A DNA stretch of 64,000 nt, from NCBI GenBank assembly GCA_017460065.1, contig JAFUBT010000006.1, forward strand, positions 1-64,000. Reading direction: 5' to 3'. Shown here piece after piece: positions 1-64,000 of this stretch. The position numbers and the translations under genes are program-made. The notes under the pieces were generated by a model. The model was not told the origin of the DNA. It ran no database searches and saw nothing but the letters and a program-made list of their open reading frames with translations. The first letter of the stretch is position 1; each line of letters starts with the position of its first letter. Source of the stretch: Candidatus Saccharimonadota bacterium. GTDB taxonomy: Bacteria > Patescibacteriota > Saccharimonadia > Saccharimonadales > Saccharimonadaceae.

Positions 1-240
1 GGCGTTCTGATCGCTTTCGATTGGATCTTTAAAGAAATAATCTTTGAATCGCAAGCTCCTCTGTTGGCCAGTATAGTCATCGATGGGGTTGAGCTCTTCA
101 AAAACCTCCTGCAGACCATAATCGACAAACTCTTGCCACGACTTAGTCTGGTGCTCTGTTAAATTTGGTATTGGAAGTACTTGGTCGCCCTCTGTGAATT
201 GCACGCGGCTACCACGGTCTTTTGCTGTAGACTTTGCCAC
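1..240 (-). CDS. rpoB: RNA polymerase beta subunit, N-terminal part (cut by window edge)
   Basis: Only the first 80 codons are present; the gene runs off the left edge. The translation contains the RpoB N-terminal signature 'IPNLTEHQTKSWQEFVDYGL' followed by 'NPIDDYTG', typical of the beta protrusion domain. RpoB is the catalytic core subunit of bacterial RNA polymerase. I chose the GTG at 238-240 because a GAGGG sequence lies just upstream and the protein then begins VAKSTAKDRG; an in-frame ATG at 304-306 would add 22 residues but lacks a ribosome binding site. A consensus promoter lies at 361-389. Confidence in identity is high, in the exact start moderate. Confidence 0.93.
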   Translation of the reverse strand, partial: MAKSTAKDRGSRVQFTEGDQVLPIPNLTEHQTKSWQEFVDYGLQEVFEELNPIDDYTGQQRSLRFKDYFFKDPIESDQNA

Positions 241-360
241 TTTCCCTCGCTGTATATTTAGTGTTGATATCTTTGGCCGGAAGAATACCGTTTTGATTGT
301 TCGCATATTGCCAGTACGCGAAGCAAGAAAAAATCAAAACACACTACTTCTTAGTACAAT

Positions 361-389
361 ATTATACAGTTTTATGGCAAGCTTTTCAA
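361..389 (-). promoter_or_regulatory. Sigma-70 type promoter of rpoB
   Basis: On the minus strand, -35 TTGAAA (384-389) and -10 TATAAT (361-366) are separated by 17 bp. Transcription would start near 354, giving a leader of about 115 nt before the GTG start. This is one of the few long leaders in the window. Confidence 0.8.
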
Positions 390-395
390 GAAGTT

Positions 396-433
396 TTTTC
401 GCAAAAATGCGCCATTTTTCTTATTTGCGAAAA
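396..433. promoter_or_regulatory. 10-bp inverted repeat between divergent promoters
   Basis: TTTTCGCAAA (396-405) and TTTGCGAAAA (424-433) form a perfect 10-bp inverted repeat with an 18-bp centre. The right arm covers the -35 box of the rightward promoter and the left arm sits 7 bp upstream of the rpoB -35 box. It may be an operator; no regulator is identified. Confidence 0.45.
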
Positions 434-453
434 TAAACAAAAGCGATTAGAAT
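425..453 (+). promoter_or_regulatory. Promoter of the membrane protein at 474
   Basis: -35 TTGCGA (425-430), 17-bp spacer, -10 TAGAAT (448-453). A strong AAGGAGG Shine-Dalgarno follows at 463-469, so this gene is not leaderless. Confidence 0.6.
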
Positions 454-473
454 AATAGGCAATAAGGAGGTAT

Positions 474-2426
474 ATGAGCGGACAACGTACTGAGCATAAC
501 GTTGCGTTATATGTAGGTAGCGCCTTAATCACAGCGGCTGCTTTCTTTTTTGCAGGAAGCACCAACGAGGCCTTAATTGCGCCCACCCTGATTACTACAA
601 CATTGATATTTTATGTTTTAGGTCTTGTCTTATATAGGAAAGTCGATTATCTCAAACCAGTCGGCAAGGCTTTTGCTTACACTGGCCTAACCATGACGCT
701 GGCGTGGTTCTACGCTTTTCAAAAAATGGGCATGAGTGATTCGGCGGCGTTTTTGTCGTGCAGCGCAGTTTTTACGGCCCTATGTTATGTGAATACGATA
801 CTATTTGCGGAAAGAGCGCTCGGGGTAGTGAGTTATCTGGCGAGTTACATTAGCTTTTATGCGCTCTCGCGCCAACTTGGCGGCAATACCGATTTACAGG
901 TCTATATTTTTGCGCTATTGTCGGCAGTTTTTTCGTTGGTAATTGCGGTACCGTGGTATCTACGTGCGACATGGCTGCCAGTTCCGTTCAGAGTAGCCAC
1001 ACGGAGTTTTGCTCGCATCGCCATGCCGCTGGTTTGCTGTTTTAGCTTCTTGGCTGCATACCCCAATGCACAATACCCGTTTTTAGCAGTCATCGTCGCC
1101 TGTATCGCCATTACGCAATATGCTTTCGGCTTTTATCTCGACCACAGCGCAAACAAGATTTTAGCTCTGCGAGCACTCATACAGGCACTTATTTTCTTCA
1201 TAGCGTACGACATTGCGGGAGTAGCAAACCTTGGCAGTAAGACTACCGCTTTCGTATTGGGAATTACCTTATTCACTACTTCGGCTTTGCAGCTAGCATA
1301 TTCGCTGTTCGCAAAACGTTCCAGGTACGCCATACAAGCATACGAAAGCGTCTTTACTGCGCTCGCCGTCTGTAGTTTGTTATTTAGCATGACATTCTTC
1401 ACGGGATTAACGGATGCGCAACAAAGTATCCTCAGATTGACTAGCTACGGAGTAACATCCATCTTTGGCATAGGGCTCTATTTGAAACATAGCCATGCTG
1501 GTTGGTTAGTTTTGCCTATGTTGATGGTTTTGCTTGTACCACCAGAGGTTGGCCTCAACCTAATGCCCGGAGATTGGAATGTCTGGACTTATATCATCGC
1601 TTATACGACTATTTCCTGTTTGTTCACGGCGCTTTATGCGGTAATGCGAAATGGGCGCGGCGACGAACGAGATATTTTCACGGTGTGCTTTGGCAGTACT
1701 CTGGCTAGCCTCTTAGCAGTTTTAGTGTTATGCCTATCCGAACAGCAGTCGATTCTTGGCTGGCTGATTGTAACGGTACCATGCACAATTCAAATTGTAA
1801 TTAGTCAACGTTTTAGATATCTGGAATTTCCAATTTATACTGCGGCGTTTTGTCTCTATTCGTTGTCAAATGAGTTGTTTGGCATCGCAATGGACCACCA
1901 TGTAGTCTTTGGGCCATCCGGCGAGGCACTTGACTTAGTGCGCTCGATGGTTGGCGTTCATATCTTGGCAGCTGCTCCATTAGCGGTAGGCTTATGGAAA
2001 GAGCGCGGCCCGCGGACAAGTATGCCGCGGATTGGTTTCGCCTATTTCTTAATCAGCAGTGTTGGTTTTATTGACGCGGCAATCTATCGCGGCGCCTTTA
2101 GTGGTATTGGCTTGACAGTAGTTTTCTTAATTGAGCAGATCTGCTTCATGATTGCAGGGGTGACAATGAAGCGCAATTGGCTCATTGCTGGGTCAAGTGC
2201 ATTTACCTTACTGGCTGCCTTATCGTTATCGATTGGCCACGGCTATCTTTGGCTATTTATTATCGGTCTAGCGCTTATCGTTGGCGTAATCCTAGAGCTC
2301 AGCAAGGCGCACCGCAAGGAGGAATTAGCTACGCAGACAAATAGCAAGCCAGCGCCCGAAGATAACGCGCCAAGCAAAAAAGCGAATCGCTTAGGCGGAA
2401 AACCACACGAGTCGAAGTACGAATAG
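474..2426 (+). CDS. Large polytopic membrane protein, unknown function
   Basis: 650 residues, almost entirely hydrophobic, with roughly 18-20 predicted membrane-spanning segments between residues 12 and 605, and a short hydrophilic charged C-terminal tail (residues about 608-650, rich in K, E, N, P). It resembles large multi-helix DUF2157/DUF2339-type proteins in overall build, but I do not recognise a specific family motif or catalytic residues. The ATG at 474 is preceded by AAGGAGG at ideal spacing. It is transcribed divergently from rpoB and ends at a strong terminator, so it forms a single-gene unit. Real gene with high confidence; function unknown. Confidence 0.85.
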   Translation: MSGQRTEHNVALYVGSALITAAAFFFAGSTNEALIAPTLITTTLIFYVLGLVLYRKVDYLKPVGKAFAYTGLTMTLAWFYAFQKMGMSDSAAFLSCSAVFTALCYVNTILFAERALGVVSYLASYISFYALSRQLGGNTDLQVYIFALLSAVFSLVIAVPWYLRATWLPVPFRVATRSFARIAMPLVCCFSFLAAYPNAQYPFLAVIVACIAITQYAFGFYLDHSANKILALRALIQALIFFIAYDIAGVANLGSKTTAFVLGITLFTTSALQLAYSLFAKRSRYAIQAYESVFTALAVCSLLFSMTFFTGLTDAQQSILRLTSYGVTSIFGIGLYLKHSHAGWLVLPMLMVLLVPPEVGLNLMPGDWNVWTYIIAYTTISCLFTALYAVMRNGRGDERDIFTVCFGSTLASLLAVLVLCLSEQQSILGWLIVTVPCTIQIVISQRFRYLEFPIYTAAFCLYSLSNELFGIAMDHHVVFGPSGEALDLVRSMVGVHILAAAPLAVGLWKERGPRTSMPRIGFAYFLISSVGFIDAAIYRGAFSGIGLTVVFLIEQICFMIAGVTMKRNWLIAGSSAFTLLAALSLSIGHGYLWLFIIGLALIVGVILELSKAHRKEELATQTNSKPAPEDNAPSKKANRLGGKPHESKYE

Positions 2427-2440
2427 GGCCTGTAGCCACC

Positions 2441-2472
2441 AAAAAACCGCTCGATACCCTGAGCGGTTTTTT
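2441..2472. terminator. Bidirectional rho-independent terminator
   Basis: AAAAAACCGCTC and GAGCGGTTTTTT pair as a 12-bp stem with an 8-nt loop, giving a T tract in both directions. It ends the rightward membrane protein gene and the leftward khpA operon. Confidence 0.9.
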
Positions 2473-2563
2473 AGCATATAAGCTCTCAACTTAATACGTT
2501 TTTGTTTTGTAAAAGCTGACTCGCAGTTAGCTTAATGCTTCAGACCTAAAAGCACTAACGATA

Positions 2564-2980
2564 TTATATATCCAAGTCGTCCAAATCCGCAAGCTCTGCA
2601 CGAGTTTTTTCGGCTAAATCGCTTGTGGAAGTTTCTTCAACTGTTTCGACTTCCTCTGTTTCAGCTGGCGCAACATCTTCGGCGGCAACGGCTTCATCGG
2701 CGGCTTCGTCATCACTAGCTTTTGGCTCGTAATCATCATTGTTTATGATCTTGAGATTATAACGGGCGTCGTTTTTTGTCCCAAGAGCACGGAGGAGCGT
2801 GCGGATGCTTTGAGCGGTAGCACCGCGACGACCGATGATGCGACCAACATCGTCTGGGTCAACTTCTAGACTTAACAGCACACCTTTTTCGTCGATGGTA
2901 CGGTCGATACTAACTTTGTCAGGATTATTGACGAGAGTTTTCACGATATACTCCACGAATTGCTGATCTATAGTGGACAT
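2564..2980 (-). CDS. khpA: KH-domain RNA-binding protein KhpA
   Basis: 138 residues. Residues 1-75 form a single KH domain with the G50-R-R-G53 (GxxG) loop that contacts RNA; members of this family (YlqC/KhpA) act as global RNA chaperones, often with KhpB, and affect cell-size control. Residues 85-138 are an unusually long acidic tail rich in E, D and A, absent from most KhpA proteins (about 75-80 residues), probably disordered. The ATG is preceded by GGAG. It lies downstream of mscS and rpsP; rpsP-khpA linkage is classic. A TATACT box in the upstream gap could also give it its own promoter. Confidence 0.88.
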   Translation of the reverse strand: MSTIDQQFVEYIVKTLVNNPDKVSIDRTIDEKGVLLSLEVDPDDVGRIIGRRGATAQSIRTLLRALGTKNDARYNLKIINNDDYEPKASDDEAADEAVAAEDVAPAETEEVETVEETSTSDLAEKTRAELADLDDLDI

Positions 2981-3047
2981 AGGTTCTCCAATTGTTAAGT
3001 TTTATATACACCTTATAGTATATACGATTTTGAGAAGTTTGGGGTTT

Positions 3048-3851
3048 TTATTTTTTGCTGTGAATGTCTAGCTGCTCGTACGGAACACTAATGTTGTGTT
3101 TTTCAAGCACTAGTAGCGCCGTGCGATATGCCATACGGCGAACTTTACGGCGATATTCGGATTTAGTTTTCATGGAAATAAGGTAGTCTATACTAGATGA
3201 AGATAATTCGGTGATGCCAAGATAGGTAGCGCTGGTAACCAGCTCGTCTTGTTCGAGCTCGGCAATAATCTCGGCAATAATCGCTTCGGCCTTCGTGATG
3301 CTGAGCTCGTACGGTAATGGCAGCCGGATAGATGTCGCATTAGAGCACTGTTCGACTTTCTCAATGGTACGGTTAGCGATGGTGACCGTGCAGCCATTCG
3401 TAATGCTTTTTAGTTTCGTCGAGCGTAAACCGATTTCGAGTACCGTGCCTTCTTGTTGATCGTTATATTTGATTACGTCACCAACGGAAAAATAGTGATC
3501 CGAAACGATGCTAAAACCGCGGATAATGTCTTTTAGTGCGTCCTGTACTGCAAGGCCGACAATTACACCCGCCAAGCCTAAGCCAGCGAGGATCGATGAC
3601 ACATCTACGCCATTTACTTGCAATAGCGTCAGGATTGTTATGATAATAAACACGTAACGTACAATACTTAGAATTAGCCGAATATACGTACGGCTGCGGC
3701 CAAGGTTCTTCAGACCATGCGCCCGTTTTTCGCCGCGCACTATGATGCGGTGAACGATTGTATAGATTAAAAGACTTGCCAGAATCACAATCGCGGATTC
3801 CACCAGCTTATTTTGCATTAATTCTTCCCAAAAAATATTGAATTTCTCCAT
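3048..3851 (-). CDS. mscS: Small-conductance mechanosensitive channel, MscS family
   Basis: 267 residues. Three N-terminal membrane helices (about 15-35, 60-80, 83-110) are followed by the glycine/alanine-rich pore helix 'ILAGLGLAGVIVGLAVQDA' and the beta domain 'FSVGDVIKYNDQQEGTVLEI', both hallmarks of MscS. Channels of this type open under membrane tension and release solutes during osmotic downshock. An upstream TTG at 3866 could extend the frame, but the ATG at 3851 fits the hydrophobic N-terminus. The start is only a few bases from a TACAAT box (3858-3863) and just past the rpsP terminator, so it may be separately transcribed without a leader. Its place between rpsP and khpA is not a usual arrangement. 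Confidence 0.88.
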   Translation of the reverse strand: MEKFNIFWEELMQNKLVESAIVILASLLIYTIVHRIIVRGEKRAHGLKNLGRSRTYIRLILSIVRYVFIIITILTLLQVNGVDVSSILAGLGLAGVIVGLAVQDALKDIIRGFSIVSDHYFSVGDVIKYNDQQEGTVLEIGLRSTKLKSITNGCTVTIANRTIEKVEQCSNATSIRLPLPYELSITKAEAIIAEIIAELEQDELVTSATYLGITELSSSSIDYLISMKTKSEYRRKVRRMAYRTALLVLEKHNISVPYEQLDIHSKK

Positions 3852-3864
3852 AACTCTATTGTAC

Positions 3865-3895
3865 AAAAAACACCCCCTCTTTGGGGATGTTTTTG
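3865..3895 (-). terminator. Terminator after rpsP
   Basis: The minus-strand transcript forms a hairpin between AAAAACATCCCC and GGGGGTGTTTTTT around a short loop, followed by T residues. It separates rpsP from mscS. Confidence 0.75.
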
Positions 3896-3909
3896 TAAGT
3901 TAACCAGCT

Positions 3910-4278
3910 TTAAACCTCGGCTTCGGGCGCAACTTCGGCAGCTTCTTCGGCGGGAGCTTCCTCTTTTGGTTGGTTTTTGCGCAGTTTATCGGCGTGTTTG
4001 GCCTGAGCATGTTTTTCGGGCAATGGCTTGACCCATTTTGGCATTTTGACGCCTTCTTTAGTTAAAATACGTACAACGCGCGTGCTGGGCTGAGCGCCGT
4101 TAGAAAGATATTTTTCGACGATTTTCTTGTCGAGAACCGTGGCTTTGGTGTGTGGGTTGTAGCTGCCGACCTGAGCGACGATACGGCCCGAAAGAGGGTG
4201 ACGTTGCGCTTCTTGGACGACTATCCGGTAAAGCGGCAGGGCTTTCCGGCCATTACGCTGTAAGCGAATCGCAAGCAT
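3910..4278 (-). CDS. rpsP: 30S ribosomal protein S16
   Basis: 122 residues. The N-terminus 'MLAIRLQRNGRKALPLYRIV' and the segment 'GSYNPHTKA' identify bS16, an assembly protein of the 30S body. The core covers residues 1-85; a C-terminal K/A/E-rich extension (about 86-122) is longer than in typical S16. Start ATG has AAAGGAGTATT upstream. It follows rnc by about 40 bp in the rpmF-nusB-NUDIX-rnc-rpsP operon. Confidence 0.95.
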   Translation of the reverse strand: MLAIRLQRNGRKALPLYRIVVQEAQRHPLSGRIVAQVGSYNPHTKATVLDKKIVEKYLSNGAQPSTRVVRILTKEGVKMPKWVKPLPEKHAQAKHADKLRKNQPKEEAPAEEAAEVAPEAEV

Positions 4279-4317
4279 AATACTCCTTTATTAATGATGA
4301 ACTCGTGTTATTATATC

Positions 4318-5064
4318 TTATTTTTGCGTTTTACGCAAATCCTTACTGGGTTGCTGCGATGCACGTTTGTATTGACGAATGGCTTCACTGGCGGCTTTGA
4401 CCTGGGCGTCTTGTTTGCTATGACCGCTACCGGTGGCTTTGATATGGCCGTTAACGAGCACTCCGACCGTGAATGTCTTGTCGTGGTCTGGCCCCTCTTC
4501 ACGTAACACGGTATAGGTAGGCGTAGCGTTGTCGAGTCTTTGCGCTAACTCTTGCAGGTAAGATTTAGAGTCGCGCCATGATTCAGTTTCAAGAATCTCG
4601 TCTATCTTGCTGATGGTGTGTTTTAGGATAAATTGTTCGGCCACCGCATAGCCTTGGTCAAGGTAGATTGCGCCGATGACGGCCTCATAGCAGTCGGCCA
4701 TGATGACGCGATGAGCGCGGCTTGAACCTCTTTTTTCGCCATTGCTGAGCCGGACAAGCGGGCCATACCCCAGTTCTTCGCCAGCGGCCGCATTTGCGTC
4801 AGTATTAACTAGTGCGGCGCGCCAACTGGTCATAATGCCCTCTGGCTGATGGTAATTACGATACAGGAAATCGGATGACACCAGCTCTAGCACCGCATCG
4901 CCCAAGAATTCGAGGCGCTCGTTGTGCTCAATAGTTTTGTCGCGATGCTCATTGACGTACGAGCGGTGCGTAAGTGCAGTAATTAACAGGTCAATATTTT
5001 TGAACTCAATGCCTAATTGCTGTTTAGCAAAAATTACGTAGGCATCCCGTTGTTCTTTGTTCAT
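4318..5064 (-). CDS. rnc: Ribonuclease III
   Basis: 248 residues. The catalytic RNase III domain (about 1-160) carries the signature 'ERLEFLGDAVLELVSS', whose acidic residues bind Mg2+, and a later acidic site around 'ADCYEAVIGAIYLDQGY'. Residues 165-235 form a double-stranded RNA-binding domain ending 'SGHSKQDAQVKAASEAI'. The enzyme matures rRNA and cleaves dsRNA. Its ATG overlaps the TAA stop of the NUDIX gene by one base (TAATG), indicating translational coupling. Confidence 0.96.
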   Translation of the reverse strand: MNKEQRDAYVIFAKQQLGIEFKNIDLLITALTHRSYVNEHRDKTIEHNERLEFLGDAVLELVSSDFLYRNYHQPEGIMTSWRAALVNTDANAAAGEELGYGPLVRLSNGEKRGSSRAHRVIMADCYEAVIGAIYLDQGYAVAEQFILKHTISKIDEILETESWRDSKSYLQELAQRLDNATPTYTVLREEGPDHDKTFTVGVLVNGHIKATGSGHSKQDAQVKAASEAIRQYKRASQQPSKDLRKTQK

Positions 5065-5696
5065 TAGTTAAACTCCCCGCTGCGAATCCGTTTTTTAGCG
5101 ATAAGCATCAGTTTTTCAATATCTGCATACTCAATCGCCTCTAAGGCTTCACTAAAGCTGAACCACCGAATGCCGTTCATCCATTTTTCTTTGGTCGGAT
5201 GTTCGTTTTTGTCGAGCGACTGGACAAGGTAGACTTGTGTAGTCATGAGGACAAGTTTTTCCATGCGGCGATATTTAAAGTGAATTTTGCCGAGCCAAGT
5301 GAGGACATCAACGTGCTTAAGTCCAGACTCTTCGCCAATCTCGCGAATTGCAGTCTGCTTAGCAGTTTCACCCGCCTCAATATGCCCCTTCGGGATGGTC
5401 CAACGATTCTTACTGTCTTGGATTAGTAGGATTTCAATATCTTTCTGGTCTGCGGTCATTCGAAAAACAATACCGCCTGCAGTCGGCTCGCGTACAATTT
5501 CTTTGATTTCGGGTTTTTTACGAAAAACTACTTGGCGTAATTTGCCCAATTTGGGCTCTTTGTATTGTTCTGTAGGCAGCGCCTCGGGAACTTTATAGCC
5601 ATTGCGGCTGTGCTGGGACTTTTTGCCGCTACTCTTTTTGCGAGTTGGCGTCGTCTTTGGGCGCTGCAGCTTCGTCTTCGTTGTTTGATTCTGCAT
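5064..5696 (-). CDS. NUDIX hydrolase with basic N-terminal extension
   Basis: 210 residues. Residues 1-65 are a strongly basic K/T/S-rich extension, then a NUDIX fold with the canonical box '[20 protein letters not shown]' plus SGL, matching GX5EX7REUXEEXGU. Such enzymes hydrolyse nucleoside-diphosphate-linked compounds; substrate here is unknown, and the basic tail hints at RNA or ribosome association (inference). I place the start at ATG 5696, with AGAGGAA upstream; this makes the gene overlap the 3' end of nusB by 68 bases in another frame. Its stop overlaps the rnc start. Confidence 0.85.
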
Positions 5697-6141
5697 GCTG
5701 TTTCTGTTCCTCTCCCCCCATATTGCGAAAAGCCGTGCCAAGCACGCCGTTAATAAACTTCGACGAGTTATCAGAGCCAAAGGCCTTGGCTAATTCTACT
5801 GCCTCATTAATGGCAACTTTTGGCGGAACGGTGTCCTGGCGGCGCGTCAGTTCAAAAAGACCAATGCGCAAAACGTTGCGGTCGACAGCAGAAATAGTTG
5901 AAATAGGCCACTCTGGCGCTAGTGGCTGGAGTTCGGCGTCGAGCGCTTCGCGTTCGGCAAAAACACCGTGCGCCAAATCTTGCACAAAATCAACATCGCC
6001 AAGGGCTTTCGCGTAGGGTTCTATGTTCTTTGCGACAATACCGTCAATATCGACGGTTGCATCACCGGCCTTGTTGCGGAATTCATACTCGTATAGACTC
6101 TGTAGAGCCACGATTCTTCCTAGATGACGGTTACTTGCCAC
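5629..6141 (-). CDS. nusB: Transcription antitermination factor NusB
   Basis: 170 residues. '[17 protein letters not shown]' at the N-terminus, '[16 protein letters not shown]' and '[20 protein letters not shown]' are the conserved helices of NusB, which joins NusE/S10 on boxA RNA for rRNA antitermination. The acidic tail after residue 145 (N, E, A, D, K rich) is specific to this protein and is encoded in the stretch shared with the NUDIX gene. Start GTG at 6141 has AGGGAGG upstream. It follows rpmF by 18 bases. Confidence 0.93.
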
Positions 6142-6159
6142 GTTAATATGCCTCCCTAA

Positions 6160-6363
6160 TTATTTTGACTTTTTGTCTGTTGTTTTGGAATCTTTCTTGC
6201 TGTGCTTTTTGTTAGCGTTGAGTTTGAGGTTTGGAGTCGTCTTCGCGGTTTCGAACACTTTGACGGGCGAATGGCGATTCACGCTACGAGCGAGCTTTAG
6301 TCGAAGATGGCTGCGACGCAAGCCAGTCTTACGTGGGCTGCTCTGTTTCTTTGGTTCAGGCAT
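6160..6363 (-). CDS. rpmF: 50S ribosomal protein L32
   Basis: 67 residues. 'MPEPKKQSSPRKTGLRRSHL' matches the basic N-terminal half of bL32. The C-terminal half lacks the zinc-binding cysteines found in many L32 proteins and is a lysine-rich tail. A longer open frame exists upstream, but AAGGAGC precedes the ATG at 6363 and homology starts there. It heads the operon with nusB, whose promoter is at 6399-6427. Confidence 0.85.
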   Translation of the reverse strand: MPEPKKQSSPRKTGLRRSHLRLKLARSVNRHSPVKVFETAKTTPNLKLNANKKHSKKDSKTTDKKSK

Positions 6364-6398
6364 TAAAATGCTCCTTGTTGATAGATTACTTTGATGAT

Positions 6399-6427
6399 AG
6401 TTTACTATATTTTCACGCCTTTTACAA
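6399..6427 (-). promoter_or_regulatory. Promoter of the rpmF-nusB-NUDIX-rnc-rpsP operon
   Basis: Minus strand: -35 TTGTAA (6422-6427), 17-bp spacer, -10 TAAACT (6399-6404). The leader is about 30 nt and includes the AAGGAGC ribosome binding site. Confidence 0.6.
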
Positions 6428-6450
6428 GGGGAGCAACATTTTAAAGCATA

Positions 6451-6459
6451 TGCTAAAAT
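6451..6459 (+). promoter_or_regulatory. Extended -10 promoter of the sortase gene
   Basis: TGC-TAAAAT (6451-6459) ends 8 bases before the ATG, so the transcript would carry about 1-2 nt of leader. No Shine-Dalgarno is present. Confidence 0.6.
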
Positions 6460-6467
6460 GAGTTTTA

Positions 6468-7301
6468 ATGAAGATAAAAAAGACAAAAGCACGCATTAAA
6501 ATTGCCATCAGCTGCGTCGTGGCACTAGTCTGCACGGTTGGGGTGATTTTTTCTGGCTACAAGATTATTGAATGGCTAATTGACAGCAACCGCACCAAAG
6601 AACAAAGCGGCATTATCGAAGAAGCGGCCGGCCTGCACGAAGTCGACGACGGTAGCGGCACGGAAGAAATTCCTAGCGATGATGAATCAGATTTGTACCA
6701 TAAATATATGTCGATGCGCTTGATTGATATTAATTTCGATGAGCTGCGGGCGATTAACCCAGAGACCGCGGGCTGGATTTCGCTAAGCGGCACAGACGTC
6801 AACTATCCTTTCGTTCAGACATCAAATAATGACTACTATCTCAAACACTCTTTTGATCGTAGTTACAACAGCGCGGGCTGGGTGTTCGCTGATTTTCGCA
6901 ATAAATTAGACGGCAGTGATCGTAATATGATTCTCTACGCACATGGCCGTTATGACGGTACGATGTTCGGCACGCTGCGCAATATCTTAAGCGCAAAATG
7001 GATCCAGCAGCCCGAAAATTATACCGTGCGCACCGTGACGGAGTCGGAACTTGCAGCATGGCAAGTCTTTAGTGTTTACCGTATCCCCACCACCTCCGAC
7101 TATATCCAAACTAATTTTTATAACGATGACGATTTTGCAAACTTCTTGCGCATGCTGCAAGCACGCAGCGCACATCAGTTCAATGCCCAGTTAAATGGCA
7201 GCGATCACATTTTAACACTTTCAACATGCTATAGCAGCACCGAACGCGTCGTATTACATGCCAAGCTCATAAAGCGTGCGCCGCGTAGTGATAACTTATA
7301 A
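6468..7301 (+). CDS. Sortase, class B-like
   Basis: 277 residues. A basic N-terminus and one membrane anchor (about 11-33) precede a linker and the sortase barrel. The catalytic residues are visible: H159 in 'ILYAHGRYDG', C254 in 'TLSTC' and R260 in 'STERVVLHAKL'. 'NPETAGWISLSGTDVNYPFV' and 'NSAGWVFADFRN' are typical of class B/SrtB-like enzymes. Sortases cleave a sorting motif in surface proteins and attach them to the wall or to pilin subunits, outside the membrane. No substrate with an LPxTG-like motif was noticed nearby. The gene is monocistronic and converges on leuS. Confidence 0.9.
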   Translation: MKIKKTKARIKIAISCVVALVCTVGVIFSGYKIIEWLIDSNRTKEQSGIIEEAAGLHEVDDGSGTEEIPSDDESDLYHKYMSMRLIDINFDELRAINPETAGWISLSGTDVNYPFVQTSNNDYYLKHSFDRSYNSAGWVFADFRNKLDGSDRNMILYAHGRYDGTMFGTLRNILSAKWIQQPENYTVRTVTESELAAWQVFSVYRIPTTSDYIQTNFYNDDDFANFLRMLQARSAHQFNAQLNGSDHILTLSTCYSSTERVVLHAKLIKRAPRSDNL

Positions 7302-7307
7302 TAACGC

Positions 7308-9695
7308 TTATTTTACAACGATATTGACGAGGTGATTTTGGGCAATGACAATAGTTTTGACTATCTCTTTATCGCCAATGTAATTCTGAACTTTGGGATC
7401 GGACTTAGCAAGCTGCTCGAGCCTAGTAGTATCGTTAGCCTCCTCAACAGGTAACTGAATACGCGAGCGCAGCTTGCCATTAACCTGGACAACCAATTCG
7501 ACCGTATCGGCCTTCAGCTTAGTGGTATCATATACGGGCCACACGTCATCAGACTCGAGCGATTCGAGCATTTCGCAAGCTAAGTGCGGGGCATAAGGCT
7601 TAAGAAGTTTCGCGAGCGTGATTAGATCTTCTTCGTGGGCACCGGTTTTATAGAGCGCATTGACATATTCCATCATTGCGGCGACGGCAGTGTTAAAATC
7701 GGCGCGCTTGGTGTCTTCGGTGACTTTCTTAATGGTGCGATGCCGAATAGTGGTGTTTTCATCTTTTGAATTACGTGCCTTATCAAAACATAACGTCCAA
7801 CAGCGATTCAGAAAACGATAAACACCACCGATGGCTTCGGTGCTCCAAGCGGCATCGAGATTGTAAGGCCCAATAAAGAGCTCATAGGTACGTAAAGTGT
7901 CAGCGCCATATCCCTGGTCAATAACATCGAGTGGGTCGATGACATTGCCTTTAGACTTAGACATTTTCTTACCGTCCGGAGCGTTAATATAGCCGTTGTA
8001 AAGCAAACGCTTGACCGGTTCGCGAAAATCTAGATAGCCTTCGTCAGCGAAGAATTTGCACCAAAAGCGCACATAAAGTAAGTGCGCCACAGCGTGGTCG
8101 CCGCCACAATATATGTCGGTTGGCGCCCAATAATTAACTTTGTCTTTGCCCCAGGCGGCATTTTGGTTGCGTGGATCCGTATAGCGCCATAGATACCAGC
8201 TCGAGCAAGCGTAGCCGTCCAGAGTATCGGTTTCACGCGTCATTTCTTCGCCGTCGATGATGACTGTTTTAAACTCGTCAGATTTAGCGAGCGCGCTCCG
8301 GCCCGATTCGTCGGGGCGATAGTCAGTAACCTTTGGCAAAACTACAGGCAATTGGTCTTCTGGAATAGCGTGGGCGACGCCATTTTTATCGTAGGCGATT
8401 GGAATTGGACACCCCCAGTAGCGTTGGCGCGAGATGAGCCAATCGCGCATTCGATAAGTGACTTTTTTGCGGCCAAGGCCGCGCTCTTCGAGCCAGGCGA
8501 CGATTGCTTCGCGCACATCGGCACTATCTTGACCATTGAAGCGATCTGAATTAACCATTACGCCTTCATCGTGATAGCATCCGGAATCGTCGATAGAATT
8601 TTCGGGTTTTTCGATGACTTTAATAATCGGCAAATCAAATTGTTCCGCAAATTCGTGGTCACGCTCATCGTGGGCGGGTACCGCCATAATTGCACCAGTG
8701 CCATAACCGCTAAGCACATAATCAGCCACCCAGATGGGTATTGGTTCGCCGTTTGCAGGATTGATCGCGTAGGCGCCAGTAAAGACACCTGTTTTTTCCT
8801 TGTTTTCTTGGCGCTCAATTTCGCTTTTCTTGATGGCGGCCTTGCAGTATGCCGCTACCGCGTCACGTGCGTCGTCGCTAACAATGCGGCTGATAATCTC
8901 GTGTTCGGGTGCCAGAACTAAGAAAGTTGCACCGAAGATTGTATCGGGACGAGTCGTAAAAACAGTTAGTTGTTCTTTGGGGTGTTTTGCAATGGCAAAA
9001 TCGATTTCGGCGCCTTCGCTGCGGCCGATCCAGTTCTTTTGCATGGTTTTGATTTTGTCCGGCCAGTCCAGAGAGTCAATCTCGTCCAGTAATTCGTCGG
9101 CGTAGGCGGTGATTTTGAAGAACCATTGCTTCATCTTTTTCTTTTCGACTTCGTGGCCGCACCGCCAACAACAGCCGTTCTCGACTTGTTCATTAGCGAG
9201 GACAGTTTTATCTACAGGGCACCACCATTGATAGTTCTCTGCTTGATAGGCTAGGCCTTTCTTGAAGAGCTGCAAAAAACACCATTGAGTCCATTTGTAG
9301 TATTCGGGGTCGGAAGTATTAATCTCGCGTGACCAGTCAATCGCATAGCCGAGGCGTTTGGCTTGTTTGCGAAAATTAGCAATGTTTGCCTTTGTGACTT
9401 CTTGAGGAGCGGTACCGGTTTTGATAGCGTAATTCTCCGCTGGAAGGCCAAAAGTATCATAGCCGAAAGGCCGTAAAACATTGAGACCATTCTGTGCATA
9501 GAAGCGTGCTAGGCAGTCGACGATAGAAAAATTGCGCACATGCCCAACATGCAGACCTGCCCCCGAGGGATAAGGAAACATCTCGGCGATAAACATTTTC
9601 GGCTGCCCGTTATTCTCTTTGGCGACAAAAGGCTGTTCTTTTTCCCAGCGCTCTTGCCATTTGGCTTCGATTTTTAATGGATCATAATGGCTCAT
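7308..9695 (-). CDS. leuS: Leucyl-tRNA synthetase
   Basis: 795 residues, near the bacterial norm (about 800-870). Class I motifs are present: HIGH-like 'PYPSGAGLHVGHVRNFS' near residue 45 and 'KKMSKSKGNVIDP' near 580. The CP1 editing region includes 'TTRPDTIFGATFLVLAPEH' and 'GTGAIMAVPAHDERD', consistent with hydrolysis of mischarged tRNA-Leu. The start ATG at 9695 lacks an SD but lies 9 bases after a TATAAT box, so it is probably translated from a nearly leaderless mRNA. The stop is only a few bases from the convergent sortase stop, with no clear terminator between them. Confidence 0.97.
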   Translation of the reverse strand: MSHYDPLKIEAKWQERWEKEQPFVAKENNGQPKMFIAEMFPYPSGAGLHVGHVRNFSIVDCLARFYAQNGLNVLRPFGYDTFGLPAENYAIKTGTAPQEVTKANIANFRKQAKRLGYAIDWSREINTSDPEYYKWTQWCFLQLFKKGLAYQAENYQWWCPVDKTVLANEQVENGCCWRCGHEVEKKKMKQWFFKITAYADELLDEIDSLDWPDKIKTMQKNWIGRSEGAEIDFAIAKHPKEQLTVFTTRPDTIFGATFLVLAPEHEIISRIVSDDARDAVAAYCKAAIKKSEIERQENKEKTGVFTGAYAINPANGEPIPIWVADYVLSGYGTGAIMAVPAHDERDHEFAEQFDLPIIKVIEKPENSIDDSGCYHDEGVMVNSDRFNGQDSADVREAIVAWLEERGLGRKKVTYRMRDWLISRQRYWGCPIPIAYDKNGVAHAIPEDQLPVVLPKVTDYRPDESGRSALAKSDEFKTVIIDGEEMTRETDTLDGYACSSWYLWRYTDPRNQNAAWGKDKVNYWAPTDIYCGGDHAVAHLLYVRFWCKFFADEGYLDFREPVKRLLYNGYINAPDGKKMSKSKGNVIDPLDVIDQGYGADTLRTYELFIGPYNLDAAWSTEAIGGVYRFLNRCWTLCFDKARNSKDENTTIRHRTIKKVTEDTKRADFNTAVAAMMEYVNALYKTGAHEEDLITLAKLLKPYAPHLACEMLESLESDDVWPVYDTTKLKADTVELVVQVNGKLRSRIQLPVEEANDTTRLEQLAKSDPKVQNYIGDKEIVKTIVIAQNHLVNIVVK

Positions 9696-9704
9696 AACGC
9701 AATT

Positions 9705-9710
9705 ATTATA
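9705..9710 (-). promoter_or_regulatory. -10 box of leuS
   Basis: Minus-strand TATAAT 9 bases before the ATG, with a weak TTTACG at -35 (17-bp spacing). Near-leaderless arrangement. Confidence 0.55.
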
Positions 9711-9771
9711 TAACAGATTAGAACGAGCGTAAAATGTCTATGTTTAGCCCCAAAAAATGAGCAGTATAGTG

Positions 9772-9777
9772 TATAAT
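9772..9777 (+). promoter_or_regulatory. -10 box of the penicillin-binding protein gene
   Basis: TATAAT lies 8 bases before the ATG at 9786. No convincing -35 and no Shine-Dalgarno. Confidence 0.55.
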
Positions 9778-9785
9778 ATTTTAGT

Positions 9786-12494
9786 ATGGCAAAGGAAAAA
9801 ACTGCGAAAAAAGCCAAAGCCTCCTCTATTAAGAAGGCTGCGGTGCGTAAGCGCATCCAGCGCAAGAAGAGCTCAAATAAGAGCGGTATGAGTTTATATT
9901 CTAATTTAGCGTACAAGAAACGCGTCAAGGACGACGAGCGTTCACGCAAAAAGGCCGAGGAGCTAGCAAAGCTCCCCAAGAACCCAGTATTACGCTTTTT
10001 TGCTCGCCTACGCCCAGACCGTGTATTTAAGGCAATTTTTTCGAAGTCTGGCTTATTATTTATTCTCAAGTTTGTCGCAGCATGTTTCCTAATTGGCGTC
10101 ATCGCCATCGGTGGTTTATTCCTTTACTACAAAAAAGATCTCTCAGAAATCGATCCGGTTGAGCTGGCGAATCGCGTCCAGGACACCGTCAATACTTATC
10201 TCGACCGTAACGGCGAATTACTTTGGGAAGATAAAGGTAGCGGCGATTACCGTTTGGTGGTTGACGGTGGCGATATCTCGACCTATATGCGCCAGGCGAC
10301 CGTGGCAATCGAGGACAAGAATTTCTACAACCATATTGGCATTGATTTGGGGGCGATTGGGCGAGCGGCCTATGTAACCCTGATTAAGCATGGTGCCGTA
10401 CAGGGTGGTTCAACTTTGACACAGCAACTGATTAAGCAGGTTTATTTCTCCGACGAGGCCGGCGATCGCACCGTAAGCGGCTTACCGCGCAAGATTAAGG
10501 AGATGATTCTAGCCATCGAAATCGAGAAAATGTACGACAAAGAGCAAATTATTACGCTCTATCTGAACCAGTCACCGTATGGCGGTCGGCGTAATGGAGT
10601 AGAGAGCGCCGCACGCACGTATTTTGGTAAAAGCGCCAAAGATCTCGACTTGGCAGAATCTGCCCTGTTGGCCGCTATCCCAAACAATCCGGCCGTGTTG
10701 AATCCATATAATACCGCTGGCAACGAAGCTTTAATCTCGCGCCAGCGCAAAGTTATTAATTCAATGGCCGAAATGGGCTATATTAGCGAAGACCAGGCCA
10801 AGGAGGCTATCGCCGTCGATATCATGGATCGCGTTTTGCCAGAATCTGATCAATATGACGACATGAAAGCTCCGTGGTTCGTCCTAGAAGTGAAGTCGCA
10901 ATTAGAGGCTAAATTCGGCATCAAAACTATGCGCGAAGGCGGCTTTACTATCAAAACAACTTTGGACTTACGCGCACAGAATATCGCCGAGGCAGCCGTC
11001 GCAGAAGGGGCTAAGTATTTCTATACCATTAACTCCGACAACGCCACACTAACTTCAGTCGACGTCGAAACTGGTCAGGTGATAGCCATGGTAGGTAGCG
11101 TAGACTGGCACCGTGAAGGCTACGGTCAAGTGAATGCTGCTACCTCGCTACTAGAGCCGGCTTCGTCGATTAAGCCAATCCTCGACTACACCCCGCTATT
11201 TACCGAACGTAGTGGCGTCAATTACGGCCCCGGTTCAATCTTGGTTGATGAGAATATTGACGCCATTTACTGTCGTGGTACGTCTGGCAAATGTAGCGTC
11301 AAGAACGCCTCTGGCCGACATTACGGCAACGTAACCATTCGCCAAGCATTGGCGGGCTCGCTCAACATCCCCGCTATCAAGGCGCTATACATTAACGGCG
11401 TAGACAATAGCCTAGAAATAGCACACGCCTTGGGCGATGTGTCGTATTGCGCGAACGGCGAACTTGCCGGCCTTTCAATGGCGATTGGGGGTGGCTGCTC
11501 CGTACGTCCAGTTGAACACGCCAACGCCTATGCATCCTTGGCACGCGGTGGCACCTACAAGGATCTTGCATACTGGCTAGAAGTGCGCAATTCGAGTGAT
11601 GACATTATCGACTCTTGGCAAGATTCCGAGGGGAAACGCGCCGTAGATCCACAGGTCGCCTATATGACCATGAGTATGTTGACGGACGCCGAGAGTCGCC
11701 GTTTCGTGTTTGGCGGTCTCTCAACGACGGCTGGCTTCTATAGCCGCGACGTTAAATTCGGCGCCAAAACGGGTACTACCGAAAACGGCAACGGCCGCGC
11801 AAAAGACTCTTGGATTATGACCGTGTCGCCCGTGCTGGCAACGGCAATTTGGACCGGTAACCACGACGGCCGTGCGCTATCTGGTGATAGCCATACGGTG
11901 TGCTTCAAGATTAGCGCCGCCTATATGGACGCTGTACACAAACAGGTTTATGGCGAAGACGGCAAGTGGAGTGTTGGCATGGACTTCGAACGTCCAGCCG
12001 GCATCCAGACGCTTACCGTTAACGGCAAGACCGATGTCTGGCCAAGCTGGTACAACAAGAGTAAGTCTGGCATGAAGACCGAAACGATGGTCTTTGACTC
12101 GATTAGTAAAAAGCGTGCAACCGATTGTACCCCACAAGAAACGCGCGTTGAGGTCGGCGTGACGAAAATTATAGATCCAATGACCGGTAACGAAAATGTC
12201 TACGCCAGCGACTACAATCCCAACGAAGATGACGATGTACATCTCTGTGGCGACGCTAAGCCCTCTGTAACAGTACACTATGATGAAGATTCGGGTGAAA
12301 TTTATGGCGAAGCAAGGTTCGGCCGCTACCAATTAGCGAGTTACGAGATATATGTTAACGGAGCCTTAGTGAAGAGCGGCGGGCTGCCGGCTGCTGGCGG
12401 TAAGACCGACACCTATACCGCTTCAGACGAACCGTCTAGTATCACGATCAAAGTGAAGGACGTCGCTGGCTACACCGCGAGCGACTCACGCTAG
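9786..12494 (+). CDS. Class A penicillin-binding protein (transglycosylase/transpeptidase)
   Basis: 902 residues. A very basic cytoplasmic N-terminus (1-80) and one membrane helix (about 92-118) lead to a GT51 glycosyltransferase domain with 'EDKNFYNHIGIDLGAIGRA' and 'GGSTLTQQLIKQ', then a transpeptidase domain with 'EPASSIKP' (SxxK), 'SLNIPA' (SxN) and 'KTGTTE' (KTG). The enzyme polymerises lipid II and crosslinks peptidoglycan on the outer face. The C-terminal 200 residues contain a beta-rich extension. The SxxK motif reads SSIK rather than the usual SSFK. It is a single-gene unit closed by a terminator. Confidence 0.95.
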   Translation: MAKEKTAKKAKASSIKKAAVRKRIQRKKSSNKSGMSLYSNLAYKKRVKDDERSRKKAEELAKLPKNPVLRFFARLRPDRVFKAIFSKSGLLFILKFVAACFLIGVIAIGGLFLYYKKDLSEIDPVELANRVQDTVNTYLDRNGELLWEDKGSGDYRLVVDGGDISTYMRQATVAIEDKNFYNHIGIDLGAIGRAAYVTLIKHGAVQGGSTLTQQLIKQVYFSDEAGDRTVSGLPRKIKEMILAIEIEKMYDKEQIITLYLNQSPYGGRRNGVESAARTYFGKSAKDLDLAESALLAAIPNNPAVLNPYNTAGNEALISRQRKVINSMAEMGYISEDQAKEAIAVDIMDRVLPESDQYDDMKAPWFVLEVKSQLEAKFGIKTMREGGFTIKTTLDLRAQNIAEAAVAEGAKYFYTINSDNATLTSVDVETGQVIAMVGSVDWHREGYGQVNAATSLLEPASSIKPILDYTPLFTERSGVNYGPGSILVDENIDAIYCRGTSGKCSVKNASGRHYGNVTIRQALAGSLNIPAIKALYINGVDNSLEIAHALGDVSYCANGELAGLSMAIGGGCSVRPVEHANAYASLARGGTYKDLAYWLEVRNSSDDIIDSWQDSEGKRAVDPQVAYMTMSMLTDAESRRFVFGGLSTTAGFYSRDVKFGAKTGTTENGNGRAKDSWIMTVSPVLATAIWTGNHDGRALSGDSHTVCFKISAAYMDAVHKQVYGEDGKWSVGMDFERPAGIQTLTVNGKTDVWPSWYNKSKSGMKTETMVFDSISKKRATDCTPQETRVEVGVTKIIDPMTGNENVYASDYNPNEDDDVHLCGDAKPSVTVHYDEDSGEIYGEARFGRYQLASYEIYVNGALVKSGGLPAAGGKTDTYTASDEPSSITIKVKDVAGYTASDSR

Positions 12495-12512
12495 CGAGAT
12501 GTCGTACTTTAC

Positions 12513-12541
12513 AAAAATCCCCACCGTGTGTGGGGATTTTT
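12513..12541. terminator. Bidirectional terminator
   Basis: AAAAATCCCCAC and GTGGGGATTTTT form a strong stem with a 4-5 nt loop. It serves the rightward PBP gene and the leftward PIN-TRAM gene. Confidence 0.9.
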
Positions 12542-12543
12542 AA

Positions 12544-13356
12544 CTAGGATTTGCGTGACTTGCGTGCGCCTTTCTCATTACCAGATTTTGCACCTGATAC
12601 TCCATGCCGTGCACGGCCGCTTTTAGTGATTTTGGCCTTCGTCGTTTTCGTCGACGGCTTAGCGATTTTGGCGAACATCATGCGGCCAGCTGCAGTTTGC
12701 AGATAACGCTCAAATATAATGTCTATACGCTGATTGGTGCCAGCATAACGTTCGGCGTCATCGACCACAATCATCGTCCCATCTGGTAAGTATGCGAGCC
12801 CCTGTTTAGGATTACTACCAACGCTGATGATCTTAACATTGAGTTTATCGCCAGGCAGATATTCGCTGCGTAAGCCCTGTGCGAGATCGTTCACGGTGAT
12901 AACATCAATAAGCTCAGTGGCAGCAACTTTAGCGAGATTATAGTCGTTCGTCATGATAATGCCGCGATATTCCCTGGCTAACTCGATTAAACATTCATCG
13001 ACTTTACCACGTTGGTTACCTTCCGTGAAGATGCTTACTTCGGATAATTCAATACGCTCTAGTTCGTTAGCCACATCAAGCCCATAACGAGCACGGGTAC
13101 GCTTTTCGGAATCGTTGCCGTCAGCCAGAAGTTGCAGCTCTCGGATCACACAGCGAGGAATCAGTACGTCATCGCCGAGAAAACCGGCTTTGGCAACTGA
13201 TAAAATACGGCCATCCATCAAAATTGAAGTGTCGACGAAAACCTTGCGACGGGGGTGTCTGGCGCTTTTGATTTTCTGACCAACAAAAGTCTTAACGGTC
13301 ATAGCGCTAGTTTCGACAAAAATAGTCAATAAAACAATCGTTGAAAATAAATCCAT
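12544..13356 (-). CDS. PIN-TRAM domain ribonuclease-like protein
   Basis: 270 residues. A short hydrophobic N-terminal segment (about 5-20) precedes a PIN domain beginning 'RKVFVDTSILMDGRI', with further acidic active-site residues in 'KVDECLIELA' and 'IIMTNDYNLAKVA'. A TRAM domain follows ('GDKLNVKIISVGSNPKQGLAY'), then a basic K/R/S tail. This is the YacL-type arrangement; PIN domains are Mg2+-dependent RNases and TRAM binds RNA, but the cellular substrate is unknown. A strong promoter places transcription start at or next to the ATG. Confidence 0.88.
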   Translation of the reverse strand: MDLFSTIVLLTIFVETSAMTVKTFVGQKIKSARHPRRKVFVDTSILMDGRILSVAKAGFLGDDVLIPRCVIRELQLLADGNDSEKRTRARYGLDVANELERIELSEVSIFTEGNQRGKVDECLIELAREYRGIIMTNDYNLAKVAATELIDVITVNDLAQGLRSEYLPGDKLNVKIISVGSNPKQGLAYLPDGTMIVVDDAERYAGTNQRIDIIFERYLQTAAGRMMFAKIAKPSTKTTKAKITKSGRARHGVSGAKSGNEKGARKSRKS

Positions 13357-13364
13357 GTCTGTAT

Positions 13365-13393
13365 ATTATATCACACTTTTGCTTATTTTTCAA
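13365..13393 (-). promoter_or_regulatory. Promoter of the PIN-TRAM gene, leaderless
   Basis: -35 TTGAAA (13388-13393), 17-bp spacer containing TGA just before -10 TATAAT (13365-13370). Only 8 bases separate the -10 box from the ATG, so the mRNA would have a 1-2 nt leader. Confidence 0.8.
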
Positions 13394-13437
13394 GAATACA
13401 TAAGGTTGGCAGGGAACAATGGATTACGCTGACGGCT

Positions 13438-14346
13438 TCAATCGAGTTCCGCAATCGCATCTTTGAGGACCTGGATGCTATACTGCAGTTTTCCCTGCTC
13501 ACCATCTGATAAACGGAGGCCAATCCGCCGGATTACCCCGTCTGAGCCAAGCACAGCTGGAAAACCGTTGTAAGTGCCACTAAATTCATCGTAGTTGCTG
13601 ACCGGTAAAATACGCCGCTCGTCATTCAGGATGCAATTCGTAATTGATGCGAGGCAGCTGCCAATGCCGTAATATGTCGCGCCCTTCTTCTCGATAATCG
13701 TATAAGCTTCTTTGCGAGCATAATCCTCAATTTCGCTCAGCTCGTGGCCAGAAATGAGATCCGAAAGCGGTTGACCGCCAGCATTGGCGCAACTCCAGAG
13801 TGCAAATTCACTGTCGCCATGCTCGCCAACTTGATAAGCGTGGACATTCTTGGGGTTAATATGAAGTTTTTGCGACACGCGATAACGTAGGCGCGACGAA
13901 TCAAGCACGGTGCCAGAGCCGATGACATGTTCGTGCGGCAGACCAGAATAACGCCAAGTCAGATAGGTCATCACGTCCATCGGATTGCTGGCGACTAGGA
14001 ATATGCCATTGAAGCCAGCGGCCATAATCTGGGCGATCATATCTTTAAAAATAGCAGCGTTTTTCTTCAGTAAATCCATCCGCGATTCACCTGGTTTTTG
14101 CGGTGCACCAGCGGTAATTACTATTAGGTCGCAGTCACCAGCATCGGCGTATGAGCCATCGGTGATTTTAAGATAACTGGGCGAGACCGTGAGCGCATCG
14201 CGCAGGTCAATCGCCTCGCCTTCTGCATCATCGGTGTTAATATCCACTAAAACCAGTTCGTTAACGGCGGTACGCTGGTGGACCAGGGCGTAGGCATAGC
14301 TCATTCCCACATTACCAGTCCCCACTACCATCACTTTGTTCGACAT
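13438..14346 (-). CDS. ldh: L-lactate dehydrogenase
   Basis: 302 residues. The Rossmann motif 'VMVVGTGNVGMSYAYAL' starts the NAD-binding domain; 'GAPQKPGESRMDLL' holds the substrate-loop Gln and Arg that favour lactate over malate; 'QVGEHGDSEFALWS' contains the catalytic His. The enzyme reduces pyruvate to L-lactate and regenerates NAD+, consistent with a fermentative lifestyle. The ATG is preceded by AAAGGGG and a TGC-TAAAAT promoter about 35 bases upstream. Confidence 0.95.
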   Translation of the reverse strand: MSNKVMVVGTGNVGMSYAYALVHQRTAVNELVLVDINTDDAEGEAIDLRDALTVSPSYLKITDGSYADAGDCDLIVITAGAPQKPGESRMDLLKKNAAIFKDMIAQIMAAGFNGIFLVASNPMDVMTYLTWRYSGLPHEHVIGSGTVLDSSRLRYRVSQKLHINPKNVHAYQVGEHGDSEFALWSCANAGGQPLSDLISGHELSEIEDYARKEAYTIIEKKGATYYGIGSCLASITNCILNDERRILPVSNYDEFSGTYNGFPAVLGSDGVIRRIGLRLSDGEQGKLQYSIQVLKDAIAELD

Positions 14347-14380
14347 TGCGTTTTGATGCCCCTTTCGTTTATCTTTATAT

Positions 14381-14389
14381 ATTTTAGCA
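14381..14389 (-). promoter_or_regulatory. Extended -10 promoter of ldh
   Basis: Minus-strand TGC-TAAAAT. The start of transcription near 14374 gives a leader of about 28 nt containing the AAAGGGG ribosome binding site. Confidence 0.55.
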
Positions 14390-14406
14390 TAAACGAAGTT
14401 TCGGCT

Positions 14407-15195
14407 CTATAACAAAACCCAGCGCGTTGCGCCACAAGGCCGCACTAGCCCGCGCAACTCCAGTAGAGTCATCTGCTGGTTAAATTCTGCAACGGACAGG
14501 CCAGCACAATACCCTAGTATCTCGTCCGAAGACTGGAGGCCCGCCGTCATAGCGGCAATGATGTCTTGAGCGGACCGAGCCATTCCTGCAAGTTTCTTGG
14601 TGCGGCTATCTTGACGGCCGTCTGTACCGCCAGTAAGATCTTGAACAAAATTATCAATGCTAATCAGCGGCTGCGCGCCGTCGAGAATAAGCCGGTTACA
14701 TCCTTCCGAAAGCGGCCGCGTGATATCGCCTGGGATAGCATAGACGTCTTTGCCCTGGTCAAGCGCCGCAGCAGCGGTTGATTGCGTGCCAGAACGCGCC
14801 GCGGCTTCTACTACAACTAAAACGTCAGCTAGCCCAGAAATGATCCGATTACGCTGCGCAAAGCACCAGTTATAAGTTTCTACCGAGGGGGGCCATTCAG
14901 ACAATATCGCGCCACGCTCCAAGATGCGCTCTGCGAGACGATAATGAGCCTTGGGGTAGATATTGTCAATGGCGGTTCCCAGTACAGCAACGGTAATGCC
15001 GCCAGCGTCCAGACAACCCCGGTGCGCGCAGGAATCAATACCATAGGCAAGACCACTCACGACAATCACACCATACTGTGCCAACTCAAAAGCTAGCCGA
15101 TAGGCGATATTCTCACCATGTGAAGTGCAGCGGCGAGCGCCGACAATTGCGACAACTTTTGTTCCTACACGACGCTGCGGTAGCTGTCCCTGCAT
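14407..15195 (-). CDS. dprA: DNA processing protein DprA
   Basis: 262 residues. The Rossmann-like DprA domain is clear from 'VAIVGARRCTSHGENIA', 'VVSGLAYGIDSCAH' and 'AQRNRIISGLADVLVVVEA'. A winged-helix-like C-terminus (about 210-262) follows. The N-terminal SAM-like domain of longer DprA proteins (about 360 residues) is absent. DprA binds incoming single-stranded DNA and loads RecA during natural transformation. Stops 60 bp upstream of ldh's neighbour region; no SD is obvious, so the start is moderately certain. Confidence 0.92.
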   Translation of the reverse strand: MQGQLPQRRVGTKVVAIVGARRCTSHGENIAYRLAFELAQYGVIVVSGLAYGIDSCAHRGCLDAGGITVAVLGTAIDNIYPKAHYRLAERILERGAILSEWPPSVETYNWCFAQRNRIISGLADVLVVVEAAARSGTQSTAAAALDQGKDVYAIPGDITRPLSEGCNRLILDGAQPLISIDNFVQDLTGGTDGRQDSRTKKLAGMARSAQDIIAAMTAGLQSSDEILGYCAGLSVAEFNQQMTLLELRGLVRPCGATRWVLL

Positions 15196-15332
15196 TCATA
15201 GATTATGAACGGCTGGCGTAATGCCTTCATTGCTGAGCGGCATAAGAAAACTGTGATTAAGCTGACATTTTTGACACTGCATAGCCCAATCATAGCCTAT
15301 CTAGCAATAACTAAAAGCATAAGTATGAAGTT

Positions 15333-16763
15333 TTACTCTTCGCGACGCATCGGGGGGAATGGCACCCCTTCGCGCGCAGACACCCCCTCAAAGAGCCAGA
15401 AATTGCGCTCGGAATTACCCCAACCACAAGTTGGCGGCATGCCGTACTCGAGCATTTCGACAAAGTCCATATCGAGCATCTGAGCCTCATTATCCCCGGC
15501 GTCACGCATGGCCTGCTGTCGCTGGAAGCGCTCTAGTTGGTCTAACGGGTCGTTCAGCTCGGAGAACCCGTTCCCCATCTCGGTGCCAAAAATCACTGGA
15601 TGGAAACGCTCCGTAACGCGTGGATCGGCAGCGTGTTTTTTAGCGAGCGGTGACAGTTCGACCGGCTCGTGGATTAACCAATATGGCCCTGCGGAGTTCT
15701 TACGGATAATCTTCCAAAGATAATCTAACAAACGCGAAGCTTGGGCGGTTTCGTCGAATTTAACGCGATGCTCGCGCAAAATAGCCTTAATCTGGTCAAG
15801 ATCTGGATTGAATACATCGACATTAAAATTCTGACGAATAATATCCGCAAAAGTAATGCGCGGCCATTCGCAATCTAAGTCGACTTTCATACCGGCATGC
15901 TCAAACTGCAAAGTCCCCCAGGTTTCTTTGCAGACGTATTTAATCATCTCTTCGTACAGCGCCATCCCCTCTTCGTAGTCTTGGTAGGCGGCGTAGGACT
16001 CCATAGCGACGTGCTCCGGCAAATGTTCCTCATCCATACCCTCGTTGCGGAAACGCGGACCGATGTCGTAAACACGTTCATACCCACCACCAATTAAACG
16101 CTTGAGCGGCAATTCGTGCGAAATGCGGAGGTAGAAATCTTGGTTCAGAGCGTCCATATGCGTCACAAAGGGGTTAGCATCGGCGCCACCAGTCGTGACC
16201 TCAAGGACAGGAATATTGATCTCGATAAAACCGTGGTCGTTCAAAAATTGGCGCGTGGCCGTCCAGAATTTTGAACGACGAATAAAACGCTGCCGTACTT
16301 CGTCATTGACCGCCATGTCAACATAGCGACGGCGCAGGCGCTCTTCTTTATTCGTGAATCCATCACGCCCCGGCAGCGGCCGTAAAGCTTTCGTTAAGAT
16401 GCGCGGCTGCTCACAAAAGACGGAAATTTCACCGGTTTTGGTGCGTCCGACTGGGCCGGCTGCTTCAAGAAAATCACCCGTGTCGAGTTTTTTAGTAAAC
16501 TTAGCGGCGTCATCCTTGAGAAAAATCTGGATTTGGCCCGAATCGTCGGCAATAACTACGAAGGCTAACTTACCAAAACTACGGATACTGAGAATCCGCC
16601 CAGCTACACAAACGGCTTGTTCGGCATATTGATCATAACTCTGCAAAATATCGCCAATTTTAGTATTGCGATTCGAATGGGCCGGATAAGGATCTATTCC
16701 CTCGGCGCGCAGTTCGTTTAATTTGCGAATTCTTTCATCGCGAAAATCTTTCAGAGTTGCCAT
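15333..16763 (-). CDS. lysS: Lysyl-tRNA synthetase, class II
   Basis: 476 residues. The OB-fold anticodon-binding domain (about 50-155) is followed by the class II core with 'FIEINIPVLEVTTGGADANP' and motif 2 'VYDIGPRFRNEGMDEEHLPE'. Motif 3 keeps 'GMPPT' but continues CGWGNSERNFW instead of the common GxGIGIDRL; the Arg is retained. The protein stops 25 residues after that motif. It charges tRNA-Lys in the cytoplasm. Start ATG at 16763 has no SD; a TGT-TATGCT sequence 7 bases upstream suggests a leaderless start. Confidence 0.94.
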   Translation of the reverse strand: MATLKDFRDERIRKLNELRAEGIDPYPAHSNRNTKIGDILQSYDQYAEQAVCVAGRILSIRSFGKLAFVVIADDSGQIQIFLKDDAAKFTKKLDTGDFLEAAGPVGRTKTGEISVFCEQPRILTKALRPLPGRDGFTNKEERLRRRYVDMAVNDEVRQRFIRRSKFWTATRQFLNDHGFIEINIPVLEVTTGGADANPFVTHMDALNQDFYLRISHELPLKRLIGGGYERVYDIGPRFRNEGMDEEHLPEHVAMESYAAYQDYEEGMALYEEMIKYVCKETWGTLQFEHAGMKVDLDCEWPRITFADIIRQNFNVDVFNPDLDQIKAILREHRVKFDETAQASRLLDYLWKIIRKNSAGPYWLIHEPVELSPLAKKHAADPRVTERFHPVIFGTEMGNGFSELNDPLDQLERFQRQQAMRDAGDNEAQMLDMDFVEMLEYGMPPTCGWGNSERNFWLFEGVSAREGVPFPPMRREE

Positions 16764-16847
16764 GGTTCATAGCATAACACCTTTTCGGCGATAAGTCGAG
16801 CCAGCAAAAAACACTACAGCTGATGGGATTGTTGCGATAAGCTTGTT

Positions 16848-17294
16848 TTAGCTAATCGTTGCAATCTTAAAAACTTTACCGTTCGGCAGCGTGACCTCGT
16901 CGCCGACTTTCTTGCCAAAAATGGCAATGCCGATAGGAGATTCGTTACTAATTTTTCCTTCGAGCGGGTTGGCCTCTACGGCACCCACCAAGGTGTAGGT
17001 GTTGGTTTTGCCGTTTGACTCAAGTGACACTACACTACCCATGTCGACTTTGGATTTTTTGCCCCTTTTGATAATTTTGGCATGCAAAAGGATATCTTCA
17101 ATTTCCTGAATACGACCTTCGACGACCTTTTGTTCGCCGCGTGCCGCAGAATAGTCTTCGTTCTCGCTCAAATCTCCATAAGAACGAGCGGTGGCAATCT
17201 TTTCGGCGATTTCTGGACGGCGGGCTTTGAGCTCGGCGAGTTCTTGCTCGAGGTCTTTCTTGCCAGCGGCTGTAATACTAACTGTTTTTACCAT
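16848..17294 (-). CDS. greA: Transcription elongation factor GreA
   Basis: 148 residues. An N-terminal coiled coil (about 10-75) with 'ATARSYGDLSENEDYSAAR', whose acidic tip reaches the RNA polymerase active site, is followed by a C-terminal FKBP-like domain ('NPLEGKISNESPIGIAIFGK'). GreA rescues backtracked polymerase by stimulating transcript cleavage. AAGGAGG lies 11 bases before the ATG. Confidence 0.96.
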   Translation of the reverse strand: MVKTVSITAAGKKDLEQELAELKARRPEIAEKIATARSYGDLSENEDYSAARGEQKVVEGRIQEIEDILLHAKIIKRGKKSKVDMGSVVSLESNGKTNTYTLVGAVEANPLEGKISNESPIGIAIFGKKVGDEVTLPNGKVFKIATIS

Positions 17295-17349
17295 AATTAT
17301 ATCTGCCTCCTTGGTTTCCAGAGGTAATTGGAATTTTTATATCAAATAT

Positions 17350-18585
17350 CTAGACTAGTTTATTGTTAAACTCATCTAATGTCAATAGTTCAATCTGACC
17401 ATTGACACGGTGTTTGATTTCGACCTTTGAATCTGCCAGAGTTTTGTCGCTAATAACAACACGGCATGGAATGCCAAGAAGCTCAGCATCAGCAAATTTT
17501 TCGCCGTTACGCGCGGTTGGGCGATCATCCCAGAGGACGATTTCGGGAGCCTGCTCAGCCAACTTGGCGCAATGCCGTTCGGCTGCCTCGCCAATACCTA
17601 CGAGATAATATTGATATGGGGCGATTTCGGTCGGCCAAATCAAACCATGTTCGTCCGATAACTTCTCGGCGATTACGCCCATGACGCGACTCGGGCCAAT
17701 GCCGTAGCTGCCCATAAAAACCTGTTTGCGGCTGCCGTCTTCGTCGTTGTAGGCGAGGTCGAGTGCTTCCGAGAAACGATAGCCCAAAGTAAAGATATTA
17801 CCCACCTCGGCGGCCTTGTGTTGCTCAAGTTTGGTCTTGTCGAGCCCAAGGTCGCGAATCGTAGCGTCATTGTATACTTCTTCGTTAATAGCAATGCCCT
17901 TATCGCGGTCAAGATAAATGGTATCTTCGCCAACTTCACACAGGGTCTGGAATTCATCGCTGAACTTGCTGAAAGCGCCGCCGCTCGCAAAGGTACGAAA
18001 GGTATCCTCCCCGATGCCAAGACGATGGAAGATACGCATATAAGCGTCTGCGCATTGCTCGTAAAAAGCGTCGTGCTCGGAACGATCTTTTGAGAAGCTG
18101 TACAGATCTTTCATCATGAACTCGCGCGTCCGCATAATGCCAGATTTGGCGCGTAATTCATTACGGAACTTAGTCTGGAACTGGTAGGCGTAAACTGGCA
18201 GGTCTTTGTAGCTCGAAATGTAAGGTTTCATCAGGCGAGTGATTGGTTCTTCGTGAGTCGGCGCTAGCCCGAGCTCGCCGCCGGCATTCAGTTTCGTTTT
18301 GAACCATACATCCATGACTTCGTCGCTCCAACGATTGCTCGCCTCCCAGACTTCCTTATTCTGCAAAGCAGTCAACTGCAGCTCCTGCGAGCCTATCGCA
18401 TTCAACTCTTCACGAATAACCCGCATGATGTTGTTTAGCACGCGCAACCCGAGTGGCAAATAGTCATAAACACCGGCCATTTCTTTGTATACGTAACCAG
18501 CGCGAATTAGCAACTTCGCACTATTACTGACTTCGTCGTTAGGACTTGTTTTGGTCGTTTTGGTAAACAATTGACTGCGTTTCAT
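17350..18585 (-). CDS. proS: Prolyl-tRNA synthetase, short form
   Basis: 411 residues. Class II motifs include 'LPLGLRVLNNIMRVIREEL', 'LAPTHEEPIT' and 'RTREFMMKDLYSFSKD', with the C-terminal anticodon-binding domain at about 320-411. The roughly 180-residue INS editing domain of the 570-residue bacterial form is absent, so Ala-tRNA-Pro editing would need another protein. An extended -10 box ends 6 bases before the ATG, placing the first transcribed base at the start codon. Confidence 0.95.
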   Translation of the reverse strand: MKRSQLFTKTTKTSPNDEVSNSAKLLIRAGYVYKEMAGVYDYLPLGLRVLNNIMRVIREELNAIGSQELQLTALQNKEVWEASNRWSDEVMDVWFKTKLNAGGELGLAPTHEEPITRLMKPYISSYKDLPVYAYQFQTKFRNELRAKSGIMRTREFMMKDLYSFSKDRSEHDAFYEQCADAYMRIFHRLGIGEDTFRTFASGGAFSKFSDEFQTLCEVGEDTIYLDRDKGIAINEEVYNDATIRDLGLDKTKLEQHKAAEVGNIFTLGYRFSEALDLAYNDEDGSRKQVFMGSYGIGPSRVMGVIAEKLSDEHGLIWPTEIAPYQYYLVGIGEAAERHCAKLAEQAPEIVLWDDRPTARNGEKFADAELLGIPCRVVISDKTLADSKVEIKHRVNGQIELLTLDEFNNKLV

Positions 18586-18591
18586 GATTAT

Positions 18592-18600
18592 ATTCTAGCA
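18592..18600 (-). promoter_or_regulatory. Extended -10 promoter of proS, leaderless
   Basis: Minus-strand TGC-TAGAAT with 6 bases to the ATG. No -35 match. Confidence 0.6.
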
Positions 18601-18662
18601 CAAGATAGGCAAAGTACTTTTGCCCACCCTCGACAATCCTCGATTTCTGGTTGATGAATAGT

Positions 18663-20921
18663 TTAAATATTTCGTTCGTCGTATTCTTCGATGGAAGAAA
18701 TCAGAACCTCGCGCGCTTTGTTGCCCCCAGGGGGCGGGGATACAATGCCCATCTCTTCAAGGTCATCGAGGATTGAGGCAGCACGGCCAAATCCGATGTG
18801 CATTTTGCGCTGCAATAAGGTAGTTGAGACTTTTTGGTATTGGACAGCAATTTCGGCAGCTTGGCGATGATCGTCATTCGAACCACTACTACCCCCGTCA
18901 AAGCCGCCCATCGAAGCCCCAGCGCCAGATACTTGCACTTGTTGCGTAAGAATTTCTTTGACATACTGCGGCTCACCCTGCTTGCGCAAGAAGCGAACAA
19001 TTTTCTTTATTTCGGCATTACTGACAAAAGCACTTTGCGCACGACGAGGAGCTGGCATTTTGCGTGTCATATAGAGTAAATCACCGTTGCCAATCAGTTT
19101 CTCGGCGCCGGGACGATCCAGGGCTACACGCGACTGAGTCTGCTCAACAACCTTGAGAACAATCCGACTCGGAATGTTAGCTTTGATGGCGGTTGTGATA
19201 ATATCGGCCTTAGGATATTGCGTCGCAATGACTAGAATAATGCCGGCAGCACGCGCCTTGGCGGCCAACCGAGCCAACATCGCCTCAATTTCACGGCCAC
19301 CTGGTTTGGCTTTAATAAAGTCTTGCAACTCATCAAATGCGATGATGATATAGGGCAATTTTTGCGGCTGCTCGGCATCATTTTGGTCCGACGAATCGGC
19401 TTCCGTCGAAGTAGCCACAGCTTGCTGCTGGGCGGCAACCAACGCATTATAATCGGCGATATTTTGCACGTCATACTCACGCATTTGCTTAAGGCGATAT
19501 TCCATCTGGTCAATTGCCCATTTCAGCACACTCAGGGTGCTCTTCACGTCTTCAACTACCGGCGTAAGCAGATGGGGGATTTCGTCATAGAGACCAAATT
19601 CAAGATGTTTTGGGTCAATCAGAATTAAGCGCAAATCTGCCGGTGAGTTGTGATACATCAACGAGGTCAGCATTGAGTGAATTGTGACGGATTTACCAGA
19701 ACCCGTCGTACCGGCGACCAGCAAGTGGGGCATATCGGCTAAATCGAGGATTACTGCATTGCCATCATTGTCGCGCCCCAAGGCAAATGCCATCGTCTTG
19801 CTAGAAGCCATGGTCTGCCAATTTTTGGTAGTCATAATCTCGCGCAAACCAACAGTAGCCGCCTTAAGATTGGGTACCTCGACACCAATAATGCGCCGTT
19901 CGTTGGGGACAGGTGCAATCCGCACTACGCCGCTACCGCCCACGCCTAGGGCGCTAGTAAGCTCTTCGCTCATGGAGGTCATACGTGAAATCTTGACGCC
20001 GGCAGGCGGCGTAACGCGATATTGCGTGACGCTAGGACCAACAATCGCATCGCCGACTGTTACGTCAATACCAAACTCGCCGAAAGTTTCGCGGATAATC
20101 TCGGCAACTTTCTGCGGGTCGCCAGGATCGGCCTTGTTGGTATGGCGCGCCAACAAATCAAGGGTAGGCATCTTCCAATCTTGCGTATTAATAACTGCAA
20201 GGGTCTGCCCTTCGTCTTCTTTGTTGCCTTCGGCCTTATTGGTAACTTTCGTTAACAGGCTCTGTTTTTGATCGTCTTTCTCGTCGGCCTCAGCATGGTT
20301 AACGACATTAACCTTGCTAGGACGATCTACGGCTTCTTCGGCGAGTTGCGACCTCTGGCTGCGACGCATAACTTTGGCGTTAGCTTTGTCTTCGTCGGTC
20401 TTGCTGGTGGCAAACAGGGCGCCAATGCGGCGGAATAGCGCCGCTGGAGTCTCGGCGTACATAAATAAAGCGGTAATTAAAATCAGAACAATATAAATGA
20501 AATAGGCAATACCACCCGTCACCAGCTGCAGCATGAAATTATTTAAGAAGGTGCCGACATAACCACCATGCGACAAGCTCGTGCCATGCTGGGCGATGCC
20601 AAAAACACCCGAAAACCACAGCAACATCAAGAACGAAGCAACCCAAACACTCGGATCAAGTCGATTATCATCGGACCGAAAAATCATTACCGCCAAGTAA
20701 ATCAAAATGAGCGGTAACAGAAAGGTCGTGTAGCCAATAATTTTCAGCAAAAAGTCTTGCGCGCTATTTAGCGCTACACCGCCCTGCCCAAACCAAGCAG
20801 CAACTAAAATAATCGACACGGCAATCATCAAAACAGCACCAATTTGATGCCAAAAACCACCCGGTAGTTCGCGCCGCTGAATTTCTGGCGCTTTTTTCTT
20901 TCTAGCACGTTTTTTCGCCAT
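18663..20921 (-). CDS. ftsK: DNA translocase FtsK/SpoIIIE
   Basis: 752 residues. A basic N-terminus and about four membrane helices (25-165) anchor the protein at the septum; a linker leads to the alpha/beta motor with Walker A 'VAGTTGSGKSV' and Walker B 'YIIIAFDELQDF', and a C-terminal winged-helix gamma domain (about 680-752) that reads KOPS-like DNA. It pumps chromosomes through the closing septum. The ATG at 20921 is preferred over an upstream TTG because a TATTAT box ends 6 bases before it. Confidence 0.95.
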   Translation of the reverse strand: MAKKRARKKKAPEIQRRELPGGFWHQIGAVLMIAVSIILVAAWFGQGGVALNSAQDFLLKIIGYTTFLLPLILIYLAVMIFRSDDNRLDPSVWVASFLMLLWFSGVFGIAQHGTSLSHGGYVGTFLNNFMLQLVTGGIAYFIYIVLILITALFMYAETPAALFRRIGALFATSKTDEDKANAKVMRRSQRSQLAEEAVDRPSKVNVVNHAEADEKDDQKQSLLTKVTNKAEGNKEDEGQTLAVINTQDWKMPTLDLLARHTNKADPGDPQKVAEIIRETFGEFGIDVTVGDAIVGPSVTQYRVTPPAGVKISRMTSMSEELTSALGVGGSGVVRIAPVPNERRIIGVEVPNLKAATVGLREIMTTKNWQTMASSKTMAFALGRDNDGNAVILDLADMPHLLVAGTTGSGKSVTIHSMLTSLMYHNSPADLRLILIDPKHLEFGLYDEIPHLLTPVVEDVKSTLSVLKWAIDQMEYRLKQMREYDVQNIADYNALVAAQQQAVATSTEADSSDQNDAEQPQKLPYIIIAFDELQDFIKAKPGGREIEAMLARLAAKARAAGIILVIATQYPKADIITTAIKANIPSRIVLKVVEQTQSRVALDRPGAEKLIGNGDLLYMTRKMPAPRRAQSAFVSNAEIKKIVRFLRKQGEPQYVKEILTQQVQVSGAGASMGGFDGGSSGSNDDHRQAAEIAVQYQKVSTTLLQRKMHIGFGRAASILDDLEEMGIVSPPPGGNKAREVLISSIEEYDERNI

Positions 20922-20927
20922 ATATAC

Positions 20928-20936
20928 ATAATAGCA
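20928..20936 (-). promoter_or_regulatory. Extended -10 promoter of ftsK, leaderless
   Basis: TGC-TATTAT on the minus strand with 6 bases to the ATG at 20921. Confidence 0.5.
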
Positions 20937-20986
20937 CAAAAATCAGAGATAAAGCATAAGCTCCATCTCTGATTTAAGCCGACAAA

Positions 20987-21688
20987 TTAGTAGGACCAGG
21001 AACGGAAATAGTCGTAGACGTCATTCATGCTGTCGTAGCTAGAAGAACTGCCCTTGGCATAGAAGCCAACGAGTAGCGAAACAACCACGATCACGACAGC
21101 AACCACGGCAACCGCGATAGCAACAAAGCGAAGTACGCTGAGATACTTGGTTTCGCCGTGAGCGATTTTTGTGCTGACGAAGTACATTGCGCAAGATGCC
21201 GCCATCAAGATAAGGTTGGCGACAAAGTTGCTACCCCAGAGGGTCGCTTGGCTAACTTCCGTGCTTTTGCGCCCCAATGATAACAGCGAATACAACATAA
21301 CGCCGATTAAGTTGACGCAGAAAATCGCCGCAAACACTAGAAAGACTTTTGAGACGCAGTGCCAGGATTTTTTCATAGCCTCCAAATTGGTAATCTTGCG
21401 GACGGTCATTAAACCAATGATTGCGCAGACGAGAGCCAAGAGCGCGACTACCAAAACCGTGCTGACCTGACCAAGGTTAGAGCCGAGAAAAGTCCCTACG
21501 AATGGTACATTAAAGCTCCAGTCGCCCTTGGTGAAGCTCGAGATTGCGGCCATGATAGCGGTAAAACCGAAGAAGGTCGCAAATGCGGTCGTGAAAGCGT
21601 TAATGCCGGCAAGCTTCTTGTTATCGATTTTAAGTTTTGGCATCTTTACCTGGTCAACGATGGATTGACCCGAGTGCTGTTCAGCCAT
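20987..21688 (-). CDS. Hypothetical membrane protein
   Basis: 233 residues, family not recognised. A hydrophilic N-terminus (1-25) is followed by about five membrane helices (roughly 28-50, 72-98, 112-137, 150-172, 186-212) and a short Ser/Tyr/Asp-rich tail. Four cysteines are scattered in the helices with no pair motif. AAAGGAG precedes the ATG and a TATAATTG box lies about 30 bases further up, so it is a separate, normally led gene between ftsK and pnp. Confidence 0.8.
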   Translation of the reverse strand: MAEQHSGQSIVDQVKMPKLKIDNKKLAGINAFTTAFATFFGFTAIMAAISSFTKGDWSFNVPFVGTFLGSNLGQVSTVLVVALLALVCAIIGLMTVRKITNLEAMKKSWHCVSKVFLVFAAIFCVNLIGVMLYSLLSLGRKSTEVSQATLWGSNFVANLILMAASCAMYFVSTKIAHGETKYLSVLRFVAIAVAVVAVVIVVVSLLVGFYAKGSSSSYDSMNDVYDYFRSWSY

Positions 21689-21731
21689 GAATAAAACTCC
21701 TTTAGAATTATATATACTTCAATTATAACAA

Positions 21732-21766
21732 AAAATCGCTCGGCGAGGATAAGCACGAGCGATTTT
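21732..21766 (-). terminator. Terminator after pnp
   Basis: Minus-strand AAAATCGCTCG and CGAGCGATTTT form an 11-bp stem with a 13-nt loop, followed by more T residues. It starts about 12 bases after the pnp stop. Confidence 0.85.
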
Positions 21767-21777
21767 GTAGTGCTGGG

Positions 21778-23961
21778 TTATTTTTGTTCGACACGCTTCA
21801 TCGAAAGGCTGAGCCGACCCTTATCGTCAATCGCCTCAAGGCGCACCTTTACCTCATCGCCGACCTGGAGAGCATCCGTGACTTTATCGAGCCGCTTGTC
21901 GGAGATTTGCGAAATATGTAACATGCCGTCAATGCCTGGTAGGATATTCACAAAAGCGCCAAAATCCTTAATGGAGACGACTTTGCCATTGTAGATTTTG
22001 CCGACCTCAGGTTCTTCGACGAGCGACTTGACCCATTCAAGCGCCTGGTCGATGGCAGCAGCGTTAACGGCCGAGATGGTGATTAGGCCATCTTCCGAGA
22101 TATTAATCTCAGCACCAGTTTCGGCAGTAATCTTGTTGATTGTTTCGCCGCCTTTGCCGATAACAGTGCCAATCTTGTCGGGATTAATCTTGAGCTTCTC
22201 GATACGGGGAGCGTACGGGCTGAGCTGGTCGCGCGGTGCGGCGAGCACGCTTAGCATGTGCTCCATAATGAACATCCGGCCAGCATGCGCTTTTTGGATG
22301 GCTTCAGCCAAAACGCTAATCGGCAGGCCGTGAACTTTCATATCCATCTGAAGTGCCGTAATACCCTCGGTCGTACCGGTAACCTTGAAGTCCATATCGC
22401 CGGCAAAATCTTCGGCATCCATTAGGTCGGTCAATACGTATGGCTTGTCGCCGTCCATCATTAGGCCCATCGCAACGCCAGCGACTGGCCGTTTGAGTGG
22501 TACGCCGGCATCCATCAGCGCCAGACAAGAGCTACAAGTCGCCGCCATCGAAGTGGAGCCGTTTTGCGACATGATTTCGGTGACGCTGCGAATGGCGTAG
22601 GGGAATTCCTCCTCGCTAGGCAGAACCGGAATAAGGGCGCGCTCGGCCAGATAGCCATGGCCGATTTCGCGACGGCCTGGGCTGCCAATCCGGCCGACTT
22701 CACCCACGGTATAACTCGGTGCGTTGTAATGGTGCATGTAGCGACGCGTACCGTCGGTGACTTCCATCGTGTCAACCAACTGGGCATAGCTGAGTGGTGC
22801 CAGAGTAACAATATTCATGGCTTGCGTAACACCGCGCGTAAAGAGGCTAGAGCCGTGCGTACGCGGCAGTAGACCGACCTGGGAACTAAGCGGACGCACT
22901 TCGTCTAGCTTGCGACCATCCGGGCGAATGCCGTCTTTGATGATGCGTTCGCGCACGTCTTTTTTGACGGCAAGCTCGAAAGCCTCATTGTAGCCACTAC
23001 GAAAATGCTCGTCATAGTATTGTGTACGCGTGGTCATCTTTTCTTCGTCGCTCATTTTGGCGGTGACGCCGGCCTCTTCGTCGCTGATTTCCTGCGAAAA
23101 TTCGTCGTGCATACGCCATTTTATCTCGTCAATCAGGTGGTTGCGCTCTACCGCGTCTTGCGTGCGCAAATTGTCGCCCAGTTTACCAACTATCCATTGG
23201 TCGACCTTCTGCTGGACTTCTTCACTTGGGAGTACTAAGCTATATTCTTGCTCGACCACCCCGACTTTTTCGCGCAGTTCATTCTGTAGAGCAATAGCGG
23301 GCTGAATCATCTTGAGGCCCCACTCGAGACCGCCAACGATGACGTCTTCCGACACTTCATTCGCGCCAGCCTCCACCATAGTAATACCGGAATCTTTACC
23401 AGCTACGACCAGATCGAGGTCTGAAGCTTCGCGCTCGGCGGGCGACAAAAAAGCGCGATATTCGCCATTCACGCGGCCGATACGCAGACCAGCAATTGGG
23501 CCATCAAATGGCGTACCAGATAGCATCAACGCACTGGACGCAGCGATCATTGCAATGACGTCTGGACGAAAATCTGGATCCATCGATAAAACCGTCGTGA
23601 CAACTTGAACTTCTTGGCGGTAGCCTTTGGGGAACAATGGGCGAATCGGTCGGTCGATTAAGCGACCAATCAATACGGCGTTATCAGAGGGGCGCCCCTC
23701 GCGCTTAATAAATTTACTGCTGCTAATTTTGCCCGAGGCGTAGTATTTTTCCTCGTAGTCGATTGAGAGCGGGAAGAAATCTTGCACAACTGGCTTAGTG
23801 CCAACCACGACCGAGCCAAGTACTACAGTATCACCGTAACTCACTAAAACTGACGCAGTCGAACGAAAGCCAACACGGTTGACTTCCAGGCTTAGTGGGC
23901 GGCCACAAAAATCCGTTTCCACTTTAAAGGTGTGCTTACCGCTGGGATTAATAATCTCCAT
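21778..23961 (-). CDS. pnp: Polynucleotide phosphorylase
   Basis: 727 residues, full length. Two RNase PH domains (about 10-225 and 320-545) are joined by a helical linker; 'FFPLSIDYEEKYYASGKI' and 'RREIGHGYLAERAL' belong to them. A KH domain with 'IGKGGETINKITAETGA' (GKGG loop) and a C-terminal S1 domain ending 'KGRLSLSMKR' complete the RNA-binding surface. It degrades RNA 3' to 5' by phosphorolysis. A GGAAAGGAC sequence precedes the ATG. It lies in the opposite orientation to orphan gene A. Confidence 0.97.
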   Translation of the reverse strand: MEIINPSGKHTFKVETDFCGRPLSLEVNRVGFRSTASVLVSYGDTVVLGSVVVGTKPVVQDFFPLSIDYEEKYYASGKISSSKFIKREGRPSDNAVLIGRLIDRPIRPLFPKGYRQEVQVVTTVLSMDPDFRPDVIAMIAASSALMLSGTPFDGPIAGLRIGRVNGEYRAFLSPAEREASDLDLVVAGKDSGITMVEAGANEVSEDVIVGGLEWGLKMIQPAIALQNELREKVGVVEQEYSLVLPSEEVQQKVDQWIVGKLGDNLRTQDAVERNHLIDEIKWRMHDEFSQEISDEEAGVTAKMSDEEKMTTRTQYYDEHFRSGYNEAFELAVKKDVRERIIKDGIRPDGRKLDEVRPLSSQVGLLPRTHGSSLFTRGVTQAMNIVTLAPLSYAQLVDTMEVTDGTRRYMHHYNAPSYTVGEVGRIGSPGRREIGHGYLAERALIPVLPSEEEFPYAIRSVTEIMSQNGSTSMAATCSSCLALMDAGVPLKRPVAGVAMGLMMDGDKPYVLTDLMDAEDFAGDMDFKVTGTTEGITALQMDMKVHGLPISVLAEAIQKAHAGRMFIMEHMLSVLAAPRDQLSPYAPRIEKLKINPDKIGTVIGKGGETINKITAETGAEINISEDGLITISAVNAAAIDQALEWVKSLVEEPEVGKIYNGKVVSIKDFGAFVNILPGIDGMLHISQISDKRLDKVTDALQVGDEVKVRLEAIDDKGRLSLSMKRVEQK

Positions 23962-24084
23962 TTGTCCTTTCCTCGAGAAAAATAATAAGTATTCAGAGGC
24001 AAACTGCCGGATTTTGCCACAAAATATCTATCATTTTTCTCGATAGTTATACTTGCTGGTTCTATTATATCATAGTCGTAGATA

Positions 24085-24113
24085 TTGACATTTTTCGTTG
24101 TTTGTGTTAAAAT
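24085..24113 (+). promoter_or_regulatory. Consensus promoter of orphan gene A
   Basis: -35 TTGACA (24085-24090), 17-bp spacer, -10 TAAAAT (24108-24113) with TG at the extended position. The leader is about 57 nt and can form two competing short hairpins (24123-24138 and 24133-24150). Confidence 0.8.
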
Positions 24114-24177
24114 AAGGATTGAGCCGAATATTTTGGCTAGTTTTTGCCAATAGTACAAAAATGGAGGTGGGTTCACA

Positions 24178-24849
24178 TTGGCAGCACTTAAAATGGTTAC
24201 TAGAACTGAATTGACCCTCGGAGAAGAGAACTTCGACGAGGCCGCTGTTCGCGGCCTCTGGGCTGAGCTGTGCGGCGAAGCAAACGCAACGATGCGGGCT
24301 ATCGCGCACGAGGACGGGGTACACCTATTGCTCTATCCGTTTCGACACTACGAAGTCCATTTTGAAACAGGCGAAATGGACGCAAAACAAGCGGAGAGAT
24401 TCCGGACCGAAGTGGCCTGGAGCCGCAAACTCGTCTTAGACGGAGTTTTCCCGTCTACCGACGACATCATTAACAATCTGTGGGTGCCAATTCGCAAATG
24501 CGCAGATCGTCACAGCAGTCACTACGGCAAGCGAGTATTTGGTTTGTCGCGCCAAGAGCTCAAAGACTTACGATATGTCGCCTGCCTAATCTCGAGCAAT
24601 CGCTCTGTCGACCAGGCGGAAACGCCGCAGGAATATGCTACTGAGATTAGCTTCTTAGTTAGCAATACCGACCAAGAAGACTGGTCTGATGAGCGTGTCA
24701 CACGGACACTCGATAATGCGGTCACGCTGTTCGGTGATGCGCTGCGGGCGCACATTGAAAAGCAGTCCCCATCTTACATGGACTGCGTCTGGCTATTGGA
24801 CCAGCTGTCAACAGATTTTGCCGACGCCCTGGTAAACTTGGAGTTCTAG
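24178..24849 (+). CDS. Orphan gene A: hypothetical soluble protein
   Basis: 223 residues, not recognised. It is soluble, mixed alpha/beta in appearance, rich in charged residues, with four cysteines and no obvious enzyme motif. A TTG start at 24178 is chosen because GGAGG (24163-24167) sits 10 bases upstream; an ATG at 24190 would be 22 bases from it. The gene has its own consensus promoter and ends in a strong terminator, so it is an isolated cassette between pnp and rpsO. Coding status is supported by the long open frame and the expression signals. Confidence 0.75.
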   Translation: MAALKMVTRTELTLGEENFDEAAVRGLWAELCGEANATMRAIAHEDGVHLLLYPFRHYEVHFETGEMDAKQAERFRTEVAWSRKLVLDGVFPSTDDIINNLWVPIRKCADRHSSHYGKRVFGLSRQELKDLRYVACLISSNRSVDQAETPQEYATEISFLVSNTDQEDWSDERVTRTLDNAVTLFGDALRAHIEKQSPSYMDCVWLLDQLSTDFADALVNLEF

Positions 24850-24862
24850 ATTCCATAAAAAT

Positions 24863-24890
24863 AACCCCAGCTGAATGGCTGGGGTTTTTC
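24863..24890. terminator. Bidirectional terminator
   Basis: AACCCCAGC and GCTGGGGTT form a perfect 9-bp stem with a 6-nt loop, flanked by A-rich and T-rich tracts. It ends orphan gene A and, in reverse, rpsO. Confidence 0.9.
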
Positions 24891-24901
24891 TTGCGCTGCG
24901 A

Positions 24902-25168
24902 TTATTTGCGTAGGCCGAGCTTGGCGACAGTTGCCTTGTAGCTTTCGAAATCGGTCTTCTCGAGATACTTGAGCAACTTTTTGCGCTGACCAACCATCTG
25001 AATTAGACCGCGCTTGGCCATGAAGTCGTGCTTGTTTTGCTTAACGTGTTCGGTAACTTCCTTTATGCGCTCGGTCAAAATCGAGACCTGCACCTCTGGA
25101 GATCCGACATCCTTGTCGCTGCGAGCAAGCTTCTTGATCGCCTTGGCTTTATTATCTTTTGTAATCAT
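24902..25168 (-). CDS. rpsO: 30S ribosomal protein S15
   Basis: 88 residues. 'GSPEVQVSILTERIKEVTEH' and 'MVGQRKKLLKYLEKTD' identify uS15, which binds 16S rRNA in the platform. The ATG at 25168 follows an extended -10 box by 9 bases, so it is nearly leaderless. This leaves no room for the 5' regulatory leader that controls rpsO in many other bacteria. It is monocistronic. Confidence 0.95.
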   Translation of the reverse strand: MITKDNKAKAIKKLARSDKDVGSPEVQVSILTERIKEVTEHVKQNKHDFMAKRGLIQMVGQRKKLLKYLEKTDFESYKATVAKLGLRK

Positions 25169-25177
25169 ATTGAGCAA

Positions 25178-25186
25178 ATTTTAGCA
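25178..25186 (-). promoter_or_regulatory. Extended -10 promoter of rpsO
   Basis: Minus-strand TGC-TAAAAT with 9 bases to the ATG. Confidence 0.55.
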
Positions 25187-25215
25187 CAAAATCAGAGAAT
25201 ATGCAACAGGGGCGC

Positions 25216-26577
25216 CTATTTACTATTCATATACTTTATCAACGCCGAACGCAAATCTTTGACTGGCAGGACAAATTTATCTTTGATGGTAGCCGGCGCG
25301 ATGGCGTGCGCAAAGCCAAGTTTTTTCGCTTCGGCAATGCGACGATCGGCGGCCGTCACACTGCGGACCTCGCCGCCTAAGCCAATTTCACCAAAGACAA
25401 CTAACTTCTCATCCAGCTTGCGCCCAGCCGCCGCACTGGCGATTGCCATACATACCGCCAAGTCAGCCGCCGCGGCGTCATTCAAACGCAAACCGCCTAC
25501 TACGTTAATAAAAATGTCTTTATCTTGCAATTTAAGTTTGGTGCGTTTTTCGAGCACGGCGATGAGTAAGTTGAGGCGATTTAGGTCGAAGCCAGACGCC
25601 GTACGCTTGGGATAGCCAAAATTTGTTGGGTTCACTAAGGCCTGAATCTCAACCAAGAGCGGGCGCGTGCCCTCGATGGTTGCCATGATAATACTGCCGT
25701 CAACGTTTTGACGTTCAGACAGTAGCGCTTCGGATGGATTTTTGACTTCCACAAGGCCTTGGCTAGCCATCTCGAAAATTGCTACTTCGTTAGTGGAGCC
25801 AAAGCGGTTTTTGACGGCGCGAACGGTCTTGAAGCCGCCATAACGATCACCCTCGAAGTTTAGCACTACGTCGACCAGGTGCTCAAGAACCTTCGGCCCG
25901 GCCAAAGTGCCATCCTTAGTCACGTGGCCGACAATCACGACGGCGGTGTTGCTGGTCTTGGCGGCGCGAATGATTAGATTGCCACAGTTACTTACTTGAC
26001 TAACCGTACCAGGAGCTGAACTAATTTCGGCCATCGATAAAGTCTGAATCGAATCGACAATTACCAGCTCGTACTCGCCGCCCTCAATGGTCTTGGCGAT
26101 ATCATTGCCGGATGTCGAACTGGCAAAATGCAGCTTGTCCGAGGCGGCACCAAGACGAACGGCACGCAGCTTTACCTGCCCAGCCGATTCCTCGCCCGAG
26201 ACGTAGAGTACTTTATGCTGCGCCGCGACGACGGCACAAATTTGCATCAGTAGAGTCGACTTGCCAATGCCGGGTTGCCCCGCCAATAGACTAACCGAGC
26301 CGAGCAAAATACCGCCACCCAGCACGGCGTCCAGCTCTGCGAAGCTAGTCGGCAACCGGCTACCGGTGTCAGACGGGACGATAGTGTTGATTGAGACGGC
26401 TTCGAGGCGTTTGCCAGACACGGCGCCTCGCGCCAGAGCGGTTTTGGCTTCCGCTTCGACCACGGGCGCTCGCTCGACAAGGGTGTTCCACTCGCCGCAA
26501 TTTTCGCAGCGCCCCGCCCACTTAGTGAAGCTCGCGCCACAATTCTGGCATACAAAGCTCGACCGCGCCTTCGCCAT
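25216..26577 (-). CDS. radA: DNA repair protein RadA
   Basis: 453 residues. An N-terminal C4 zinc finger (C10, C13, C24, C27), a RecA-like ATPase with Walker A 'GQPGIGKSTLL', the RadA-specific 'KNRFGSTNEV' motif and a C-terminal Lon-protease-like domain are all visible. RadA drives branch migration during recombination and, in transformable bacteria, D-loop extension after RecA; this fits the presence of dprA. It follows clpP by a single base and probably shares its heat-regulated transcript. Confidence 0.96.
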   Translation of the reverse strand: MAKARSSFVCQNCGASFTKWAGRCENCGEWNTLVERAPVVEAEAKTALARGAVSGKRLEAVSINTIVPSDTGSRLPTSFAELDAVLGGGILLGSVSLLAGQPGIGKSTLLMQICAVVAAQHKVLYVSGEESAGQVKLRAVRLGAASDKLHFASSTSGNDIAKTIEGGEYELVIVDSIQTLSMAEISSAPGTVSQVSNCGNLIIRAAKTSNTAVVIVGHVTKDGTLAGPKVLEHLVDVVLNFEGDRYGGFKTVRAVKNRFGSTNEVAIFEMASQGLVEVKNPSEALLSERQNVDGSIIMATIEGTRPLLVEIQALVNPTNFGYPKRTASGFDLNRLNLLIAVLEKRTKLKLQDKDIFINVVGGLRLNDAAAADLAVCMAIASAAAGRKLDEKLVVFGEIGLGGEVRSVTAADRRIAEAKKLGFAHAIAPATIKDKFVLPVKDLRSALIKYMNSK

Positions 26578-26578
26578 A

Positions 26579-27160
26579 CTAAGCTAAAACCTCGTCGACG
26601 ATGCCGTACTTTTGCGCTTCGGCGGCCGACATCCAGTTATCTCGATCCATGTCTTTTTCGATGGTCTTGACATCCTTGCCGGTATTTTTGGCCATCATAT
26701 CGATCAAGACCTGCTTGAGGTAGATACCCTCTTTGAGGGCAATTTCTTGGTCGGTAATTTTGCCCTCTGTGCCAGAGCTAGGCTGGTGAATCACGATACG
26801 TGCGTTGGGCAAGGCGTAGCGCTTACCTTTGGCGCCGGCCGATAGCAACATCGCGCCCATCGAAGCCTGCAGGCCAATACCGATGGTCTGTACGTCCGGC
26901 TCGATGTAGTTCATGGTGTCGATGATTGCTAAGCCGTCATAAACCGAACCACCAGGGGAATTAATATACAATTTGATGTCTTTTTTGGGGTCTTCGTAGG
27001 CTAGGTGCAACAGCTGCGCAATGACAATATTAGCAGTCTCGGGCGTTACTTGATCACCCAGAAAAACTACGCGCTCTTTGAGTAGGCGCGAGTAAATGTC
27101 ATAAGCGCGCTCACCACGGTTGGTTTCCTCGACCACGGTTGGGACTAAATAATTTTTCAC
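26579..27160 (-). CDS. clpP: ATP-dependent Clp protease proteolytic subunit
   Basis: 193 residues. The catalytic triad is visible as S100 ('QASMGAMLL'), H125 ('IVIHQPSSG') and D174 ('MDRDNWMSA'). ClpP forms a double heptamer that degrades proteins delivered by ClpC or ClpX. A strong AAGGAGGAA precedes the start. The promoter is overlapped by a perfect CIRCE element, so the gene should respond to HrcA and heat. clpC, its unfoldase, carries the same control two genes upstream. Confidence 0.97.
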
Positions 27161-27178
27161 ATTTCCTCCTTTAGAAAT

Positions 27179-27216
27179 ATCTTAACTGTTTAGCACTCGT
27201 ATGTCAAGAGTGCTAA
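27179..27216 (-). promoter_or_regulatory. clpP promoter with CIRCE operator
   Basis: TTAGCACTC-N9-GAGTGCTAA (27190-27216) is a perfect match to the HrcA-binding CIRCE consensus. The spacer contains the -35 TTGACA (27202-27207) and the -10 TAAGAT (27179-27184) lies 17 bp downstream, so bound repressor would block the promoter. The operator touches the stop codon of the preceding gene. Confidence 0.93.
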
Positions 27217-28170
27217 CTAGAGCTCGCTAGCGGCCGGCAGCTGTTTAGCGTTGCTATCAATGCTCTCTTGCAGCTGACCAAGGTGCTCTACTAGCTGGTT
27301 ATATTTCGCGACAATCTGGTTTGTTTCGTCAATAAGAGCCGAAAGCGCCTGATACTCTTGATTCAGTAGTTGCTGACGGCTAAGTAAGCGGTTGCGCTCG
27401 CTGTTCAATGCGTCGCGCTCAGCGTAAGTGGACCAACCGCGCCCCGCTCGTACATTGTAATTATCGATGTCGGCGCCGAGCTGAGTGTAGCTCTGTTCGT
27501 AGGCGCTAGTGCGTTGGTCGATTTCGGTTTTCTTGGCCTGAATTTGCGCGTACAATGCCTCCGCCTCCTGGCGTTGGCCGGTCAGAATTGCATCATAGGC
27601 CTGAAAGTACGCAACCACCGCATCGAGTTGATTAAAGTATCGAGCATAATGTTCTCGCAGTACACTGCCGAGTTTGGCGCTTTCGAGTTGCGTGCCAATG
27701 ATTGAATGCAATTCATCTACGTAATCTTCGCTTTCATAGTTCTCCATGTGGCCAGCCAATGCAGCTTTGTTATCTTCAAAAATCTGCAGAAGCAGTGGCT
27801 CGAGCTCCTGTTTTTCGCGCGCTGAGCTACGCTCCCAGACAGCGTGCAGCAATTCGTGCGCCAAAACCGCTTCTTTGATACCGTCAAGCTCCTCACTATC
27901 AATATCGTAAACGTAAATACGCTTGGCATAATAACACCCCAAGGTCGAAGTTTGTGCGTTTACGGTCGGGCAGTTCTTATTGAAATCCGCAGCGGCTTGC
28001 AATTCGGGGCGCGATGCGCGCAAAATGCGATCGCCCTCACCAGTCAAGTCAATGTGATTAATAATCGTCGCAAGTTCGGCGCTCGGCTCATAGTTGAAGC
28101 CAAGCACAAAATCATAAACCAAATCGTAATTTGCGTAAGCAACACCGGCTGCAGCAATGAGGCAGACCAA
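27217..28170 (-). CDS. Membrane-anchored coiled-coil protein with zincin motif
   Basis: 317 residues from the first canonical start (TTG at 28170). One N-terminal membrane helix leads to an extracytoplasmic domain with 'AHELLHAVWE' (HExxH), suggesting a zinc metalloprotease; a second acidic ligand is not certain. Residues about 190-310 form long coiled coils rich in Q, E, L and A. The basic residues expected before the membrane helix (PKRGKLRR) are encoded upstream of the TTG, where no ATG, GTG or TTG exists; an ATC at 28221, 5 bases after AAGGA at the end of clpC, would fit better. The gene is coupled to clpC and likely heat induced. Confidence 0.75.
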   Translation of the reverse strand: MVCLIAAAGVAYANYDLVYDFVLGFNYEPSAELATIINHIDLTGEGDRILRASRPELQAAADFNKNCPTVNAQTSTLGCYYAKRIYVYDIDSEELDGIKEAVLAHELLHAVWERSSAREKQELEPLLLQIFEDNKAALAGHMENYESEDYVDELHSIIGTQLESAKLGSVLREHYARYFNQLDAVVAYFQAYDAILTGQRQEAEALYAQIQAKKTEIDQRTSAYEQSYTQLGADIDNYNVRAGRGWSTYAERDALNSERNRLLSRQQLLNQEYQALSALIDETNQIVAKYNQLVEHLGQLQESIDSNAKQLPAASEL

Positions 28171-28222
28171 AATAATGAGTCTTCGAAGCTTGCCGCGTTT
28201 AGGTTGTGTTGTTTCGATGATG

Positions 28223-30697
28223 CTATTCCTTGGTAATACTAAATACTAGTTTAGCATTTTTTAGACCAATTTTGGCAACCATACCCTTGCCAAAGGTGCC
28301 ATCCAGAATCTTGTCAGCGAGCAGCGTTTCGAGCTCGTCTTCAATCGTGCGGCGCAGCGGACGTGCGCCGTTTTTCGTGTCATACCCCTTACCGATGAGA
28401 TGTTTCTTGACGGCCGGTTCTAGCTGCAAGCCAAGCGATTTGGCCGCTAAGCGCTTCTTGACTTCAGCAACCATATTATCGAAGATTTTTTCAACATTTT
28501 TCTCGCTCAACGCATTAAAAGTCACGATGGCATCGAAGCGGTTGACCAATTCTGGCTTCATTAGCTTACGCAGGGCTTTCATGGCGGCCGCCTCGTTTGC
28601 GGCGTGTTCAGCCTCAAGCGCGCGTTGGTCCTTTTTGCTCTTCGCAGTAAAGCCCATCTCGGACTCGCGGTACATCTCTTCGGCGCCAAGGTTGCTCGTT
28701 AAGATTACGACGGTATTATTGAACTTTACTTTAGTGCCCTGCCCGTCAGTTAGCGTGCCATCTTCGAGAATTTGCAAGAGAATATTGAAGACTTCGGGGT
28801 GAGCTTTTTCGATTTCGTCAAACAAAACGACGGAGTATGGATGGCGCCGGATGCGTTCAGTCAATTTACCGCCATCATCATAACCAACATAACCGGCCGG
28901 AGCACCAACTAGGCGTGCCACGTTATGCTTTTCACCGAATTCCGACATATCAATCTTGATGAGCGCATCTTCGCCGCCAAACACTTCGCGAGCAATCACT
29001 TTAGCAAGCTCGGTTTTACCGACGCCAGTCGGCCCCAGAAAGACAAAAGAACCGATTGGGCGATGAGCGTCGCTGATACCGGAACGACCGCGACGAATTG
29101 CTTTGCTGACTGCGTCGATTGCCTCGTCTTGGCCGATGATTTCCTTCTTTAAGTGGTCTTCGAGGTGCAGCAACAGGTCTTTTTCGGAACCGTGCACGCG
29201 ATTTACCGGAATACCAGTTTTCAAACTAAGAGCCGTTGCGAGATTCTCGGAAGTGACCGCAGGAGCCTCCTTCAGTGCCTTGTTTTGCTTTTCGAGTTGC
29301 TTAATCTGCTCTTGGACCTGGGCGGCACGCGTTTTAAATTCGGCGGCTTTTTCGTAGTTCTCACCCTCAGCAGCGTCTTCAATTTTCTGCTGCAAATCGT
29401 CGTACTCGATTTTGAGTTTTTTGTAGGCGCTGCCGCCTTTCTTGTCGAGCGAAACGCGTGCGATGGCGCTAGCTTCGTCAATCACGTCGATTACCTTGTC
29501 TGGCATGTAACGATCGGAGATATAGCGCTCCGATAAGGCAATTGCTTCTTCTAGAATATCATCCGAGATACGCACTTGATGATGCGTTTCATAATGCTTG
29601 CGAATCCCCTTCAAAATACGCAAAGTAACCGTCGACGAAGGCTCTTCGACCATAACCGTCTGAAAACGACGCGCTAAAGCTTTATCTTTTTCAATATTTT
29701 TACGATATTCGTCAAGCGTCGTTGCCCCGATTAGCTTCAAGTTATTGCGCGCCAAAGCTGGTTTCAGGATATTCGCGGCGTCCATACTACCCTCGGCTGA
29801 GCCGGCGCCAGACAGCAAATGAAGTTCATCAATGAACAGAATTACTGCATCGTCGTCCACCGCCTCGTCGATGACACCCTTAATACGCTCCTCGAATTCG
29901 CCACGGAATTTTGTGCCAGCCACGACTGAACTCAGATCAATCTGCCAAATATGTTTGCCAACAAGCTTATCCGGTACGTCGTTCTTGGCGACCCGCATGG
30001 CGAGCCCCTCGACGATGGCAGTTTTGCCAACGCCAGCTTCACCAATAAGAACAGGATTACTCTTGCTGCGGCGGCATAGTACCGTAACAGCGCGCTCGAT
30101 TTCCTGCTCGCGCCCAACAACGGTGTCGAGCTTGCCAGCCTTGGCGGCCTCGGTCAAATCCGTACCGTATTTTGACAAAAAGCGGTAAGCACTGCGTTTG
30201 CCAGCGCGGCGCTTTTGCTGTTCGAGTTTCGCTTCACTAGCGGCTTGTTCGACGATTTTCTCGACGTTAGCTGCGACGGCATCCAGATCGACATCAAGTT
30301 TATCCAATAGAATTGTCGCGCGTGAATTTGGCTGACGCACTAAGGCATAAACGATATGTTCCGTGCCAACCACTTCCAAGCCATACTCACGCGCATAATT
30401 GAGCGACATGCGCAGAGTCAGCACTGTAGCCTCGGAGAGAGACATCATCGCCATTGGTGCCGCTGGAACGTCGACCGCGACTTTGCCCTGTGCACGTTCG
30501 ACTTCATTTAAATCTACGCCCTCGTCACGCAAAATCTTCGCACCGGTCGAGGCATCCTGTGCCAGCACGCCCATCAGAAGATGCTCCGTGCCCATGTATC
30601 CCTGGTTGTAACGTTTGCTGTAATAGTCGGCCTTCTGCAGGGCAAAACGAGCATCTTCGCTCAAGTGGCTCATAATCTCGTTAAATTCATCCATCAT
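28223..30697 (-). CDS. clpC: ATP-dependent Clp protease ATP-binding subunit ClpC
   Basis: 824 residues. Double Clp-N repeats (about 1-150), first AAA+ domain with Walker A '[13 protein letters not shown]', a UVR-like middle segment ('[12 protein letters not shown]'), and second AAA+ domain with '[12 protein letters not shown]'. The hexamer unfolds substrates and threads them into ClpP. The start is one of two adjacent ATGs (30697 or 30694). Transcription is controlled by a CIRCE operator, and the downstream zincin gene is coupled to its stop codon. Confidence 0.97.
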
Positions 30698-30731
30698 TGT
30701 TCGTATTTCTCCAAAAACTAAGTGTATCTCT

Positions 30732-30769
30732 ATTGTAGTAAATTAGCACTCATGAGTCAAGAGTGCTAA
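30732..30769 (-). promoter_or_regulatory. clpC promoter with CIRCE operator
   Basis: A second perfect CIRCE, TTAGCACTC-N9-GAGTGCTAA (30743-30769). Its spacer contains the -35 TTGACT (30755-30760); the -10 TACAAT is at 30732-30737 after 17 bp. It lies directly after the ligA stop codon. Confidence 0.93.
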
Positions 30770-30772
30770 ATA

Positions 30773-33783
<3,011 letters not shown>

Positions 33784-33797
<14 letters not shown>

Positions 33798-34665
33798 TTT
33801 CGAGCCTTTCGATGCGAGATTCAATGGTCGGATGCGTCGAGAACAGTTTGCGCAGGAAAGATTTGCGTAAAGGGTTGGCAATATACATGGCCTCCGAAGC
33901 AATGTTTTGCTGATGCATGGGCTGAGCATGCGAATCAAGCTTGCGCAGTGCGCTAATCATGCTGTCGGGATTACCGGTGAGGCTAGCCGAAGAAGCGTCC
34001 GCAAGGTACTCACGCTGGCGAGACACGCCTAACTGGATAATCGTGGCAATCAAGGGCGAAAGAATCAAAACCACAACAGCGATTAGTACACCAATCGGCG
34101 AGTTGTCTTCCTCGTCGCGGTCACTATAAAACAACACGCGCAGGCCAAAATCAGACAAGAGACCCACTAGTGAGACTAGGCCAAACACGATCATTGAAAC
34201 GCGAATGTCGTAATTGCGCACGTGAGACAACTCGTGCCCCATGACGGCGCGAAGCTCCTCGTCGTCCATAATCTCGAGCAGCCCCGTAGTGGCGGCCGCA
34301 CAGGCGTGCTGGGGATCACGGCCAGTAGCGAAGGCGTTGGGCGAACTATCGTTCATAATATAGACGCGCGGCATCGGTAACTTGGCGTCTTCAGCCAGAG
34401 CGGCGACGATTTGATAGTAGCGCGGATTGTCGGCTGGGCCAATTTCGCGGGCGCCCGCCGAAGCGATAGCGAGCTTATCGGCAAAGAAATATTGAAATAG
34501 AGCATAAAGCATTGATATAACCGCAAACCAAACTAGAATACGTGGATTTGAGTTGAGCCAAGCAAAAATTGCGCCAATTACGACCATGAGAGCCACGAAC
34601 ATCAGCATAATAAAAACCGTGTTGCGATGGTTCTGCGCAATCTGCTTCTTTAAATTCGTAGCCAT
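33784..34665 (-). CDS. htpX: HtpX-like membrane metalloprotease
   Basis: 293 residues. Two N-terminal membrane helices (about 17-40 and 43-62), the zinc-binding 'MGHELSHVRNYDIR' (HExxH), a third and fourth helix, and the third ligand in 'REYLADASSA'. HtpX degrades damaged membrane proteins with FtsH. An upstream start would add 30 residues, but the ATG at 34665 is 6 bases after TGC-TACAAT, consistent with a leaderless mRNA, and gives the usual MATNLKK start. Confidence 0.93.
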
Positions 34666-34671
34666 GCTTAT

Positions 34672-34680
34672 ATTGTAGCA
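34672..34680 (-). promoter_or_regulatory. Extended -10 promoter of htpX, leaderless
   Basis: Minus-strand TGC-TACAAT ending 6 bases before the ATG. Confidence 0.6.
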
Positions 34681-34703
34681 TTTTGGGCAACGATGTGCGA
34701 CCC

Positions 34704-36938
34704 CTAACAGTGGTAGCGTTGGATATAACTGCAGCCATAGCGATAGTTGGTGCAATAGCTAATATTGCCTTTGCGCCGGAGCTCGCCAATTTGACAACGT
34801 GGGCAAAGTTTTTGATATAACTCTGCTAAATCATCAGATATTTCATAAAGAAAAAGCGATGGGTGGCAACGCTCGGCAATAAGAAAACTCGCCTTGCGAG
34901 CCCGCGTGATAGCTACGTAGAATAAGCGTCGCTCTTCGGCAAACATAAAGTCATCTGGCGTCGACAGCAGAAAATCACTCAACGGATCGTTCTCGCGCGT
35001 TGCTGGCATACCCGTGGGCGTGGCGTTCATGTTTAGTACGACGACGTAATCACGAGTGATGCCCTTGGATTTATGGATTGAGCAGAATGGGATTTTTTGA
35101 CCGCGCCACGAAATAGAGTCTACTCCCAAAACCCTAAGACCGGAGCGCTCCTTGATGCGACGAATATCGTGATTGTAACGCGAGATAATCTGGACATCAT
35201 GCAAGTCGGTGATTTTGGCGAGTATTTGCAATAGTGCGTCAGTGTCGTCGCCCTTACGCTCACTCAGAACAATCTGGATAGGAGTGCACCTGTGACGACT
35301 ACCACGAATATCCTTGGATACTTGCGTAGGGTTCTTCATGATAAAGCGTGAGCTTAACTTGATGGTTGGCTGGCCAAAACGATGCGTTTGCTCGATGAGG
35401 CTGCGCCTAGTATGCAGGCCAAAAGCGTTTTCGAAGTCATGGATTAGCGCCAAATTACTACCAGTGAAACGATAAATCGACTGCCAATCATCGCCCACGG
35501 CGAAGAAACGACAGGAGGGGTTCTTATGCAAAATCGCCCGAATTAGCTGGCTGCGATTGGGTGATAAATCCTGTGCCTCGTCCAGCAGAACGTAGCGATA
35601 ATTTGCCGCACATTCGGGAATTTCCTGCACAGCGCGGCTGGCGTCGTTGATCATATCGGCAAAATCATAGCTACGTGTGTGCTCAAGTTGACGCTGATAA
35701 GCGTTGAAGACAGGCTGGAATAGGCGCAAGAAGGCCCGACTACGACAACGGGCATAACGATCGCCCTGCGCGCGAATAGCGGCGCGGAACTGGCAAAAAT
35801 CATATAGGCTATTCTTGAATTGCGTGATATACGAGCAAAGATAGCGCAGAAATGCATCCAAGTCGGCGCGATATTCGGGGTTTTTCACAATCGCCTGTAG
35901 CGCTTGCTGCTCCGTCCTACGGCGGGGGCGTAAGCCGTGCGCTTTGAGAAATTTGGCAAGCTTACGATACGCCTCCCCCTGTACTCAATCGTTGCTCGTC
36001 AGAAGTAAATATGGCGTGCGATGCTTGCGGTGCAAGCGGCGACGCCAGCGAAAGTCTGTCAGATACTGGCGGCCATAGTAGCTGTGACGCATAGGGCCAA
36101 GCACAATAATGTCGACGTAGACCGTACGGCGTTTATGCCCAATCGTAAAGCTAGGGCGATAGCTCTGATTATAGGTATAAGGCTGGGCGTGAACGTAATT
36201 GAGTTGATGAAGATAGAGCCAATTTGCCAGTAGTTGCGCTTCTTTGTGGCGAATCGGGGCACCAGCCAACGTATGATGGCGAGACGCACTTGACGCTTGG
36301 TTGACGGCGCCGCGTAGGTACATCTGATTAAACAAAATACGCAAACGATGGCCACTATGCTCGCCAGGATTGCGCGGCGTGGCATAGAAAAATAGCAGAT
36401 AATCACAAAACCGGCGAGCATATTGCAGATCTTGGCAGCACAAACGTCAGACATAGCTACGCACAAAAGCTAAGGCTTCGGCCTCGGAGAGCAACCGCCG
36501 CGACGCTAGGCCGTCATGCTCTACAAACTGCAATAGACTGTTGCCGAGACCATGAAAAGTCCGGATTTCAACGTCAGGATGAGCGCAGCGCTCGTGCAAT
36601 TCGGTGACGGTCTTCTTAGTAAACGAAATAACTAGTATTTGCGGCGGCGCAATATGTAGTCGCTCAACAAGATAATTAATCTTCGCCATCAGGCTCATGG
36701 TTTTACCACTACCGGCTGACGCAAGAACTAACTGCGCGTCCTCGCAGGCAATTACCGCTTCGTGCTGCTGGCGATCAAGCCGACAGTCGCCAAGTGACAT
36801 AGGATGCCGCAGCTGACGCCAAATGAATATTCTATTGTGTAGCCGGCGTAGACGTTCCGTCCACGCACTTTTTATCTTTAGCTGTGATGCGGCGATATAA
36901 ACTGGTGAGGCAATAATCTGGATAATTTGTTTTCACAT
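34704..36938 (-). pseudogene. Helicase IV (UvrD/HelD-like) gene with in-frame TGA codons
   Basis: One continuous reading frame encodes a superfamily 1 helicase: Walker A 'LVLASAGSGKTMS', a nuclease-like insert ('LLANWLYLHQLNYVHAQPY', 'YRPSFTI'), 'VLLDEAQDLS', 'AVGDDWQSIYRFTGS', 'IHKSKG' and 'EERRLFYVAITRA', and a C-terminal Cys zinc ribbon. It is interrupted by TGA at 36447-36449 and 35985-35987; there is no frameshift and no TAA or TAG. The frame stays open upstream of the ATG at 36800 to 36930, with a plausible family N-terminus, and an ATG at 36936-36938 is followed at once by a third TGA. Either a young pseudogene or a gene read through UGA. The family unwinds DNA in repair. Confidence 0.75.
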
Positions 36939-36993
36939 AGTTATATTGTCGCGCAGTTGGAAGATATTAAAAGCACGAGCATAATGTAGTTTG

Positions 36994-37024
36994 CAAAAAA
37001 CAAAAAGCACGCCTAACGGCGTGT
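36994..37024 (-). terminator. Terminator after tRNA-Gly
   Basis: Minus-strand CACGCC and GGCGTG around a GTTA loop, followed by CTTTTTGTTTTTT. It begins 4 bases past the tRNA CCA end. Confidence 0.9.
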
Positions 37025-37027
37025 AAA

Positions 37028-37103
37028 TGGTGCGGGTTAAGAGACTCTAACTCTCGACCTCTTCCTTGGCAAGGAAGCGCTCTAACAACTGAGCTAAACC
37101 CGC
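37028..37103 (-). tRNA. tRNA-Gly (GCC)
   Basis: Cloverleaf with a 7-bp acceptor stem (GCGGGTT/AACCCGC), anticodon loop TTGCCAA giving anticodon GCC, and an encoded CCA end (37028-37030). 76 nt. It decodes GGC and GGU. Confidence 0.95.
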
Positions 37104-37152
37104 AACTGAGTGTTATTATACAGCAAAACGACGTTTTTGAAAAGGCGAAAAG

Positions 37153-37182
37153 CAAAAAGCCCAGACGAACCGCCTGAGCTTT
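37153..37182 (-). terminator. Terminator after the DUF308 gene
   Basis: Minus-strand AAGCTCAG pairs with CTGGGCTT (one G-T pair) around a 9-nt loop, followed by TTTTTGCTTTT. Confidence 0.75.
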
Positions 37183-37194
37183 CTAAGGCAATTT

Positions 37195-37866
37195 TTACTT
37201 TTTCTTGACGACCTCGGCCTCGTCAGCCTGGTTGAGCTTGGCTTTGTGGGCGTTGCGGCGACGTTCAGCGCGTTCTTGCTCAAACTCTAGGTTCTTAGTA
37301 TCGGCGGTCTCGACCAGAATAGATGCGCCATCAATCAGCAAATAGAGTCCGAGGACGACGTTGAACAGAGCGACCGAAGCCATTGGCATTACGAAAAACA
37401 GGAAGGCGCACAAAATGCGAAAGCTGCCATCCACTACAACCCAGCCGCAGTTTTTGACGCCAAAAGCGCGCAATTGGGCGGCGTAACTGAGCTTGGCAAC
37501 GCCGGAGATTAGGAGATATATGCCGATAGCGCAGGAGAAGATTGTCAAAGCATCACCAGCCGGCATCTGCACGAGTAAAGCACCAATAATAATGTTGAAT
37601 ATTGCACTCAACAGCTTACTAGCGGGCCGAATCAGCACTGGGGCGGTAAAATACTCGAAGAAACGAACGATACCGATAGAGAGGATAATGACTGCAATAA
37701 TCGTCTTAAAAACAGCAGCGCTCTTGAGCGGAGAAAAGAGGCAGGCTGCGCCAAATAACAGTAGTAGAACGCCAACAATATAGCCAGCTATCCTGACCCA
37801 GCGCATCCGTTGATTCCAGCGTTTTTTAAACTCTTTTGCAATATCCCCACCGATTTCGATTTTCAT
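37195..37866 (-). CDS. DUF308/HdeD-like membrane protein
   Basis: 223 residues. Six membrane helices in three pairs (about 24-45, 50-70, 78-100, 105-125, 140-160, 165-185) with the repeated pattern 'LLLFGAACLFSP' / 'IIIGALLVQMP' / 'ILCAFLFFVMP' that marks DUF308 (HdeD) proteins, then a basic-acidic tail rich in E, R, K. HdeD is linked to acid stress in enterobacteria; the role here is unknown. TAGGAG precedes the ATG. It lies between tRNA-Gly and tRNA-Leu as its own unit. Confidence 0.82.
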   Translation of the reverse strand: MKIEIGGDIAKEFKKRWNQRMRWVRIAGYIVGVLLLLFGAACLFSPLKSAAVFKTIIAVIILSIGIVRFFEYFTAPVLIRPASKLLSAIFNIIIGALLVQMPAGDALTIFSCAIGIYLLISGVAKLSYAAQLRAFGVKNCGWVVVDGSFRILCAFLFFVMPMASVALFNVVLGLYLLIDGASILVETADTKNLEFEQERAERRRNAHKAKLNQADEAEVVKKK

Positions 37867-37944
37867 GTCAATCTCCTAAAAATGCTACTGTTTATTATTC
37901 TAACACAACCGTACAAAAAATCAGGCCGATGCCTGCTATTGCGC

Positions 37945-38031
37945 TGGTGGGCGAGATGGGACTCGAACCCATAATCCGGTAAAGGAAGCAGATTTTAAGT
38001 CTGCCGCGTATACCAATTCCGCCACTCGCCC
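37945..38031 (-). tRNA. tRNA-Leu (UAA)
   Basis: 87 nt with a long variable arm as expected for a class II tRNA. Acceptor GGGCGAG/CTCGCCC, anticodon loop CTTAAAA (anticodon TAA), normal T-loop TTCGAGT, discriminator A73 and encoded CCA (37945-37947). It is probably cotranscribed with the upstream tRNA-Cys, 4 bases away. Confidence 0.95.
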
Positions 38032-38035
38032 GTGA

Positions 38036-38109
38036 TGGAGGCGCGTACCAGAGTTGCACTGGTCTAAAAGGTTTTGCAGACCTCTGCGTAACTGCTCCGC
38101 CAACGCGCC
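38036..38109 (-). tRNA. tRNA-Cys (GCA), non-canonical D and T loops
   Basis: 74 nt. Acceptor GGCGCGT/ACGCGCC, anticodon loop CTGCAAA (GCA), discriminator T73 as usual for tRNA-Cys, encoded CCA (38036-38038). The D loop reads AGCAGTTA, so the GG at 18-19 is AG, and the T loop reads TGCAACT, so position 55 is G instead of T. The two changed positions are the partners of the tertiary 18-55 contact. Everything else matches a functional tRNA. Confidence 0.9.
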
Positions 38110-38117
38110 GTAGCCCT

Positions 38118-38126
38118 AGTATAGCA
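38118..38126 (-). promoter_or_regulatory. Extended -10 promoter of tRNA-Cys and tRNA-Leu
   Basis: Minus-strand TGC-TATACT ends 8 bases before the tRNA-Cys 5' end. No good -35. Confidence 0.55.
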
Positions 38127-38179
38127 TGTTTAGCGCCGGAAAGACGCACTCCGGACACAGCTAGGCTATATTGCCACGT

Positions 38180-38308
38180 AAAAAACAGGCCTTAAGGCCC
38201 ATGATGCTTTTGAGGGGCTTACGGTCTACTGATTGATTATCTACCAGTAGACATCAGCTCCACACTTCGAACTAGGCTACTCCCTCAAAGGTCGCCAGAG
38301 TTCGTCTG
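38180..38308 (-). ncRNA. Structured non-coding RNA candidate (6S-like rod?)
   Basis: A roughly 129-nt transcript with its own promoter and terminator and no coding frame of note. The closing helix pairs TTTGAGGG (38282-38289) with CCCCTCAAA (38209-38217); the distal hairpin pairs GTCTACTG (38245-38252) with CAGTAGAC (38224-38231). Between them is an asymmetric internal loop of about 29 nt against 6-7 nt, somewhat like the central bubble of 6S RNA. The 3' end is the palindrome GGCCTTAAGGCC and a T tract (38180-38200). It lacks SRP RNA or tmRNA signatures. Real transcription unit likely; family assignment speculative. Confidence 0.6.
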
Positions 38309-38314
38309 TATACT

Positions 38315-38342
38315 ATTTTAGCGCAAGCGGGATTTTGGTCAA
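38315..38342 (-). promoter_or_regulatory. Promoter of the ncRNA
   Basis: Minus strand: -35 TTGACC (38337-38342), 16-bp spacer, -10 TAAAAT (38315-38320). Start near 38308. The rest of the gap up to 38440 shows only AT-rich sequence with two TATAAT-like boxes (about 38357 and 38367) and nothing else I can support. Confidence 0.6.
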
Positions 38343-38449
38343 TATTGATTTTGCGATATAATATTGTATAATTTTTTGATGTTTTCCAGGGATGAAACTC
38401 CAAAAACTATTGATTTTTAACGAAACCATTGTGAAATATGTTGCCCCAA

Positions 38450-38478
38450 TTGGCAGCCAGAGCGGAATATATTAAAAT
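38450..38478 (+). promoter_or_regulatory. Promoter of the superoxide reductase operon
   Basis: -35 TTGGCA (38450-38455), 17-bp spacer, -10 TAAAAT (38473-38478). An 18-nt leader carries AAGGAGG before the ATG. Confidence 0.7.
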
Positions 38479-38502
38479 GGAGCTAACAAGCTAAGGAGGT
38501 TT

Positions 38503-38898
38503 ATGCAAGCAGAACAAACTGGTCTGAAATTCTACCGTTGCAACACTTGTGGCAATCTGTTTATGGTGATGGACGATTCTGGCGTTGTGCCGCAATGCTG
38601 TGGCACGGACATGGAACTTCTGGCGCCACATTACGGGCGCGATGGGGCTGAAAAGCATATCCCAGTGATCGAGCGTGGGGCAGACGGCGTTACTGTAAAG
38701 GTAGGTTCTACGCCTCATCCGATGACGGCCGAGCATCATATCGAATGGATTATTCTAACGAACGGCCGGTGGGTTCAAGTCCAAAAACTTGACGCAACTG
38801 CCGCACCAGAGGCGCATTTTGCAGTTACGGACGCCACCGCAGAGTTACGAGCCTACGCATTTTGTAATCTACACGGTCTATGGGTCAGCGAAAAATAG
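38503..38898 (+). CDS. dfx: Desulfoferrodoxin / superoxide reductase
   Basis: 131 residues. The N-terminal desulforedoxin domain has the Fe-Cys4 ligands C13, C16, C32, C33; the catalytic domain has H52 ('EKHIP'), H72 and H78 ('TPHPMTAEHHIEWI'), C121 and H124 ('AFCNLHGLW'), the Fe-His4Cys centre. It reduces superoxide to hydrogen peroxide without making oxygen, so it suits an anaerobe or microaerophile exposed to air. It leads an operon with two thiol-redox-like proteins; the next gene overlaps its end by 19 bases. Confidence 0.95.
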   Translation: MQAEQTGLKFYRCNTCGNLFMVMDDSGVVPQCCGTDMELLAPHYGRDGAEKHIPVIERGADGVTVKVGSTPHPMTAEHHIEWIILTNGRWVQVQKLDATAAPEAHFAVTDATAELRAYAFCNLHGLWVSEK

Positions 38899-39524
38899 CA
38901 CTTACGAAGCGTTTGCGTAAGGCTGCGGGCAATTTCGCCGACAAGAGTAAATTTGCTTTACTTGGCTACCGTAGCTTATTGTCGTCCTGGACCTACGCCC
39001 TGTTGTCGCTACTTTTCGCCCTCATATTTCTCTATATTCTGACGCAGTTACAGGAGGGCGGCTACAGTTGGGGGCTGTTGTGGTCGGGGCTACCGGCGGC
39101 ACGCAAAATTGGCATTTTCTGGGATAGCTGGTTATTGATTGGCAACTGTTTTACGAGTCTGGGCGGTCTTAGCTTAGTCCTACTGGCTATCATGCAAGCA
39201 TTAGCACTGAGCGGCATTATCTATGCTCTGCGCCACCGCCAAAAAGAACAGGCGCTCAACACGGCCAGCACGGGCGGCATTGCCTCGATTTTAGCCTTTG
39301 TAACGCTCGGTTGTCCGACTTGCGGGCTGAGTCTCCTGACGCCAATTCTGACGATGTTTGCCGGCACAGGCGCAGTAGCTATGGCCGAGCAACTTGGCTG
39401 GTTTTTAACCGGAGTGGCGTTTTTACTACTTATCTATACTATTGTTCAGTTAGGGTATATCATCTTCGTCGACATGAGTGCCGCAAAGACGGCAAAAAAG
39501 GAGGAACATGCAAAGAGCAATTAG
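38880..39524 (+). CDS. Membrane protein with CPTC motif
   Basis: 214 residues. A basic N-terminus precedes about four membrane helices (38-57, 85-116, 133-160 region, 172-197). 'TLGCPTCGLSLLTPIL' places C145 and C148 in a CxxC pair next to a helix start, and C90 lies near another helix end. The family is not recognised; a role as a membrane thiol-disulfide carrier or partner of the following DsbA-like protein is an inference. The start overlaps dfx and no strong SD is visible, so translation is probably coupled. Confidence 0.8.
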   Translation: MGQRKIALTKRLRKAAGNFADKSKFALLGYRSLLSSWTYALLSLLFALIFLYILTQLQEGGYSWGLLWSGLPAARKIGIFWDSWLLIGNCFTSLGGLSLVLLAIMQALALSGIIYALRHRQKEQALNTASTGGIASILAFVTLGCPTCGLSLLTPILTMFAGTGAVAMAEQLGWFLTGVAFLLLIYTIVQLGYIIFVDMSAAKTAKKEEHAKSN

Positions 39525-40242
39525 AATCATCGCACTTGTGTTAGCTATTGGCTTTTTCGGTTTTTTGGTCGTTAGTGCTATGGTGAGCAGCAATAATAAC
39601 GCACGTGAGGTCTGGAACGAAGCGATGACGCTTGGCGACCGCGAAACAGCAAAACATTATTACTATGACTACACGGACATCATGTGCCCCTACTGCGACA
39701 AATTCGCCAACGCCGTAGCGGCCCACCAAGAAGAATTCGAGCGCGATTACATTCAAGACAAAAACATCTTCTTCGAAGTGCGTTTGACGGATATCTTGTA
39801 CGTTTACCACAAAGACGAACACGAGGGCGCAATAAACAGCCGCAATGCAGCCCTGAATGCCTACTGCGCAGCCGATCAGGGCTATTTCTGGGAATACTAC
39901 CATGGCATTTTGGCAAAACTTTATGCCGACTACCATTCGAAAGGTATCGGCGTCGATCAGTATTCGGAGCATATTCCCAAGCTAGAAGATAGCTATTTCC
40001 GCTCCGTTGCCAAAGAGATTGATAGCTTAGATTACGACCGTTATAAGAGTTGTGTCATCAACGAGGACAAAGCCGACGAACTCGACAAGAACACCCAACG
40101 CGCCGCCAAAATCACGCCAAGCGGCGTGCCCTACTTTGTGTTTGATAAATACACGACGAACGGCTTCCTGGGTAAGTGGGATGCCGAAAATTACGACTGG
40201 GAGCAAGCCAAAATACTGTTAGATGCGGGCCTAAGCAAATAA
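39508..40242 (+). CDS. Membrane-anchored DsbA-like thiol oxidoreductase
   Basis: 244 residues. One N-terminal membrane helix (about 4-26) anchors an extracytoplasmic thioredoxin fold with C60-P-Y-C63 ('TDIMCPYCDKF') and the cis-Pro loop 'SGVPYFVF'; the helical insert (about 110-185) fits the DsbA/Thioredoxin_4 group. It should form or exchange disulfides in exported proteins. AAAGGAGG precedes the ATG at 39508, which lies 17 bases inside the end of the CPTC gene. Closed by a strong terminator. Confidence 0.9.
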   Translation: MQRAIRIIALVLAIGFFGFLVVSAMVSSNNNAREVWNEAMTLGDRETAKHYYYDYTDIMCPYCDKFANAVAAHQEEFERDYIQDKNIFFEVRLTDILYVYHKDEHEGAINSRNAALNAYCAADQGYFWEYYHGILAKLYADYHSKGIGVDQYSEHIPKLEDSYFRSVAKEIDSLDYDRYKSCVINEDKADELDKNTQRAAKITPSGVPYFVFDKYTTNGFLGKWDAENYDWEQAKILLDAGLSK

Positions 40243-40269
40243 AAAATACCCCCGCGCAGGGGGTATTTT
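40243..40269. terminator. Bidirectional terminator
   Basis: AAAATACCCCC and GGGGGTATTTT, perfect 11-bp stem with a 5-nt loop. It directly follows the DsbA-like stop and also serves the leftward stomatin gene. Confidence 0.93.
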
Positions 40270-40289
40270 GACGCAGCACAGCATAAAGC

Positions 40290-41036
40290 CTAGATGCGCT
40301 TTGCGATATCTTTCAACTCGTTCGGCAACACAATAACGGTTTTTTGCGACGGATCGGAGGAAATCTTCTCCAAGGTCTGCAGCGTACGAATCTGGATACC
40401 ACCAGGCGTCTTGGCGAGCAACTGAGCAGCTTCTGAAACAGCTTGCGCGGCGCTCTTTTCGCCGTCGGCCACAATGATGGCAGCACGACGTTCACGTTCA
40501 GCCTCGGCCTGCTTCGCCATAGCGCGCTTCATATCGGCCGGTAATTCGATATTCTGCAACTTAACGTTCTCGATATCGATACCCCACTTGTCGGTCTCTT
40601 TATCGACGATTTCCTTGATTTGGGCGGAAATCTCGTCGCGTTTGCTGAGTAATTCGTCTAATTCGAAGTTGCCGGTGATGTCACGCAAAGCAGCCTGGGC
40701 GAAGTTCGTGGTAGCGTAGACGTAATTTGTGGTCTCGAGCAAAGCCTTGGACGGATCCAATACGCGGAAATAGACAATTGCATCGACGCCAACAGTGACG
40801 TTGTCTTTTGTGATAACTTCTTGCTTAGGGACGTCGATTGGCGTGGTACGGACGTCGACTCGCCGCATGGTCTGAAAATACGGGATAATCACGGTGATAC
40901 CGGGGTTGCGAATACCGCTAAACTTACCGAGCGTAAAGACCACGCCGCGTTCGTACTGCTGAATAATATGAATATTAGAGATGATAATCGCCAAGAAAAT
41001 AATCGCAATCACGATTAGTGGCGCCAATGCTTCCAT
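40290..41036 (-). CDS. Stomatin/SPFH-domain protein (slipin)
   Basis: 248 residues. An N-terminal membrane segment (about 4-24) is followed by a band 7/SPFH domain: 'QYERGVVFTLGKFSGIRNPG', 'VDVRTTPIDVPKQEVITKDN' and 'AEAERERRAAIIVADGEK'. Slipins form membrane-bound oligomeric cages that organise membrane microdomains and often work with an NfeD protease, which is not seen next to it. The ATG at 41036 has AAGGAG upstream; a GTG at 41042 is the alternative. Confidence 0.92.
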   Translation of the reverse strand: MEALAPLIVIAIIFLAIIISNIHIIQQYERGVVFTLGKFSGIRNPGITVIIPYFQTMRRVDVRTTPIDVPKQEVITKDNVTVGVDAIVYFRVLDPSKALLETTNYVYATTNFAQAALRDITGNFELDELLSKRDEISAQIKEIVDKETDKWGIDIENVKLQNIELPADMKRAMAKQAEAERERRAAIIVADGEKSAAQAVSEAAQLLAKTPGGIQIRTLQTLEKISSDPSQKTVIVLPNELKDIAKRI

Positions 41037-41086
41037 ATGCACTCCTTATGCTTAACTTAGCTCTATTATACAGTTTTTGCGAGCAT

Positions 41087-41112
41087 AAGAAAAGGCCGCC
41101 AGATGGCAGCCT
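41087..41112 (-). terminator. Terminator after orphan gene B
   Basis: Minus-strand AAAGGCTGCC and GGCGGCCTTT (one T-G pair) around ATCT, followed by TCTT. Confidence 0.75.
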
Positions 41113-41130
41113 TTACGGATGATTTTGTGC

Positions 41131-41754
41131 CTAGATAGCATCAATGACGATGCGGTAAATTGCTTCGCCGAGTCCTTCGGGCTCGTAAACCTCTTCATAT
41201 ACCGCACCCAGCCGCCGAAAGGCAACTGCTTCGATGTGTTCCAGACTAGGGTCGCCGTGATGCAGTTCGTCGTAGACCGCAATAGCAGTCTCGACGATTG
41301 CGTCAGTGCTAGTGGCGCGCCTTTTTTCAGGATGGTCTCGGTTAGTGCGAATAACAGTCATCGCGACGTCAACCTGCGCCGCAAACAACAAGGCCAAATC
41401 CTGCGGTTTTTTCGCCGCATAGCCAAGGCGTAAACAGTTGGCGACGGCCAATACAAGGACACGCGTCTCACACGTGTATTCATGCGAAGACGGTCGCACG
41501 CCGTCGTAATCCGTCGCAAACTCCACTGCCATTTTTGCGCAGTAGACTGCGTGCTCGGGAGTACGCGAGCCTTTTTGGTTACTACTCCACCAGCTTTCCA
41601 GGACAAGACGGAACAGCTGGCGTAACATTGCGAACGACGTTTCGTCGCCTGGATGGTCGTAAAACCGTGCTAGGGTAGCGCCGGAGAGTCGCAACTTGCG
41701 CGACGGTGCTGTCATGCTGGCTGCGACCGTTTCAATTTTCTTACGTTCGAACAA
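41131..41754 (-). CDS. Orphan gene B: hypothetical soluble helical protein
   Basis: 207 residues, not recognised. It looks entirely alpha-helical, basic at the N-terminus and acidic at the C-terminus, with no membrane segment and no enzyme motif I can name. The TTG start at 41754 follows GAGGTGA at good spacing. It has its own promoter with a leader of about 65 nt and its own terminator, the same isolated layout as orphan gene A (24178) although the two proteins show no evident similarity. Divergent from the PEP-synthase-fragment operon. Confidence 0.75.
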   Translation of the reverse strand: MFERKKIETVAASMTAPSRKLRLSGATLARFYDHPGDETSFAMLRQLFRLVLESWWSSNQKGSRTPEHAVYCAKMAVEFATDYDGVRPSSHEYTCETRVLVLAVANCLRLGYAAKKPQDLALLFAAQVDVAMTVIRTNRDHPEKRRATSTDAIVETAIAVYDELHHGDPSLEHIEAVAFRRLGAVYEEVYEPEGLGEAIYRIVIDAI

Positions 41755-41826
41755 AATAAATCACCTCTTAAGTTACTTGTACTGCTTACCGATACTACAG
41801 AGAGTTTCGGGGCGAACATCTTCTTT

Positions 41827-41855
41827 ATTATAGCATACTTTACGCTTTTTTGCAA
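41827..41855 (-). promoter_or_regulatory. Promoter of orphan gene B
   Basis: -35 TTGCAA (41850-41855), 17-bp spacer ending in TGC, -10 TATAAT (41827-41832). Confidence 0.75.
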
Positions 41856-41881
41856 GTATCGCCCCGTTGCTACTCTGTTTA

Positions 41882-41890
41882 TGGTAAAAT
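41882..41890 (+). promoter_or_regulatory. Extended -10 promoter of the 41898 operon, leaderless
   Basis: TGG-TAAAAT (41882-41890) ends 7 bases before the ATG at 41898. It is 27 bp from the divergent -35 box of orphan gene B. Confidence 0.6.
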
Positions 41891-41897
41891 TAAGATA

Positions 41898-42593
41898 ATG
41901 GCAACACTTTTTCGGCTCGACAGCTGCACTGACGCACGACAGGTTGGTAGTCTAGGGGCGTTTTTGGCGCAAGCGGCACGCAACCAGCTCAACCCCGTGC
42001 CTGGTTTTGTCCTGCCCATCGGTTGCGTATTAGAGGATGGCGCGAGTAACGAGATTCTTCGCGCTTTCGACCAGCTGAAGAGTCCGACGGCATTTTTGCG
42101 CGCTTCGGTGCCGGACGACCACCGTGACGGCGAAGTTCTACGAAATGTTCCGCGCGAGCGCCTACTGGATTCGCTGATTTACATGAAAAGCAATAGCCAA
42201 CGACGCGGCGAAGAGGTTGCGATTATTGTCCAGAAAACCCTAAATGCCGAAGTGGCTGGCACAATTTACTCGATCAACCCTGCCACGCGTGACTCGGGTG
42301 AAATTTTAATCGAAGCCGAACTCTGGATGGGTCGAACTGTACTATCCGGCAAGTCTGAAGCGGATATGGTGCTAATAGATAAACGCTCGGGTGCACTGTC
42401 GCTTGAGAGTAAGGACGAGGAAGACATTTGCTTAAATGCCACACAGATTAGCTTGCTGCACAGCATGATTCGCAAGGTAGAACGCCTCTGCTCTTTTCCG
42501 GTTTATGTCGAGTGGGCCTTTGACCGCGGCAAGCTGTATATTATTCGGCTGGGGCCAATTGATTGGCGTACTTTTGAGGAGTTTGGCGAGTGA
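41898..42593 (+). CDS. Stand-alone PEP-synthase/PPDK ATP-grasp-like fragment
   Basis: 231 residues. The region 'VAIIVQKTLNAEVAGTIYSI' through 'VYVEWAFDRGKLYIIRLGPI' matches the end of the ATP-binding domain of pyruvate phosphate dikinase and PEP synthase (pattern Q-K/M-x-A-G-x-x-x-T/S-x-x-P ... EWA ... QxRPI). The swivelling phosphohistidine domain and the PEP/pyruvate barrel are absent, and the first part of the ATP-grasp fold is shortened. A complete kinase reaction is therefore unlikely. The ATG at 41898 is used with a near-zero leader. It overlaps the next gene by four bases (GTGA). Confidence 0.75.
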   Translation: MATLFRLDSCTDARQVGSLGAFLAQAARNQLNPVPGFVLPIGCVLEDGASNEILRAFDQLKSPTAFLRASVPDDHRDGEVLRNVPRERLLDSLIYMKSNSQRRGEEVAIIVQKTLNAEVAGTIYSINPATRDSGEILIEAELWMGRTVLSGKSEADMVLIDKRSGALSLESKDEEDICLNATQISLLHSMIRKVERLCSFPVYVEWAFDRGKLYIIRLGPIDWRTFEEFGE

Positions 42594-43594
42594 AAATTGA
42601 TCGGCATTTGTCTTGGGTTTTACTGCATCAAGGCGACCAAGTACTCTTAGTGCGACAGAAACGTGGTTTTGGGCGCGGTAAACTGAGCGGCGTGGGCGGC
42701 AAACAAAAGGCCGGCGAAAGTATCGAAGAATGCGCCATCCGTGAGACCAAGGAGGAAATCGGCGTCAAGATACGTGATTTCCGGCTCGCTGGGCGGATTA
42801 TCTTTGATAATTTGTTTTACGCAGGTAAGCCCGAGCGCGTAATGATGCATTGCTATATTGCCGAAAGCTGGACGGGCAAAATCCGCGAGAGCGATGAAGC
42901 AGCTCCACAGTGGCTCAAAGCAAGCGAAATCGACTACAGCCAACTCTGGGATGACGACCAATATTGGTTACCGCTCGTCTTGTGCGGCAAGCGGATTGAA
43001 GCGTATTTTCACTACTTGCCCGATAATAGTTTCGACCGCTATTGGGTAGCAGAGTTGCCCGAGAAGTTGATTTCCGACCTTGATGACGCCAAACTCGGCC
43101 TCGCGCCCGCCCCGACTGCAGCTGGGGTAGATTTTTGCATCAAAGAAGGGGCGCGTGCAGTTTTATTGGACGACAAAAATCGCGTAGCGCTAATCCATGC
43201 AACGCGGCGCGGCTGGTACAAACTACCTGGTGGCGGCTGCGAATACGGCGAATTAATTGCCGAAACGCTGCTACGCGAAGTGCGTGAAGAAACCGGCTAC
43301 GAAGCGGAAATCATCCAACCACTCGGTTATGGCTTAACTAGACGCAACCGCTGGCAGATGATTGGTAAAGCCGACTGCTATCTATGCCGAGCGGGCGAAT
43401 TTCATGGCGCCGAAGCAATGCCGGACGAAATCGCGGACGGTGACCAGCTGGAATGGTTCGACGATTTTGATGCAGCAATTGCGACGCTACAAACGGTTAA
43501 GCTTGACGAGATTGGCTACTACGGCGCATACTTCTTTACACAACGTGAAATTGATTTTCTAAAATACGCAAAACAGATTACTCAGGAAAAGTGA
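42590..43594 (+). CDS. Tandem NUDIX protein, MTH1-like first domain
   Basis: 334 residues with two NUDIX domains. The first (about 1-150) has box 'GVGGKQKAGESIEECAIRET' plus KEEIGV and the segment 'LWDDDQYWLPLVLCGKRIEA', closely like the MTH1-type 8-oxo-dGTP hydrolases. The second (about 180-330) has 'PGGGCEYGELIAETLLREVR' plus EETGY. Sanitising oxidised nucleotides is a reasonable role for domain 1; domain 2 is undefined. GTG start overlaps the preceding TGA stop; its own TGA overlaps the rarA ATG. Confidence 0.88.
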   Translation: MKIDRHLSWVLLHQGDQVLLVRQKRGFGRGKLSGVGGKQKAGESIEECAIRETKEEIGVKIRDFRLAGRIIFDNLFYAGKPERVMMHCYIAESWTGKIRESDEAAPQWLKASEIDYSQLWDDDQYWLPLVLCGKRIEAYFHYLPDNSFDRYWVAELPEKLISDLDDAKLGLAPAPTAAGVDFCIKEGARAVLLDDKNRVALIHATRRGWYKLPGGGCEYGELIAETLLREVREETGYEAEIIQPLGYGLTRRNRWQMIGKADCYLCRAGEFHGAEAMPDEIADGDQLEWFDDFDAAIATLQTVKLDEIGYYGAYFFTQREIDFLKYAKQITQEK

Positions 43595-44772
43595 TGCCGA
43601 ATAGAATTCCCCTAGCCGAACGCATGCGACCCCAAAAATTAACCGAAGTCTTGGGGCAAGACGATGTTATTGGCGATGGCAAAATATTGACCGAGATTGT
43701 GCGCCGCCAAGAGCCGGTCAATATTATTTTCTGGGGACCACCAGGTACTGGCAAAACGACTCTTGCCCGAATTATCGCCAAGGAATTTAAGGCGGATTTT
43801 ATCGAAATTTCGGCTGTTACGAGCGGCAAAAAGGATGTCGAAAAGGTAGTCGAACATGCCAAACAAAACTGGAACCTGAAAATCCGCACGGTGTTGTTCG
43901 TGGACGAAATCCACCGCTTCAATAAAGCGCAGCAGGACGCTTTCTTGCCGCATGTCGAAAGTGGCCTCATTACCTTAATTGGCGCGACTACGGAAAACCC
44001 CAGCTTTGAGGTGATTTCTCCCCTGTTGTCCCGCAGCCGGGTCGTCATCGTCAAGCATTTATCGAAAACGGATATCGTCACAGTTATCAAGCGAGCGCTA
44101 AAAGCCGAAAAAGCTACTCGTCGAGTGTCGAAAGCGGCGATTGATTATCTGGCAGAATTGTCGGGCGGCGACGCACGTTCGGCCTTGGGCGACCTTGAGC
44201 TGGCGCTCAGTTTAAGCGAGAAGATTGGCGTTGAGGAAATAAAAGAAGCTGCTGGGCGGAAAATCCCTGGCTATGACAAAAAAGGCGATCAACACTACGA
44301 TAATATTTCTGCCTACATCAAATCGATGCGGGGTGGCGATGTCGATGCGGCGCTTTATTATTTAGCACGCATGTTAAACGCTGGCGAAGACCCGAAATTT
44401 GTCGCACGGCGCATGGTCATATTCGCTTCGGAAGATATCGGTCTAGCTGGCAATGGAGCGCTCGATTTGGCGCTGAACGCTTTTATGGCGGTCGAGCGCA
44501 TCGGTATGCCAGAAAGTGGCCTGATTTTAGCGCACGTGACCACAGCATTAACAAAGGCGAAAAAATCGCGTCAAAGCACCGACGCGTGGTATGCCGCTCA
44601 GAGTTTGGCGCGGCAGACCATGAACCTACCCGTGCCAATTTGGCTGCGCAATGCTCCGACTAAACTCATGAAAGATTTGGGTTTTGGCGCCGGCCAAAAG
44701 TGGGAAGCCGGCTTCAAGCTCGATAAAAACTACCTGCCAGACGACATTAAGGATACAAAACTATTCGACTAA
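43594..44772 (+). CDS. rarA: Replication-associated recombination protein A (RarA/MgsA)
   Basis: 392 residues. AAA+ ATPase with Walker A 'FWGPPGTGKTTLARII', Walker B 'VLFVDEIHRFNKAQQD', sensor 'GATTENPSFEV', and the C-terminal tetramerisation and DNA-binding part with 'FASEDIGLAGNGALDLA' typical of RarA/WRNIP1. It acts at stalled replication forks. The ATG at 43594 overlaps the upstream TGA (TGATG); a GTG one codon earlier is possible. It completes the three-gene operon with the PEP-synthase fragment and NUDIX protein. Confidence 0.95.
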   Translation: MPNRIPLAERMRPQKLTEVLGQDDVIGDGKILTEIVRRQEPVNIIFWGPPGTGKTTLARIIAKEFKADFIEISAVTSGKKDVEKVVEHAKQNWNLKIRTVLFVDEIHRFNKAQQDAFLPHVESGLITLIGATTENPSFEVISPLLSRSRVVIVKHLSKTDIVTVIKRALKAEKATRRVSKAAIDYLAELSGGDARSALGDLELALSLSEKIGVEEIKEAAGRKIPGYDKKGDQHYDNISAYIKSMRGGDVDAALYYLARMLNAGEDPKFVARRMVIFASEDIGLAGNGALDLALNAFMAVERIGMPESGLILAHVTTALTKAKKSRQSTDAWYAAQSLARQTMNLPVPIWLRNAPTKLMKDLGFGAGQKWEAGFKLDKNYLPDDIKDTKLFD

Positions 44773-44774
44773 TC

Positions 44775-44899
44775 GTGTCCTAGCTACGTATCACCGCAAA
44801 AACACGCTGTCGTCCTGGCCTGTCGTTACAGGCAGGCCGCAGCTCGAACTCGGCCCGTGGCCTCCGTTGGGTTTGCTTGGTAATGCGTAGCTAGGACAC
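44775..44899. repeat. 125-bp palindromic, highly foldable element
   Basis: Perfect 14-bp terminal inverted repeats GTGTCCTAGCTACG (44775-44788) and CGTAGCTAGGACAC (44886-44899). The pairing continues inward imperfectly (ACC-GCAAA with TTTGC-TT-GGT), and the centre contains the hairpin GCCTGT-CGTT-ACAGGC and several GC-rich arms. It fills the gap between convergent rarA and DUF167. It lacks a T tract and does not match the integron attC core. It could be a structured RNA, a MITE-like remnant or a protein-binding palindrome. Confidence 0.7.
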
Positions 44900-44910
44900 T
44901 AAGTAGCAAA

Positions 44911-45129
44911 TCACCATTCAAGAATCTTTTGCCGAGATTTAGCGCCACTTTTGATGGAGATTTGGCTTTTGGCGACGTGAAACTCTTTGGCTACCAGCTC
45001 AATCAGAGCCTTATTGGCCTCGCCGTCGTGGGCGCGCGCCGTCAAAAAGGCTAGGTAGCTACCGTCCGCTTGCAACTCGAGGCGAGGCTGAGTCTTGCTG
45101 CCTGGCTTTACGCGGATGCTCAGACGCAT
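44911..45129 (-). CDS. DUF167 (YggU) family protein
   Basis: 72 residues. 'MRLSIRVKPGSKTQPRLE' and 'DGEANKALIELVAKEFHVAK' with 'GAKSRQKILEW' define the DUF167 fold; function unknown across bacteria. The ATG at 45129 overlaps the galU TGA stop (TGATG), so it is translationally coupled to galU. Confidence 0.88.
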   Translation of the reverse strand: MRLSIRVKPGSKTQPRLELQADGSYLAFLTARAHDGEANKALIELVAKEFHVAKSQISIKSGAKSRQKILEW

Positions 45130-45968
45130 CACTGGCCACCGCAAACGACATTATTGGCGTGTAGCCAACCTTCGACCGAACCACCATCGAGATATTCGCC
45201 TTGGATAGGTAGAACGCGAATTTTCTTACCAGCTTTGATGTGTTCGATAATCGGGTCAGTGATGAGATACTCTTGGTCCTGCGGGCCAAAATCATGTTCG
45301 CGACAATAACGCACAATACGGCCAAGTAATTCCGCCGACATAATATACTTACTGATGTTAATTAAGTTACTGGGGGCCTGTTCGCGTTTAGGCTTTTCGT
45401 AAATACCGGTCAAAACCCCGCCATCAACCTTCAAAACACCGTAACGTTCGACGTCTTCAATAGGGATTTCGGTAGCCAACATTGCAGAATCATCATCGTT
45501 CTGGACGAGTTCCATCAAGCGCACCAAATCGGACGAACCATCGGCGTTATAGATAAAATCATCGCCCATCAACACTACGCAGGACTCATCGATGCCAAAC
45601 TCTTCAACCACCTGCGCGACCGGTTCGGCACTGCCATAGCGGCTATCGACATTTTTTTGGCAGTAAAAATGTATTTTCATGCCAGGATATTGCGTGTCGG
45701 CTAGCTGTAACTGGGCGGTTTTGCCGCGACTATCGAGGTATTGTATAAGTTTGTCGTTCTGACTGTAATAATCCTTGATTTGCGAGAACGGCTTCTCGTC
45801 AATCACGATATAAACTTCCTTGATACCGGCCTTAGCGCAATCCTCAACCACGTAATCGACGAGCGGGCGATTGCCAATTGGCAGCATAGCCTTTTCGATG
45901 GTTTTAGTGACGGGGAGGCGACGTGTCCCCCAGCCCGCTACCGGAATAATGGCTTTTTTGATTTGCAC
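45129..45968 (-). CDS. galU: UTP-glucose-1-phosphate uridylyltransferase
   Basis: 279 residues. The nucleotidyltransferase start 'IIPVAGWGTRRLPVTKTIEK' (a GWGTR version of GxGTR), 'MLPIGNRPLVDYVVEDC' and 'VVLMGDDFI' are GalU hallmarks. It makes UDP-glucose for cell-surface polysaccharides. GTG start at 45968 with GGAG about 9 bases upstream. Lies 65 bp after gpmI. Confidence 0.95.
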   Translation of the reverse strand: MQIKKAIIPVAGWGTRRLPVTKTIEKAMLPIGNRPLVDYVVEDCAKAGIKEVYIVIDEKPFSQIKDYYSQNDKLIQYLDSRGKTAQLQLADTQYPGMKIHFYCQKNVDSRYGSAEPVAQVVEEFGIDESCVVLMGDDFIYNADGSSDLVRLMELVQNDDDSAMLATEIPIEDVERYGVLKVDGGVLTGIYEKPKREQAPSNLINISKYIMSAELLGRIVRYCREHDFGPQDQEYLITDPIIEHIKAGKKIRVLPIQGEYLDGGSVEGWLHANNVVCGGQ

Positions 45969-46036
45969 CTAAAAAATCTCCGTAATTGTTTTTTCTAGTT
46001 TATAGCTTTTGGGTGCATTTGACAACAGATGGTCAT

Positions 46037-47614
46037 CTAGTGCTCGACGATAATGCTCGGCAACCAATCGGGGTCGGGGTCTTGGCCGAGTAAGGTCGTA
46101 ATGGTTGCAGCGAGGTTGGCGAGGCCAAAATCGCCGTCGGCCAGATGATAATGTTGCGCATTATCGGTGTCATCCACAAAGATACAGGGGACGCGATTAG
46201 TCGTGTGAGAAGTTTTGGGCTTGCCGTCGGCGTCGGCGAGTTCTTCGGCATTGCCGTGATCGGCGGTAATAATCGTGATGCCGCCTGCTTGGCGTACTGC
46301 TTCGACAATCCGCTTAATTGACAGGTCAATCGCTTCGAGCGCCACAATGGTTGGCTCCATTTCGGCGAAATGCCCTACCATGTCACCTCCGGGATAATTA
46401 ATGCGCAGAAACCGATATTGACCACTCTCGATAGCGGTGATGAGCTTGTCGGTAATCTCGGCGCTCTTCATCCACGGGCGTGTATTAAATGGCTCCAGGT
46501 AGGATTGAACTTCCTCCTCGACTTCGCCGGCTGGTATGTCATGGCTATTACCGTTGAAATAGTAGGTGATGTGACCGAATTTGACCGTCTCCGAGATGGC
46601 ATACTGCCGAATGCCGCGCTCCGACAGGTGCTGGCTCAGCGTATGGCGAAAAACTGGCGTCGGCACTAAAGTATGCTCGGGGACGTGCGTGTCTTCGTTA
46701 TATTCGGTCATACCCACAAAATACACGTCTGGACGTTGGCCGCGGTCGAAGTACGGAAAATCATTATAAGTAAAAGCCATGGCCATTTCAATCGCGCGAT
46801 CGGCGCGGAAATCTATATAGATACAAGCATCGCCGTCTTTGATTTTACCGATAGCCTCCCCGTTTTCTGCTACTACAAAAGGCGGCATATATTGGTCCTG
46901 CAAATCTGGGATTTCACGACGATAGGTTTCGATGGCCTCGGTGGCACTAGTAAACTGTCGCCCTTGCCCCCAGACGTGGGTCTGCCAGCCCTTTTCAACC
47001 ATCCCCCAATCATTTTCATATCGATCTGCCGTGATAACCATGCGCCCACCACCAGAAGCAATCCGAAAATCCGGGCCACCCAGTTCATGCACAAAATGCT
47101 CAATACGCTGGATGTATTTTGGTTCACTCTGCGGCCCCACATCACGGCCGTCAATCAGAGCGTGAATCCGAGCGTGCTCGATACCGTCGAACTGAGCACG
47201 CGCCAGCATGACTTCAAGGTGAGAGATGTTCGAATGTACGTTTCCGTCGCTGAAAATCCCCATAAAATGCAGCGTGCCGTGATTAGCGCGGAGTCGCGCA
47301 ACGATGTCTTGCCAAGACGAAGTATCGAAAATCTTTCCGCTGCGAACGGCCTCGTCAACAGCAGCACTACGCTGCAGGACGATTTCGCCTGCTCCCATGG
47401 CGTTGTGACCAACTTCACTGTTGCCCATATCGTTTGCGGGCACACCGACATAGCGGCCGGCTGCCCCCAGTTGGGCGCAAGGATAAGCTTCCATAAGGCG
47501 ATTAAGGGTTTCTAGTCGGGCTTGTCTGACGGCATTGTGGGCGGTATTGTCGGATAAACCAACGCCGTCCATCACGACCAAGACGACTGGCCCACCAAAG
47601 TTTATCTTGCTCAT
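46037..47614 (-). CDS. gpmI: 2,3-bisphosphoglycerate-independent phosphoglycerate mutase
   Basis: 525 residues. The alkaline-phosphatase-like fold has 'VVMDGVGLSDNT' and the catalytic Ser in 'DMGNSEVGHNAMGAG'; 'IITADHGNAEEL' supplies Mn2+ ligands near the C-terminus. It interconverts 3- and 2-phosphoglycerate in glycolysis, feeding pyruvate to the lactate dehydrogenase at 13.4 kb. A TGC-TAAAAT box ends 7 bases before the ATG. Confidence 0.96.
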   Translation of the reverse strand: MSKINFGGPVVLVVMDGVGLSDNTAHNAVRQARLETLNRLMEAYPCAQLGAAGRYVGVPANDMGNSEVGHNAMGAGEIVLQRSAAVDEAVRSGKIFDTSSWQDIVARLRANHGTLHFMGIFSDGNVHSNISHLEVMLARAQFDGIEHARIHALIDGRDVGPQSEPKYIQRIEHFVHELGGPDFRIASGGGRMVITADRYENDWGMVEKGWQTHVWGQGRQFTSATEAIETYRREIPDLQDQYMPPFVVAENGEAIGKIKDGDACIYIDFRADRAIEMAMAFTYNDFPYFDRGQRPDVYFVGMTEYNEDTHVPEHTLVPTPVFRHTLSQHLSERGIRQYAISETVKFGHITYYFNGNSHDIPAGEVEEEVQSYLEPFNTRPWMKSAEITDKLITAIESGQYRFLRINYPGGDMVGHFAEMEPTIVALEAIDLSIKRIVEAVRQAGGITIITADHGNAEELADADGKPKTSHTTNRVPCIFVDDTDNAQHYHLADGDFGLANLAATITTLLGQDPDPDWLPSIIVEH

Positions 47615-47621
47615 GTTTTAT

Positions 47622-47630
47622 ATTTTAGCA
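47622..47630 (-). promoter_or_regulatory. Extended -10 promoter of gpmI, leaderless
   Basis: Minus-strand TGC-TAAAAT, 7 bases to the ATG. Confidence 0.6.
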
Positions 47631-47667
47631 TAAATTGGGGTTTGAGCGGATGATGCCCCTGCCAACA

Positions 47668-47696
47668 TTGACTTTTTCTATCATTTGTGCTATAAT
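47668..47696 (+). promoter_or_regulatory. Strong promoter of tsaC, near-leaderless
   Basis: -35 TTGACT (47668-47673), 17-bp spacer ending in TGC, -10 TATAAT (47691-47696), then 9 bases to the ATG. Leader about 2-3 nt. Confidence 0.8.
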
Positions 47697-47705
47697 AAGG
47701 TGGTT

Positions 47706-48296
47706 ATGCGGGTCGTGAGTCGTAAAAACCTAGCACAAGCCAAAGATACCTTGAAAAAAGGCGGCATTTTGGGCGTACCAACCGAAACAGTTTATGGCCT
47801 CGCCGTCAAGTCTGACAACACCGAAGCAATCAAGAAGTTATTGACGCTGAAAGACCGCCCCGTCGGCGGCGACAAGGTATTAACCATGATGCTGCCTAGC
47901 GTAAAGGAAATAGCTAATTACGCCGATATCAACTTCCGCCAGCTGACGGTGGCACGCCACTATTTCCCTGGCGAGCTAACTCTATTGCTACCGAAGAAGA
48001 AAACCTTTAAACACCCCTATTTTGATCATTTCGACACAATCGGCATCCGAATTCCGGCGCACGATTATATGCTCAAACTCCTCCAAGAAACTGGCCCACT
48101 GCTCGTCACTAGCGCCAACCCGCGCGGCGAAGCACCCTGCCTGGACCATCAGGAACTCAAACAGCGACTACGCGACGTCGATGCCGTGGTATCTGGCAAA
48201 TCCGAAGGACGCCTACCGTCAACCATTATCGACTGGTCAGAAACGAGCCCACGAGTCGTACGTCAAGGCGGCCTCTTGATCGTACGCTACGCCTAG
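47706..48296 (+). CDS. tsaC: Threonylcarbamoyl-AMP synthase (Sua5/YrdC family)
   Basis: 196 residues. 'GGILGVPTETVYGLAVKS' and 'GPLLVTSANPRGEAPC' define the YrdC fold; 'STIIDWSETSPRVVRQG' ends it. The enzyme makes threonylcarbamoyl-AMP from threonine, bicarbonate and ATP, the first step of the t6A37 tRNA modification. The open frame extends a few codons upstream, but the promoter position fixes the ATG at 47706. Confidence 0.93.
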   Translation: MRVVSRKNLAQAKDTLKKGGILGVPTETVYGLAVKSDNTEAIKKLLTLKDRPVGGDKVLTMMLPSVKEIANYADINFRQLTVARHYFPGELTLLLPKKKTFKHPYFDHFDTIGIRIPAHDYMLKLLQETGPLLVTSANPRGEAPCLDHQELKQRLRDVDAVVSGKSEGRLPSTIIDWSETSPRVVRQGGLLIVRYA

Positions 48297-48312
48297 AGGA
48301 AGATTCGAGATA

Positions 48313-48345
48313 CTAAAAAACCGGAAAGATTCCGGTTTTTTAGTG
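48313..48345. terminator. Bidirectional terminator
   Basis: ACTAAAAAACCGGA and TCCGGTTTTTTAGT form a perfect 14-bp stem with a 5-nt loop. It ends tsaC; leftward it lies about 160 bp beyond the PstS-like gene. Confidence 0.93.
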
Positions 48346-48504
48346 CTGTTACGCGCCCACCCTGGGGCACAATTTTTTGTTTTAATCCGCGGTTTATTTT
48401 TGTTTTCAGTCTCCACACTTTCCACATTTTCCAGTGGAACCCCGTGAAGCGTACCAGCTGATTAAATTAAAGCAAATTTAAGCTTGAGCGTCAAGTACGG
48501 GCTT

Positions 48505-49608
48505 TTATTCGTCGATGGAGTTGGTTGCGACAATAGGCTCAATATATCCCCCCTGATAGCTGCGATAGCTTATCAACGCTTCGCTGAAAGCGGCGGCGGC
48601 CGATTCTTGCACGTTACTCCGTGAGTACAAGGCATATTGTTGACTGAGTGGGTAACTTGCGTCGCCAATCGTATCGACACTGGGCATCACGTCGTCAAGC
48701 GCGAGGATTTTGATGGTGTTCATCTGGTCAGCCGTAAGACGCGAATAAGCCACAACTGCAATAGCGCTAGAATCACTCGCTACAGACTCAATTACGTCAT
48801 CCGACAGCGTGGCGGTAAGTTCTGTGCCGTCCAGCTGTAGCGCGGCAAAGACATCTAGGTTCGTCTGTCGTTCGGTGCTAGCGTAAACCGTCAGAGCCTG
48901 TTCTGCCGTGGCTGAGGCTACCTCAGTAGCCGGCCAATTCTGCAAGGCGCCAGAGTAGATTTCCTTCAGTTGCGCCAAGCTGAGACCGTCAAGCGAGTTC
49001 TCTTGGTTCGCAATCACCACAAAAGCGTCGTTCAAGAACGGCGTCACGCTGATTTGTGTGGCTTGTTCTGCCGACAAATCCTGTTGTTTGGCGAGAAGCA
49101 AATCATAGCGACCAGAAGTCAACTCAGTTAGAGCCTGAACGCTATCGGAAATTTCGGTACTGTTAAGTTTTTCGAAGTTCGTAATCTGACTAGTGATAAG
49201 CTCGTACTTAGTTTGCAAGATTTGGTCGACGGCGATTTTGACCTCGTCTTTGTACTGAACGAGCGGGATATCGGCTTGGCGGCCTTCCTTATTATAAAAT
49301 TCAAGAAAATAGAGACCGGCACCCATAGCAGCTGCTAGCAGGAGCACAATGACGAGTGCGATAATAAAGGGACGGCGATGCTTCTTTTCCATGCTTTTTC
49401 CGTCATCGATCAAGGTTTGGTTGACAATTGGCGTCAATTCGTCGAGCTTGGCGCGCTCTTCGGCCGCTTTGCGTTCGGCTAACTCCTCTGGACTGGGACC
49501 GGTCGGCGCAGCGACGATGTTCGGGCTGCGCTGAATATTACGCTGCTCCAACGATGCGCTACTGGGGTCTCCTTGCGGAGCCTCTGGTTTTGATTGGTCT
49601 GATTCCAT
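48505..49608 (-). CDS. Membrane-anchored PstS-like substrate-binding protein
   Basis: 367 residues. A cytoplasmic, charged N-terminal region (1-77), one membrane helix (about 79-103) and an extracytoplasmic type II periplasmic-binding-like domain. 'GLSLAQLKEIYSGALQNWPA' is the hallmark loop of PstS-type phosphate-binding proteins, but no signal peptide or lipobox is present and no transporter genes lie beside it. The ligand is uncertain. GGAG precedes the ATG and TGC-TATACT lies about 50 bases upstream. Confidence 0.78.
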   Translation of the reverse strand: MESDQSKPEAPQGDPSSASLEQRNIQRSPNIVAAPTGPSPEELAERKAAEERAKLDELTPIVNQTLIDDGKSMEKKHRRPFIIALVIVLLLAAAMGAGLYFLEFYNKEGRQADIPLVQYKDEVKIAVDQILQTKYELITSQITNFEKLNSTEISDSVQALTELTSGRYDLLLAKQQDLSAEQATQISVTPFLNDAFVVIANQENSLDGLSLAQLKEIYSGALQNWPATEVASATAEQALTVYASTERQTNLDVFAALQLDGTELTATLSDDVIESVASDSSAIAVVAYSRLTADQMNTIKILALDDVMPSVDTIGDASYPLSQQYALYSRSNVQESAAAAFSEALISYRSYQGGYIEPIVATNSIDE

Positions 49609-49676
49609 GCCTAGTTTCTCCGTTTTCTAAAAACACAAAAATATTTATTTTAGTATAGCACTAAAATGCTTGCGTT

Positions 49677-50837
49677 TTAAGCCTCTCGGTCAACCGAATC
49701 CACCTCGTCAGACTGTTCGAGCAGGATAATTGTATTGCGCTCGCCTTTCTGATAACGCTCATGGCGTGGCCGACTCTTCGCGGCAGTTGACGGTAAGCTA
49801 ATCACTGGGATATCCGATACGGACGTCTCATCTTCCGCGGCAGCAAGACCTGCTTGTGCCATGTCGATAACTTGCTTTAGCGCGCGCAGCAGCTCCGTCA
49901 AACCTTGGCGAGCGAGACTAGAAATCACCATAATTTGCACCGTAGGGTTACGCCGTAAGATGGCTTCGCGTTGCATTTCAATAATTTCTGCGTCGAGCCC
50001 CTCGGTTTTAGTGAGAGCAACAATTTCAGGGCGACCAGCCAGTTCGGCGGAATATTTTTCCAGTTCCTGCCGAACGTCGGCGTAGGCCTGCCCAGCATCA
50101 TCACTGTAAGCATCTACGAGGTGTAGGAGAACTTTTGTGCGTTCGACGTGCCGCAGGAATTGATCGCCTAAACCTTTACCCTCTGATGCACCTTCAATTA
50201 GGCCTGGGATATCAGCAATTAAAATACTCGCTTGGTCGATTTTCGCAACGCCGAGATTGGGGCGTAAAGTCGTAAACGGATAGTCGGCGATTTCGGGCCG
50301 AGCGTTACTAACGACCGACAGAAAAGTTGATTTACCAGCGTTCGGAAAGCCCACTAATCCTACGTCGGCAATTAGCTTTAACTCGAGCTCGGCGTCGAAT
50401 TCTTCGCCAGGGTTACCGAGCTCGGCAATCTTAGGAACTTGGCGCGTGGAAGAGCGAAAGTGCCAGTTACCATAACCGCCGTCGCCGCCATGTGCGACGA
50501 TTGCCCGTTCGCCGTCATGCGTGAGGTCGGCCACTACGACGCCATCACGTTTAACGACGGTGCCGACCGGCACTTCTACCAATAAATCGCCGCCGGACTT
50601 ACCCGAGCTGCGCTGCCCTGCTCCAGCTTTGCCATCTTCGGCAATCAGGCGCGGCTGAAAACGAAAATCAATCAAGGTGTCACAATCTTTACTCGCAACA
50701 AAAACCACATCACCGCCCTTACCGCCGTCACCGCCATCTGGACCGCCTTTGGGGACGTAGATTTCGTGGCGAAAGGACACGGCACCGTTGCCGCCCTTAC
50801 CGGCCTTAATGTGAACTTTTGCTGTATCGACAAACAT
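49677..50837 (-). CDS. obg: GTPase Obg (CgtA)
   Basis: 386 residues. The glycine-rich Obg domain (1-155) is followed by a G domain with G1 'GFPNAGKST', G2 'YPFTTLRPNLG' and G3 'DIPGLIEGA'. The G4 motif, usually NKxD, reads T276-K-T-E279, and G5 is 'ISSLARQG'. The C-terminal tail is short and Ser/Arg-rich. Obg GTPases assist 50S assembly and link to stress signalling. TGG-TATAAT ends 6 bases before the ATG, a leaderless layout. Confidence 0.95.
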   Translation of the reverse strand: MFVDTAKVHIKAGKGGNGAVSFRHEIYVPKGGPDGGDGGKGGDVVFVASKDCDTLIDFRFQPRLIAEDGKAGAGQRSSGKSGGDLLVEVPVGTVVKRDGVVVADLTHDGERAIVAHGGDGGYGNWHFRSSTRQVPKIAELGNPGEEFDAELELKLIADVGLVGFPNAGKSTFLSVVSNARPEIADYPFTTLRPNLGVAKIDQASILIADIPGLIEGASEGKGLGDQFLRHVERTKVLLHLVDAYSDDAGQAYADVRQELEKYSAELAGRPEIVALTKTEGLDAEIIEMQREAILRRNPTVQIMVISSLARQGLTELLRALKQVIDMAQAGLAAAEDETSVSDIPVISLPSTAAKSRPRHERYQKGERNTIILLEQSDEVDSVDREA

Positions 50838-50843
50838 AGCTAT

Positions 50844-50852
50844 ATTATACCA
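50844..50852 (-). promoter_or_regulatory. Extended -10 promoter of obg, leaderless
   Basis: Minus-strand TGG-TATAAT, 6 bases to the ATG. Confidence 0.65.
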
Positions 50853-50890
50853 TATTTTGCGCCAAAAATCTACCAGAACCTCCTGGGAAC

Positions 50891-52060
50891 TTATTTGTGT
50901 TGATAGATGTAGTTGTATTGCAGAGCGTCCGACCAGTTAATTGTCGACTGATAAACGTGGTTGAATTTACCATTGGGGCCAGCGTAGTTCATCTCTTGGA
51001 TCGTGATATGATCGCCCTGTGCCACACCGACAACCACTGCTACGTGGCCATAGTAGCCAGAAGTAGACTGCATAACGGCGCCATAAGCCGGTGTACGGCC
51101 GGTATAATAACTACCGCCCATAGTAGAAATCCAGTTGCGAGCATTGCCAATCGTGCCGGTCGGCAACCAATATTCGCTGCCCATATTATTGCGCCGCCAG
51201 TACCAAGCGAACCAAGTACAGTTACCAAAGGCGCCGGGGTTATTCTGCCATTTGGTGGAATAGTACATATTGCTCCAATAGCTGTAACTGCCAACCTCGA
51301 TCATATTATGGCGAACGCCAGCGTCATACACGTAGCTATAGGTACGGCTATAACCAGATGACGGGCGTGCCGTTGGTACGGTATATTCTGGGCGCTCGCG
51401 TTCGGGGACAGTTGCGCCAGGCAAAATTAACACCTGATCAACGGCAATCCCCTTGTTTTCGAGGTTATTGTAGGCAATAATTTGCTCTTCATTAGAAGAG
51501 TATTTTTCGGCCAAGTTAGCCGCCGTATCGCCAGCCTTAGCCTTGTAAGCAATACCATTGATGACCGGCACCAGCAGAACATTACCAGGGGCAACAGCCT
51601 CGTTTTTCATGCCGTTACTCCAGCGAATTTGGTCCTTCGTGGCTTTGGAATTATATTGCGCAATGATTGTGTCGAGATTTTCGCCATCGGCCACGGTGTG
51701 CGACTTCACCTTGTCGAGGTCGAGGTTTGAGGTGTCAATAATCGTCGGTTTTTCAACGATAGTCGAGCTGGACGAGCTGGCTGTACCAGTACTTTCGTAA
51801 ATCGAGTTAATCGTAACGTAGTTTTCGCTAATTGAAGAGGTGGACGGCAAATCGACGGTATTGGCGATATTCGCGACCGTATACGATTCGGACAGTTGGT
51901 CAGAGGTGACAGTAAAATTGAGGTCGTCAAAATTAGCCGCAATTGGTTTCACACTGTTGTCATTTTGGCTACGTGACCCGAAGATCATCAAGGCCAAAGC
52001 TAATACAAAAACAGAGGCGTACGGCAATATTTTGGTGAATAGAATTTGAAATCTCTTCAT
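50891..52060 (-). CDS. LysM-CHAP peptidoglycan hydrolase
   Basis: 389 residues. An N-terminal anchor or signal segment (about 10-28), a Ser/Thr-rich linker, two LysM repeats ('HTVADGENLDTIIAQYNSKA' and 'YKAKAGDTAANLAEKYSSNE') and a C-terminal CHAP domain with Cys in 'FGNCTWFAWYW' and His in 'GHVAVVVGV'. Such enzymes cut peptide stems or crossbridges in peptidoglycan, for division or, in an episymbiont, perhaps at the host wall (inference). It lies immediately downstream of the mltG-ruvX group on the same strand. Confidence 0.92.
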   Translation of the reverse strand: MKRFQILFTKILPYASVFVLALALMIFGSRSQNDNSVKPIAANFDDLNFTVTSDQLSESYTVANIANTVDLPSTSSISENYVTINSIYESTGTASSSSSTIVEKPTIIDTSNLDLDKVKSHTVADGENLDTIIAQYNSKATKDQIRWSNGMKNEAVAPGNVLLVPVINGIAYKAKAGDTAANLAEKYSSNEEQIIAYNNLENKGIAVDQVLILPGATVPERERPEYTVPTARPSSGYSRTYSYVYDAGVRHNMIEVGSYSYWSNMYYSTKWQNNPGAFGNCTWFAWYWRRNNMGSEYWLPTGTIGNARNWISTMGGSYYTGRTPAYGAVMQSTSGYYGHVAVVVGVAQGDHITIQEMNYAGPNGKFNHVYQSTINWSDALQYNYIYQHK

Positions 52061-52165
52061 AGGGTAATTGCACCGCGCCCACCGCGATGTGGATTTTCCC
52101 GGAAAGGCGCCAAAATGGCTATGCTTTTCCTAAAAATCCATCTAATTATACCATATTTCGCGTTT

Positions 52166-53242
52166 TTACAAAATACCACAGAGCTTGGGGCAGTGACGCT
52201 TATTCGCTTCGTGCTCGGCCTCTGTTTTGGCGTAATACATCGCACCATCATCGCCCGTGAGAAAATAGTAGTAGCCCTGATATGCCTGATCTGGATGGGC
52301 GACGGCCTTCAGAGCGCTTAGACCGGGATTATTTACGGGATTGGGCGGCAGCCCCGTACAGCGACGCGAATGCCACGGGCACGGCGTAGTATTCAAATAG
52401 GACATATCGCGCTTGTCGCGGTTGGGATTGTGCTGGTCAGCGTAATAGCCGATGACGATGTCTGAGCCGAGCGGGATATTGTTGGCAAGGCGATTGTAGA
52501 ACACTTGCGCCACTTTGGGCATGTCGCCGCTCAATGAGCCAGCCTCGCCCTGGACAATAGAAGACAGGACAATCCCCTGATATAGGCTCAACCCCTGGTT
52601 GCGGAAGGCCTCTTCGAGTTGATTCGCCTGAATATCGGCGTACATCTTATCAAAAGTGGCGGTCAGAATGTCACTGACCGTGGCACCAACGTAAAATTCA
52701 TAAGTGTCACCATAAATAAAGCCCTCCAGAGTAGTCACGTCGGCTGGGCGGCTTGCCAAGAGAACGTGATCGTATTGTTTTGTGAATGCGGCATTAATCT
52801 CGTCCTCACTGTAGCCGACACGCTGGAGCCGCTCACGCGCGGCCGCTAAACTACCCCCCGGCAAAAACGTCAGCCGAAACACCTTAGCGTCGGCGCCTTT
52901 ATTGAGTTGCTCAATAATTTGAGCAACCGACATATCTCCAGAAAAATAGTAGCTACCGGCCTTAAGATTTTTGTCTTTGGCTTCAAGCCGATGATAAATA
53001 CGGAAGGCTAATGCATTGCGGATTAAGCCCTTGTCTTCGAGGTTTTGAGCAATTTGCGCAGTAGTAGAGCCTTCCGAGACGGCAAATTCCTGCGTTGCGT
53101 TATCGAGCGTACTGACGGGGCGCAAATTAAGCTGGTACCAAACCACAGAAGAGCCCGCAAGCGCCAAAAGCGCCAGCAAAACGATGCCGCCGATGATTTT
53201 CGCTACGCGAGGTTTTTTGGTACGTTTTGGCTTATTTTCCAT
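52166..53242 (-). CDS. mltG: Endolytic murein transglycosylase MltG
   Basis: 358 residues. A basic N-terminus and one membrane helix (about 14-35), a LysM-like region and the YceG domain with 'VLSSIVQGEAGSLSGDMPKV', whose Glu is catalytic, and 'VFYNRLANNIPLGSDIV'. MltG cuts nascent glycan strands and sets their length, working with class A PBPs such as the one at 9.8 kb. The C-terminus contains four extra cysteines. AGGAGC precedes the ATG, which overlaps the ruvX end by 11 bases. Confidence 0.93.
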   Translation of the reverse strand: MENKPKRTKKPRVAKIIGGIVLLALLALAGSSVVWYQLNLRPVSTLDNATQEFAVSEGSTTAQIAQNLEDKGLIRNALAFRIYHRLEAKDKNLKAGSYYFSGDMSVAQIIEQLNKGADAKVFRLTFLPGGSLAAARERLQRVGYSEDEINAAFTKQYDHVLLASRPADVTTLEGFIYGDTYEFYVGATVSDILTATFDKMYADIQANQLEEAFRNQGLSLYQGIVLSSIVQGEAGSLSGDMPKVAQVFYNRLANNIPLGSDIVIGYYADQHNPNRDKRDMSYLNTTPCPWHSRRCTGLPPNPVNNPGLSALKAVAHPDQAYQGYYYFLTGDDGAMYYAKTEAEHEANKRHCPKLCGIL

Positions 53243-53696
53243 GTTCTGCTCCTTTCGTGATTGATTCTAGCTGTTCGAGGTCACTCCGTTCGAGAAAATC
53301 TTGTAAGATGAGGCTGGCGGCTTCGCTGTCGAGCTTGCCGCTAGCGCGCTCTTGGCGATTCACGCCGCCAAGATGTTCTGCTGCAACAACCGAGGTGTAA
53401 GATTCGTCCTGAAAAACTACCGGTAAGTCAAAGTGCTCATGCTTGACAAAATACTCTTTAAGTGCTATAATGAAACTCCGCACCGCCGCGGTTTGGCGGG
53501 TTTCTTCGCCACTGTTATTACGTGGTAAACCAGATACAATCAAGTCTGCCCGTTCGAGACGGAATTGCTTAGCAATCTGCGAGAATTCATTGCCATCCAC
53601 TAAAATAGCCGCTCGCGGCACCGCAATGCGCACTGCAGTATCAGCAAAAGCTAGCCCAATCCGTTTTGCACCGACGTCTAAGGCTAAAACTCGCAT
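53232..53696 (-). CDS. ruvX: Holliday junction resolvase-like protein RuvX (YqgF)
   Basis: 154 residues. The RNase H-like fold starts with 'LALDVGAKRIGLAFAD' (catalytic Asp), continues 'LIVSGLPRNNSGEETRQ' and ends with 'LDSEAASLILQDFLE'. The family processes pre-16S rRNA 5' ends and may act on junction DNA. It overlaps the preceding gene's stop by one base and mltG's start by 11. Confidence 0.93.
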   Translation of the reverse strand: MRVLALDVGAKRIGLAFADTAVRIAVPRAAILVDGNEFSQIAKQFRLERADLIVSGLPRNNSGEETRQTAAVRSFIIALKEYFVKHEHFDLPVVFQDESYTSVVAAEHLGGVNRQERASGKLDSEAASLILQDFLERSDLEQLESITKGAEHGK

Positions 53697-55459
53697 TATT
53701 CCTCGGCAGCGTTGATTTCGATGGTTACTTTGTTGGCGTCGTTAGGTACGCTACTTACCCAGAAGTACGACGGTTTGAGCTCAACTTTAGAAACGCCCTT
53801 GATAGACTTAATCATAGTTTGGACCTCGCCCAACTTGCGGCCAAGAGATTTTTCGAGAACGATTTCTTCGCTAATCTTGGGACCGGTCTTGACAGTGGCC
53901 TTGATTTTGCCACTATGCACCCCGTTGCCGGCGTCCTTGAAGCCATCAACGAATGCGTTATCGATGCCAGTATCATGAATCATCTGCGTGTCGTCGCCCA
54001 GCATAGTCTCCTCGGCGATTTTCGTAATATACCGCTCGACGTCGTCTTTACGTACGGCGAAAATAGTGTATTTGATTTCTTTGACGATTTGCGGCGTCAC
54101 ACCGTCGCCAACCTCTTCGTTGACGGCCGGTGAAGTACTGACTTTGCTGTCGCCAGAATTAAAGCTACTCGAAATCAGAACATAATCGTCGCCAAACTCC
54201 TGCGTGAGTTCATCACGCGCTTCGTTGTCGATGCTCATGTCGAGGCTAGCTTCAGCCTCCGAAAGATCGTTGGCCGAGACGATTTTGACGACTTTGCTCG
54301 TGCCACCCACCATCGCAGAGCTTGAAGTGACCGACACGGCGCCTGCGCCAGAGGTCCACCCGGATGTGGTAGCGCCACGATTGTATTTTTCGCCATTCTC
54401 GGCTGCAACCACAGAGATAGTCGCCGTCGCATCGCTGGCAAGGTTACAGCTAATTGAGGACGAGACGATCTTACAATTTTTCGTCGCGTCACCAACATTA
54501 TCGCGAGTAATTTTGATCGTAGCGGCATTGGAGCTAATATATTTGAGGCCATTATAAGTGAAACTTGTGCCACTAGGTACGGTGATGGTCTTATTGAAAC
54601 TCAGACCGTCGAAACTGACCGGTGAATTGACCTTAACAGTCACTGTGCCGGTGGCTTTTTCGCCTTTGTCGATGCTGCCGGTGGCTTGGAACTCGCCCTT
54701 AGTGCTCTTTGTGACGCTCTTGCTTTCGACGTAGAGAATACCCTTGTCGATGTCCTCATTTTCTTCAACCTCAGTGAAGTCAACTTTTTCGGCGAAGGAA
54801 ACGGGCGTAGTATTCATGCTAACGACGATTTTCACGGCTGGAGCGAAAACTAGGGCCCAGACCAGGAAGATAATTAGCGCTACACCGCCCACAACACCGG
54901 CAATAATCAGTTTTTGATACTTCTTAAAATTAGGGACCTTACTAGCGGTTTTTTTGCGCGTGGGTTTTTCTTCTTCGATAATGTCGTCATCCTCTGCAGG
55001 AGTCTTTTTGGCGGTAGCAGCCTTCGTGGTTTTTTTGGCGGCAGCGGCTTTGGCTTCCCTAGGTCTTGCACTAGCCTCTTCGTCGCTTTTGACTTCAATT
55101 TTCTTGGCGCCAGTTTCGGCATCTGACTCGGCTTCGATGACGGGATTATCGTCCGCTTCGCCAAACTCGACCGCATCGTCTAGCTGCGGTACGCGCGGTT
55201 TGCTCTGTAAGGTTTTAGCAACAGGGATATTTGCTGTGCCGGCGAGACGCGTAAGTGATTCGTCGGAGCTGACTAATACGACGGATTTTTCTGCCTTAGT
55301 GGCGGTTTTGGTGATCAATTTAAAATTAACAGCACTGTGGAGGACGCCAGCTTTTTTTGGTGGCACAAGTGCGACGATTTTATTTTTGGCATTTTTGATT
55401 TTCGCGAGGATATCAGTGATATCGTCTTCGGCCTCAATATAAATGACGTCTTTATTCAT
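53696..55459 (-). CDS. Large single-pass protein, baseplate J-like extracellular part
   Basis: 587 residues. The N-terminal cytoplasmic part (1-175) includes a small domain and a K/A/T-rich linker; one membrane helix (about 183-210) exports a large beta-rich region (211-587). 'KATGTVTVKVNSPVSF' and 'KTITVPSGTSFTYNGLKY' resemble the baseplate J/gp47-like fold seen in anchored proteins of related genomes. Two cysteines sit close together in the outer part. Function unknown; surface or envelope role inferred. TATAAT ends 7 bases before the ATG. Confidence 0.75.
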   Translation of the reverse strand: MNKDVIYIEAEDDITDILAKIKNAKNKIVALVPPKKAGVLHSAVNFKLITKTATKAEKSVVLVSSDESLTRLAGTANIPVAKTLQSKPRVPQLDDAVEFGEADDNPVIEAESDAETGAKKIEVKSDEEASARPREAKAAAAKKTTKAATAKKTPAEDDDIIEEEKPTRKKTASKVPNFKKYQKLIIAGVVGGVALIIFLVWALVFAPAVKIVVSMNTTPVSFAEKVDFTEVEENEDIDKGILYVESKSVTKSTKGEFQATGSIDKGEKATGTVTVKVNSPVSFDGLSFNKTITVPSGTSFTYNGLKYISSNAATIKITRDNVGDATKNCKIVSSSISCNLASDATATISVVAAENGEKYNRGATTSGWTSGAGAVSVTSSSAMVGGTSKVVKIVSANDLSEAEASLDMSIDNEARDELTQEFGDDYVLISSSFNSGDSKVSTSPAVNEEVGDGVTPQIVKEIKYTIFAVRKDDVERYITKIAEETMLGDDTQMIHDTGIDNAFVDGFKDAGNGVHSGKIKATVKTGPKISEEIVLEKSLGRKLGEVQTMIKSIKGVSKVELKPSYFWVSSVPNDANKVTIEINAAEE

Positions 55460-55466
55460 AAGCTAT

Positions 55467-55472
55467 ATTATA
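55467..55472 (-). promoter_or_regulatory. -10 box of the baseplate J-like gene
   Basis: Minus-strand TATAAT, 7 bases to the ATG; divergent from the kinase promoter 41 bp away. Confidence 0.55.
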
Positions 55473-55512
55473 CAACAGTGCAGAAAAACGCACAAAAAAG
55501 CTAAAACGCTTA

Positions 55513-55521
55513 TGATAAAAT
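55513..55521 (+). promoter_or_regulatory. Extended -10 promoter of the histidine kinase
   Basis: TGA-TAAAAT, 10 bases to the ATG at 55532; leader of about 3-4 nt. Confidence 0.55.
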
Positions 55522-55531
55522 TAGCTTAGTT

Positions 55532-56785
55532 ATGACCTTCTGGAAGAAAAAGTCCGACAAAACAGAACCGGTCGCGCCAGCGCCCCAGCAAGACACCCCC
55601 AATCCTGAGCGCAACAACATGAACGAATTAGTTTTGCAATCGATTCATGAAGGCGTAGTTTTTGTGGGGCCAGAGGGGAATGTGCATCTCGCTAACCCAG
55701 TCGCCTCGGAACTATTGGGGCGCAATTATGACGAAATAATCGGATTAAATTACGAATCAGTGTTCGTCTTGCTCGACAAAACTGGCGCGCACGTCGACAC
55801 GGCGCACAACCCCATCGCAAAAGCTCTCCAGCAGCCCGAATTTAGTGAGACGCGTGACCTTGATTTAGTGACGAAAGGCAGCGAAAAACGCACGCCGATA
55901 TCTCTGACAATCGCCCCAACTACTGCGACCGATGGCCGACATAGTCTAGTGATTACTTTTCGCGATATCGAAAAAGAGTTAGCGGAAGAACATGAACGGA
56001 ACGAGTTTATCTCGACGGCAAGTCACGAGATGCGTACGCCGGTAGCCAGTATTGAGGGCTACTTAGGCCTAGCATTGAATCCAGCCACCGCGACTATCGA
56101 CGAGCGGGCACGCGATTACCTGACCAAAGCACACGAATCTTCGCAACATTTAGGTCGACTTTTTCAAGATTTACTGGATACCACTAAATTGGACGATGGC
56201 CAAATTGCTCCAAAAATGGAAGCCGTCGAAATCGTCAGCCTAGTCAAGAATATCGCCGACGCCCAAACGCCAAATATCGCAGCAAAAGGTTTGGGCTATC
56301 AATTTGGCAATGATTCGGGCGAACAGTCTATGAGCGGTGGCCGACGACTCGATCAACTAATTTACGCCAGCGTTGACCCAGATTTTATGCGCGAAATCAT
56401 GAACAACATCATCGAAAATGCCATCAAATACACGCCAGCAGGCTGGATTACGATTAACATTCGTGCTGATCAGTACAATGTACAGATCAGCGTATCGGAC
56501 ACCGGAATTGGTATCGCTCGCGAAGAGCTTAAGCATATCTTCCAGAAGTTCTATCGCGTCGATAACCGCGACACACGCGAAATCGGCGGCACAGGTCTTG
56601 GTTTATATCTAGTAAAGCAACGTATCGAGGCCATGAATGGTCGCATCTGGGCGGAGAGCGAACTGGGTAAAGGTTCGCGTTTTACCGTCATGCTGCCGCG
56701 CATTTCCCAAAAAGAATTTGAGCAAAGAAACTTCTTGCAACAAAACTTGGCAAAACAGGGCCAAATGCCCCAGCAAGCGTTGTAG
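55532..56785 (+). CDS. Soluble PAS-domain histidine kinase
   Basis: 417 residues with no membrane segment. A PAS sensor domain (about 30-148), HisKA with H165 in 'STASHEMRTPVASIEG', and HATPase_c with 'NNIIENAIKYTP' (N box), 'DTGIGI' (G1) and 'GGTGLGLYL' (G2). It should autophosphorylate in response to a cytoplasmic cue and pass phosphate to the response regulator encoded 36 bases downstream. The C-terminal 30 residues are Gln-rich. Confidence 0.93.
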   Translation: MTFWKKKSDKTEPVAPAPQQDTPNPERNNMNELVLQSIHEGVVFVGPEGNVHLANPVASELLGRNYDEIIGLNYESVFVLLDKTGAHVDTAHNPIAKALQQPEFSETRDLDLVTKGSEKRTPISLTIAPTTATDGRHSLVITFRDIEKELAEEHERNEFISTASHEMRTPVASIEGYLGLALNPATATIDERARDYLTKAHESSQHLGRLFQDLLDTTKLDDGQIAPKMEAVEIVSLVKNIADAQTPNIAAKGLGYQFGNDSGEQSMSGGRRLDQLIYASVDPDFMREIMNNIIENAIKYTPAGWITINIRADQYNVQISVSDTGIGIAREELKHIFQKFYRVDNRDTREIGGTGLGLYLVKQRIEAMNGRIWAESELGKGSRFTVMLPRISQKEFEQRNFLQQNLAKQGQMPQQAL

Positions 56786-56805
56786 ATTTTTGCTGGTTTT
56801 TGATG

Positions 56806-56811
56806 TAAAAT
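56806..56811 (+). promoter_or_regulatory. -10 box before the response regulator
   Basis: TAAAAT, 10 bases before the ATG at 56822, following the kinase stop by 20 bases. It may give the regulator extra transcription independent of the kinase. Confidence 0.45.
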
Positions 56812-56821
56812 CATAAGCAGT

Positions 56822-58651
56822 ATGACCAAGATAATGTTAGTCGAAGACGATCGGTCTTTGCGAGATATATACCACATTAGGTTGGCTGCCGAGGGCTATA
56901 GCATCGCGCTGGCGAGCGACGGCGAGGAAGCACTCAGCGTCGTAGTGCAAGAACAGCCAGACCTTATCATTGCAGACGTAATGATGCCAAAAATCTCTGG
57001 TTTTGATATGTTAGACATTCTGCGCTCACAGCCAGAAACTAAGAACATCAAAGTAATCGTAATGACTGCGCTATCCAGCGAGGAGCAGCGCCAACGGGGC
57101 GAAGCTCTTGGCGCCGAGAAATACCTCGTTAAGTCGCAAGTTGGCATTGAGGACGTCATCAATGCTGTGCACGAGGTCTTAGGCGATGCCCCTAATGCTA
57201 ATGCGCAAACTAATATTCGCATGGCAAAAGTCATGAACGACGTCGAAAGTGCCAACCGTCCAGCGGCACCGGCTAACGCCGTTCCGGCAACCAATGCGCC
57301 CGTATCAACCGCTACGCCCAATGCCGCGCCAGCCGTGCCCAACGCCGTGCCAGTAGCCAACCCGACATCCGCTGCAGCACCGACACCGACTAGCGCTCCT
57401 GCTGCGACTAATCCTCCCGCAAGCCCAGCCGCAGCGAATCCAGCAGCAAGCACGCAGGCTGCTCCAGTTACTGCAAGTCCGACGCTAATGCCAACTCCTG
57501 CTCCAGCGCCAGCGCCACAAAATCCGGCGCCAGCTATGCCTACCGCCAATCCGGCAGTACCGCCGAACACGATGCCGCCCAATCCACCCGCACAAAACGG
57601 AGCGCCACCGGCAAATTTTGAGCAAGCCCCTGCTGCCATGCCAGCAAACCCGACGCCTGACGCAGACCAAAATCCTGCCCAAGTCGTAGCGGGGGCAACA
57701 CCAACACAAGACGATCAAACCTATGCCGCAGCGCCGGCCGCCATGCCGCAGCAAGTATATGCGCAGATGCCGATGCAATCGCCGATTCCGGTGCAAATTA
57801 CCGTTCAAACACAAAGCGCTGCCCCTTCGGAACCGCAGGCTATCCCAGCCACGCCGCCAAAAGAGCGCGGCGCCAACGAGCGCATTATTCAGCCACTCAG
57901 TGATCCAACACTCGATACGCAGCGCGACGAGATGCAAAAACGCATGGAGGAGATGCTGGGCCAAGATACGCTACCCGCACAACCAGAAACCATCAATACC
58001 CAGACGGCTGCGCAAAATCCCGTAGTAGCACCCGAAGCCTCCACTGCACCTGCGCCAACGGAAACTACAACGCCAACCGAGGCTCCGGCGCCCCCTACGG
58101 AACCAGCAAATACAGTCGACGCGAAAGAAACTGCAGAGATTAACAAAGCCGAGACCACCGAGGACGTTCCAGCTCCCGGAGCATCGACCCCCACCGAAGT
58201 GCAGCAGCCCTCGCTCAAGACTAGTGCTGCCGCCCAAGCCGCTACTGGCATCGAGCAAGTCACTGCTGATACCGAAATCCCCAGCATTGACGAAATCGAA
58301 GATCCTGGCGTCGACGTAACAGTCAAAGCCGCTGTACCAGGATACCTCTCAGATTTGACCGAAGAACTCTCAAATGATTTGGCAAGCGAGACCGAGCTTG
58401 ATCCTAATTCAATGGAAGCCAGGATGCGCGCTGAGCTGTCGACGGATGAAGTGACAGCTGCCGCCGAAGCCAAAGCCGCTGCCGAAATTGCTGCACGCCA
58501 AGCCGAGGCCGAAGCCTTAGCCGAAACGCCCACTCATCAAGTTAAACAAACTGCAAGCAACAGCCCGAACATCCACAACGATTCAGCCACACCAAGCGAT
58601 GGCAACTCGGCCAAGCCAGATAACGACAGTCCGAACAATGCGGCTGAATAA
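56822..58651 (+). CDS. Response regulator with a very long Pro/Ala-rich tail
   Basis: 609 residues. The receiver domain (1-122) is complete, with acidic pocket D9-D10, phosphoacceptor D52 ('LIIADVMMPKISG'), T82 and K104. No DNA-binding or enzymatic output domain follows; residues about 135-400 are low-complexity Pro, Ala, Thr, Asn and Gln, and about 400-609 become Ala/Glu-rich and acidic. The tail is probably disordered. It pairs with the kinase upstream and overlaps rluB by 14 bases. Confidence 0.92.
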   Translation: MTKIMLVEDDRSLRDIYHIRLAAEGYSIALASDGEEALSVVVQEQPDLIIADVMMPKISGFDMLDILRSQPETKNIKVIVMTALSSEEQRQRGEALGAEKYLVKSQVGIEDVINAVHEVLGDAPNANAQTNIRMAKVMNDVESANRPAAPANAVPATNAPVSTATPNAAPAVPNAVPVANPTSAAAPTPTSAPAATNPPASPAAANPAASTQAAPVTASPTLMPTPAPAPAPQNPAPAMPTANPAVPPNTMPPNPPAQNGAPPANFEQAPAAMPANPTPDADQNPAQVVAGATPTQDDQTYAAAPAAMPQQVYAQMPMQSPIPVQITVQTQSAAPSEPQAIPATPPKERGANERIIQPLSDPTLDTQRDEMQKRMEEMLGQDTLPAQPETINTQTAAQNPVVAPEASTAPAPTETTTPTEAPAPPTEPANTVDAKETAEINKAETTEDVPAPGASTPTEVQQPSLKTSAAAQAATGIEQVTADTEIPSIDEIEDPGVDVTVKAAVPGYLSDLTEELSNDLASETELDPNSMEARMRAELSTDEVTAAAEAKAAAEIAARQAEAEALAETPTHQVKQTASNSPNIHNDSATPSDGNSAKPDNDSPNNAAE

Positions 58652-59309
58652 ATACCTTGCCACTAATTTTGGCGTCTCTCGCCGCGAGGCCGACGAATTG
58701 ATTGCGAGCGGTAAGGTGTTAGTAAACGGTAAAGTTGCCACGATTGGCCGCCAACTGGACGAGGGCGATGCCGTAAGTGTCGCCGGGCGGCAGATTCAAC
58801 TGCAAAGTCTCCGGTATCTAATGCTCAACAAGCCACGCGGCTATGTATGCAGCCGCAAAAGTCAGGGTGATGTGCCAACGATTTATGCCTTATTGCCCGC
58901 AAAATACCAACAACTCAAAAGCGTTGGCCGGCTCGATAAAGATTCTTCCGGCTTGATTTTATTGACAAATGATGGCGATTTCGCCTTTCAAATGACACAC
59001 CCAAAATTTGTCAAAACTAAAGTTTACCACGTCAAGTTAGACCGTGAACTTGCACCGCTGCACCAACAGATGATTGCTGAATTTGGCGTCGAGCTAAGCG
59101 ATGGGCGAAGCAAGTTGGGGCTTATGCGACTTACCGAAGAGAACCGCCAGGAATGGGAGGTTACCATGTCCGAGGGGCGTAACCGGCAAATTCGTCGCAC
59201 TTTCGAAGCACTGGGTTACAAAGTGGTAGATTTAGAGCGCAAAATCTTTGGCCCTTATCTCTTGGGAGATTTGGCCACGGGTCAGTATATCGAAATCGAC
59301 AAAAAATAG
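58638..59309 (+). CDS. rluB: rRNA pseudouridine synthase, RluB/RsuA family
   Basis: 223 residues. An S4 RNA-binding domain (1-60, 'MRLNKYLATNFGVSRREADE') and a catalytic domain with 'VGRLDKDSSGLILLTNDG', containing the catalytic Asp, and 'MSEGRNRQIRRTFEALGY'. It isomerises a uridine in 23S or 16S rRNA. The open frame runs further upstream inside the regulator gene, but homology starts at the ATG at 58638. Confidence 0.94.
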   Translation: MRLNKYLATNFGVSRREADELIASGKVLVNGKVATIGRQLDEGDAVSVAGRQIQLQSLRYLMLNKPRGYVCSRKSQGDVPTIYALLPAKYQQLKSVGRLDKDSSGLILLTNDGDFAFQMTHPKFVKTKVYHVKLDRELAPLHQQMIAEFGVELSDGRSKLGLMRLTEENRQEWEVTMSEGRNRQIRRTFEALGYKVVDLERKIFGPYLLGDLATGQYIEIDKK

Positions 59310-59333
59310 CCCCGTACGCAGGGGGCGGTTTTT
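59309..59333 (+). terminator. Probable terminator after rluB
   Basis: GCCCC pairs with GGGGC around a 7-nt loop, followed by GGTTTTT. Short stem; overlaps the end of ftsA on the other strand. Confidence 0.45.
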
Positions 59334-60621
59334 AGTTTTTGAGTAAACGTGCCAACTTGGCCTTGATGCCATTGTTGCCGCCGACGCCAATCAGGGTATC
59401 GATGCCAACCCGCAACAAGCCCATGGCCGTGACAAAAGTGTGATCTAATTCGCGATCAGTTTCATTGACGATGCCAGAAATATCGTCAATTTCAATGAGA
59501 CGTACGATAGGACGACGCGCAAAAGGCAAGGACTGATACCAATCGCCGGTTGCGAGGGTTTCGGGAATATGCGACAAGCTTGCACCGCCACCGCAGAGGA
59601 GGATTTGTCCAGGCAATGTATCGACTTGGTCGAATTCCTCCAGGGCTAGCTCAACCCCCGACTGCCAAACATCCAAATTGCGTTCGATTGCCGCATCGAG
59701 TTTTTTGCGAATCTCGGGGCGCATTTTGGGGTCTTCGTTGAGCAGCTTGAGCTTCTCGGCGTCTTCAAAACTCAACCCCAAGCTATTAGCAATCTGATGC
59801 GTAAAACTGCGGCCGCCAATCGAGAACATTTTAGTACCATCAACGCCACCGTCATCTACCACAGCAATATCTGTCGTGCCGCCGCCAATATCCATCACGA
59901 TACCAGAAAAGCTCGACTCTACGTCGTCGCCAAGGCAAGCCCGGCACACCGCAAACGGCTCAACGGCGACCGTAACTAGATCAAGCTGCAGCTCATCACA
60001 GACTTTCTCGATAGCCGAAATATGCACTAGCGGCGCATAGGCGGTATAAATCTGGACAATGACTTCTTTGCCCTTAAAGCCAATTGGATTAGATACCTTA
60101 TAGCCATCAATGCGTAGAGATACTAGCGCGGAGTTAATTAAACGCACATCGACATCGGGATTGTTTGTCTCAATTGCCAGCTCGCGTCGCGCTCGTTCGC
60201 CAGCTTTTTGCTGGACGCGCTTGATGATGCGCGACATTTCTTCCTCAGTAATTTGTTTGCTGGCGTCGTGGCGGCGATATTTAATCGAGGTCGTATTACC
60301 CTTGATCAGCTCGCCAGCGATACCGACAACGACCTCCTTGGCGCGTACCTCGGCCATCTCCTCGGCTTTGATGAGGGCTTCTTCGCAGGTTTTCGCGACA
60401 CCTTGGATGTCTGCGATAGCGCCAGCGTAAATGTTAGTCGGGGCTTCGTGCGCCTTGCCGACACCGACAATTCGGACATTATCTCGGCTTTTCTTCGCAA
60501 TCAAAGCCTTGACGTACTCGGTACCAATGTCGAGCGCTAACAGATAATCGTCAGGGTTATTTTTGAGCTGAGCAATATCTGACTCGTCGTTGGTCTTGGC
60601 TTTGCGCGGAAAGATACTCAT
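59332..60621 (-). CDS. ftsA: Cell division actin homologue FtsA
   Basis: 429 residues. The actin fold shows 'LLALDIGTEYVKALIA' (phosphate 1), an SHS2-like 1C domain (about 55-180), 'GIVMDIGGGTTDIAVVDDGG' (phosphate 2) and 'GQILLCGGGASLSHIPE' (adenosine). The C-terminus 'GIKAKLARLLKN' could be the amphipathic membrane-targeting helix that tethers FtsZ. A PilM-type relative cannot be excluded. ftsZ is not in the window. TGC-TATAAT ends 7 bases before the ATG. Confidence 0.88.
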   Translation of the reverse strand: MSIFPRKAKTNDESDIAQLKNNPDDYLLALDIGTEYVKALIAKKSRDNVRIVGVGKAHEAPTNIYAGAIADIQGVAKTCEEALIKAEEMAEVRAKEVVVGIAGELIKGNTTSIKYRRHDASKQITEEEMSRIIKRVQQKAGERARRELAIETNNPDVDVRLINSALVSLRIDGYKVSNPIGFKGKEVIVQIYTAYAPLVHISAIEKVCDELQLDLVTVAVEPFAVCRACLGDDVESSFSGIVMDIGGGTTDIAVVDDGGVDGTKMFSIGGRSFTHQIANSLGLSFEDAEKLKLLNEDPKMRPEIRKKLDAAIERNLDVWQSGVELALEEFDQVDTLPGQILLCGGGASLSHIPETLATGDWYQSLPFARRPIVRLIEIDDISGIVNETDRELDHTFVTAMGLLRVGIDTLIGVGGNNGIKAKLARLLKN

Positions 60622-60628
60622 GCTTAAA

Positions 60629-60637
60629 ATTATAGCA
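60629..60637 (-). promoter_or_regulatory. Extended -10 promoter of ftsA, leaderless
   Basis: Minus-strand TGC-TATAAT, 7 bases to the ATG. Confidence 0.65.
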
Positions 60638-60663
60638 TTATTCGGAGAAAAAGCACTATTACT

Positions 60664-60692
60664 TTGACTTTTTAGGCACTTTGTGATATAAT
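60664..60692 (+). promoter_or_regulatory. Consensus promoter of orphan gene C
   Basis: -35 TTGACT (60664-60669), 17-bp spacer ending in TGA, -10 TATAAT (60687-60692). The leader of about 48 nt carries GGAGGTG. Confidence 0.8.
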
Positions 60693-60746
60693 TAAAAGGT
60701 TAGTTCGTCCAAAATCTTGCCGATGACACAAACGGAGGTGGTTTTT

Positions 60747-61154
60747 ATGGCAATGATTGAACAGTACTTTGAAAATGTTTATGATGCATTTTGGCATATC
60801 GTCAGCTGCGCCGAACATGGGGCACTGGCTGAAGAAGACGCCAAGCAAGTGCGTGAGTTGGTAACTAGTTTTGGCGAGGACTTGCCGTCATTTAGCTATG
60901 CGCTACAAATCTATAAGGACAACCCAGAGCTAATCGTCAATAAACGGGCTTTCGCGCTGGCCTGCGACCGTTATTATGCTCACGCCTGTACAATCGACGT
61001 CATGCGAGCATTCGATAGCCCGGATTTCCGCACCAGCAACGGCTGCGCCAGCGCTCAAGTCGAACTGATGAAAGCTGTCCAATATATCTCGTGGGTACTT
61101 TGGCACACTCACCAAAGATTATGCCGCTTGAGCAGCCCTAGCCAGCGCAGTTAA
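60747..61154 (+). CDS. Orphan gene C: hypothetical small helical protein
   Basis: 135 residues, not recognised. It appears all alpha-helical, acidic in the first half, with five cysteines and many aromatic residues, and no membrane segment. The ATG at 60747 follows GGAGG (60734-60738) at 8 bases. With its consensus promoter and strong terminator it repeats the isolated cassette layout of orphan genes A and B, but no sequence similarity among the three is evident. Confidence 0.75.
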   Translation: MAMIEQYFENVYDAFWHIVSCAEHGALAEEDAKQVRELVTSFGEDLPSFSYALQIYKDNPELIVNKRAFALACDRYYAHACTIDVMRAFDSPDFRTSNGCASAQVELMKAVQYISWVLWHTHQRLCRLSSPSQRS

Positions 61155-61179
61155 TGCCTCAATGCCACATAATAAATAT

Positions 61180-61204
61180 CGGCAGCCCACGGGCTGCCGT
61201 TTTT
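61180..61204 (+). terminator. Terminator after orphan gene C
   Basis: CGGCAGCCC and GGGCTGCCG, perfect 9-bp inverted repeat with a 2-base centre, followed by TTTTT. Confidence 0.9.
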
Positions 61205-61225
61205 ATGTTTCTCTGGATAGTTGCG

Positions 61226-63100
61226 CTATTCGACGATGGCCTTGATGCGACGTATACCGGCAGCGCTAGACTCTTCTTTCTTGATTCTGAAGTGTCCAAT
61301 TTGGCCAGTATGCTCAACATGTGGGCCACCACAAACCTCGCGCGATACTGGATGGTCAAAATCGCCAATGGTATATACCGTCAGCTGGTCGGGATATTTA
61401 TCCCAGAATTGGCCGTGCGCTTTGAGAACATCGCGTGCATAGGTTTTATCAAATTCATCATGCGTGACGGCCAAATCGGCCTGGATCCACTCGTTAACTT
61501 TAGTCTCAATGGCCTGTTTTTCTTCGGGCGTCAGTTTGCGGTCTAAGTTAAAGTCGAAACGTAGACGTTCGGCCGTAATATTGCTCCCCTGCTGGCTAAT
61601 CTTAGGATCAATCAGTTGTTGCAGGGCGGCTAATAGTAAATGCGTAGCGGTGTGGTATTTTGTCGTTTGTTCGCCATGATCTTCCAGGCCACCTTTGAAC
61701 ATCCCCTTACTAGCGGTCTGAGAGCGCTGGCGTTGCTCGGCCAGAGCGGCATCGAACTCTTGGCGCCAGTTAGCGCTAAGCGGAATATCGCGGCGGAAAG
61801 CCTCTTCAACCGACAACTCGAGTGGAAAACCATAGGTATCCTGCAACATGAACAATTCTTTGCCAGTGAGGCCACCCTGCTGGAAGCGCGTCAGCTCCTT
61901 CATGCCACGACGCAAAGTGCGGCGGAAGGCCTGTTCTTCATGACTGAGTGTTTCGAGGACTGCTCCACGTGTTGTCAAGATACTATCTGGTAAATCACGG
62001 TAGCTTTCGGCAATGAGCGGCAAGATTTCGGCTAGAAAATCTTGTTCAATGCCAAGATTGAGCGCCTTAAGGATTGCGCGGCGAATCAGACGACGTAGAG
62101 CGTAACCCTGCTGTTTATTTGAGGGCTTCAGCCCCTGTGCGGTTAAAAGGTACGCGCCACGCAAATGATCAGCGATGACCCGCATATCGGCAGTGTTGGA
62201 CTCGTATTTCTTGCCAGATAACTCGACTAACTTGTCGACGATCGGACGCAACAACGAAATCTGAAAAACGTCATAAGAATCCATGGCGGCAGCGGCAATG
62301 CGCTCTAGACCGGCACCAAAGTCGACATTCTTATCTTTCAGCTCTTCAAAGCTGCCATCCTCAAGGCGACGATACTGCATAAAGACCTGGTTGCCGATTT
62401 CCATGAAGCGCGCACCGTCCGATGCCGGATGAGCTTTGCCATATTTAGCTTCGTCTTGGTGCTCAGCGCCAAAATCATAAAATACTTCCGAATCGGGGCC
62501 GCAGGGGTCGCCAATGGGTGTACTTTCGATACCGCCACCGCGCGACCACCAGTTTTCTCTGTCATTGTAGAAGAAGATCCGTTCGCTGCCACGAATGCCA
62601 CGTTGGTCGCCATTGGCCGCCGTATCTATTTCGGCAATTTCCGCCTCGATGCCAGCTTCCTTGAAAACTTGCTGCCAGATTTTGGCCGCCTCATCATCGC
62701 GCGGAATGTGATATTTCTCGCTGCCGATAAAGCAAGTGACGTAAATTTTAGCAGGGTCAAGACCAACTTCCTTAGTTAAGAACTCGAAGAAATTCCGAAT
62801 TTGCTCTTCTTTGAAATAATCACCTAGCGACCAGTTGCCCAGCATCTCAAACACCGTCGTATGTCGAGGGTCGCCCACATCATCAATATCCTGTAGGCGC
62901 AGACAGGGCTGCGAATCAGTCAAACGCTTGCCCGCCTTGTGCGCCTTACCCAGAAGATAGGGCAAGAGCGGCTGCATACCCGAACCCGTAAAGAGTGTTG
63001 TCGGGTCGTTTTCGAGTACTAAGGGCGCCGGCTCGATTAGGGCGTGTCCTTTAGCTTGCATAAAATCAAGATATTTTTGGCGAATTTCACTTGCGTTCAT
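61226..63100 (-). CDS. alaS: Alanyl-tRNA synthetase lacking the C-terminal domain
   Basis: 624 residues from the ATG at 63100, against about 870 in typical bacteria. The aminoacylation core is complete ('TTVFEMLGNWSLGDYFKEEQ', 'YALRRLIRRAI'), and the editing domain keeps its zinc ligands in 'HTATHLLLAAL' and 'CGGPHVEHTGQIG'. The protein ends just after the editing domain ('SSAAGIRRIKAIVE'), so the coiled-coil and C-Ala (DHHA1) region is missing. An 80-residue upstream extension of the open frame lies within mnmA and is rejected. It follows mnmA by 7 bases. Confidence 0.95.
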   Translation of the reverse strand: MNASEIRQKYLDFMQAKGHALIEPAPLVLENDPTTLFTGSGMQPLLPYLLGKAHKAGKRLTDSQPCLRLQDIDDVGDPRHTTVFEMLGNWSLGDYFKEEQIRNFFEFLTKEVGLDPAKIYVTCFIGSEKYHIPRDDEAAKIWQQVFKEAGIEAEIAEIDTAANGDQRGIRGSERIFFYNDRENWWSRGGGIESTPIGDPCGPDSEVFYDFGAEHQDEAKYGKAHPASDGARFMEIGNQVFMQYRRLEDGSFEELKDKNVDFGAGLERIAAAAMDSYDVFQISLLRPIVDKLVELSGKKYESNTADMRVIADHLRGAYLLTAQGLKPSNKQQGYALRRLIRRAILKALNLGIEQDFLAEILPLIAESYRDLPDSILTTRGAVLETLSHEEQAFRRTLRRGMKELTRFQQGGLTGKELFMLQDTYGFPLELSVEEAFRRDIPLSANWRQEFDAALAEQRQRSQTASKGMFKGGLEDHGEQTTKYHTATHLLLAALQQLIDPKISQQGSNITAERLRFDFNLDRKLTPEEKQAIETKVNEWIQADLAVTHDEFDKTYARDVLKAHGQFWDKYPDQLTVYTIGDFDHPVSREVCGGPHVEHTGQIGHFRIKKEESSAAGIRRIKAIVE

Positions 63101-63107
63101 CTTGTAA

Positions 63108-64000
63108 CTATACAATAATCCCGCCACCGAGGCAAACATTACCGCGGTAGAAAACAACCGACTGCCCAGCAGTAAGGGATTTTTGTGCGTCGGCAAAATG
63201 CACCGTTTGTGCGTCGGCATCAAAGGTTGCAGACACCAGCGGCGCTCGATGCCGGATGCGCGCCATGATTTGCCTGTCGGCAGGCGCCCGCAGTAGAACG
63301 TCGCGTAACTGCGCTTGGTTAGACCAGAGCTTGCGTGCATTAAGGTTGCGCGAGACGTAAACGATATTTGCGGCCATATCTTTTTTGACCACGTAATATG
63401 GCAGGCCCTGCGTCAAGCCAAGGCCGTGACGTTGCCCTAGCGTGTAGAAAATAGCCCCATCATGCAGCCCCAACTCTTGGCCGGTTTCGAGCTCAACGAT
63501 TTTACCGGGTCGAGTCTCAATAAATTCTGCCAAAAAATCCTTCATGTTGGCTTCGCCGACGAAGCAAACCCCCATCGATTCGGCTTTATGCGCCACGCTC
63601 AGTTGTAGTTGTTCAGCCAAAGCGCGTACTTCGGTCTTCAGCAGGTCGCCGAGTGGGAAAATCGTGCGCGCGATGACGGCGGGCTGGATGCGATACAGGA
63701 AATAGGTTTGGTCTTTATTGTCGTCTTTGGCGCACAGTAGTTCTGCGCCACGCGTCTTGGCATAATGGCCGGTCGCAATGGCTTCTGCCCCCTGCTCAAA
63801 GGCGGTTTCGGCGAAGAGTTTAAATTTAATTTCTTGGTTGCACATGATGTCGGGATTTGGCGTGTTGCCCTTTTGATATTCCGCCAACATGTAATCGACG
63901 ACTTTTTGTTTGTATTCGGTCTCAAAATCGAAGACCCGAAAATCAATACCCAACCTGACCGCTACTCGCTTAGCATCGGCTAAATCTTCCGCCCAGGGGC
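63108..64000 (-). CDS. mnmA: tRNA 2-thiouridylase MnmA, N-terminus beyond window
   Basis: The 5' end lies past the right edge; the frame is open from 63998 ('WAEDLADAKRVAVRLGIDF', typical of MnmA after the PP-loop domain). Catalytic cysteines are visible in 'TPNPDIMCNQEIKF' and 'SMGVCFVGE'; 'ATGHYA' and 'FYTLGQRHGLG' are further family markers. The enzyme adds sulfur to U34 of tRNA-Lys, -Glu and -Gln. Upstream of alaS in the same direction. Confidence 0.95.
   Translation of the reverse strand, partial: PWAEDLADAKRVAVRLGIDFRVFDFETEYKQKVVDYMLAEYQKGNTPNPDIMCNQEIKFKLFAETAFEQGAEAIATGHYAKTRGAELLCAKDDNKDQTYFLYRIQPAVIARTIFPLGDLLKTEVRALAEQLQLSVAHKAESMGVCFVGEANMKDFLAEFIETRPGKIVELETGQELGLHDGAIFYTLGQRHGLGLTQGLPYYVVKKDMAANIVYVSRNLNARKLWSNQAQLRDVLLRAPADRQIMARIRHRAPLVSATFDADAQTVHFADAQKSLTAGQSVVFYRGNVCLGGGIIV

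Follow-up and report, generated by a model that had tools for sequence, protein, structure and literature searches.

In-frame UGA codons at tryptophan positions in the natural-transformation genes of a Saccharibacteria genus with an altered release factor 2

Recoded phages carry stop codons inside their late genes (code switching), and these are thought to delay or limit expression (PMC10746230). In cellular genomes, UGA is reassigned to tryptophan under NCBI code 4, for which a 4-bp anticodon stem in tRNA-Trp is one route to UGA reading (PMC13092985), and UGA is read as glycine in other Patescibacteria (PMC13059738). Natural competence of Saccharibacteria proceeds via ComEC, DprA, and ComF (PMC10633639). 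In pneumococcus, competence responds to ribosomal decoding errors, and a route via signalling and proteolysis has been proposed for this response, as cited in PMC3742669. The locus analyzed here lies in a window of 64,000 nucleotides from a Saccharibacteria genome (652 kb in 9 contigs, about 89% complete; the home genome, G000). No prior report of in-frame UGA codons of this kind in Saccharibacteria was found in a search of open-access literature.

The first-pass annotation of the window had described a helicase reading frame that was broken only by TGA and contained no TAA, TAG, or frameshift. Both statements held (Table 1): the interruptions were TGA at codons 2, 164, and 318. The TGA at codon 2 is less secure than the other two because the true start codon is unproven. 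The translation matched the Pfam UvrD-helicase family (E = 2.9e-40), and its best NCBIfam match was DNA helicase IV (PRK11054, E = 4.5e-87), at 293 bits versus an equivalog cut-off of 543 bits. A search of 60 related genomes yielded 20 further full-length orthologues, all of them in one genus of gut and rumen Saccharibacteria, several relatives having come from gut, rumen, or feces. One to four in-frame TGA codons were present in 17 of these 20 orthologues, and none of the 20 had an internal TAA, TAG, or frameshift; the two TAA/TAG codons that were flagged are the normal stops at the C-terminal ends. An aromatic residue had been guessed at the middle TGA, and the column was indeed made up of W, TGA, and F. 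Five columns of the helicase alignment together held 77 TGG and 23 TGA codons and hardly anything else, and the motif GDDWQSIYRF contained TGA in two species.

Table 1. Positions of the helicase, dprA, and other features discussed in the text. Plain coordinates refer to the window; those with a locus prefix lie elsewhere in the home genome.
Feature	Position	Strand	Remarks
dprA, one in-frame TGA	14407..15282	minus	TAG stop at 14407-14409; Pfam DNA_processg_A, 7e-63
DprA codon 29 TGA	15196..15198	minus	W/Y column across species: 11 TGA, 14 TGG, 5 Tyr
UvrD/helicase IV-like gene, in-frame TGA probably read as Trp	34704..36938	minus	744 codons (36938 to 34707), then TAG at 34704-34706
Helicase codon 318 TGA	35985..35987	minus	Column across 21 species: 10 TGA, 10 TGG, 1 Phe
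Helicase codon 164 TGA	36447..36449	minus	TGG in the four nearest orthologues
Helicase codon 2 TGA	36933..36935	minus	Directly 3' of ATG 36936-36938; start codon unproven; many orthologues also with an early TGA
tRNA-Gly(GCC)	37028..37103	minus	Lies immediately upstream of the helicase; ordinary tRNA with no apparent part in UGA decoding
RF2 gene prfB	L037:8214-9254	minus	Near-invariant Arg beside GGQ changed; no in-frame frameshift stop
Sortase-like and small signal-peptidase-like genes, overlapping	L046:11644-12697	minus	Each with an early in-frame TGA
Cutinase/PKD secreted protein, three in-frame TGA	L052:354-2201	minus	Two TGA in the signal peptide; one conserved in G030

The sequence downstream of the interruptions was under strong purifying selection. 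For the helicase, dN/dS after the first TGA was 0.07 to 0.10 in close species pairs, which is no different from a TGA-free pair (0.11). For DprA and ComM, the values after the first TGA were mostly 0.04 to 0.09; a higher value of 0.37 after the TGA was found for ComM in the G006/G016 pair. Judged from its conservation in more than 20 species and a dN/dS of about 0.08 past the first TGA, the helicase is not a young pseudogene and is probably a working gene.

A cross-genome tblastn comparison with two relatives covered about 617 kb of home-genome sequence. The same TGA codons at Trp positions were detected in ComEC, DprA, ComM, and a secreted protein with an LTD domain; in several congeners, as in other families of the order, only a few kilobases separate the gene for this protein from comEC. 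Pfam matches support the assignments of ComEC (Competence), DprA (DNA_processg_A), and ComM (Mg_chelatase). From these four genes, TGA was predicted for ComF as well, the last of the core transformation genes. This was confirmed: ComF contained TGA in 27 of 30 genomes of the genus, against 0 of 17 genomes of other families; ComF was assigned by NCBIfam matches under the curated cut-off, and the counts rest on genomes other than the home genome, from which ComF was not recovered. Three species have TGA in place of the W in the ComF motif DDVWTTGSS. ComM has a single well-conserved Trp position, which is occupied by TGG in 11 species and by TGA in 13. Several ComEC sequences begin with Met-Lys-TGA or similar. 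The set had no truly internal TAA or TAG apart from those close to the 3' end in two ComEC genes.

In comparison with other families of the order, TGA in ComEC, DprA, ComM, and the LTD protein was limited to the genus, and no ComEC with TGA was seen outside the genus among the matches listed when 295 genomes were searched across the class. There is little doubt that transformation genes are where the trait is concentrated. The helicase itself is inferred to belong to transformation, given that it shares the TGA trait and occurs only in the genus. TGA codons were also found in cutinase-like, sortase-like, and signal-peptidase-like proteins (the last assigned by sequence resemblance, with no Pfam match), so that the set is wider than competence. 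What the first-pass annotation missed is that the trait is common to a functional gene set and coincides with a changed RF2. Most transformation genes of the genus are broken by standard gene calling, and the capacity for DNA uptake is therefore likely to be under-annotated.

Outside this set, UGA was an ordinary stop. Among mechanically called ORFs of at least 200 amino acids in the home genome, 58 ended in TGA, 229 in TAA, and 147 in TAG. UGA is thus the least used stop, and the 58 ORFs uphold the earlier exclusion of a general recoding. The TsaE-like gene (named by sequence) directly 3' of comEC ends in UGA, and this stop is kept in both species compared. Between the home genome and G030, about 1,270 TGG/TGG columns were found outside the set in best-scoring frames, and none of these conserved Trp columns held a genuine internal TGA. 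All 12 TGA/TGG discordances outside the set were alignment edges past gene ends or were antisense to other ORFs. In this comparison, only the best-scoring frame was kept and leftover discordant sites were inspected singly to curb antisense and shadow frames; TGA/TGA columns, which for the most part fell in tRNA genes, in antisense frames, or at true stops, were left uncounted, and G030:C10:20001-80000 (L264-L266), where the sequence is N, lay outside it. The release factor genes of the genus had no in-frame TGA. A codon-usage scan aimed at coding regions bridged by TGA returned nothing but noise and failed to pick up the helicase itself. A sequence resembling an extended -10 promoter element, TGGTATAAT, was conserved just upstream of the start codons of several genes (for instance, L124 near 6820 and 9876; L040 near 2940).

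When scores were summed across 45 TGA columns from five gene families, Trp alone among the amino acids came out positive. The genes failed as selenoproteins, the homologous positions being Trp or aromatic and not Cys. Purifying selection continued past the stop, and Trp stood at the stop, as read from alignment columns rather than from peptides. Sister species have TGA or TGG at the same sites, which strongly supports the earlier proposal of read-through with UGA as an amino acid, Trp. On this pattern, the UGAs of the transformation gene set are very probably decoded as Trp.

TGA codons lay disproportionately within the first 50 codons (57 of 137 TGA versus 48 of 360 TGG; odds ratio, 4.6); this ratio ignores relatedness and depends on the chosen starts, so that uncertain gene starts affect the count. 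TGA sites turned over from one species to the next, and TGA-free genes were about as numerous as independent turnover predicts. As the TGA count per gene fits independent site turnover, selection for at least one TGA is not evident. The +4 base after in-frame TGA was C in 60 cases, A in 44, T in 25, and G in 8, which differs from that after true stops (T, 50; A, 50; G, 33; C, 29). It resembled the +4 base after TGG, but with G rarer and A commoner. A special read-through context is not claimed, since the +4 bases after TGA are much like those after TGG. Back-up stops were slightly nearer after TGA stops (median, 10 codons) than after TAA or TAG (14 codons).

One tRNA-Trp(CCA) was detected in the home genome by ARAGORN on about 95% of the assembly and by an Infernal scan of the whole assembly. 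The suppressor tRNA with a UCA anticodon suggested for a search was absent from the typed tRNAs of this genome, which is 89% complete and has one or two untyped tRNA matches. The D-arm and the 5-bp anticodon stem of tRNA-Trp were the same as in other families; a genus-specific, suppressor-like change was looked for and not found, and the tRNA looked the same inside and outside the genus. With a 5-bp stem, the 4-bp-stem route to UGA reading is inapplicable. Genome G026 has two tRNA-Trp(CCA) genes (G026:C21:1811-1886 and G026:C16:1951-2026), one of which is identical to that of the home genome; binning contamination may account for this.

Nearly every genome of the genus had an intact prfB, the gene for RF2. 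In 33 of 35 genomes, RF2 carried Arg245His (E. coli numbering), seven residues before Gln252 of GGQ, usually together with Glu258Asn and an extra His after SPFNAD; this His occurs once outside the genus (f15), without TGA. RF1 of the home genome retains the Arg. The residue at position 246, next to 245, is reported to make RF2 of E. coli K-12 catalytically slower (PMC6742477). Two genomes, G002 and G013, had an unchanged RF2 and no TGA in ComEC, DprA, ComM, or ComF, and in the ComM tree they form the sister branch to the rest of the genus. G008 and G010 had the changed RF2, yet no TGA was seen in their recovered genes. A subclade of G034, G035, G011, and G014 (L288, L289, L292) had the changed RF2 and few in-frame TGA codons, mainly in ComF, possibly as an intermediate state or a partial reversal. 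The RF2 change and the use of TGA have a common origin; their correlation thus amounts in effect to a single event and is suggestive rather than proof. We lean slightly toward the RF2 change having enabled the decoding of UGA as Trp.

The explanation that we consider probable is that the natural-transformation genes are expressed via decoding of UGA as Trp, permitted by the altered RF2. According to the sequence pattern, UGA in ComEC, ComF, DprA, ComM, the LTD protein, and the helicase would be decoded as Trp, most likely by the ordinary tRNA-Trp(CCA) acting as a near-cognate. The altered RF2, as the probable enabling change, would make termination at UGA slower. The output of full-length competence proteins would follow the degree of UGA read-through and so stay low or conditional; it may rise when the fidelity of termination or decoding drops. 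On this view, DNA uptake would be restricted, or controlled, by the leakiness of termination. A further step, tentative and somewhat short of an even chance, is a UGA-gated competence regulon, in which the altered RF2 and the in-frame UGAs form a translational gate that switches scattered transformation genes on together once UGA termination or the fidelity of decoding declines, with UGA as a stop elsewhere. The functional restriction of the set and the TGA enrichment early in genes argue for regulation, and both speak against a reading without it that is plausible but likewise falls a little below even: tolerated ambiguity, an early stage of UGA-to-Trp reassignment. Here, a weakened RF2 would make UGA leaky everywhere, and TGG-to-TGA changes would be purged where much product is needed and tolerated in genes needed rarely and in low quantity, with competence the clearest case. 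TGA counts per gene that match independent turnover, the non-competence secreted proteins in the set, and the low use of UGA stops are in line with such tolerance, but other low-abundance repair genes (UvrD/PcrA and RecB/AddA-like matches) were almost all free of TGA.

A dedicated decoder that acts in the competent state is unlikely, be it a tRNA-Trp altered by modification or editing or a suppressor tRNA that escaped detection. Some such switch would be economical for scattered genes that share the trait while UGA is a stop elsewhere, but the single tRNA-Trp(CCA) with its normal anticodon stem and the lack of UCA among the typed tRNAs of the home genome argue against it. Of the three options raised by the first-pass annotation, read-through stood, and the young pseudogene and the transfer from a recoded lineage did not. 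The helicase frame in the window is interrupted by stops, as expected of a gene in decay or an assembly error, but more than 30 independent genomes are alike, with TGA as the only lesion, located in Trp columns, and low dN/dS downstream; this refutes decay and error, which we regard as extremely improbable. About equally remote is a reading in which UGA specifies another residue, either selenocysteine or glycine as in Gracilibacteria, or in which the gene came from a lineage with UGA as Trp. The glycine code of other Patescibacteria lends it a precedent, but the columns are Trp and not Cys or Gly, RF2 is present, and UGA stops are in use. The genes are vertically common to the genus, and scattered native competence genes share the trait, which leaves a transfer unsupported.

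If decoding of UGA as Trp in the transformation genes is correct, a cellular genome would hold one codon with two meanings sorted by gene function. It would also represent a rare reassignment caught part-way, with a change in the catalytic loop of RF2 as the candidate cause. Control of gene transfer would be tied to translation accuracy, which makes a link between decoding error and competence testable by sequence.

Among known systems, recoded phages (PMC10746230) resemble the genus in that recoded in-frame stops are limited to a functional gene class and the codon is a stop in the host. The genus differs in that the genes lie on a cellular chromosome and serve natural transformation, and neither a suppressor tRNA nor an extra release factor or synthetase was detected. 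NCBI code 4 (PMC13092985) likewise places UGA at Trp positions, but in the genus UGA is still mostly a stop, RF2 is kept, no tRNA(UCA) was found, the anticodon stem has 5 bp and not 4, and few genes are involved. Gracilibacteria and Absconditabacteria are also Patescibacteria with a changed meaning of UGA; there the change is genome-wide and to Gly, whereas here it is specific to a gene set, points to Trp, and occurs in another lineage. In programmed UGA read-through and prfB autoregulation, output is set by RF2 versus decoding at UGA, as proposed here. Unlike prfB autoregulation, the trait involves many genes with several UGAs per gene and sites that turn over, and prfB itself has no in-frame UGA. 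In pneumococcus, translational accuracy is tied to competence (cited in PMC3742669); in this genus, if the proposal is true, the tie would be written into the coding sequences.
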